Shown one piece after another: positions 1 to 33,291 of a DNA stretch of 33,291 nucleotides. How positions within the stretch are numbered: position 1 is the stretch's first letter; each line of letters opens with the position of its first letter. Under the pieces are notes generated by a model, which worked only from the letters and a program-made list of their open reading frames with translations, ran no database searches and was not told the origin of the DNA. The translations under genes were made by a program, and so were the position numbers. The stretch spans positions 1 to 33,291 of the forward strand of contig JAGOTT010000012.1 of the NCBI GenBank assembly GCA_018061645.1, written 5' to 3'. The DNA comes from Candidatus Moraniibacteriota bacterium. Lineage in GTDB: Bacteria > Patescibacteriota > Minisyncoccia > Moranbacterales > UBA1568.

Positions 1-1361
1 CGTGAGACGCGCTCGCCCTGGAAGTCGCGACGACGGATGAAATCGAACGTGGTTTTTGCGATGAGGACATAGAGGAATGGCAGAATCGGGAAGAGATGCC
101 GGAAGCCGATGTTGAGGTTGCCGGTGATACTGATGTAGGCGTAGAAGAGGATGAAAAATCCGAAGAGGAACTGCGTGATGCGCGATTGAAAGGAATGCGC
201 GAGGAGATGGGCAATCGATCGGGTCGGCGTCTTCGCTATGGTCTTCCCGATCCGGTATATCGTATAACAGCCTGTTGCGGCGAGAAGGATGAGGAAGGAA
301 GCGGTTTCCTTGAGAAGGAAGATGACAGGAAAGTACCACGGATCCGCATCGCTCCCGACCGTGCCGAGGAAGTAGAAGACATTTCCGCCACCGACACGTT
401 CGAAGACCATGCCGACACCGAGGAAATACGCGGAAATCGGTTTCGTGATCGCTGAATGGCTGGTCGTCTCGACGAGGGAATGCGCGAACCGGGCGGCGGC
501 ATTCGGTTGCCCGAGCTTGATATCCGCGATTTCGATGAGCTTTTCGCCTGGCATGGTGACGGTGTTCGCGGCATAGACGGTATAGATGAGAGCGAATGCG
601 ATGCCGACGATTCCCGCATACTTTCCGAGATAGTGGAATGTCGTGCGGAGCCGTTCGGCTATCGTCGTGACCGAGCCGACTGGCTTCGTGAAGCCATAGA
701 AGACCGCGAAGAGCAGGAATATCGGGAAGAGGAGCACGGCGGAGAATTTCGTCAACTCGGCGAGTCCCAGGAAAAGTCCGGCGAGGAAGACGTTTTTCCG
801 ACACGGATTTCGGAGGAATCGGAGGAAAAAGATGAATGAAGCGAAAAGGGCGGCGGCGATGCCGATGTCGGTCGTCACATAATGGCTGTGAGCGATCACG
901 TTCGGGTCGGCGACGTAGAGGAGGAGCGCGAAGAGTCCGGCGATCGTTCCGGCGAACTCTTTCGTGAAGCGATAAATGAGGAATCCGAGCAGGAGCGCCA
1001 CGAGAATGATCGGAAGTCGTGACCAGAACAGTATCAGATCAGCATCATTTCCGCTTTCATAGAGGAATTCCGTGCCAAGCGACCATTGTCCGTGGATACC
1101 GCTCTTTTCCCAGTCCGGATGATCATAGGGGAAGGAGGGATCGAGGAAGAGGAGCGGAAAACCAGAAAGATTCTTGAGGAGCGGCGGATGTTCGGTATTG
1201 AGCCGCATGTCGCTTTGGTCGACGTAGGTATAGGCCGCCGGGATGTGCGCCCGTTCGTCATAGGTCGCGGATTCCTGCCAGGCGAGGGAGAGCGAGAGGA
1301 GGAAGAATGCCCCGAGCATGATCGAAGCGAACAACCCGGCGTGTTTTTTGAGGTTTTCCAT
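1..1361 (-). CDS. GT39-type membrane glycosyltransferase, 3' end cut by window
   Basis: The reading frame starts at the ATG at 1361-1359 and stays open to base 1, so at least 453 residues are visible and the C-terminus is missing. After a hydrophobic N-terminal segment (about residues 10-28) come YDERAHIPA (D35, E36) and EHPPL (57-61), the acidic and EHPP signatures of polyprenyl-phosphate-dependent GT39/PMT-type transferases. Many further hydrophobic spans follow. Such enzymes take a sugar from a lipid carrier and attach it to an envelope acceptor outside the membrane. The acceptor cannot be read here. Upstream are short ATTCAT-like repeats rather than a Shine-Dalgarno site, and then the 1423-1535 element. 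The family call is fairly sure and the substrate unknown. Confidence 0.82.
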   Translation of the reverse strand, partial: MENLKKHAGLFASIMLGAFFLLSLSLAWQESATYDERAHIPAAYTYVDQSDMRLNTEHPPLLKNLSGFPLLFLDPSFPYDHPDWEKSGIHGQWSLGTEFLYESGNDADLILFWSRLPIILVALLLGFLIYRFTKEFAGTIAGLFALLLYVADPNVIAHSHYVTTDIGIAAALFASFIFFLRFLRNPCRKNVFLAGLFLGLAELTKFSAVLLFPIFLLFAVFYGFTKPVGSVTTIAERLRTTFHYLGKYAGIVGIAFALIYTVYAANTVTMPGEKLIEIADIKLGQPNAAARFAHSLVETTSHSAITKPISAYFLGVGMVFERVGGGNVFYFLGTVGSDADPWYFPVIFLLKETASFLILLAATGCYTIYRIGKTIAKTPTRSIAHLLAHSFQSRITQFLFGFFILFYAYISITGNLNIGFRHLFPILPFLYVLIAKTTFDFIRRRDFQGERVS

Positions 1362-1422
1362 ATGATGAATCGTGAATGAAGAATAATGATGAATGAAAGG
1401 CGATATGATGACGATTCTCTTC
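1362..1422. repeat. degenerate GAATGA/ATTCAT word repeats
   Basis: The spacer just upstream of the first glycosyltransferase start is a run of closely related words (ATGAAT, GTGAATGA, ATGAATGA). It has no Shine-Dalgarno site for the minus-strand gene. A similar word set lies at 19718-19768 before another start codon. Confidence 0.5.
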
Positions 1423-1535
1423 GGATTCCAACCGGACTTTCTTTTTCAGGGTCTCCGATCCGCGATTGGCGGATTTATAAGGGATTTTTCAGCAGAAAAA
1501 TCCCGACCGTGAAAAGGGAAGTCCGGTTGGAATCC
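1423..1535. repeat. long palindrome able to fold as a three-way junction
   Basis: The arms 1423-1453 and 1505-1535 pair over 31 positions: 28 Watson-Crick, 2 G-T and 1 mismatch. The outermost 17 bp (GGATTCCAACCGGACTT and its complement) are perfect. Inside are two further hairpins, ATCCGC/GCGGAT (1458-1474, 5-nt loop) and GGGATTTTT/AAAAATCCC (1481-1504, 6-nt loop), giving a three-way junction. It lies between two minus-strand GT39 genes, with no T-run on either side. It could be a miniature mobile palindrome, a structured leader of the downstream gene, or an RNA-processing or termination element. The fold is seen; the role is not known. Confidence 0.8.
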
Positions 1536-1605
1536 GTGTCCTGTCCAAGAAAATCTTTTTGACCATTTTTTTTGATACGCCATTAAGGGCATGTTATTCA
1601 GTTTC

Positions 1606-3177
1606 CTATTCCGGCAACACGATGGCGGTGAAGGCGGAGCCGTGGCCGGGACGAAGATCGACATGGAGTTCATAGGCTTCGGGGATGCGCTTCCTGATAT
1701 TTTCGAATATCCGTGAATCGTAGCGCTGAAGGAGAATGACGGCGGGTCGTTTGATGACGGTATTTTCCTCGAGGAGTTCGAAGTTATCCGTTTTTCCGTG
1801 TGTCAGGTAGAGTATCGGTTGAACCGCGACGAAGGAGCTCTGTGCCACGTATTTTTTCGTTTCTTTCGGAAGGGAGAGGAGATAGTCCGCCATATTCCGA
1901 TATTCGGCGTTGAAGGCCGCGTGCTGCTTCGGATTCTCCTTGAAGAAAACGAAATATTTGGCGATGTTCCACGCGGCGGATCCGGCGAGTGCCAGTACCA
2001 TGAAGGTGATGATCGCGAATTTCGTTCCACCTTTCGTTTTTCCGATCCGACGGTAGACGAAGAAGAGCGGAATCGTTGCGAAGAGAAAGACGAATGGTTG
2101 CGTGCCGATGGAACGGAGAGCATGCGGGAGTCCCTCATTCGTGAGAAACTCCGGAATGAGCATCGTGAAGAATCCGAAAAGAAGCAGCGCATGGACGGGG
2201 AGTTCGACATCGCGCCGTCCTTCGCGGATGCGTCTGCCGAGGAGACGTACGAACATCGAGAGAGAAAAGATGAATCCGGCAAGGAAGCATGTCCCGATGA
2301 TCGGATCGAGCACCGGATAGGGCGGGTAGTTGTGCCGCCAGTTCATATCCCCGACGAAATTGTATTTGATGAGCGAGAGACCGAATGTCTTGAAAAGCGT
2401 TCCCGGAAGATTTCCTCCGTTCGCTTCGGGTGAGAAGACGGAAATCGCCGATGATCGGGAAGAGAAGATGTCCGGTTGGGTAAGGAAAAGGTGAAGCATC
2501 GGGGCTGCGGCGATGAAAGCCGCGACGATGAATGTGAGGCCGTGTTTCCAGAATCTTCGGAGAAAGTTCCCGTAGGAAAGGATGAGGATCGGGAGAAGCA
2601 GGATGAGGATGAGCGGTGCGACGCGGAATGCGACATAGGTATGGAGACCGATTCCGAACAGGAATCCTGAAGCGGCGAAGAAGCGGATCTTTTCGGTACG
2701 GAGGCCTCGGAAAAAGAAGAAGAATATGAAGGAAAGGAGGAACGGAACCATGATGGCACGGAAACCGATCCGGGAAAAATTGATCGCCCAGAACGAAGTC
2801 GCCATGAGAACGGCCGACAGGAGAGCCGCGGATCGGCTCCGGAAGAGCTCCCAAGCGAGAAGTCCTGTTCCGAGAACGGCAAGCGTGCCGAAAATTCCTG
2901 ACCAGAGCTTGAGTGCGGGAATGGTGTTCCCGAAAATCGCGATCGAAAACGCCTGCAGGTTGATGAAGAGCCCTTCGCGGCCGTAGTTGTTCGGATAGAA
3001 AAGCCTGAAGCTTCCGGATTCGATCGCATTGATGGCGTCCGTGCCGTTCATCGCCTCGTCGGGATAAAGTCCTGTCGGGATGTCGTCGATATGGTAGCTT
3101 CGGATCGCGAATGCAAGGAGCGTGATGGCGAGAATCGCCATGAGGAAAAACGTTTTCGAACGTATGAACCGCGCCAT
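1606..3177 (-). CDS. GT39/ArnT-like membrane glycosyltransferase, 523 aa
   Basis: A polytopic membrane protein. After a signal-anchor-like segment (about residues 8-27) comes the acidic luminal motif YPDEAMNGTDA (about 38-48), typical of ArnT/PMT-like GT39 enzymes where the Asp/Glu is catalytic. Around ten more hydrophobic segments follow, and a soluble tail of about 100 residues closes the protein. The expected role is transfer of a sugar from a polyprenyl-phosphate donor to an envelope acceptor. It is the second such gene in tandem on this strand. A minus-strand TATAAT at 3213-3218 lies 35 nt upstream of the ATG. The length fits the family. The acceptor is unknown. Confidence 0.83.
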   Translation of the reverse strand: MARFIRSKTFFLMAILAITLLAFAIRSYHIDDIPTGLYPDEAMNGTDAINAIESGSFRLFYPNNYGREGLFINLQAFSIAIFGNTIPALKLWSGIFGTLAVLGTGLLAWELFRSRSAALLSAVLMATSFWAINFSRIGFRAIMVPFLLSFIFFFFFRGLRTEKIRFFAASGFLFGIGLHTYVAFRVAPLILILLLPILILSYGNFLRRFWKHGLTFIVAAFIAAAPMLHLFLTQPDIFSSRSSAISVFSPEANGGNLPGTLFKTFGLSLIKYNFVGDMNWRHNYPPYPVLDPIIGTCFLAGFIFSLSMFVRLLGRRIREGRRDVELPVHALLLFGFFTMLIPEFLTNEGLPHALRSIGTQPFVFLFATIPLFFVYRRIGKTKGGTKFAIITFMVLALAGSAAWNIAKYFVFFKENPKQHAAFNAEYRNMADYLLSLPKETKKYVAQSSFVAVQPILYLTHGKTDNFELLEENTVIKRPAVILLQRYDSRIFENIRKRIPEAYELHVDLRPGHGSAFTAIVLPE

Positions 3178-3185
3178 AGTTTTTC

Positions 3186-3218
3186 TTTTTGCTTTCCGTT
3201 TATTGTGGTAGAATTATA
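3186..3218. promoter_or_regulatory. divergent promoter region, -10 boxes on both strands
   Basis: The 61-nt gap between the divergent genes holds a perfect minus-strand TATAAT (3213-3218) overlapping a plus-strand TAGAAT (3209-3214). The plus-strand -35 candidate TTTTTG (3186-3191) is 17 bp away but weak, and no good minus-strand -35 is visible. The overlap suggests the two directions compete. Confidence 0.4.
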
Positions 3219-3238
3219 CCATAAAACACAATCGATAG

Positions 3239-6200
3239 ATGCATATCAGTATGAGGACGGATAAATTGTTCGCTGACGAGGGTGTCGGTGGTCGTGTTCC
3301 CATGAAGAATCGACGGGAATCGCATGATATTCGGGACGATTCGAAAATCGCTTCCGGAGAACGATCGAAAAAGCCAAAGATAACGGATCTTGGTCAGGAT
3401 GCTCCCGCACAGGCGCGTGACGACTTCGCATATGCCGATTCGGATAGTTCGGAAATATCGGAAACCGACCGAACAGAAGAAATCCCTCCCGTTCAACTGA
3501 AGGAAGCCGTTCAGGCTGTCAGGTCCGCTATCGGACGTGCCGAGAAGACGGTTCTTTTGGCGTGGGAAAATAGGGGAAAATTCGCCAAAAATACACGGAT
3601 GACCGAGAAGATGAGGGATGACATGATCGGAAATCTTTACGCGAAACGGGATCGTATCGATGCCCTGCTCAAGGATGCCGGAATGAACGCCGATGACATA
3701 AGGAGGGAACTCGATATCATAGGGAGCGATATTCCGGATATCCAGGCGAAAGAAACGATCGATAGTCCGGCTGCCGCGGTCGGGATGGAGGTCGGATCAG
3801 TCGCGGCTGACGAGATCATCCGATCGCTATCCGATCGGGATGCGGGCACTCCGATCGTTTCGGAAAAAATTCCTGAAAAATCGGACGATTCCGAAGCGGC
3901 GCTTATCGGCCTTGAGGAGGCGAAGCAGATCGCCTCGGATCAGTTGTTGAGGATCCGAAGCGAAATATTGGAAGAAATCAGGAACGCCGCCGCCGTGGGA
4001 GATATCCCTGCGCTCAAAAAAATAAGGAAATCCGACAGATGGAGACTGTTCGATCCGAAGAAGATCGGCCTCGACGGCCTTCCTGATGCCGAGAGGCAGG
4101 AAATCGTCGATATGCTCGTGGCGGGAAGCAAGGAGAACGGTCATGTCATCAAGCGCGAAATAGCCGGGATTCTTGACGGGATCGGGAATTCGGAGGCTCC
4201 GTCGTCCGATACGGCTCCGATTGTTCCGACGGAAACGGCTTCCGCTGTCGGAACAGAGGAAGATCCTGTTTCTCCCGGCGAGAAACTGATCGTCGACGGG
4301 CTCGGGGAAAAGTCGGCAGTGGATGCGATGATGGCGGAGGCCCGTGAAAACGCGGAAGAGTCGGTCGCGGAGATTCCGAAAATAATGCATTCCCGCAGAA
4401 ACGGGGAAAAGTCTTCCTCGCTCGATCGGGCCGTGATGCTCGATGAGAGACGAAAGGCGATCGAAGCCCTTCGCATCGATGCGAAGAATCAGGGCGCGCG
4501 TGTCGCCGAGCTGGAAACCGTCCGTCAACAGGAACAGGAGCGTTTCGATAAGGCGAAACAACAGAATGATCGGTACAAGAAGATAAAAGGCGTTCTGGGA
4601 AAGTGGTTCGGCAGCGAGGAGACGGTCGCGAAAAAACTGCAGGACGAGGAAGCTCAGAATCAGAGGCATCTTGACGATCTGGAGAGGGAGATCGTCGAGG
4701 AGACGCGAAAACGTGACCGTCTCCGCGCGGAACTTTCCGATATGGAGGGGGAATTTCAGGAGTCCGAGAGCGAGGCTATGCCTGCCGAACTGAAGCGCAT
4801 GGCCGATGCGTCGTTCGGTTCCGGAAACTATGTTCTCGAGAAAAACCCTGAGAGTGCATTCGACGGCGTGCATGATGATTCCGCGAGTGAAGCCGCCGGT
4901 ACCGGCGACCCTGTCTTCGAGGCTGCAGCGACCGGGGTCGGAATGGAGAATATTCCGGAAGGGGATACCGTCGGTATTGACGTATGGAATGGGAGTGATT
5001 CTCGGGGAACAAACGAAAAGATGCCGTCAGTCGAAAAGATCGGAGGCGGTGCTATCCCGGGAACAGAAGTGGAGTCTCCCCGAAAGGAAGGAAGGATATA
5101 TGACGGTATCGCGGGCCGGTTCGTCGGTGAATTCGGAATCGAACGGGCCGATCTGGAGAGCATCTGGGGATTCGATCAACTTTCCGAGGGTCAGCAGATG
5201 CTTGTGTTTGAGAACCTGAAACAGTTGACACTCGGGCGGATACAGGAGGAAGCGGAGAAGAAGGCGGATCGGGAAAAACGTGAGTCCGGTTTTCTCGGGA
5301 AGATATGGAAGTCGATGTCGAAGAAATATCAGATCGCGAAGGCGGAGAAATCGACGGCGCAGGAGATCATGTCCGGCGGAATCCGTGTTCACGGGAAGAT
5401 TCTGGAGCAGCTGGTTTTCGGAATGAGCAAGGGACCTGAAGCCGAGATCGGTACGGATGGGAAGACGGTGGAGATAAAATTCTCGTGTGCTTCGCAAAAT
5501 CTTTCCGAGAGCGACCGCTCGGCCGCGGATGATTTCGACCGTGTTGCGAACGAGTTCGCGCGGATGCCGTATGAATGGTCTCTGCCGACCGCGACGGATG
5601 ACGAGCGTGCCCGGTATCTTTCCGCACAAGGTGCCTATAAGGAGGCGTTGTCGCGATTCGGCGATATCGTGTATTCGAATGCGGGATCTCTTCCAGAGGC
5701 GCATCTGATACTGAACGATATGGACGGAAGGGTTCAGATGATGCAATTCCTTCAGACGCACCCGGAGCTTGAGGAACGATTGGACGATCTCAGGGAACAG
5801 AGCGCATGGCGGACGATGTTGAACACAGTCGTCGCCGAGCGCGGCGCATATCTCGCATACGGATATCTCGGTCGGACGTTTCTCGCCGGTGCGTTCGGAT
5901 GGGCGGCAGCGCCGGTTGTCGCCGCGGGCGCAGGAGGATTCGTGTCGTGGAAACGTTCGAAAGAAACGTTGCGATCGAACGATGCCGCGGCACGGAGAGG
6001 GAAGAAAGACAAGAGTTCCGAAGCGAAGAACGTCGTGACGGTCAAGGGTCTTTCGGATAAGCTTGAGCGACTCGTTCAGAAAATCGAGGCTGCTCCGGGA
6101 GAAAGAGGTCAGGCGGAAGCCGTTCTTTCGCTGAAAACCAGAATGGAATACACGAGACGAAAGGTGGAGGAGGGACTTGTCGATTTCGGAGAGAAACCGG

Positions 6201-7738
6201 AATCCAGGGTCTGGGAACAGTACGATCTCTTGCAGCTTTTGGCGCGTGCGGAGGCGGTCGCAGGTGTTTATTCCGGCGAAAACAAGGCGCTGAATGACAG
6301 GTTGACCGGATTTCTTGATTTCAAGGAAAAGAAGATCTCCGCGGCACGGAAGAAATATATCCGAAACCAGGTTCTGAAGGGCGTTGCGATTTCCGGAGGG
6401 TTCGGCCTTGCCGGAGCCGGTGTGCGATGGATTTCAGAGCTGGCTTCCGATCACGCCGTCGTTTCCGAGGGAGTGACCGGAGAACCGAGCGCCTATCTGA
6501 AATCGACTGCCGAACCGATGGAATCTCCAGCGGAAGCGGTGCCGGTTCCGAAATCACCTGCTCCGGATTCGGTTGTGCCTCCGGCCCTGAAAGAAGATTG
6601 GGATCTTTCCGACAATGGAGCTATCCAGAATGCCTCGTATCGTGTTCCGGAGGCACCCGTATCCGAAACGGAAGGAATCGGGGAACCGATGCCGCGGAAG
6701 GCGATGGAAGTCGGATCCGAAGCAGGAGTCAAGGCGGAAGAGTTGCATGGTCGCGTATCCCGTGTCGGGGAGATCGGGAAAGGGATGTCTCCGGAGGAGC
6801 AGGCGACGATCCTGAGTGCCGGTCAGTCTGTGGCGGATCAAGGCGGAATGAGCGCCGAGACTCAGGCGGTAATCGCCGAGCAGGAAGCCGCCGAACGCGC
6901 GGCGCTCGATGCGGAAAACGTTTCCGGAAAGACGGAGGGAGGAGAGGCTTCGAAGGCCGTCTCCGAAGCGTGGAGCGAGAGCGCTGAAAAAGCGAAACTT
7001 GCAACGGGGAACGATCTGGCTCAACTCGGCGAGCGGGTTCCGGAGGAAATTTCGCTTGATTCCCGATTGGCGTCCGAACAGCCGACGGAGATCGGAGCCG
7101 TGAATCCGCCGGTCGAAACCGGATCAAACCCCTTGTCCGCCGAGGAGAAAGCGAATATCGATCTCGGTATCACGCACGAAACGGAGCAGGTGAGTTCGGC
7201 GGAGCAAGTCGCGGAAGCGGTTCCTGCGGACGCGCCACCGATGAGGGAAAGTATTCCTGAAAGTCTAGATATGGTGAAATCGGATGAAGTCAGGGGATAT
7301 CTCAGCACGCATCCGGAACACGTCGAGATATTTCGGAAATCATTGGCGGATTACGACACTTCCATTTTCGAATCGGCACATGGCGGAACCGGTGCACGCG
7401 GGGTCGCAAATATGGCGGAGCTCAATGATGTGGTGAAGGCGAAGCAGGTCATGTACGATTGCCTCAAGCTTATCCGTGATCCGCTTACGCCGACATACGA
7501 GGTGCGGACATATCAGCTCGCCAATTCGCTCAACTTCGACCAGATGAAGAACGTGGGCGAATTCATGATGAAAGCGTCGGAGCGTTTCGGAAAGGGGGCG
7601 TTTCCGATGGGAGATGAGTCGCTTCGCGGATACCTTGAGCGGATGACGGCACTCTTCGTGGAACGGGGAGAGACGGTGAAGCTGAACGGGGATACGCGTC
7701 TTTTGAAGCAACTCGCATTCCAGGGTATTAAGAGGTAA
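3239..7738 (+). CDS. giant coiled-coil/membrane protein of unknown function, 1499 aa
   Basis: I do not recognise a named family. The first 850 residues are highly charged and mostly helical or low-complexity. A clear coiled coil covers about residues 395-505, with AKKLQDEEAQNQRHLDD near its end. A Gly/Ala-rich hydrophobic segment lies at about 869-900 and a second at about 1045-1063, so part of the protein probably crosses the membrane. A Ser/Pro/Glu/Ala-rich stretch (about 1080-1330) follows, then a compact C-terminal region (about 1340-1499). It is followed after 10 nt by a small acidic gene and then a VirD4-like ATPase on the same strand, which suggests one operon and possibly a scaffold or substrate for the ATPase. 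Starts at 3251 and 3302 are also possible; none has a good ribosome site. Confidence 0.75.
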   Translation: MHISMRTDKLFADEGVGGRVPMKNRRESHDIRDDSKIASGERSKKPKITDLGQDAPAQARDDFAYADSDSSEISETDRTEEIPPVQLKEAVQAVRSAIGRAEKTVLLAWENRGKFAKNTRMTEKMRDDMIGNLYAKRDRIDALLKDAGMNADDIRRELDIIGSDIPDIQAKETIDSPAAAVGMEVGSVAADEIIRSLSDRDAGTPIVSEKIPEKSDDSEAALIGLEEAKQIASDQLLRIRSEILEEIRNAAAVGDIPALKKIRKSDRWRLFDPKKIGLDGLPDAERQEIVDMLVAGSKENGHVIKREIAGILDGIGNSEAPSSDTAPIVPTETASAVGTEEDPVSPGEKLIVDGLGEKSAVDAMMAEARENAEESVAEIPKIMHSRRNGEKSSSLDRAVMLDERRKAIEALRIDAKNQGARVAELETVRQQEQERFDKAKQQNDRYKKIKGVLGKWFGSEETVAKKLQDEEAQNQRHLDDLEREIVEETRKRDRLRAELSDMEGEFQESESEAMPAELKRMADASFGSGNYVLEKNPESAFDGVHDDSASEAAGTGDPVFEAAATGVGMENIPEGDTVGIDVWNGSDSRGTNEKMPSVEKIGGGAIPGTEVESPRKEGRIYDGIAGRFVGEFGIERADLESIWGFDQLSEGQQMLVFENLKQLTLGRIQEEAEKKADREKRESGFLGKIWKSMSKKYQIAKAEKSTAQEIMSGGIRVHGKILEQLVFGMSKGPEAEIGTDGKTVEIKFSCASQNLSESDRSAADDFDRVANEFARMPYEWSLPTATDDERARYLSAQGAYKEALSRFGDIVYSNAGSLPEAHLILNDMDGRVQMMQFLQTHPELEERLDDLREQSAWRTMLNTVVAERGAYLAYGYLGRTFLAGAFGWAAAPVVAAGAGGFVSWKRSKETLRSNDAAARRGKKDKSSEAKNVVTVKGLSDKLERLVQKIEAAPGERGQAEAVLSLKTRMEYTRRKVEEGLVDFGEKPESRVWEQYDLLQLLARAEAVAGVYSGENKALNDRLTGFLDFKEKKISAARKKYIRNQVLKGVAISGGFGLAGAGVRWISELASDHAVVSEGVTGEPSAYLKSTAEPMESPAEAVPVPKSPAPDSVVPPALKEDWDLSDNGAIQNASYRVPEAPVSETEGIGEPMPRKAMEVGSEAGVKAEELHGRVSRVGEIGKGMSPEEQATILSAGQSVADQGGMSAETQAVIAEQEAAERAALDAENVSGKTEGGEASKAVSEAWSESAEKAKLATGNDLAQLGERVPEEISLDSRLASEQPTEIGAVNPPVETGSNPLSAEEKANIDLGITHETEQVSSAEQVAEAVPADAPPMRESIPESLDMVKSDEVRGYLSTHPEHVEIFRKSLADYDTSIFESAHGGTGARGVANMAELNDVVKAKQVMYDCLKLIRDPLTPTYEVRTYQLANSLNFDQMKNVGEFMMKASERFGKGAFPMGDESLRGYLERMTALFVERGETVKLNGDTRLLKQLAFQGIKR

Positions 7739-7748
7739 GACGAATCAT

Positions 7749-8174
7749 ATGACAGAAGAACTGAAACCAATGGAAGGAGAATCGCGCGTGGACGGTTCCG
7801 GGGGGGTAGGTAACGTCGATCGGCGATCGGAAATCGGTCCGTTGGAATCGTTGGAAAATGTTTCCGAGAAAGTTGTGGAAGGTACGGGTGAACGATATCG
7901 TGAGATCCTTTCGAAAACCGCTGCCCAACAGGGTTCCGCCGTGACGGCTGCCGATTCGGCGGCGATCGAGGTGGATGCGAAGGCGGTATATGACGAGACG
8001 GACGCGGAGGCTCGGGTGGCGAAGCTCGTCTCGCTCGCGGAGGCGAAGGGCATCGAACACGCGGTTCGGGTAGCACAAAAACTGAACGATTTCTACGTGC
8101 TGGACCGGATGCACGACGAACTCTCCGGGAAATTCTACGATGCGCTCAAGGCGAAAGGACTCATCACCGAATAG
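7749..8174 (+). CDS. small acidic protein of unknown function, 141 aa
   Basis: The first half is acidic and Gly/Ser/Glu-rich. The second half (about residues 77-141) is a compact helical region containing ETDAEARVAKLV and ending in YDALKAKGLITE. I have an impression of similar helical tails in other CPR proteins but cannot name the family. No signal peptide or membrane segment is visible. It lies 10 nt after the giant coiled-coil gene and 45 nt before the ATPase gene, so co-transcription is likely. It may be an adaptor for that system, which is inference from position only. Confidence 0.68.
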   Translation: MTEELKPMEGESRVDGSGGVGNVDRRSEIGPLESLENVSEKVVEGTGERYREILSKTAAQQGSAVTAADSAAIEVDAKAVYDETDAEARVAKLVSLAEAKGIEHAVRVAQKLNDFYVLDRMHDELSGKFYDALKAKGLITE

Positions 8175-8219
8175 GAATTCGGAAAACACGGAATCGAAAA
8201 CACAAAAACCAGACAATAT

Positions 8220-10769
8220 ATGGAAACATCCGCTCTCTCATTCGATCTCAATCAGATTTTCATCCCGGTCGCGTGGTTCTTCGGGTTCCTGGCCCTTTTC
8301 ACCGGCGTGTTGCTTGTCATCCGGAGTTTTTTCCGTTTTCGTGCGCAGGTGAACCAGTCGATCGCGATGGACATCGAGCTGGTCCGGGTCACGAAGCCCG
8401 TTGTCCCGGAACAGCGATCGCAGGACGCATGGAAGGAGGAGGTGCTCGTCATGGAGAAACTGCTCGAAGCGATATCGTCCTTCAAACGGAGCGTAAGCCC
8501 GATGAAGCGATTTTTCTATGAGGCGCCGACGATCGTACTCGAGATGGCGCAGCCGGCCGGAAGCGAAGAGATTCTCTTCTTCATAGCGATGCCGAAGAAG
8601 TTCCGTGATGGGATCGAAAAACAGGTGAACAGCTTCTTTTCCGGGGCGGTGCTTGAGAAGGTGTCCGACTATACGATTTTCACGCCGGGAAGCGCGACGG
8701 CGCTTTCCGTGCTCGGACTCAAATCCGATCCGGTACTGCCCCTTCGTACATACAATGCGTTCGGAACCGACTCACTCGACGAGTTCGCGAGCGCGATGAG
8801 CAAGCTCGATACGGAGACCGAAGGGGCGGCGATCCAGATCGTCCTTGCGCCGGCGCAAAACGGTTGGCGGAAGCATGCGAAGGAGATCGCACAGCGGATG
8901 CAGCAGGGGAAACGGCTCAAGGACGCGCTCAAGGCAGATTCGTCGGCGCCGAATTTTTTCAAGGAAGTCGGGAAAGGTGTCGGTAAGGAGATGGTGTCGA
9001 CGGCGACCGGCGGTGTGACCGATACGAAATCGGATCCGACCAAGCCGAAGCCGGAGGATAAGACCGTGTCGCTCACGCCGGAGGAACAGGAAACGCTCAA
9101 GGCGATCGAAACGAAGGCGAACGATCCCGCCTTTCGGGCGAACATCCGGCTTCTCGCCTCGGCAGTGACGGAGTCGCGCGCGGAAGAGCTTCTCGCTCAG
9201 CTCGAGACTGCGTTCACGCAGTTCGATAATCCGGATGTGAATACGCTCCAGGTGAAGCGACGCGTGAAACGGAAGCGGGCCGCTTTCGACTATATTTTCC
9301 GGAACTTCGATGAGGAAAGCTCGATGATCCTCTCTTCGGAGGAGATCGCCAGTATGTTCCATTTCCCGATTTCGGTCACCGAGACGCCGAAGATCAAGTG
9401 GCTCAAGTCCGGGGCGGCGGCTCCGCCGATCAATGTACCAAAGGAAGGGTTGCCGCTCGGGTATAACGATTATCGCGGTCAGCGAACCGATATCCGGCTC
9501 ACCGATGACGATCGCCGCCGCCATCTCTATGTTATCGGACAGACCGGAACCGGAAAATCATACTTCATTCAGGGACTTGCGAAGTGGGACGCGCGGCAGG
9601 GGCACGGGTTCTGCTTTATCGATCCACATGGCGATGCGATCGAGGACATCATTGCCTCGATTCCACGGGAACGGGCGGACGATGTCATCGTATTCGATCC
9701 GTCCGACGTCGAACGTCCGATCGGGCTCAATATGCTCGAGTACGATCAGAAACATCCCGAACAGAAGACTTTCGTCATAAACGAGATGATCGGAATCTTC
9801 GATCAGCTGTACGATCTCAAGGCGACCGGCGGGCCGATGTTCGAACAGTATATCCGCAACGCGATGCTCCTCATCATGGATAGCCCGGAGACCGGCTCGA
9901 CTCTCATGGAAATCCCGCGCGTCCTCGCTGACGAGGAATTCCGGAAATTCAAGCTGTCCCAATGCAAGAACCCGATCGTCCGTGACTTCTGGCTCAAGGA
10001 GGCGGAAAAGGCCGGTGGCGAAGCCGCGCTCGCGAACATGGTGCCGTATATCACTTCGAAACTCACGACCTTCATCGCGAACGACATCATGCGGCCGATC
10101 ATCGCACAGCAGGAATCCGGACTCGACTTCCGTGAGATCATGGATTCGGGGAAGATCCTTCTCGTGAATCTTTCCAAGGGAAAGATCGGCGAAATCAACG
10201 CGAAACTCCTCGGTATGGTCATCGTCGGCAAGCTCCTTATGGCAGCACTCTCCCGGGTCGATACGCCGGAGGACGAGCGGAAAGATTTCTATCTCTACAT
10301 GGACGAGTTCCAAAACGTCACGACGAATTCCATCGCGCAGATCCTTTCCGAGGCGCGCAAGTATCGGCTTGATCTTATCCTGGTTCATCAGTTTATCTCT
10401 CAGCTCAAGGAAGAGATCTCGAAGGCGGTCTTCGGGAACGTCGGATCCATGGTCGCTTTGCGTGTCGGTCCGGAGGATGCCGATTTTCTCGAGAAACAGT
10501 TCGCGCCGGTCTTTACCGCGAACGACCTCATGAACGTCGATAACCGGCAGGGATTCGCAAGATTGCTTATCGGAGGGGAACAACGGAAGCCCTTCAATAT
10601 GAAGACGCTCCCGTCGCCGTCGGGCGATCGCGAGCTCGCCGCCGCTTTCAAGGAACTTTCGCGCCTCCGCTACGGTCGCGACGCGACCATCGTCAACCGC
10701 GAGATTCTCGACCGCGTGAACCAGTTCATGCAGGTTGCGCGGAAAACGGATCCGGGACCGCCGGTGTAA
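8220..10769 (+). CDS. VirD4/TraG/HerA-type membrane ATPase, 849 aa
   Basis: A single N-terminal membrane segment (about residues 12-38) anchors a long cytoplasmic region. Walker A is GQTGTGKS (440-447) followed by FIDPHGD, and Walker B is LYMDEFQN (692-699) followed by a VHQF segment. This is the layout of the type IV secretion coupling ATPases (VirD4/TraG/TraD) and HerA-like DNA pumps, which use ATP to move DNA or protein through a membrane channel. Residues 50-430 are a lineage-specific front domain. No relaxase, VirB4 or pilin gene is nearby, so the translocated substrate is not known. It ends the three-gene plus-strand unit, 35 nt before a strong hairpin. Confidence 0.88.
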   Translation: METSALSFDLNQIFIPVAWFFGFLALFTGVLLVIRSFFRFRAQVNQSIAMDIELVRVTKPVVPEQRSQDAWKEEVLVMEKLLEAISSFKRSVSPMKRFFYEAPTIVLEMAQPAGSEEILFFIAMPKKFRDGIEKQVNSFFSGAVLEKVSDYTIFTPGSATALSVLGLKSDPVLPLRTYNAFGTDSLDEFASAMSKLDTETEGAAIQIVLAPAQNGWRKHAKEIAQRMQQGKRLKDALKADSSAPNFFKEVGKGVGKEMVSTATGGVTDTKSDPTKPKPEDKTVSLTPEEQETLKAIETKANDPAFRANIRLLASAVTESRAEELLAQLETAFTQFDNPDVNTLQVKRRVKRKRAAFDYIFRNFDEESSMILSSEEIASMFHFPISVTETPKIKWLKSGAAAPPINVPKEGLPLGYNDYRGQRTDIRLTDDDRRRHLYVIGQTGTGKSYFIQGLAKWDARQGHGFCFIDPHGDAIEDIIASIPRERADDVIVFDPSDVERPIGLNMLEYDQKHPEQKTFVINEMIGIFDQLYDLKATGGPMFEQYIRNAMLLIMDSPETGSTLMEIPRVLADEEFRKFKLSQCKNPIVRDFWLKEAEKAGGEAALANMVPYITSKLTTFIANDIMRPIIAQQESGLDFREIMDSGKILLVNLSKGKIGEINAKLLGMVIVGKLLMAALSRVDTPEDERKDFYLYMDEFQNVTTNSIAQILSEARKYRLDLILVHQFISQLKEEISKAVFGNVGSMVALRVGPEDADFLEKQFAPVFTANDLMNVDNRQGFARLLIGGEQRKPFNMKTLPSPSGDRELAAAFKELSRLRYGRDATIVNREILDRVNQFMQVARKTDPGPPV

Positions 10770-10804
10770 CCGGAAACCGCCGTCGGTGAGATGGTTCGAT
10801 GAAA

Positions 10805-10834
10805 AAGAAAGCCCCGCGGTTGCGGGGCTTTCTT
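10805..10834. terminator. bidirectional terminator hairpin
   Basis: A perfect 13-bp stem (AAGAAAGCCCCGC, loop GGTT, and its complement) lies between the converging ATPase and membrane-anchored genes. The A-rich and T-rich ends of the stem let it act in both directions. Confidence 0.88.
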
Positions 10835-10872
10835 GGTGAAGAAAGAACTTCATGAAGTTTTTCTGCCTGGCT

Positions 10873-11472
10873 CTATTTACGGAACTCCGATACGCGGGCG
10901 GAATACTGCTCGAGATTCTTGAGTTGTCGTTCATTGAGCGTCTTCGACTGCGCGATGGCGTCGCGGATAAGGTCCTTCGAGAATTCGACGGACGTCCCGA
11001 TGCTGACTCCTCCTTCATGCCCGACCTTCTTGCGGAGATAATCCTCGATATAGATCTTATGCTCCGCGGTAAGCGCCGAGTCGGTATTTTTTTCCAGGTA
11101 ATGCGCGGCGGCCTTCCGGGCGAGATGTGTGAGACCCTCTCCTCCCGTTGCGGTTTCCACGAACGTCGATTCGGTCTCGCGGCTCGTTTCGGCCGGAACC
11201 ATCGTATCGCTCTTCGTTTCCGATTCCGCAGCCTCCATTTCCTCGGTTGCCACGATGACGTCCTCCGCTTCGGTGGCCTCGGATGAGACCATCTCTTCCG
11301 CGACCATCGCTTCGTCGGTCGGAACCGAGCGGTCCGAGTAGGAGTAGATCCCGAGCGCGATCGCCGCGACGATGAAGACGCTGACGACGACGCGGAGATT
11401 TTCCTGGATCCAAGCCTTCGCCTTTTCCGATGCCCCCTCCTCTTCAAAACTCATCTCTTCGTTTTCATTCAT
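10873..11472 (-). CDS. membrane-anchored protein with helical C-terminal domain, 199 aa
   Basis: An acidic N-terminus is followed by one membrane segment (about residues 26-44), then an acidic Glu/Thr/Ala/Val-rich linker (about 50-108). The C-terminal domain (about 111-199) begins GEGLTHLARKAAAHYL and contains HKIYIEDYLRKK. The GEGLTHLA start loosely recalls LysM modules, but the fold is not assured. I chose the ATG at 11472 because GGAAGG lies about 10 nt upstream; the in-frame GTG at 11481 would overlap that site. A promoter lies about 115 nt upstream. The predicted topology is an inner-membrane anchor with an external domain, perhaps touching the cell wall. Confidence 0.75.
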   Translation of the reverse strand: MNENEEMSFEEEGASEKAKAWIQENLRVVVSVFIVAAIALGIYSYSDRSVPTDEAMVAEEMVSSEATEAEDVIVATEEMEAAESETKSDTMVPAETSRETESTFVETATGGEGLTHLARKAAAHYLEKNTDSALTAEHKIYIEDYLRKKVGHEGGVSIGTSVEFSKDLIRDAIAQSKTLNERQLKNLEQYSARVSEFRK

Positions 11473-11585
11473 GTGAGTCACCTTCCTTTCTAGTATTGGA
11501 TTTTGAAAAGGAACCGCTTGCGTTGAAGTCTGGTCCTCGATGCGCCAGGAATATCGTCTTCCGGACGGTCGACCACCTTCTCCTT

Positions 11586-11614
11586 ATCCTAGAGCCGAAA
11601 AAGCTCGGAGTCAA
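11586..11614 (-). promoter_or_regulatory. promoter for the membrane-anchored protein gene
   Basis: On the minus strand, TTGACT and TAGGAT are separated by exactly 17 bp. The spacer contains a GAGC/GCTC inverted repeat. The predicted leader to the ATG at 11472 is about 107 nt. Confidence 0.6.
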
Positions 11615-11689
11615 CCACCTTTACAATGTGTGGCGTTTTCAGTCTAATAAGATTCTACACGCGTATCCTTGCCCGTTTCTTTCCCCGAA

Positions 11690-11845
11690 TGAAAAACTGA
11701 AAAATCAAAATGAAAAATGAGAATATAAAACGGCAAAATAAAAAAAGTTCGGTATCGAAAACTCAATGAATCGTATCCCCGAGTTTAATTCATGTCTGCA
11801 TCGGTATCTTTTAAATTTTTTTCATTTTGTTTTTCATTTTTATAT
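11690..11845. repeat. AT-rich ATGAAAA word repeat with inverted copy
   Basis: Copies of TGAAAAA/ATGAAAA at 11690-11722 face inverted copies (TTTTTCATTTT) at 11818-11842. The divergent intergenic stretch 11482-12029 otherwise shows only the two promoters and the 12030 gene leader. I see no other gene in it. Confidence 0.4.
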
Positions 11846-11877
11846 CGTTGTCACTCTTGACACGTTTTTTATTCCTG

Positions 11878-11906
11878 TTGAATTTTTGTAAAAAATTTCG
11901 TATACT
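11878..11906 (+). promoter_or_regulatory. promoter for the histone-like gene
   Basis: TTGAAT (11878-11883), a 17-bp spacer and TATACT (11901-11906). A start near 11913 would give a leader of about 117 nt. That leader contains two perfect small hairpins, GGAGAAA/TTTCTCC (11918-11935) and CGATAC/GTATCG (11961-11975). Confidence 0.7.
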
Positions 11907-12029
11907 ATCGATGCGATGGAGAAAAAAATTTCTCCGCGTGAAATAAACAATGTGTCCCGTCGATACAACGTATCGCGTGGATGCGAAAAAAATCCGCGAG
12001 AGCGGAAAAAATGAAAGGAGGTGAACAAC

Positions 12030-12182
12030 ATGGCCGCAAAAAAGAAAGTCGCGAAGAAGAAAGTCGCGAAGAAGGCAGTGAAGAAGGCGGTGAAGAAGAC
12101 CGTCAAGAAGGCTGTGAAAAAGGTTGCCAAGAAAGCCGTGAAGAAGGTTGCCAAGAAAGCGACGAAGAAAGCTAAGAAATAG
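12030..12182 (+). CDS. Lys/Ala-rich histone H1-like small protein, 50 aa
   Basis: ATG at 12030 with a textbook AGGAGGTGA ribosome site ending 5 nt before it. The 50-residue product is almost only Lys, Ala and Val, built from AKKAVKK/VAKKA-type repeats and ending KKAKK. This resembles the Lys/Ala repeat tails of bacterial H1-like proteins (for example chlamydial Hc proteins and Bordetella BpH1), which bind and compact DNA. RNA binding is an alternative. It has its own promoter and long structured leader, and a hairpin terminator follows. The strong ribosome site, unusual in this window, implies high expression. The same bases in another frame give a false Arg/Glu-rich ORF. Confidence 0.85.
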   Translation: MAAKKKVAKKKVAKKAVKKAVKKTVKKAVKKVAKKAVKKVAKKATKKAKK

Positions 12183-12218
12183 TTTTCATTTCCACTTTTT
12201 GGTTCTTCAAGAAACGAT

Positions 12219-12243
12219 CCCGCCGAAAGGCGGGGTTGTTTTG
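12219..12243 (+). terminator. terminator after the histone-like gene
   Basis: Stem CCCGCC, GAAA tetraloop, GGCGGG (12219-12234), then a T-rich tail. It lies 36 nt after the stop and also separates this gene from the converging prmC. Confidence 0.75.
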
Positions 12244-12252
12244 TTTCTCGGC

Positions 12253-13170
12253 TTATTCCAGGGATATTTCAAGGACCCGCGTACGACCGGAGAGATCGGG
12301 AAACGTGTCGATTTTTCCATGAGGGAAATATGTTCGAGCGAGCTCTTCCGCGAGGAGTTCCTGTTCCGGACTGATTTCGCAGAAGATGGAGACATTCTTT
12401 CCCGGCAGGGCATGTGGTGCCATCATCCCGAAGAGCGTGCGGTAGTGGTCGAGTCCGTCTTTTCCGGAGAGAAGCGCGTCTTTCGGTTCGTGCCGTTTCA
12501 CGTCATCGCTTGCGGACGCGTATATGCTTTCCGAAAGATACGGGAGATTCGCCGTAAGAATGATTTCGTCCGCTTCGTGGAAAATTTTTTTTATCGGTTC
12601 GATGTGGTTTCCTTCGTGGAACGTGATCATGTCCGCGACGCCGTTCCGATCAGCGTTTCCTTCGGCGATATCGAGTGCGGCTTTTGAGATATCAACCGCA
12701 TGAAACTCGTATCTTATATCATGCATCATGCATCCGGTGTCTTTCCCGAGTGTGTGTGCGAGCGCGATGATGATCGAGCCGCTTCCCGTGCCGATATCCG
12801 CGATAAGGATATTCTTCGGTGTCTCCGATTCGCAATCTGCAATCTGCAATCTGCAATCTGCAATCACTCGTTCCACGAGAAGCTCCGTCTCCGGTCGCGG
12901 GATGAGTGTGTCGTGGGTGACGCGGAAGGGGAGTCCGAAGAACTCCTTTCCGCCCGTGATATATGCCACAGGTTCGCGCGTGATGCGACGGGCGAAATAC
13001 TTCCGTGCGCGCATCCCTGCCTCCGCTCCGAGCTCATATTCCGGATGTGCGAGGAGATATTCCCGCGATTTTCCGGAAGCATGAGCGAGCAACATGAAAA
13101 AATCTTCCGGCGTCAGACGCGTCTTGGAGGATGGAGAAAGAAAATCCTCTTGGATCTGTCCGATGGTCAT
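12253..13170 (-). CDS. prmC: peptide chain release factor N5-glutamine methyltransferase
   Basis: PrmC (HemK) methylates the Gln of the GGQ motif in release factors with S-adenosylmethionine. An N-terminal helical domain (about 1-85) leads to RPETE (92-96), the SAM loop DIGTGSG (125-131) and an acidic D160. The catalytic NPPY tetrapeptide is NLPY here (208-211). Its start overlaps the 3' end of prfA by 4 nt, so the enzyme is encoded with its own substrate. At 305 residues it is slightly long for the family because of inserts around residues 102-115 and 146-155. Both inserts are encoded by 7-bp tandem repeats. Confidence 0.93.
12717..12736. repeat. heptamer tandem repeat inside prmC
   Basis: About 2.5 copies of ATCATGC lie inside the prmC coding region, at the loop encoding CMMHD. 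A unit of 7 bp is not a multiple of 3. Confidence 0.6.
12832..12865. repeat. GCAATCT x 4.9 tandem repeat inside prmC
   Basis: Four perfect GCAATCT units plus six bases, translated on the minus strand as a repeating IADCRLQ-type peptide. It falls between the N-terminal domain and the methyltransferase core. Gain or loss of one unit would shift the frame. The same word recurs at 21631-21737. Confidence 0.92.
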
Positions 13171-14249
13171 ACCGAATGTTCCTCCATCTTCCGTCGCATA
13201 TCCTCCTCTTCGAGGGCGATGAGGATTTCGCCGAGGTTTCCGGACAGGAGTCCCTGGATGTTGCTCCAGGATTGCTTGACACGATGGTCGGTGACGCGGT
13301 CCTGTGGGAAGTTATACGTGCGGATCTTCTCGGATCGGTCACCGGTGCCGATCTGGGAGCGGCGGGTATCGCCGAGCTCCTTCGCCTGTCGTTCCTCTTC
13401 CGCCTGGAGGATGCGGGAACGGAGGACTTTCATCGCCTTGTCCTTGTTCTTGATCTGGGATTTCTCGTCCTGGCAGGAAACGACGGTTCCGGTCGGGATG
13501 TGGGTGATGCGGACCGCACTGTAGGTCGTATTCACCGATTGTCCTCCGGGACCGGACGAGCAGAACGTGTCGATGCGCAGGTCGGCCGGATTGATTACGA
13601 GGTCGACTTCTTCCGCGACCGGAAGTACCGCGACGGTCGCCGTCGAAGTGTGAATGCGCCCGGCCTTCTCCGTTTCCGGGACGCGCTGTACCCGATGTAC
13701 GCCGCTCTCATATTTGAGTTTCTGGTAGACGGGGGAATCGGCGCGTCCGTGGGTCACTTCGAAGACGACTTCCTTGAACCCTCCAACTTCCGTCTGGTTC
13801 GAGTGGATGATGGAGAGTCGCCAGCCGATCATTTCCGCATATCGGCTGTACATGCGGAAGAGGTTTTCGGCGAAAAGACTGGACTCGTCGCCGCCTGCGC
13901 CGCCACGGATTTCGACGATGGCATCCTTGTCGTCGTTCGGATCGCGTGGGAGAAGGAGCTGTTTCAATGTTTTCTCGAGCACATCCCGTTTCGCGGAGAG
14001 AGCGATGTTGTCTTCCATAGCGAGATTCTTCATTTCCGGATCCCCGGTCGTCTTCATGATTTCGGCATTCTCCTGCATGGAGCGTTCGACCGCCCTGAAC
14101 GCGTCCGCCTGTTCCAGTATGTCGGACAGTTCGGCTTTCCGCCGTCCGAGTGCGGCAAATTTGGAGGGCGTTTTCGCGGTCTCCGGACTTTCGAGCGCGG
14201 CATCGATCTCCCGCGCCTCCCTTTCGATATTTTCGATGAGTGCTTTCAT
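13167..14249 (-). CDS. prfA: peptide chain release factor 1
   Basis: RF1 reads UAA and UAG stop codons and triggers release of the finished peptide. The codon-recognition tripeptide is PET (191-193), matching the PxT of RF1 rather than the SPF of RF2. The catalytic GGQ is at 235-237, in [10 protein letters not shown]. At 360 residues the length is normal. The 3' end overlaps the prmC start by 4 nt, which suggests translational coupling. It is transcribed away from rpmE, separated by a terminator-like hairpin. Confidence 0.97.
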
Positions 14250-14290
14250 ATGATCCGATGATACCCGATATTCCTACGGTTGTGAAACGA

Positions 14291-14324
14291 AAACACCTGC
14301 CGGAAAATCCCGAAGCAGGTGTTT
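14291..14324. terminator. hairpin between rpmE and prfA
   Basis: A perfect 10-bp stem, AAACACCTGC (291-300) with GCAGGTGTTT (315-324), lies just after the rpmE stop on the minus strand and is followed by T-rich sequence in that direction. It probably ends rpmE transcription, possibly with some read-through into prfA. Confidence 0.75.
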
Positions 14325-14338
14325 GCCGTATTTCATAG

Positions 14339-14644
14339 CTATTCCACGGACTTTTCCGCCACTTCCTCCTTTACCGTCTCCTTGGTTGCGGATTTTTTCG
14401 GGACTTTCACGGACTTCTTCGTTGCGATCGCCTTCCGTTCCCGTGCCTTTTCCGAGAGCTGCTTGAAGCGTTCGACTCGTCCGGTGGTGTCGACATATTT
14501 CTTTTTCCCGGTATAGAACGGATGGCAGGACGCGCAGATTTCTATCGAGAGCGTCTTGACCGTCGAACCGGTCTCATGAGTCGCTCCGCATGCGCACGTG
14601 ATGATCGCGTCCTCGTGATACGTCGGATGGATTCCCTGTTTCAT
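14339..14644 (-). CDS. rpmE: 50S ribosomal protein L31
   Basis: The conserved front part, [13 protein letters not shown] and [17 protein letters not shown], identifies L31 of the large ribosomal subunit. Four cysteines (17, 19, 37 and 40) form the zinc-binding C+ type. After about residue 66 comes a Lys/Glu/Val-rich tail of about 35 residues, bringing the protein to 101 against about 70 in the usual form. It is divergent from rpsB across a 264-nt spacer. Confidence 0.95.
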
Positions 14645-14726
14645 AGCGATATCGTGGAGAAGTCAAAAAAGGTTACAAAAAAGAGGCTTCTCCCAAGCGA
14701 AAGAAGCGTAGCACGTACCGCGGAAA

Positions 14727-14755
14727 TTGACAAGCGTCGTTCTCTCATGTAAGCT
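14727..14755 (+). promoter_or_regulatory. rpsB promoter
   Basis: TTGACA (14727-14732), 17-bp spacer, TAAGCT (14750-14755) preceded by TG. The predicted start near 14762 gives a leader of about 147 nt. Confidence 0.72.
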
Positions 14756-14798
14756 TGGAGTTGCCGTTTTCGAGGCGTTCGAGAGCGGTAATCATTCA

Positions 14799-14895
14799 TG
14801 TTTCCCTTGGAGAAAGGTCTTTTCCTGTCCCGCTCCGGCGGGATCGAGGCTTTTTGGGAAACAGGTGGCAGCATCCCTTTTTCGGGATTTAAGCA
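14799..14895 (+). promoter_or_regulatory. structured rpsB leader
   Basis: TGTTTCCC (14799-14806) pairs with GGGAAACA (14856-14863) around an inner TCCCGC/GCGGGA hairpin (14828-14843). A small ATCCC/GGGAT hairpin follows, then the ribosome site at 14898-14903. The position fits an S2-repressed autoregulatory leader as known for rpsB-tsf operons. This is inferred from position and folding only. Confidence 0.45.
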
Positions 14896-14908
14896 AGTAA
14901 GGAATATC

Positions 14909-15733
14909 ATGATGGCAGACAATGTTATCGGATCCGCCAAGGCGGAATCCGCGAAGACGAAGACGAACGTTTCTCCGATGGCGGGGTTTTCGTTCGAGAA
15001 GTTCGACTTCACGTCGATGGACGGAAGTCTTGAGGCGATGCTCCGGGCCGGTGTCCATTTCGGGCATCTCAAATCCCGGCTTCATCCGAGAATGGCGGAT
15101 TTCGTCTTCCTGACGAGGCAGAATATCAATATCATCGATCTCGAGAAGACCAAGGAGTATCTCGATCGCGCGGGAGAGTTTCTCACATCGGTCGCGAAGA
15201 GCGGAAAGCCGATCATCTTCGTCGGCATGAAAAAACATACGCATCTTCTCGTGCGGTCGCTCGCGGAGCGGCTCGGCGAACACTATGTCGTCGATCGATG
15301 GCTCGGCGGGACATTGACCAACTATTCCTGCATAAACGGACGTACGAGGTATCTTCGTGATACCGAGGATAAACTCGAAAAAGGTGAGTTTCAGATGTAT
15401 ACGAAATTCGAGCGCCAGCGGAAGATGGAAGAAGTCGAACGGCTCGAGAAACGGATGGGCGGCATCAAGAATATGCGCGAAATGCCGGGTGCTATCGTGA
15501 TCGCGGACGGGAAGGAGGCGAAGATCGTAATCCGCGAAGCGCACGCCACCGGAGTCCCTGTCGTCGCGATCATCGACACGAATGCCGATCCGTCATCCGT
15601 CGAATATCCGATTCCCGGGAACGACGACGCGCTGTCCTCTCTCCGATATCTGCTCGGATCGATTGGCCGATCCGTTTCGGCGGCCAAAGTCGGATCGACA
15701 GCGGCTCCGACCGCGACACCGAAGCAGAAATAA
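14909..15733 (+). CDS. rpsB: 30S ribosomal protein S2
   Basis: S2 of the small subunit, recognised by AGVHFGHL, NINIIDLEKT, VDRWLGGTLTNY and VAIIDTNADPS. It has an N-terminal extension of about 35 residues and a short Ala/Thr/Pro tail. I place the start at 14909 because TAAGGA lies 5 nt upstream; a second ATG at 14912 is equally possible. The open frame continues upstream to 14798, but that part is the structured leader. tsf follows after 23 nt, the usual rpsB-tsf pair. Confidence 0.96.
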   Translation: MMADNVIGSAKAESAKTKTNVSPMAGFSFEKFDFTSMDGSLEAMLRAGVHFGHLKSRLHPRMADFVFLTRQNINIIDLEKTKEYLDRAGEFLTSVAKSGKPIIFVGMKKHTHLLVRSLAERLGEHYVVDRWLGGTLTNYSCINGRTRYLRDTEDKLEKGEFQMYTKFERQRKMEEVERLEKRMGGIKNMREMPGAIVIADGKEAKIVIREAHATGVPVVAIIDTNADPSSVEYPIPGNDDALSSLRYLLGSIGRSVSAAKVGSTAAPTATPKQK

Positions 15734-15756
15734 CATACGATATTGAACACAGACAT

Positions 15757-16344
15757 ATGGCGACCACCATGGAACAGATAAAATCGCTCCGCGAGAAGAC
15801 GGGTGCCGGAATCGTCGAAGTGAAGAAGGCTCTCGAAGAGGCGGGTGGGAACGAGGAGGATGCGATAAGGATCCTCCGCGAACGCGGTGCGGCCAAGGCC
15901 GTGAAGAAGACCGAGCGCGAGGCGAAGGAGGGGGTCGTGGCGATGTATCTCCATTCGAATGGGAGGGTCGGTGCCATGGTGAAGCTTTTCTGTGAGACTG
16001 ATTTTGTCGCTCGGAACGATGAGTTCCAGTCGCTTGGACGCGATATAGCCATGCATGTGACCGCGATGAACCCGACAGTGGTATCTCCGGAGGACGTGTC
16101 GGATGAGATGGTCGGTAAAGAACGGGAGATTTGGATGGAGCAGCTTCGACAGGACGGGAAACCGGAAGATCTTGCAGAGAAGATCCTTATCGGAAAGGAA
16201 AAGAAATTTCGTGAGGAAAACGCTCTTCTTACCCAACCGTTCGTCAAGGATCCGTCGAAGACGATCAAGGATCTTCTGTCCGAGAGCGTTCAGAAGATAG
16301 GTGAAAACATACAGGTAGGATCATTCACCCGTTACGAGATTTGA
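15757..16344 (+). CDS. tsf: elongation factor Ts
   Basis: The nucleotide-exchange factor that releases GDP from EF-Tu. The N-terminal UBA-like part has LREKTGAGIVEVKKAL and the core has TDFVARN (81-87). At 195 residues it is the short form, lacking the second core subdomain of the roughly 280-residue E. coli protein. It lies directly after rpsB and probably shares its transcript. Confidence 0.97.
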   Translation: MATTMEQIKSLREKTGAGIVEVKKALEEAGGNEEDAIRILRERGAAKAVKKTEREAKEGVVAMYLHSNGRVGAMVKLFCETDFVARNDEFQSLGRDIAMHVTAMNPTVVSPEDVSDEMVGKEREIWMEQLRQDGKPEDLAEKILIGKEKKFREENALLTQPFVKDPSKTIKDLLSESVQKIGENIQVGSFTRYEI

Positions 16345-16397
16345 TTTTCCGTTCCGGCAGGCGGTCGCACTGAGAGACGAACGGAACGAAAACCCAC

Positions 16398-17270
16398 ATG
16401 TGGCATCTTATTCTTCCACCTTTCATCATCATAGCGGGAATCGGAATCCTGCTTTGGTTCCTTTCACGCAGAATGGATGACCCATCATTCCTTTCGAGAG
16501 TGAAATCCGCAAGGGGCGAGGTGTCGGTGGTTTCGCGTTCCCGGGCGCTTTCGCGAAAAGCGTTCTTTCTCAAATTACTCGAGAAGACCGCGTCGAAGTT
16601 CAAGACGAATTCTCTCCGTGTCCACAATTTTTTCCAGCACTCGCTCGAAAAGCTCCGTGAGAAGCGGAAAGTTCTTGATGAGATGCGTTTGGAAACGAAG
16701 ATGGATGTCGACAAGACCGCTCCGACGGATAATCTCCCGAATGAAAGTCGTCATGGGTGGTTCGGCATGCTTCGGAAAAACAAAGTCGGGTCGGATCGCG
16801 AGGATACCCGGCCCACGGAGATCGTGACGGAGGTGGGCGGAGAAGCGACCCTCGAGAAACGACAGGATGAGTCTGGTACGAGGGAGCATGAGGACTCGGT
16901 TGTGTTCGGTATGTTCGGGAAACGTGGGCGGACCGTCGATACGCCGATGGAATCTGGGACAGATCCTATTCCGACGATTGATCCCGAAGCATCCGCTCCC
17001 GAACCTATTCTGAAAAAGATCGCGACCCGTCCGGAACGTATAGTCGTTCCGAAAAAGGACATTCGGGAGGAGCGGCTCATCGATCACATCGCCGAGAATC
17101 CGCGCGATGCGGCATCCTACGAGGAGCTCGGGGATCTTTACCTTGCGGGGGGAAATATGCAGGATGCGAAGGCGTGCTATCGGCAGGTGCTGAAACTCCA
17201 TCCCACGAACCGCGCGGTGAAACTGAAAATCCGGAAAGTGGAGCGGTTTTTCGAGAAGAGTGTTTCATAG
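16398..17270 (+). CDS. membrane-anchored protein with C-terminal TPR repeat, 290 aa
   Basis: An N-terminal membrane segment (about residues 3-23) is followed by a basic helical region (30-105), an acidic low-complexity linker (105-225) and a TPR-like helical pair (about 235-285) with YEELGDLYLAGGNMQDAK and a typical CYRQVLKLHPTN ending. TPRs usually bind partner proteins, so this may be a membrane-tethered scaffold. It lies 53 nt after tsf on the same strand. I cannot assign a pathway. Confidence 0.78.
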   Translation: MWHLILPPFIIIAGIGILLWFLSRRMDDPSFLSRVKSARGEVSVVSRSRALSRKAFFLKLLEKTASKFKTNSLRVHNFFQHSLEKLREKRKVLDEMRLETKMDVDKTAPTDNLPNESRHGWFGMLRKNKVGSDREDTRPTEIVTEVGGEATLEKRQDESGTREHEDSVVFGMFGKRGRTVDTPMESGTDPIPTIDPEASAPEPILKKIATRPERIVVPKKDIREERLIDHIAENPRDAASYEELGDLYLAGGNMQDAKACYRQVLKLHPTNRAVKLKIRKVERFFEKSVS

Positions 17271-17292
17271 TATACTGTCGGGAGGCCGCCGT

Positions 17293-17364
17293 GCCACCTT
17301 AGCTCAGTGGTAGAGCAGCGGTTTTGTAAACCGTTGGTCCTCGGTTCAAATCCGAGAGGTGGCT
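17293..17364 (+). tRNA. tRNA-Thr (UGU)
   Basis: The acceptor stem GCCACCT/AGGTGGC is perfect, the discriminator is T and no CCA is encoded. The anticodon loop TTTGTAA sits between GCGGT and ACCGT, giving anticodon TGT. The T loop is TTCAAAT. A TATACT box at 17271-17276, overlapping the end of the preceding gene, is a likely -10. Confidence 0.97.
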
Positions 17365-17399
17365 CATTGTCGGATTGAGGGAATTGGACATACAGGAGA

Positions 17400-17428
17400 T
17401 TGTGGTCTCGGTGCACATTTGGTATAAT
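17400..17428 (+). promoter_or_regulatory. promoter of the LAGLIDADG-like gene
   Basis: TTGTGG (17400-17405), 17-bp spacer, TATAAT (17423-17428), with the ATG 26 nt further on. Confidence 0.6.
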
Positions 17429-17454
17429 ATGAATGGTCTATAGCCATTTGTATT

Positions 17455-18063
17455 ATGTCGAAAAAGAAAACGCTCCGAAGCGAAGAACTCTCCGCAAAAA
17501 AGCTGTATCTGGGCGGATCGAGCGGATCGGAGATTTCTGCTCAGCTCGGGATTTCCCTGAAACAGGTATACGATTCATTGCGGCGACAGGAAATTCCAAG
17601 AAGAAGTTCTCGGGAGCAGAATCGAATTCGCTTCGAAAAGAAACCGCTCACGTTCACAATAAAAGAAGGGTTGTCGCGCAAAGAAAGGGATTTGCTTATT
17701 TCCGGCCTGATGCTCTATTATGGCGAGGGGGCAAAAACCGGTTCTACTGTTGATTTCGCGAATTCAGATCCGAGACTCCTCGGAGTATTCCTGAGGTTTC
17801 TGGTGACGATTTGCGGTATCGATACGAAAAAGCTCCGGTTTTATCTCTACTGTTTTTCCGATCAGGATAGTGACGCGTTGATACGTTTCTGGTGCTCTTA
17901 TTTGGGTGTAGATCGGCGGCAATTCACGAGGCCGTATGTTCGATCGACGCTCAACAAGGGTAAACGGACGATGGAAAACGGAGTTTTGCATATCCGTTAC
18001 AGCGACAAGCGTCTGATTGAAAGGATATTGTCACTCGGACGCGAGCTGATGAGTACCTTGTAA
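17455..18063 (+). CDS. HTH plus LAGLIDADG-like protein, possible homing endonuclease, 202 aa
   Basis: Residues 10-45 look like a resolvase-type helix-turn-helix (KKLYLGGSSGSEISAQLG, then a second helix). The rest begins LLISGLMLYYGEGAKT, a divergent form of the LAGLIDADG helix with an acidic residue before the last Gly. FANSDPRLLGVFLRFL, YLYCFSDQD and VLHIRYSDKRLIERIL follow, in the alpha-beta order of a single-motif LAGLIDADG domain. Such proteins cut DNA at homing sites or act as regulators. It ends 5 nt before a tRNA-Tyr gene that carries an ORF-less group I intron, so it may be that intron's mobility enzyme. I am fairly sure of the domain resemblance and unsure of activity. Confidence 0.7.
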   Translation: MSKKKTLRSEELSAKKLYLGGSSGSEISAQLGISLKQVYDSLRRQEIPRRSSREQNRIRFEKKPLTFTIKEGLSRKERDLLISGLMLYYGEGAKTGSTVDFANSDPRLLGVFLRFLVTICGIDTKKLRFYLYCFSDQDSDALIRFWCSYLGVDRRQFTRPYVRSTLNKGKRTMENGVLHIRYSDKRLIERILSLGRELMSTL

Positions 18064-18068
18064 AATTC

Positions 18069-18380
18069 GGGTAGGTAGCAGAGCGGTCAAATGCATCAGA
18101 CTGTAAGATACTATTGCAGCTCCAGGAGGGGACTCCTGGATGAACTTTCTGGGATAACGGTGGAGGCTACGTTTTTTCTGTCATTCCCACTTATGCGGGA
18201 ATCAAGAGAAAATATGCGAATACCGTGGGAACCCCGACATTCGGTCGGGGAGCGCCGTAGAGACTAGATACCAGAACACCTAGAACAGGTGAAGATATAG
18301 TCCATGCCGGGGAGAAATTTCCGGGTTACGTGAAATCTGACGCCCTACGGGCTACGGGGGTTCGAATCCCTCCCTACCCA
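18069..18380 (+). tRNA. tRNA-Tyr (GUA), split by a group I intron
   Basis: The acceptor stem GGGTAGG (18069-18075) pairs with CCTACCC (18373-18379); discriminator A, no CCA encoded. The anticodon stem TCAGA (18096-18100) pairs with TCTGA (18336-18340). Joining 18104 to 18333 restores the loop CTGTAAA with anticodon GTA, between bases 35 and 36 of the tRNA. A long variable arm and a TTCGAAT T loop follow, as expected for bacterial tRNA-Tyr. Without removal of the insert the anticodon does not exist. Confidence 0.93.
18105..18332 (+). ncRNA. group I self-splicing intron, 228 nt, no ORF
   Basis: The 5' exon ends in U and pairs with the internal guide GCAG (18116-18119). This makes a 6-bp P1 with the required U-G at the cut site. 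P2 is CCAGGAG/CTCCTGG. The catalytic core shows the R-like GAGACTAGATACC and the S-like AAGATATAGTCC, with P7 as GACTA/TAGTC and P8 as CACCT/AGGTG. The intron ends in the terminal G (18332). A peripheral arm holds a GTCATTCCC...GGGAAT hairpin similar to the genomic repeat at 19641. No endonuclease is encoded inside. Confidence 0.92.
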
Positions 18381-18384
18381 CACA

Positions 18385-18479
18385 GCCGCCTCGCGGCAAT
18401 GACCAATGATCAAAATCCAATGACCAATGAAGGTTTGGAAATTGGAGCTTGATGATTGGTGATTGCTTGCGCGGCAAGC
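18385..18479. repeat. hairpin-CCAAT palindrome-hairpin element, spacer copy
   Basis: GCCGC/GCGGC hairpin (18385-18397), then words of the type AATGACCAATGATCAAAAT with inverted counterparts (GATGATTGGTGATT), then GCTTGC/GCAAGC hairpin (18465-18479). The last 2 bases overlap the tRNA-Thr 5' end. The same three-part layout is found inside the 16S gene at 32922-33019. Confidence 0.8.
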
Positions 18480-18550
18480 CGTTGTAGCTCAGTCGGTAGA
18501 GCACGTCATTGGTAATGACGAGGTCATCGGTTCAATCCCGATCAACGGCT
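18478..18550 (+). tRNA. tRNA-Thr (GGU)
   Basis: Acceptor GCCGTTG/CAACGGC, discriminator T, no encoded CCA. The anticodon loop TTGGTAA between CGTCA and TGACG gives GGT. The T loop is TTCAATC. It pairs with the UGU species upstream to cover Thr codons. Its last bases are duplicated 181 nt downstream. Confidence 0.97.
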
Positions 18551-18733
18551 CAAGGGAAATCCCGAAAATTCGGCAGTGACGCGGGTTCGATGGGTGCGTT
18601 CTTCTCCGGACTGAGGGATTGAACGGGAAGGGGTCGGGAAACGGAAGTTTCCCGTTCGGGGTGACAGCGAAGCGTCAGAGGGCGGAAGAGCCCTATGAAG
18701 AGCGGAGCAAGTGAAGTCCCGATCAACGGCTCA
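18536..18733. mobile_element. possible tRNA-targeted insertion remnant between 17-bp repeats
   Basis: The 17 bp covering the tRNA-Thr 3' end (TCCCGATCAACGGCTCA, 18536-18552) recur exactly at 18717-18733. The 164 nt between them are GC-rich and structured: CGGGAAAC/GTTTCCCG (18635-18654), a competing GAACGGGAA/TTCCCGTTC pairing (18621-18657) and AGGGC/GCCCT (18679-18694). Exact duplication of a tRNA 3' end is the mark left by tRNA-targeted integration. No integrase is present, so this could also be a duplicated tRNA fragment or a small structured RNA. Confidence 0.5.
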
Positions 18734-18736
18734 GCA

Positions 18737-18765
18737 TTGACGAAAATGCATTTTTTCCGTACAGT
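18737..18765 (+). promoter_or_regulatory. rpmG promoter
   Basis: TTGACG (18737-18742), 17-bp spacer, TACAGT (18760-18765). The predicted leader to the start at 18997 is about 225 nt. Confidence 0.65.
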
Positions 18766-18812
18766 AGGAACGTTATCTTTTTAAGAGCATGTACACTAGC
18801 TCATGTCGAGAT

Positions 18813-18912
18813 GAAATCTGTAAATTTCGAGCGAAAACCATGAAAGTTGAGAAGGGATACTGTCGTACCCCGACGAAACTTGAGCGGTTTGCAGCCGAAA
18901 TTTACGGATTTC
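18813..18912 (+). other. long hairpin in the rpmG leader
   Basis: The 17-nt arm GAAATCTGTAAATTTCG (18813-18829) pairs with 18896-18912 with only one G-T. Further inside are AAGTT/AACTT and a GGGATAC/GTACCCC apex. The whole forms one long interrupted hairpin of about 100 nt. It may be a leader regulating L33 or an inserted palindrome. Confidence 0.6.
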
Positions 18913-18996
18913 AGCCGGCAAGCGTTATTTTTCTTCTATCTGCGCGGTGAGATAGTGGACAGGCTCTTCACGATTATGGGGAAGATCAAGGACAAT

Positions 18997-19137
18997 ATGG
19001 CGAAAATGAAGTGTTCCGAATGTTCGCGCATCACGGCGCACACGAAACGGAACAAGAAGAAGGTGAAAGAGAAGCTTTCGCTCATGAAGCACTGCAGTTT
19101 CTGCAAGAAGCACACGCTTCACAACGAGAGCAAATGA
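18997..19137 (+). CDS. rpmG: 50S ribosomal protein L33
   Basis: A 46-residue L33 with zinc-ribbon cysteines C6, C9, C33 and C36 and the typical CSFCKKHTLH ending. I choose the ATG at 18997 (MAKMKCSEC), with AAGGA 4 nt ahead, matching the usual length. An in-frame ATG at 18976 would add seven residues. It sits among tRNA genes, an arrangement common in bacteria. The product joins the large ribosomal subunit near the E site. Confidence 0.93.
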   Translation: MAKMKCSECSRITAHTKRNKKKVKEKLSLMKHCSFCKKHTLHNESK

Positions 19138-19168
19138 CCCGAGGGGTCATCCCGAGCGAAGCCGAGGG

Positions 19169-19203
19169 ATCCCGATACGAAAGGTCGGGATTCTCTTTTT
19201 TCG
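19169..19203 (+). terminator. rpmG terminator
   Basis: Stem ATCCCGA/TCGGGAT (19169-19191) followed by a T-rich tract (19191-19202). Confidence 0.8.
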
Positions 19204-19231
19204 GGGTGATTGCTATACTGGGTTCGTGTTC

Positions 19232-19302
19232 GGGGGCGTCGTATAGTGGTAGTACAGGACTCTCCAAAAGTTCTAGCGTGGGTTCGATTCCTACCGCCCC
19301 TG
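19232..19302 (+). tRNA. tRNA-Trp (CCA)
   Basis: Acceptor GGGGGCG/CGCCCCT with a G-T first pair, discriminator G, no encoded CCA tail. The anticodon loop CTCCAAA between GGACT and AGTTC gives CCA. The T loop is TTCGATT. A TATACT box lies about 15 nt upstream. Confidence 0.95.
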
Positions 19303-19310
19303 CAAGTTTC

Positions 19311-19351
19311 AAAAAGCTGGAAAGCTAATGAAGCTAAAAGCTATAAGCTGC
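19311..19351. repeat. AGCT/GAAGCTAA word repeats between tRNA genes
   Basis: Five AGCT words in about 40 nt, including AATGAAGCTAA. They are related to the larger elements before rpsM and rpsD. Confidence 0.5.
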
Positions 19352-19357
19352 TGTTAC

Positions 19358-19429
19358 GGCCTCATCGTCTAGCGGCTAGGACATCTCCCTCTCACGGAGA
19401 AAACAGGGGTCCGATTCCCCTTGAGGCTA
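19358..19429 (+). tRNA. tRNA-Glu (CUC)
   Basis: Acceptor GGCCTCA/TGAGGCT, discriminator A, no encoded CCA. The anticodon loop CTCTCAC between TCTCC and GGAGA gives CTC. The TCGTCTAGCGGCTAGGACA D-arm is typical of tRNA-Glu. Confidence 0.95.
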
Positions 19430-19434
19430 CAAAC

Positions 19435-19464
19435 AAAAATCCTCGCGTGATGCGAGGATTTTTT
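19435..19464. terminator. terminator of the tRNA cluster
   Basis: A perfect 12-bp stem AAAAATCCTCGC with its complement around a GTGAT loop, ending in six T. It closes the tRNA/rpmG cluster. Confidence 0.9.
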
Positions 19465-19637
19465 CGTCGCTCTCGGAGTGTCCGACAGGGGGATATCGGA
19501 CATTCGATCGAACAAGGAAACAAGCCACACTGTCATTTTCTTGACTTTCAATTATAGCACATAAAAACAAAAAAGTCAATGGTGCAGGAATGGCGGATTT
19601 TGGCTATGATTGAGGTGCTTCAGTGTCTTGTTTTTTT

Positions 19638-19712
19638 GTCTGTCATTCCCGCGAAGGCGGGAATCCAGAAAGAACAAACCATAGATTCCCGCTTTCGTGG
19701 GAATGACAAATT
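19638..19712. repeat. GTCATTCCCGC-type inverted repeat element
   Basis: TGTCATTCCCGCGAAGGCGG at 19641 and its near-inverse ending GGGAATGACA (19708) form a palindrome of about 70 nt containing smaller hairpins. The same left-hand sequence type lies in the tRNA-Tyr intron. The rest of the 19430-19769 gap holds a terminator and ATTCAT-like words (19718-19768), with no gene seen. Confidence 0.75.
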
Positions 19713-19769
19713 GTGGGTGTTCTCATTTCTCCATTCCGCATTCGCCATTCATAATTCACCATTCGTCCT

Positions 19770-20480
19770 ATGGCTACATTGATCTTCGACATCGAAACTA
19801 TTGGCGAGGACTGGGGCGCGCTCGACGAAACGACTAGGGATGTGCTCACTCGGTGGATCAAGCGCGATGCGGAGAGTGAAGAGGGATACCAGGCGATGCT
19901 GACCGACGTGAAGGAGGGGCTGGGCTTTTCGCCGCTTACGGGCGAGATCGTCGCGATCGGGGTTCTTGATGGGGAGAAAGACAAGGGTGCGGTGTATTTT
20001 CAATCTCCTGGAGATACGAAAGGCGTGTTCGAGGAAGACGGATACAAGCATGACCCGCTTTCCGAACAGGAAATGCTCCAAAAATTCTGGGACATCGTCG
20101 CGAAGTATGACACGTTCGTGACGTTCAACGGACGCGGGTTCGATGTGCCGTTTCTCATGGTGCGTTCGGCGATCCATGGGATCCGCCCTTCGAAGAATCT
20201 TATGACGAATAGGTATCTCAATTATCAGCCGGGCAATGCCCGTCACATCGACCTTTTTGACCAGCTCTCGTTTTATGGCGCGGTGCGACGCAAGGGGAGC
20301 CTTCACCTCTGGGCGCGCGCGTTCGGTATCGAGAGCCCGAAAAGCCAGGGTGTTTCCGGAGACGACGTCGCCACACTTTTCAAGGAAAAGCGCTTCGAGG
20401 ATATCGCAAGGTACAATGCCCGCGACCTCAAAGCGACCCTCGACCTCTACCGTAAGTACGAGGAGTTTCTGGCGTTTTGA
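19770..20480 (+). CDS. DEDDy 3'-5' exonuclease, PolB-exonuclease-like
   Basis: An RNase H-like exonuclease with all three DEDDy motifs: FDIET (D7, E9), TFNGRGFDVPF (D125) and YNARD (Y215, D219). These acidic residues bind two metal ions to remove nucleotides from 3' ends of DNA or RNA. At 236 residues it is a stand-alone domain without a polymerase, like the predicted exonucleases related to the PolB proofreading domain. Repair or RNA trimming is plausible. No ribosome site is clear; ATTCAT-like words precede the ATG. Confidence 0.85.
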   Translation: MATLIFDIETIGEDWGALDETTRDVLTRWIKRDAESEEGYQAMLTDVKEGLGFSPLTGEIVAIGVLDGEKDKGAVYFQSPGDTKGVFEEDGYKHDPLSEQEMLQKFWDIVAKYDTFVTFNGRGFDVPFLMVRSAIHGIRPSKNLMTNRYLNYQPGNARHIDLFDQLSFYGAVRRKGSLHLWARAFGIESPKSQGVSGDDVATLFKEKRFEDIARYNARDLKATLDLYRKYEEFLAF

Positions 20481-20517
20481 AACTAGCCTCAGATTGGCTA
20501 TTCGTATCCGAATGCGC

Positions 20518-20546
20518 TTGAAAAGAAACCGGTGGTGGGATAGTAT
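20518..20546 (+). promoter_or_regulatory. promoter of the polyprenyl synthase gene, near-leaderless
   Basis: TTGAAA (20518-20523), 17-bp spacer, TAGTAT (20541-20546). The start codon follows 8 nt after the -10 box, about where RNA should begin, so the message is probably leaderless. Confidence 0.6.
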
Positions 20547-20553
20547 TGAGGGC

Positions 20554-21630
20554 ATGGATATTTCGAAGGAACTCAAGGATTTCAAGGTGCGGATCGACCC
20601 CCATATCATCGCGTATTTCGATTCGGCGATCGCCGAGGCGAAGAAGGAGGACGAGCTCGTGACCGAGGCGCTCGTCGCAGTGAAGGAGCTCGCGCTTGCG
20701 GGCGGGAAGCGGCTCCGGCCGGCGTTCATGTATCATGGCTATCTCGCTTCCGGCGGCGACGACGAGGAGCGGATACTGAAGACGGCGGTCGCGGTCGAGC
20801 TTCTGCATCTGTTCCTGCTCGTGCACGACGATATCATCGACCGGGACGACATGCGACACGGTATCCCGACGCTGCACCGGAAGTATGCCGACATCGGCCG
20901 GAAGTATTTCCCGCTGGAGGACACCGACCATTTCGGTATGTCGATAGCGATCATCATGGGCGATATGCTCATGGCGTTCGGGAATGATATCATCTTCCGG
21001 TCGGGATTTCCGCAGGATCGTATCCTGCGCGCTCTCTCGAAGCTTCAGCGGGTCGTTTCATATACGGTCATCGGGCAGGGTCGGGATATCTACATGGAGT
21101 ACAGGAAGGAGGCGTCCGAGGCGGAAATCCTCCGCATGTACCGGAACAAGACGGCGCAATATACGGTGGACGGGCCGATACAGCTCGGCGCGATGCTCGC
21201 CGGAGCTCCCGAGGATCTGTCCGGGAAGTGGAGCGAGTACGCGATTCCGGTGGGTGTCGCCTTTCAGATCCGTGACGATATTCTGGGAATCTTCGGAACC
21301 GAAGCGAAACTCGGAAAGCCGGTCGGATCGGATATCGAGGAAGGAAAACTGACCCTGCTTGTCTCGCGCGCGCTCGAGAAAGGGGCTGGTTCCGAGAAGA
21401 AGGAGCTTCGGCGCATACTCTCGCTCGGCACTGCGCTGACACCCCTTGATGTCGATCGGTTCCGTGGGATCATCCGTGATACCGGCGCGCTTTCGTATGC
21501 GGAGACGATGATGCGAGGACTTATCGGGGACGGTCGGGCGGCTATCGACCGTATGGGTGGCAATATCGACGGCGCATCGAAGGAATTTTTTCTTGCCGTG
21601 GCGGACTATCTTGCGGAACGGGAGCATTAA
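20554..21630 (+). CDS. polyprenyl diphosphate synthase (trans, FPP/GGPP type)
   Basis: Condenses isopentenyl diphosphate with allylic diphosphates to make C15-C20 or longer chains. GGKRLRP (50-56), the first aspartate-rich motif DDIID (92-96), K199 and the second motif DDILG (241-245) are present. DDxxG in place of DDxxD is seen in many bacterial and archaeal members. The open frame extends upstream to 20236, but that overlaps the exonuclease gene. I use the ATG at 20554, set by the promoter. Chain length cannot be read with confidence. uppS follows after 107 nt. Confidence 0.92.
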   Translation: MDISKELKDFKVRIDPHIIAYFDSAIAEAKKEDELVTEALVAVKELALAGGKRLRPAFMYHGYLASGGDDEERILKTAVAVELLHLFLLVHDDIIDRDDMRHGIPTLHRKYADIGRKYFPLEDTDHFGMSIAIIMGDMLMAFGNDIIFRSGFPQDRILRALSKLQRVVSYTVIGQGRDIYMEYRKEASEAEILRMYRNKTAQYTVDGPIQLGAMLAGAPEDLSGKWSEYAIPVGVAFQIRDDILGIFGTEAKLGKPVGSDIEEGKLTLLVSRALEKGAGSEKKELRRILSLGTALTPLDVDRFRGIIRDTGALSYAETMMRGLIGDGRAAIDRMGGNIDGASKEFFLAVADYLAEREH

Positions 21631-21737
21631 GAATGCAGATTTCAGATTGTGGAATGAAGATTGAAAGAATCTTATATGAAGTGAAAGCTTGAATTCAGCC
21701 TTTCCGTTCTGCAATCTGCGATCAAAAATCTACAATT
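21631..21737. repeat. CAGATT/AATCTG word palindrome before uppS
   Basis: GCAGATT, CAGATTG and AAGATTG at the left face CTGCAATCTGCG and AAATCT at the right. This is the same heptamer word as in prmC, arranged as an inverted pair that ends at the uppS start codon. No Shine-Dalgarno site is visible. Confidence 0.55.
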
Positions 21738-22439
21738 ATGGATAGTATTCCTAGTCACATTGCCATCATCCCGGACGGGAACCGGAGGTGGGCGAAGGCG
21801 CGCGGGCTTGATCCGTGGAAAGGCCACGAAGCAGGTGCCGTGAATTCCGAATCGCTCATTCGCGAGGCCAGGGCGCTCGGCATCCGTGAATTCTCGTTGT
21901 GGGGGTCATCGGTCGAGAATCTTGAAAAACGACCGATGGCTGAGAAGCGGGAACTTCTTCGGGTGTATTCGGAACATTTCAGAAAGATTCTCCATGATCG
22001 CGAAGTCATGGACGAAGGGGTTCATATACGGTTCATCGGCCGTTGGGAGGAACGGTTTCCGGATGATCTGAAACGGATGCTTTTGGACATATCCGAAAAG
22101 ACTGCCGGAAACGGGCGGTATTTTCTGAACTTCTTCCTTGCTTACAGCGGGGATGACGATATGATCGAGGCGTTCCGAAAAGCGTCGGAAATGTCGATAA
22201 AGCCGGAAGATGTGACGGCTGAAACCATAAAGTCGTTCCTTTCCACGAAGGATGTCGCTCCGGTCGATCTGCTGATTCGGACGGGCGGTGAGCCGCATCT
22301 CTCCGCCGGATTCCTCATGTGGGAGATGGCGAATGCGCAACTTCTGTTCTCCGGGAAGAACTACCCGGATTTCGGTGCGGTGGATCTTTCCGCGGCCGTT
22401 TCCGAGTATGGATGTCGGCAACGTCGGCTTGGGAGCTGA
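21738..22439 (+). CDS. uppS: undecaprenyl diphosphate synthase (cis-prenyltransferase)
   Basis: Makes the C55 lipid carrier for wall and surface polysaccharides. IIPDGNRRWAKARGL holds the catalytic D13. SSVENLEKRP replaces the usual STENWKRP. RTGGEPHLSAGF (181-192) is the diphosphate-binding motif, followed by FLMWEMANAQL and YPDF. At 233 residues the length is normal. It follows a trans-prenyl synthase that would supply its primer, and its product would serve glycosyltransferases such as the two at the left end of the window. Confidence 0.95.
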   Translation: MDSIPSHIAIIPDGNRRWAKARGLDPWKGHEAGAVNSESLIREARALGIREFSLWGSSVENLEKRPMAEKRELLRVYSEHFRKILHDREVMDEGVHIRFIGRWEERFPDDLKRMLLDISEKTAGNGRYFLNFFLAYSGDDDMIEAFRKASEMSIKPEDVTAETIKSFLSTKDVAPVDLLIRTGGEPHLSAGFLMWEMANAQLLFSGKNYPDFGAVDLSAAVSEYGCRQRRLGS

Positions 22440-22447
22440 CGAACGAT

Positions 22448-22476
22448 TTGACAAAATCCGGGACGTTCCGTACAAT
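22448..22476 (+). promoter_or_regulatory. promoter of the infA-rpsI ribosomal operon
   Basis: A perfect TTGACA (22448-22453), 17-bp spacer and TACAAT (22471-22476). It drives nine genes to the terminator at 26837, with a leader of about 130 nt. Confidence 0.85.
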
Positions 22477-22613
22477 AGCTCCACACAGAAAAAACGCTTT
22501 CCTTCGGGACAGAGACGGCGCAGGAATGGTTTCATGAATGAGGACTGCCGGATCCGCGAAAAAGCTCTCTGTTTTTGTGTTGTTTTTCAGTCATAGAAGG
22601 AAAAGTCCAACGT

Positions 22614-22838
22614 ATGGCAAAAGAGAAAGAGGTGATCCGGATGGAGGGGGAAGTCATCGAATCCCTCCCGAGTGCGACTTTCAAGGTCAAACTCGACGGC
22701 GGGCACGAGGTTCTCGGTCACATCTCCGGAAAGATGCGGGTACACTATATCCGGCTTCTGCCTGGAGATCGGGTCATTATCGAAATGAGCCCATATGACC
22801 TTTCCAAAGGGAGGATTGTTCAGAGACTCAGGCAGTAG
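22614..22838 (+). CDS. infA: translation initiation factor IF-1
   Basis: A 74-residue OB-fold protein that occupies the A site of the 30S subunit during initiation. [25 protein letters not shown] and [19 protein letters not shown] are diagnostic, and the length is standard. It is the first gene of the operon. Confidence 0.97.
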
Positions 22839-22872
22839 GGTACGAATATTGACGTTTTGAACGGTACGAGGT

Positions 22873-22986
22873 ATGAAAGTAAGGGCATCCGTGAAGAAAA
22901 TCTGCGTGCATTGCAAGGTGGTCAGGCGGCGACGGAAAGTATACGTCATCTGCTCGAACCCGAAGCATAAACAACGACAGGGATAA
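22873..22986 (+). CDS. rpmJ: 50S ribosomal protein L36
   Basis: A 37-residue protein, [14 protein letters not shown]..., with zinc ligands C11, C14, C27 and H32, the pattern of the zinc-binding form of L36. It contacts 23S rRNA in the large subunit. It follows infA as in most bacteria. The gene is too short for simple ORF length cut-offs. Confidence 0.96.
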
Positions 22987-22989
22987 TAA

Positions 22990-23088
22990 CGGCTTGTGGC
23001 TGTTGGCTTCTTTGGCTTCATAAGGAAAACCATGTGTTTCTCTTCTGAAGCTGACGAAGCTAATGAAGCTGACGAAGCTAATGAAGCT
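22990..23088. repeat. AGCTTC-type palindrome before rpsM
   Basis: Left words TTGGCTTCTTTGGCTTC face a right-hand 9-bp tandem (GAAGCTGAC, GAAGCTAAT, twice, plus GAAGCT; 23047-23088). This gives a hairpin with G-T pairs. The rpsM ATG follows 5 nt later with no Shine-Dalgarno site. A sister element precedes rpsD. Confidence 0.85.
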
Positions 23089-23093
23089 CTCTT

Positions 23094-23483
23094 ATGGTAA
23101 GAATCGCAGGTGTAAACATCCCGGACGAGAAGCGGATAGAAGTCTCGCTTACGTATATCTACGGTATCGGGCTCACGACGAGCCGGAAGATTCTTTCCGG
23201 ACTCAATATCGATGTCGATATCCGGACGAAAGATCTGTCTTCCGCGGATGCGAATCGTCTTCGTGAAGCGATCGAAAAGAAATATCGTGTCGAGGGAGAA
23301 CTCCGACATCAGGTCAAGATGAATATCAAACGGCTTCGGGAGGTCGGATGCTATCGTGGAACCAGACACCAGAAGGGGCTTCCGTCCCGCGGGCAGAGAA
23401 CGAAGACGAATACTCGGACCGTTCGCGGCAATGTTCGGAGGACTATGGGAAGCGGTCGGAAGAAGGCCGGGGATAAGACATAA
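23094..23483 (+). CDS. rpsM: 30S ribosomal protein S13
   Basis: S13 of the small-subunit head. [32 protein letters not shown] and [19 protein letters not shown] are diagnostic, with a basic tail ending in GRKKAGDKT. The 129 residues are slightly longer than usual. The start at 23094 (MVRIAGV) fits the family, although only GAAGCT repeats lie upstream. Confidence 0.97.
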
Positions 23484-23521
23484 AAAATACGCTCAGTTTT
23501 CACCAAGCTATCAGCCTATCT

Positions 23522-23992
23522 ATGTCAGACGAAGCGAAAAAGGAAACATCGCCAGCTGCCGAATCCCTGGAAACTCCGGTGGAAGCCGTTTCAGCTTCCG
23601 TTGATGCCGAAAGCGCGAAGAAGCGCGTAAAAAAAGGGAAACGGCAGGTTTTTCGTGGCCGCGCCAGTATCCAGTGCACGTACAATAATACCATCGTCAC
23701 GTTGACCGACCAGAACGGAGCCGTACTCGGCTGGTCCAGCTCCGGGCATCTCGGTTTCAAGGGAGCCAAGAAATCGACTCCGTATGCCGCCACGCAGGTT
23801 GTCGCGGATGTGACCGAGAAAGTGAGGAAATACGGTCTTTCCGAGCTTGATGTGTTCGTGAAGGGTGTCGGTTCCGGTCGCGAGGCGTCCGTTCGCGCAC
23901 TTTCGAACAACGGATTTTCACTGCTGTCGATCAAGGATATCACGCCTCTTCCGCATAACGGATGTCGCCCGAAGCGGCCGAGACGAATCTAA
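23522..23992 (+). CDS. rpsK: 30S ribosomal protein S11 with N-terminal extension
   Basis: S11 of the small-subunit platform. TYNNTIVTLTDQNG, GFKGAKKSTPYAA and NGCRPKRPRRI are diagnostic. The first 40 or so residues are an acidic, Ala/Ser/Glu-rich extension, making 156 residues against about 129 in E. coli. A shorter start would remove it, but no internal Met is well placed. Confidence 0.96.
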   Translation: MSDEAKKETSPAAESLETPVEAVSASVDAESAKKRVKKGKRQVFRGRASIQCTYNNTIVTLTDQNGAVLGWSSSGHLGFKGAKKSTPYAATQVVADVTEKVRKYGLSELDVFVKGVGSGREASVRALSNNGFSLLSIKDITPLPHNGCRPKRPRRI

Positions 23993-23996
23993 AATC

Positions 23997-24078
23997 AGCT
24001 TTTAGCTTCTTTAGCTTCGTTAGGGAAACTGACCGTTTCTCTCTCGACGCTAACGAAGCTAGTGAAGCTAACGAAGCT
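23997..24078. repeat. AGCTTC-type palindrome before rpsD
   Basis: The 20-nt arm 24004-24023 (AGCTTCTTTAGCTTCGTTAG) matches the inverse of 24050-24069 at 18 of 20 positions. A further CTAACGAAGCT copy at 24068-24078 competes for pairing. rpsD ATG is 4 nt after the element, without a Shine-Dalgarno site. Confidence 0.88.
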
Positions 24079-24082
24079 ATCT

Positions 24083-24712
24083 ATGGCGAAAATAATGGAC
24101 AAATGCAGATTGTGCCGTCGTGCCGGAGAGAAACTTTTCCTCAAAGGAGAGCGCTGTTTCTCTCAGAAGTGCGCTATGGTTCGTCGCCCGACCCCGCCGG
24201 GGGTTCATGGGGCTGCCAAGTCCCGTCAGGCGAGTGAATTCGGTCGTCAGCTTGCCATGAAGCAGAAAATCAAGCGTGTATACGGTGTCATGGAGCGTCA
24301 GTTCCGCAAGCACTTCGATGAGGTGAAGAAGCGGAAGGGTATCGTCGGAAACGAGTTGCTTGGCAGGCTCGAACGTCGTCTCGACAATGTCGTCTATCGT
24401 CTCGGTTTTGCGTCCTCCCGCTCGCTTGCGCGCCAACTCGTTTCGCATAAGTGTTTTCTGGTGAACGGGAAGCGCATGAATATACCCTCCTTCGAGGTAG
24501 GTGTCGGCGATGTCATTGTCGTGAAGCCGGGGAAGCAGGAAAAGGAGTATTTCAAGAATCTTTCCGAGACGATCAAGACGAAAAAGGGCGTTCCCGCCTG
24601 GCTTTCTCTCGATGTCGTGGCTCTTCAGGGAACAGTGGTATCACTTCCTTCGCGGGGTGATGTCGAGGTGAACGTCGATCCGCAGCTCGTCGTGGAGTAT
24701 TATTCGAAATAA
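24083..24712 (+). CDS. rpsD: 30S ribosomal protein S4
   Basis: S4 nucleates 30S assembly by binding 16S rRNA. The N-terminus has four cysteines (C8, C11, C25, C30) of the zinc-binding form. The S4 RNA-binding domain lies at about 97-160 (RLDNVVYRLGFASSRSLARQ). The 209-residue length is normal. The frame is open to 24062, but the ATG at 24083 (MAKIMDKCRLC) fits the family and the upstream part is the repeat element. Confidence 0.97.
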   Translation: MAKIMDKCRLCRRAGEKLFLKGERCFSQKCAMVRRPTPPGVHGAAKSRQASEFGRQLAMKQKIKRVYGVMERQFRKHFDEVKKRKGIVGNELLGRLERRLDNVVYRLGFASSRSLARQLVSHKCFLVNGKRMNIPSFEVGVGDVIVVKPGKQEKEYFKNLSETIKTKKGVPAWLSLDVVALQGTVVSLPSRGDVEVNVDPQLVVEYYSK

Positions 24713-24768
24713 CATTTAAGGAGGGGTATCCCGGCGCCGAAATACGCTGGAGGTATCTGGAGAAACCT

Positions 24769-25536
24769 ATGATTTCCGTCCCGCAGCAGCCGAAGGTTAC
24801 CGTTCTCGGTGAGAATCACTCGAAATTCGAGATTCTCGGGTGTTATCCCGGGTATGGAGCGACTATCGGAAACGCCGTGAGGCGGGTATTGCTCTCCTCT
24901 CTCGAAGGCGCAGCCGCTCGTTCCGTGAAGATCAAGGGAGTTTCCCATGAATTCGCATCGATTCCGGGGGTCATGGAGGATGCCGTTCAGATTCTCCTGA
25001 ATCTGAAGCAACTCAGGTTTCGTCTCCATGGGGATGAAACGGTGAAAGTGGCTCTGAAGGCGAAGGGTGAGGGCGAAGTGAAAGCTTCCGATATCAAGGC
25101 ACCGTCCTCCGTGGAGATAGTGAATCCGAGTCATGTCATAGCGACACTTACCGATAAGAAAGCGGAGTTCGAGATGGAACTTGAAATCGGCAAAGGGATC
25201 GGATATGTTCCTGTCGAAGCTCGCGAGCATGAGGAGCGCGAAATCGGCATGATCGCTCTCGACGCCATTTATACGCCGGTTCGTCGGGTGAACTATGAGG
25301 TGGAGAACATGCGCGTCGGAAAGCGGACGGATTATGACAAGGTTTCCATCGAAGTCGTAACGGATGGCAGCATCGCTCCCGAGGAAGCGTTTTCGAAGGC
25401 TATCGAGATCCTTGTCGGGCAGTTCTCTGCCATCAGAACGGAAACTGCTCCGGTCGCTGGATCCGTCGAGGAGGATAAGCCGAAAAAGAAGGCCGCGAAG
25501 AAGCCTTTGAAAAAGGAGGAAGCCGAGGAAGAATAG
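24769..25536 (+). CDS. rpoA: RNA polymerase alpha subunit, no C-terminal domain
   Basis: The alpha dimer forms the platform on which the polymerase assembles. The N-terminal domain is complete: ENHSKFEILGCYPGYGATIG, GNAVRRVLLSSLEG, and PVRRVNYEVENMRVG near residue 190. At 255 residues it stops where the linker would begin, with a Lys/Glu/Ala-rich tail. The helix-hairpin-helix C-terminal domain that binds UP elements and activators (E. coli total 329) is absent. The sequence reads cleanly to a stop, and rplQ begins 33 nt later, so this is not a frameshift. Confidence 0.95.
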   Translation: MISVPQQPKVTVLGENHSKFEILGCYPGYGATIGNAVRRVLLSSLEGAAARSVKIKGVSHEFASIPGVMEDAVQILLNLKQLRFRLHGDETVKVALKAKGEGEVKASDIKAPSSVEIVNPSHVIATLTDKKAEFEMELEIGKGIGYVPVEAREHEEREIGMIALDAIYTPVRRVNYEVENMRVGKRTDYDKVSIEVVTDGSIAPEEAFSKAIEILVGQFSAIRTETAPVAGSVEEDKPKKKAAKKPLKKEEAEEE

Positions 25537-25569
25537 TTTCAGTTTCAACTACCGATATCGAATGAGCAT

Positions 25570-25935
25570 ATGAATCATCGGAAATCCGGACGGATATTGA
25601 GTCGTGGAAGGAATCAGCGTCGAGCGCTCTTCAAGACGATGCTCGGAAGTCTGATTGTCCGCGAACGGATCGAAACTACCCAAGCGAAGGCGAAGGAGCT
25701 CAAAAACATGATCGATCAGCTTGTCAATAAGGCCAAGAAAGCTTCTGATGAAACGAGGCGGGTCGCTGTTATCCGCGAGCTTCGGAAGCATCTCCCGCTT
25801 ATGGCTGTCGAAAAACTCATGACAACGGATTTCATATCCCGTTTTTCGGTCAGGGAGAGCGGCTACACGAGGGTCGTGAAGCTTGAAGCCAGGAAAGGGG
25901 ATGGCGCGGAGATGGCAGTAATAGAATTTGTCTAG
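25570..25935 (+). CDS. rplQ: 50S ribosomal protein L17
   Basis: MNHRKSGRILSRGRNQRRAL, RIETTQAKAKEL and SGYTRVVKLEARKGDGAEMA identify L17 of the large subunit. The 121 residues are typical. It follows rpoA, as in most bacteria. Confidence 0.97.
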   Translation: MNHRKSGRILSRGRNQRRALFKTMLGSLIVRERIETTQAKAKELKNMIDQLVNKAKKASDETRRVAVIRELRKHLPLMAVEKLMTTDFISRFSVRESGYTRVVKLEARKGDGAEMAVIEFV

Positions 25936-25946
25936 ACTCAAACGGT

Positions 25947-26351
25947 ATGGCTACTCAGGTACATCGGAAATATCATCTCTTCGACGCCCAGGGAAAGATC
26001 CTTGGACGGCTTGCCACGGAAATCTCCGGTGTGCTTTCCGGAAAGGTCAAAGTGGATTACGCTCCGCATATCGACGGCGGTGATTTTGTCGTAGTCATAA
26101 ATACCGACGGACTGCAGGTGACCGGAAACAAGCGTGATGACAAGATGTACCATCATTTCAGCGGGTATCCTGGCGGCATCCGGTCGATCGCGTTCAAAGA
26201 TCAGATGAAGAAGGATTCCAGAAAAGTTCTTCATGCCGCATTGTACGGAATGCTTCCCAAGAATTCGCTCCGTGACCGCATGCTGACCCGGTTACTCATG
26301 TACAAAGGAGCCGAGCATCCGGAACAGACCATTCACGTAATTCACGAATAA
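25947..26351 (+). CDS. rplM: 50S ribosomal protein L13
   Basis: YHLFDAQGKILGRLATEI, VINTDGLQVTGNK and YGMLPKNSLRDRMLTRLLMY are diagnostic of L13, an early assembly protein of the large subunit. The protein is 134 residues. It is 4 nt upstream of rpsI, the usual L13-S9 pair. Confidence 0.97.
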   Translation: MATQVHRKYHLFDAQGKILGRLATEISGVLSGKVKVDYAPHIDGGDFVVVINTDGLQVTGNKRDDKMYHHFSGYPGGIRSIAFKDQMKKDSRKVLHAALYGMLPKNSLRDRMLTRLLMYKGAEHPEQTIHVIHE

Positions 26352-26355
26352 CCGT

Positions 26356-26808
26356 ATGGCGACGAAATCGAAAGTTATCGAAAAGAAATCGACCGAACCA
26401 GGGGTTCCCGAAGGTCGTTATCACTATGCGGTCGGTCGTCGGAAGACCGCCATCGCTCAGGTCCGCCTCTATGCGGTCGAGGGTGAAAAGCCCGTCGCCC
26501 ACATCGTGAATGGCAAGCCGATCACGGTGTATTTCCCGGTTCCCGGACAGTCGGTCGTCGTCGCCTCGCTCCAAACCGTCAGTCTCGAGGGGAAGTTCGT
26601 GATGTCGGCAGTCGTTCGCGGCGGGGGCGTTTCCGCCCAAGCGGAAGCGATCCGTCTCGGCGTCTCCCGCGCGTTGCTTCTGCACGACGAGACGCTTCGT
26701 ACGGCACTTCGTGTACACGGGATGCTCACCCGCGATTCCCGCTCCGTCGAACGGAAGAAGCCTGGTCTCAAGAAGGCTCGTCGTGCTCCGCAGTGGAGCA
26801 AGCGGTAA
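26356..26808 (+). CDS. rpsI: 30S ribosomal protein S9
   Basis: GRYHYAVGRRKTAIAQVRLY and the basic C-terminus RDSRSVERKKPGLKKARRAP, ending SKR, are diagnostic. The final Lys-Arg reaches the P-site tRNA. At 150 residues it has about 20 extra N-terminal residues. It is the last gene of the operon, followed by a terminator. Confidence 0.97.
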   Translation: MATKSKVIEKKSTEPGVPEGRYHYAVGRRKTAIAQVRLYAVEGEKPVAHIVNGKPITVYFPVPGQSVVVASLQTVSLEGKFVMSAVVRGGGVSAQAEAIRLGVSRALLLHDETLRTALRVHGMLTRDSRSVERKKPGLKKARRAPQWSKR

Positions 26809-26836
26809 GGAGACGAATGAGGAATATCGAATGGAG

Positions 26837-26859
26837 AAAAGTCCCGAGAGGGACTTTTT
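26837..26859 (+). terminator. terminator of the ribosomal operon
   Basis: AAAAGTCCC, GAGA loop, GGGACTTTT, then another T. Confidence 0.88.
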
Positions 26860-26874
26860 GTGTGGGTGGAAATG

Positions 26875-26883
26875 TGATATACT
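26875..26883 (+). promoter_or_regulatory. extended -10 promoter, near-leaderless
   Basis: TGATATACT is an extended -10 box. RNA should begin near 26890, where a GTG starts the next frame. No good -35 is seen. Confidence 0.5.
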
Positions 26884-26889
26884 GTCGGC

Positions 26890-27183
26890 GTGGAAAACAA
26901 AACAACTATGTCTCTTGATGATCACATGGAGAAAATATTCGATGAGGCGGGTCTCTCGGAGGGTGACCGGGCGCTCTGGCGTTCACGGCTTGCTGCGGCG
27001 GACGAACGGATGCGTGCGGTGTTCGTAAGTATTTTTTCTGGCGATACGGAGCTTCTCGCGTTCTTTACCGAAGATCTCCGCGACCGTGTCGCCGCCGGGC
27101 GCGATCCTGAAAAGCTCGCGAATGTACTCGAGAAGGAACGGGAACACTTCCGTTCCATGCTTGCCGGTTCAAAAACGGAATAA
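26890..27183 (+). CDS. small helical protein of unknown function, 97 aa
   Basis: A charged, wholly helical protein with no membrane segment or signal peptide, containing ALWRSRLAAADERMRAV and LANVLEKEREHFRSML. I do not recognise the family. The GTG at 26890 falls at the predicted RNA start; the ATG at 26908 would give 91 residues and is an equal alternative. It is 12 nt before the next gene and probably co-transcribed with it. Confidence 0.68.
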   Translation: MENKTTMSLDDHMEKIFDEAGLSEGDRALWRSRLAAADERMRAVFVSIFSGDTELLAFFTEDLRDRVAAGRDPEKLANVLEKEREHFRSMLAGSKTE

Positions 27184-27195
27184 AAGCAAATTTCT

Positions 27196-28395
27196 ATGTT
27201 CAATCCAGAAATGCCGCAGACGCTTCCGCAGGAGGAGGCGAAACCAATATCGCCGGACAAGGTGCTTTCGGCGCGAGCCGATGAAGCGGAACCGGTATCC
27301 AAGGCGGAAGAAAAACCGGAGTCCGTTGCCGATTTTGCGAACCGACCCGAAAACATGCTTCCGAGGGAGGGCGATGCCCTGCCCGAGGGTGGAATGGAAG
27401 CCTTAGCGCTGCAATGGGTGGATCAGATGGAGGCGGTGCGACAGTCGGAGGCGCAAGAGAATTTTCAGCAGGCAGTGGCCGCTCAGCGGGGGATGATTCG
27501 GGAAGAACTGCTCCGTGACGAGATCATGGGTGTCAGGATCGCGGAGCCAGGTGAAGGCTCACCCGGTTTTTCACAGGATCGGATATCTTCCGGAATGTCC
27601 GGCGCATCCGAGTGGATTCTTGAGAAACTGAGTCATGTTCCCGGTGGAAAAAAATTTTTTGGCGGTCTCGCTCTGATTGCCGGCCTTTCCGCTATTCCGA
27701 AGGACGCGGAAGCGGGTTTTTTCGGTGATCTTAAAAAGGTCGCCGAAGACACGGTCACGCAATCCGTTCGCAATCTGCCTCGGGAGATGGAACGGCAACG
27801 GCGTGAACAGGATCAAAGAAGGGCAAAGGCTCAAAGAGATGAGGACCAGGCTGTGAGAAATACGGAACAACTCAAGGAGCGCTATGCACAGGAATCGCAG
27901 CGGATCGTGGACCAGTACGATCGTGAAGATGCTTCGGCTGAACGGAATTATGATAATCAGCAGCGGCAACTTCTCTCAGGGAATACGCGGAATCAGGATG
28001 AAGGTCTGAAGAAAAAAATGGCCGATAGGATCGACGTAGCTTATCATAAAGAAAAGTTGAAGGCTGCCGACAAGGCATGGAATGGGATGAGCCGCGTGAA
28101 AGAGAAATATGTCCAAATCAGTACGACTGGCGTGGCATATCAATCGCAGGTGAATGAGAGATTTCTTGAGAATCTTCAGAAAGTCGCGACCAAAGCAACC
28201 AAGGATCTCCAGAAGTTTGGCGTGGAAGCCGTGACGATCGTTCCGTTGATTGGATCAGCTGATCCGACTCCGGTTGAAGCGTCCCGGTCACAGGGGAGCG
28301 CGGAACAAGCTCCTCTAGCGGGGGTAAAAGCTGAGAGCGGCCCACAATCGAAGCCAAAGTCATCTGAGGTTGACTACTCACTTCTCTCGCGATAG
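27196..28395 (+). CDS. coiled-coil protein with one hydrophobic segment, 399 aa
   Basis: An acidic N-terminal part (1-100) is followed by a hydrophobic segment (about 153-170, FFGGLALIAGLSAIP). A long Gln/Arg/Glu-rich coiled coil comes next (about 190-260, with EMERQRREQDQRRAKAQRDE), then a helical C-terminal part and a Ser/Pro/Ala tail. The function is unknown. Its last 22 nt overlap the converging HD-domain gene, so the two 3' ends are antisense. Confidence 0.72.
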   Translation: MFNPEMPQTLPQEEAKPISPDKVLSARADEAEPVSKAEEKPESVADFANRPENMLPREGDALPEGGMEALALQWVDQMEAVRQSEAQENFQQAVAAQRGMIREELLRDEIMGVRIAEPGEGSPGFSQDRISSGMSGASEWILEKLSHVPGGKKFFGGLALIAGLSAIPKDAEAGFFGDLKKVAEDTVTQSVRNLPREMERQRREQDQRRAKAQRDEDQAVRNTEQLKERYAQESQRIVDQYDREDASAERNYDNQQRQLLSGNTRNQDEGLKKKMADRIDVAYHKEKLKAADKAWNGMSRVKEKYVQISTTGVAYQSQVNERFLENLQKVATKATKDLQKFGVEAVTIVPLIGSADPTPVEASRSQGSAEQAPLAGVKAESGPQSKPKSSEVDYSLLSR

Positions 28396-29342
28396 GAGAG
28401 TTCGTCGGAAATCCAGAGGTCGGCGAGTTTTTGGTCGATGAAGCCGCGGTCGGCTTCTTTTTCTATTACGAAGAGCGCGCGTTCAAGAGGACTTTCGTTC
28501 TTGTAGGAGCGGGGACTTCGTACCGCGTCGAAGATGTCCGCGGCGCGGAGAATCCAGCCGGCACGAAGCGACGATATGGAAACCGGATGCTGGAGTCCCC
28601 GGAGTGGGCGGTCGTGATGACTCTCCGCGATTTCCGCGGCGATGGGGAATCCGTACGATCGGAGAATATTCCCCGATATGGACGCGTGTTTCCCTATGAT
28701 GACTCCGAGCGGCAAATCCGGATCGATGCCGCGGTCGCGGAGAGACTCGGCGATATCTTCGGGAATGGCGTAGGAGAAAGGGACAAGATCCTTGTGCCGG
28801 AGATGAGGGTTCTCATCGAGCATCTGAAGTATATCCTCATACTGCCGCGGCTGAAGCAGCGATTTCGCGAGTATCATCCACTCTTCTTCGGTCGTCGTAT
28901 CAAGCAGAATCTCTTTCGGAATGGATGTTTTCCCGATGTCGTGGAATATGGCCGCGCGGAAGAGATCTTCTTTTGAGACACTCTCTCCGGAGAGGTGCCG
29001 GCGGAGGAAGAGACCGATATCCCGCTTACTCTCGACCTTTTCATGGATGGTTTCAAAGACGCGGAGCGCGTGTTCGAATGTCCCGGAATCGTATAACTCG
29101 AGAACGACGAGCATTTCCCAATCCGATTTCGAGAGAAAAGAAGCTTTATCAAGCCTTTCTCCATACGCGAGGCGCACGCGATCCCTCTGTGACTCGAAGA
29201 GTGCCTCGGACGTCCTGAGCTCGGAGAGCATGTCGTGATACTCACCGTGCGCACATATCGAACGGGCGTAACGTTCCTTGTCGCCCGCTTGTTTCCTATC
29301 CATATATCCGACTTCGTATCCGGCGCCACTCCGTGGTTCCAT
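28374..29342 (-). CDS. HD-GYP-like metal-dependent phosphohydrolase, degenerate GYP
   Basis: Metal-binding residues are in order: H91, HDIGK (134-138), H219, HH (242-243) and D269, with the ADIFDAVRSPRSY ending typical of HD-GYP proteins. These usually cleave cyclic di-GMP. The GYP loop after HH is replaced by DRPLRGL, so the substrate may differ. The first 75 residues are a separate charged region. It starts 6 nt after the stop of the PEGA gene and so shares its transcript. The start at 29303 is an alternative. Confidence 0.78.
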   Translation of the reverse strand: MEPRSGAGYEVGYMDRKQAGDKERYARSICAHGEYHDMLSELRTSEALFESQRDRVRLAYGERLDKASFLSKSDWEMLVVLELYDSGTFEHALRVFETIHEKVESKRDIGLFLRRHLSGESVSKEDLFRAAIFHDIGKTSIPKEILLDTTTEEEWMILAKSLLQPRQYEDILQMLDENPHLRHKDLVPFSYAIPEDIAESLRDRGIDPDLPLGVIIGKHASISGNILRSYGFPIAAEIAESHHDRPLRGLQHPVSISSLRAGWILRAADIFDAVRSPRSYKNESPLERALFVIEKEADRGFIDQKLADLWISDELSYRERSE

Positions 29343-29348
29343 AGGATT

Positions 29349-30833
29349 TCAATTTCCGAATATACCGGTGTTCTCCGGAAAGGCGATGGAGACGATATGC
29401 GAATCGCCGGTTTCTTCGTCGCGGACGAGGAAAATCGCCAGGTTTTCATCGAAGGAAGGAAGAATCTGAGTCACCGTTCGGTCGGGGAACGAAAGAATCG
29501 TGTCCATCTGTCGCCGGTCGCGATGATCGAGTTCGGCGATACGAACATCCGCCCCGATCGAAAAGATCGTGTGCTCATAATTCTTGCTCCATTGCACCGA
29601 TGAGAACGGGAGGGAGAAGCGGGCGACCTGTATCGACTCCCCGGCTTTCCGTATCGGTTGTGTGTCCCAATCGCGCAGGAAAACAACGGAAATCTGATTT
29701 CCATCGGAAAAGAGAATCTTCTTCCCGTCGTTCGAGAACTGTATGCTCCGGATGTCGTCGCCAAGACGCGATATTTCCGCATCAACCCCGCCACCATCGT
29801 TCCAGAGAAACCCGCTGCCTTCCGGATCGTAGAGAACGATGCGCTTTTCGTCGTAGGCATTGATTGTCGGTCGTCTCATCGAGACGGCCTCCGGAAAGGG
29901 TGCTGTCAGGGTCTGCGGTTCCGAATCGCCCTCTTTCCCGGTGTCGAGGAACCGGATGGCCCCGGTCTTCCGATCGAGGAGATAGATGTATTTTTCCGAA
30001 AGATCGTAGGCGGAAATGTCGCTTCCGACGAGCATGATCTGTGCGGTGGTGTCGTTTTCGTTAGGACGGACAAGGATCAATGAGTATCCGGAAAGGACGA
30101 AGAATGACCCGTCGTTTTTCGGATGCCATCGTGCGCCTCGGAGCGTTTCCTGCGACGCGATGAGTCTTCTGACATCGGCGGAGGAGCCGGTCTCCCGATC
30201 GAGTATGAATAGTTCGCTCCCGTTCTCCCTTGTCCGGAGGGGGAGCAGGAACGACGACCCATCCTCGGTCCATTCGATATTTTCGGAACTCTCGATGTCG
30301 AAGGAATATCCGTCCATGGTGACGGCTCGGATCGTCTCCCCCGACCCTTTTTCCAGGACATCGACGGCGACACCGTTTTCGGTATTGCCGACAAGTGCCA
30401 AAAATCGCTGTTCCGGCGAGGGGAATATCTCCTGGAAATTTCCCGATGCGATTTCCGTGACCGGATACGTGTCGCGGAGAAGGAGGATGTTCCAGAATTC
30501 GGTCGAGATGCCACTTTCTACGGTCACCTTCTTTTCCCACGGTCGATACCCGTCCGCCTCTATGCGGAGAAAATGTTCCCCGGGCCGGAGACCGGTTATG
30601 TGATAGGACTGATTCACGATGTTTATGAGCCCGGATGGGACGGTTTCCCCGTCGATAAGGATGCGAGCGTCTTTCGGGTTCGATTTGACGGTGATCGACC
30701 CCGTGTGTATGAATATGCCGCGCTCGAAGCTGAACCGGTATCCGAACGAGAAGAACAGGACCGAAAAAGCGGTGGCCAGGAAGAGGATCACGAGCGTGGT
30801 CGAGAGAATCAGTCTGAGTCGATCGCGGCACAT
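29349..30833 (-). CDS. membrane-anchored PEGA domain and beta-propeller-like protein, 494 aa
   Basis: One N-terminal membrane segment (about 8-30) is followed by a PEGA domain (about 42-115: GSITVKSNPKDARILIDG, then LRPGEHFLRIEADGY). The remaining 370 residues show repeating four-strand blocks with phrases such as IEWTEDGSSFLLPL and IQFSNDGKKILFSDG, resembling WD40/TolB-type propeller blades. The protein probably sits outside the membrane as a binding platform. The frame is open to 30881, but the promoter's -10 box lies at 30869-30874, so the ATG at 30833 is used. Confidence 0.8.
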   Translation of the reverse strand: MCRDRLRLILSTTLVILFLATAFSVLFFSFGYRFSFERGIFIHTGSITVKSNPKDARILIDGETVPSGLINIVNQSYHITGLRPGEHFLRIEADGYRPWEKKVTVESGISTEFWNILLLRDTYPVTEIASGNFQEIFPSPEQRFLALVGNTENGVAVDVLEKGSGETIRAVTMDGYSFDIESSENIEWTEDGSSFLLPLRTRENGSELFILDRETGSSADVRRLIASQETLRGARWHPKNDGSFFVLSGYSLILVRPNENDTTAQIMLVGSDISAYDLSEKYIYLLDRKTGAIRFLDTGKEGDSEPQTLTAPFPEAVSMRRPTINAYDEKRIVLYDPEGSGFLWNDGGGVDAEISRLGDDIRSIQFSNDGKKILFSDGNQISVVFLRDWDTQPIRKAGESIQVARFSLPFSSVQWSKNYEHTIFSIGADVRIAELDHRDRRQMDTILSFPDRTVTQILPSFDENLAIFLVRDEETGDSHIVSIAFPENTGIFGN

Positions 30834-30868
30834 AGAAAAAAGAAAACGAATCCCCCTCGTCTGACCGA

Positions 30869-30897
30869 AGTATACCACCATCCTTTTCCCTTGAAAA
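30869..30897 (-). promoter_or_regulatory. promoter of the PEGA-HD operon
   Basis: On the minus strand, TTTTCA, 17-bp spacer and TATACT. It lies back to back with the plus-strand promoter at 30904. Confidence 0.55.
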
Positions 30898-30903
30898 TAC
30901 CTT

Positions 30904-30932
30904 TTGACAGTGCATTTTCCAGGGTGTACACT
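30904..30932 (+). promoter_or_regulatory. promoter of the small membrane protein gene
   Basis: TTGACA (30904-30909), 17-bp spacer, TACACT (30927-30932) with an extended TG. Confidence 0.78.
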
Positions 30933-30969
30933 TCCGGCTGACGACCTGATTTTTCTTCATGAAGGCAGT

Positions 30970-31473
30970 ATGTCGGAGCTGTTCTCATTCTTGCCGAGCA
31001 TCGGACTTTCGAAGGATATCGCGAGCGTACTTTCATTCGTCCTGCTGTTCGTCGGACTCAGCATGGCGGCAGGATTCGTTTTCGGCCGCAATAAGCTCGT
31101 CAATATCTTCATCAATATCTACATCGCTCTCGCGTTCGTGAGTGTGATTCCGGTTGCCATTTTCCCCGATACGCCATATGCCGATGCCATCCTCTTTTTC
31201 GTACTGCTCGTGTTTCTGACCGCCATCGATCAGCATCTTTTCGATCTTCATATCCCGAACGCTTCCTACGACCTTTTTTGGCGGTTGTTCGTGATGAGCG
31301 TGCTCGTGGTCGGGATGATCGTGAGTGTCCTCGTCTCGCTTCTGCCGGGGAAAGTGATACTCTCGCTTCCATTCCCGTTCATATTTTATTTTTTCGGTCC
31401 GCCGGTCGCGAATATCCTTTGGCTTGCCATCCCGATTTTCGTTCTCATATTCATGAACAAGCGGCTGAGATAA
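30970..31473 (+). CDS. small polytopic membrane protein, 167 aa
   Basis: Five hydrophobic spans make up most of the protein (about residues 17-37, 45-65, 73-88, 103-124 and 130-162), ending MNKRLR. GAAGG lies 4 nt before the ATG at 30970, downstream of the promoter. The longer frame to 30904 would include the promoter and is rejected. I do not recognise the family. Transport or envelope upkeep cannot be told from this sequence. Confidence 0.78.
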   Translation: MSELFSFLPSIGLSKDIASVLSFVLLFVGLSMAAGFVFGRNKLVNIFINIYIALAFVSVIPVAIFPDTPYADAILFFVLLVFLTAIDQHLFDLHIPNASYDLFWRLFVMSVLVVGMIVSVLVSLLPGKVILSLPFPFIFYFFGPPVANILWLAIPIFVLIFMNKRLR

Positions 31474-31480
31474 GCTGTCA

Positions 31481-31553
31481 AAGTCCATAAAGTATCTTAT
31501 TTCAGGGATTTTTCTTGCTTTATGGACTTGCGGGACTTTATAAGCTTGTCGGA
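31481..31553. repeat. AAGTCCATAAAG inverted repeat and GGACTT words
   Basis: AAGTCCATAAAG (31481-31492) and its exact inverse (31518-31529) flank a 25-nt loop, 8 nt after the membrane protein stop. GGACTT and CGGACT words continue to 31553. It may end transcription before the rRNA promoter. Confidence 0.7.
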
Positions 31554-31564
31554 CTGTCTCGGGC

Positions 31565-31593
31565 TTGACACCTTTTTATTTCCCCTCTATACT
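31565..31593 (+). promoter_or_regulatory. rRNA promoter
   Basis: A perfect TTGACA (31565-31570), exactly 17 bp, and TATACT (31588-31593), the best promoter pair in the window. The leader to 16S is about 220 nt. Confidence 0.85.
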
Positions 31594-31599
31594 TGCAAA

Positions 31600-31822
31600 G
31601 CAGTCTGAAGGAAGTACTGCTTCTTTCTTTCTGTATCCCATTTTTCGACAGACCTTGAAAACAGCATAAAACGATCGCAATTTTTTGCGGTTGGTCCTAA
31701 TTATTTCTTTGAGAAGGATCACAAATCTTGAAGACCCCTTCGGGGGCTTCATTCGGAGGAAGCCTGCTTTCGGGTAGACTTCTTCCAAAATCGGAAGCGT
31801 CCGATGCAAATCGGATAGCTTT
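31600..31822 (+). other. 16S rRNA leader with processing-type hairpins
   Basis: The leader holds a GAAG-CCCC/GGGG-CTTC hairpin with a TTCG loop (31730-31750), a GGAGGAAG/CTTCTTCC stem (about 31755-31786) and TCCGAT/ATCGGA (31800-31815) just before the mature 5' end. No ORF in it looks real. Confidence 0.6.

Positions 31823-33291
<1,469 letters not shown>

Follow-up and report, generated by a model that had tools for sequence, protein, structure and literature searches.

A group I intron splitting the anticodon of tRNA-Tyr in a Patescibacteria genome, and the candidate homing endonuclease gene beside it

The group I introns described from bacterial tRNA genes, in the tRNA-Leu(UAA) and tRNA-fMet of cyanobacteria, the tRNA-Ile of Azoarcus and the tRNA-Ile2 of Burkholderia and Acidovorax, are compact, lie in the anticodon loop and have a U.G pair at the splice site and a conserved core (PMC3984707, PMC8450103). 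The intron described here, from a Candidatus Moraniibacteriota bacterium, is like them in all of these features as well as in its tRNA host, and differs from them in that the host is tRNA-Tyr, the split falls after U35 and a nuclease-like gene lies outside the tRNA. Some tRNAs of CPR bacteria have been noted to carry group I introns that are hard to detect (Lui et al, 2021; PMC8172020), in an account that does not go into isotype, position or any nuclease partner. A search of the literature found no description of an intron in a bacterial tRNA-Tyr.

Two further systems are close. In collaborative homing, as defined in PMC6083498 and PMC3984707 and known from phages, a counterpart to the present locus is F-CphI, which lies beside the intron-containing psbA gene of cyanophage S-PM2. 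There, too, an ORF-less group I intron is accompanied by a freestanding nuclease gene adjoining the host gene (PMC6083498, PMC3984707). The same arrangement, with a candidate nuclease, is found here, although in a cell rather than a phage, at a tRNA gene, with a helix-turn-helix (HTH) and LAGLIDADG-like protein in place of the Endo VII motif, and with the pair known from its sequence. The rRNA insertion sequences of CPR bacteria, with LAGLIDADG endonucleases such as I-ShaI, combine group I introns and LAGLIDADG homing enzymes within the same phylum (PMC11270868). In those elements the gene is inside the rRNA intron, whereas here it is outside, before the tRNA, and is missed by the Pfam LAGLIDADG models.

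The interrupted tRNA-Tyr gene

The tRNA-Tyr(GUA) gene lies on the forward strand of the window, the whole stretch of 33,291 nucleotides that was analysed, with tRNA-Thr(UGU) upstream (17293–17365) and tRNA-Thr(GGU) downstream (18478–18551), both on the same strand and located by tRNA scan. The Thr-Tyr order is retained in most relatives that have neither the gene nor the intron described below, and in some relatives the downstream tRNA-Thr(GGU) is itself interrupted by an intron. The tRNA-Tyr is split between anticodon bases 35 and 36 by a 228-nt group I intron without an open reading frame, at 18105–18332, as a sequence-only reading of this DNA had proposed. The 5′ exon (18069–18104) ends in CAGACTGT, the last base being U35, and the 3′ exon (18333–18380) runs from AAATCTG, which begins with A36, to A73, the CCA not being encoded. 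The exact borders come from ARAGORN, which with introns allowed reports tRNA-Tyr (gta) i(37,228), and the intron is further defined by a match to the Rfam model RF00028 and by covariation among 13 homologues. The joined exons form a class II tRNA that ARAGORN reads as tRNA-Tyr(GUA), and the spliced sequence folds as such. The gene was missed both by ARAGORN in its default mode, run without the intron option, and by the Rfam tRNA model. At 18395–18470, between the tRNA-Tyr and tRNA-Thr(GGU), CAATGACCAATGA-like units recur in both inverted and direct orientation and could form a long hairpin; weak Rfam matches near this interval, to microRNA families and others, were dismissed as chance.

The genome, of 1.0 Mb in 26 contigs, is rated 100% complete. 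A search with RF00005 gave 44 tRNAs genome-wide, and ARAGORN, then run on those regions, found no other tRNA-Tyr, so that the single copy is usable only after splicing. An uninterrupted tRNA-Asn was likewise not found by ARAGORN in the 44 regions; the only tRNA-Asn found in the genome contains a 547-nt group I intron, which in turn holds an HNH protein gene (G000:C11:5354-5595, minus strand; L001, precursor 1453–2074). With the sole tRNA-Tyr and the sole tRNA-Asn found both interrupted, neither tRNA can do without splicing. The genome has a third group I match, in an apparent 23S rRNA (G000:C26:9968-10486, L002).

The match to the group I model RF00028 (Intron_gpI) covers 18095–18324 and scores 34.6 bits, with an E-value of 3.5e-7 in the search of 531 nt and 1.6e-7 in that of the whole genome. 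A covariance search had been suggested as a check on the intron; it returned a low E-value at a score under the Rfam gathering score of 50. Homologues of the intron within the family score 32.7–56.4 bits, one of them above the cut-off. The structure was examined over 13 tRNA-Tyr precursors from several lineages, all interrupted by the intron at exactly this position, onto which P1–P9 were drawn with the P3/P7 pseudoknot. Over these precursors 96.3% of cells are paired, and 38 pairs have changed on both sides, compared with 21.2 in shuffles and 11–16 when the partners were slid. All helices gain support from the comparison except P4 and P7, which are invariant, and P2, P3, P8 and P9 covary.

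P1 consists of 6 bp (18101–18106 with 18114–18119) and places U18104 in the U.G pair at the 5′ splice site, which is kept in 13 of 13. It is followed by the P2 hairpin (18121–18140) with its GGGA loop, where all 8 pairs show double-sided changes. P3 (18147–18152 with 18271–18276), pseudoknotted with P7, is 100% paired with double-sided changes in three of its six pairs. P4 (18157–18161/18222–18226), also 100% paired, encloses P5 (18166–18169/18213–18217; 88.5% paired), while P6 and the P6a hairpin, placed by the comparison of the 13 precursors, occupy 18227–18256. P7, GACTA/TAGTC (18262–18266 with 18298–18302), is the same in all 13 and encloses the second strand of P3 together with P8 (18277–18281/18287–18291), in which three of five pairs have changed doubly. 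The P9 hairpin (18307–18324), with a GAAA loop, has double-sided changes in six of seven pairs. The R and S segments are conserved among the homologues, as is the terminal omega-G (G18332), which is invariant in all 13, and the fold of the 312-nt precursor has z = −3.8 against shuffles. The 6-bp P1 with its U-G, the P7 strands and the R and S segments pointed out in the sequence-only reading are thus all present and conserved. Introns of tRNA genes of this make are usually classed as IC3. Short of biochemistry, these features of the sequence make it certain that the present element is a group I intron.

Empty sites are found among close relatives. Across a survey of 28 genomes of the family, the intron is present in six and an intronless tRNA-Tyr was located in 21; in the remaining one, G082, the tRNA-Tyr was not located. 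Two genomes of the same genus, G070 and G071, have an intact, intronless tRNA-Tyr with neither the intron nor the adjacent gene, and in G066–G069, of another genus, the intronless tRNA-Tyr is identical to the joined exons at 84 of 84 bases. The joined exons are identical over 84 nt to the tRNA-Tyr of genus g3 and only 82–90% identical to that of the two same-genus genomes. Whether the 100% identity proves exon co-conversion was weighed, but it is not taken as proof here, the signals from the neighbouring tRNAs being mixed. In G070 the 3′ end of the tRNA-Tyr is repeated as a short copy about 110 nt past the intact gene, on its downstream side (L111, ~1675–1695), possibly an insertion scar. More widely, at least six lineages of Patescibacteria have an intron at the same tRNA-Tyr site, with hits in Moranbacteria, Yanofskybacteria (2), Magasanikbacteria (2), Peregrinibacteria, Peribacteria and one labelled only Parcubacteria, so that the earlier suggestion that a Tyr host is unusual fails within the phylum. 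A search of viral contigs with an intron-core pattern gave no match.

The adjacent gene and its family

Immediately upstream, on the same strand, is a gene overlooked by the sequence-only reading, at 17455–18063, whose stop codon lies 5 nt before the tRNA-Tyr. It encodes a protein of 202 amino acids. In the alignment of its family an HTH at the N-terminus is followed by a C-terminal domain that has the motifs LYxGEGxK and NSDP. Searches of Pfam and NCBIfam recognised only the HTH; there was no match to a LAGLIDADG model and the C-terminal domain falls outside every curated family. The family profile can be aligned weakly (E about 2e-3 to 4e-3) with I-DmoI at its second LAGLIDADG motif, with E91 at the acidic position, and the alignment, at E about 2e-3, takes in the strand and helix that follow the motif. 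The family differs from I-DmoI in having one motif per chain and an added N-terminal HTH. An acidic residue is kept at the LAGLIDADG catalytic position in at least 90% of the family. The AlphaFold model of the protein is of high confidence, with a pLDDT of 94.9, and a Foldseek search with it against the PDB gave no match below E 1e-3. LAGLIDADG matches in a viral library of phage proteins are weak (E 6e-3 to 4e-2), and the protein on its own gave no match in viral contigs. On these results the product is called LAGLIDADG-like and not a proven member of that group; from its sequence it is probably a freestanding homing endonuclease. A paralogue in the same genome ends 9 nt before tRNA-Gln(UUG) (G000:C3:37784-38443; L247, L262).

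Members of this HTH and LAGLIDADG-like family were found in 46 of 131 genomes of the order and in 101 of 380 drawn across Patescibacteria. Among 129 loci, which are the best-scoring matches rather than a random sample and include some genes fetched twice, the gene ends between −40 and +20 nt relative to a tRNA start on the same strand in 112, abutting the 5′ end of the tRNA; by chance this would be expected at about one locus in 700, a rough figure that assumes about 45 tRNAs per Mb and one strand. The end is at exactly −10 in 25 loci, where the TAG stop codon is the tRNA's own U8-A9-G10. At L149, L151, L156, L240, L228 and others the reading frame runs through the acceptor strand of the tRNA to stop on this TAG. 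Direct partial tRNA copies were sought upstream of all 112 of these genes and no general duplication scar was found. No description of the family was found in the literature, in a search that was weak on subscription journals.

The genes are linked to particular isoacceptors. In a family tree of 127 rows, 118 of them different, in which the row for locus L144 is its Trp-linked gene and not the Tyr-linked one, clades sort by tRNA isoacceptor and not by host, with 35 label changes against 98.4 when labels were shuffled (none of 200 shuffles was as low), and the 14 Trp-linked proteins form one clade. In other relatives the same slot before an intronless tRNA-Tyr is taken by GIY-YIG and PD-(D/E)XK nuclease genes, an indication that homing is directed at this position. 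At L115 (1116–1506), and also at L114, L116 and L121, a GIY-YIG gene enters the 5′ end of the intronless tRNA-Tyr and stops inside its acceptor strand, and at L115 a truncated copy of the same tRNA-Tyr, resembling an insertion scar, lies upstream of the gene. At L351, in G100, the gene abutting the intronless tRNA-Tyr is a PDDEXK_5 (PF11645) endonuclease gene.

Gene and intron as a possible mobile pair

Gene and intron co-occur in part. The gene lies 2–5 nt from the tRNA-Tyr in four of the six intron-bearing genomes of the family, and within the 28 genomes it abuts the tRNA-Tyr in none of those where an intronless copy was located. Of the two intron genomes without an abutting gene, G077 has the gene 134 nt upstream of the tRNA-Tyr, abutting tRNA-Thr(UGU), and G074 retains a broken relative of it elsewhere. 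Over the 131 genomes of the order, 4 of the 10 in which the gene abuts the tRNA-Tyr also have the intron, as do 2 of the other 121 (Fisher p 2.5e-4, with phylogeny ignored, all six intron genomes coming from one family and intron absence resting on an Rfam search). The gene tree and the intron tree have the same branching for the four Tyr gene-intron pairs and place this genome with another genus, which fits joint horizontal transfer. In families f7, f9 and f5 the gene-bearing genomes have tRNA-Tyr alleles that are mutually nearest (85–94%), and nearer to one another than to the gene-less tRNA-Tyr of their own family, where this was sampled.

It would seem rather likely from these observations that a self-splicing intron and a freestanding, tRNA-specific homing endonuclease here make up a collaborative homing pair, with intron and enzyme probably spreading together. 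Of the two parts of such a mobile unit, the intron would be the RNA one and should leave the precursor by guanosine-initiated self-splicing, because otherwise the cell would be without a tyrosine tRNA. The gene at 17455–18063 would be the DNA part, its product presumably cutting intronless tRNA-Tyr genes near the anticodon, so that repair from the donor might copy gene, exons and intron together, while the intron would protect the donor from its own enzyme. An altered target was predicted for intronless tRNAs that have the gene beside them: none of the eight gene-bearing intronless tRNA-Tyr genes keeps the target CAGACTGTAAATCTG, compared with 16 of 20 in their own family and 6 of 20 in matched families, and as the difference from the matched families is not significant this prediction was dropped as evidence. 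An arm of the 31U-39A type, noticed after the fact, is present in five of these eight tRNAs and in 0 of the 46 gene-less ones in the same comparisons.

A rather unlikely alternative is that the intron is an ordinary one, by now kept by vertical descent, and that the gene, for a freestanding nuclease homing to tRNA 5′ ends by itself, has no tie to the intron, the two meeting because both favour tRNA genes. Each does exist without the other, as the gene abuts an intronless tRNA-Tyr in eight genomes and the intron has no gene abutting its tRNA in about 8 of 13, and the tRNAs that the family adjoins mostly lack introns (Gly, Trp, Met, Ala, Gln, Lys and Arg). Chance meeting accounts poorly, however, for the co-occurrence at Tyr, its p value uncorrected for phylogeny, and for the congruence of the two trees. 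Introns are also present at all Thr(GGU) loci read by ARAGORN and throughout the Phe clade, which includes one Ile(GAU), with Asn partly and Tyr in 4 of 11.

It is improbable that the adjacent protein is no nuclease, acting instead as an RNA-binding splicing helper (maturase) or as a DNA-binding regulator of the tRNA operon. LAGLIDADG proteins can act as maturases (PMC11270868), the protein has an N-terminal HTH, and members of the family are tightly linked to one tRNA type. Against such a role, many members stand beside intronless tRNAs, their distribution is patchy and horizontal, an acidic residue is preserved at the LAGLIDADG catalytic position, and unrelated nuclease families occupy the same slot.

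The sequence-only reading had also suggested that splicing controls the tRNA-Tyr. This holds in so far as splicing is needed for the use of the only tRNA-Tyr found, the one point that favours a regulatory intron through which the cell would set tyrosine decoding by the rate of splicing; control in that sense is very improbable, as the intron is patchy in its presence and keeps the company of mobile elements, the tRNA-Tyr of the closest relatives is intronless and no regulatory element was seen. It is scarcely credible that the intron is a dead insertion that stays unspliced, with another, functional tRNA-Tyr located elsewhere or missed through gaps in the draft of 26 contigs, given core helices and splice-site bases that are all conserved, exons that form a perfect tRNA and the absence of another tRNA-Tyr from the 44 tRNA hits, the genome being rated 100% complete.

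Returning to collaborative homing, a broader form of the proposal is possible and is put forward tentatively. The family may be a phylum-wide guild of freestanding, isoacceptor-specific homing endonucleases lodged at tRNA 5′ ends, often with the stop codon on U8-A9-G10, for which ORF-less group I introns would have been recruited as self-protection at Tyr, Thr, Phe and Asn, amounting to collaborative homing in cells.

By itself the intron adds a new host gene to a well-known ribozyme. Standard annotation misses both halves of the locus, the tRNA being unseen by default scans and the nuclease-like domain lying outside Pfam and NCBIfam. The pairing of gene and intron, if true, would extend collaborative homing from phages to cellular tRNA genes, and would account for the continued spread of ORF-less introns through the essential, single-copy tRNAs of reduced genomes.
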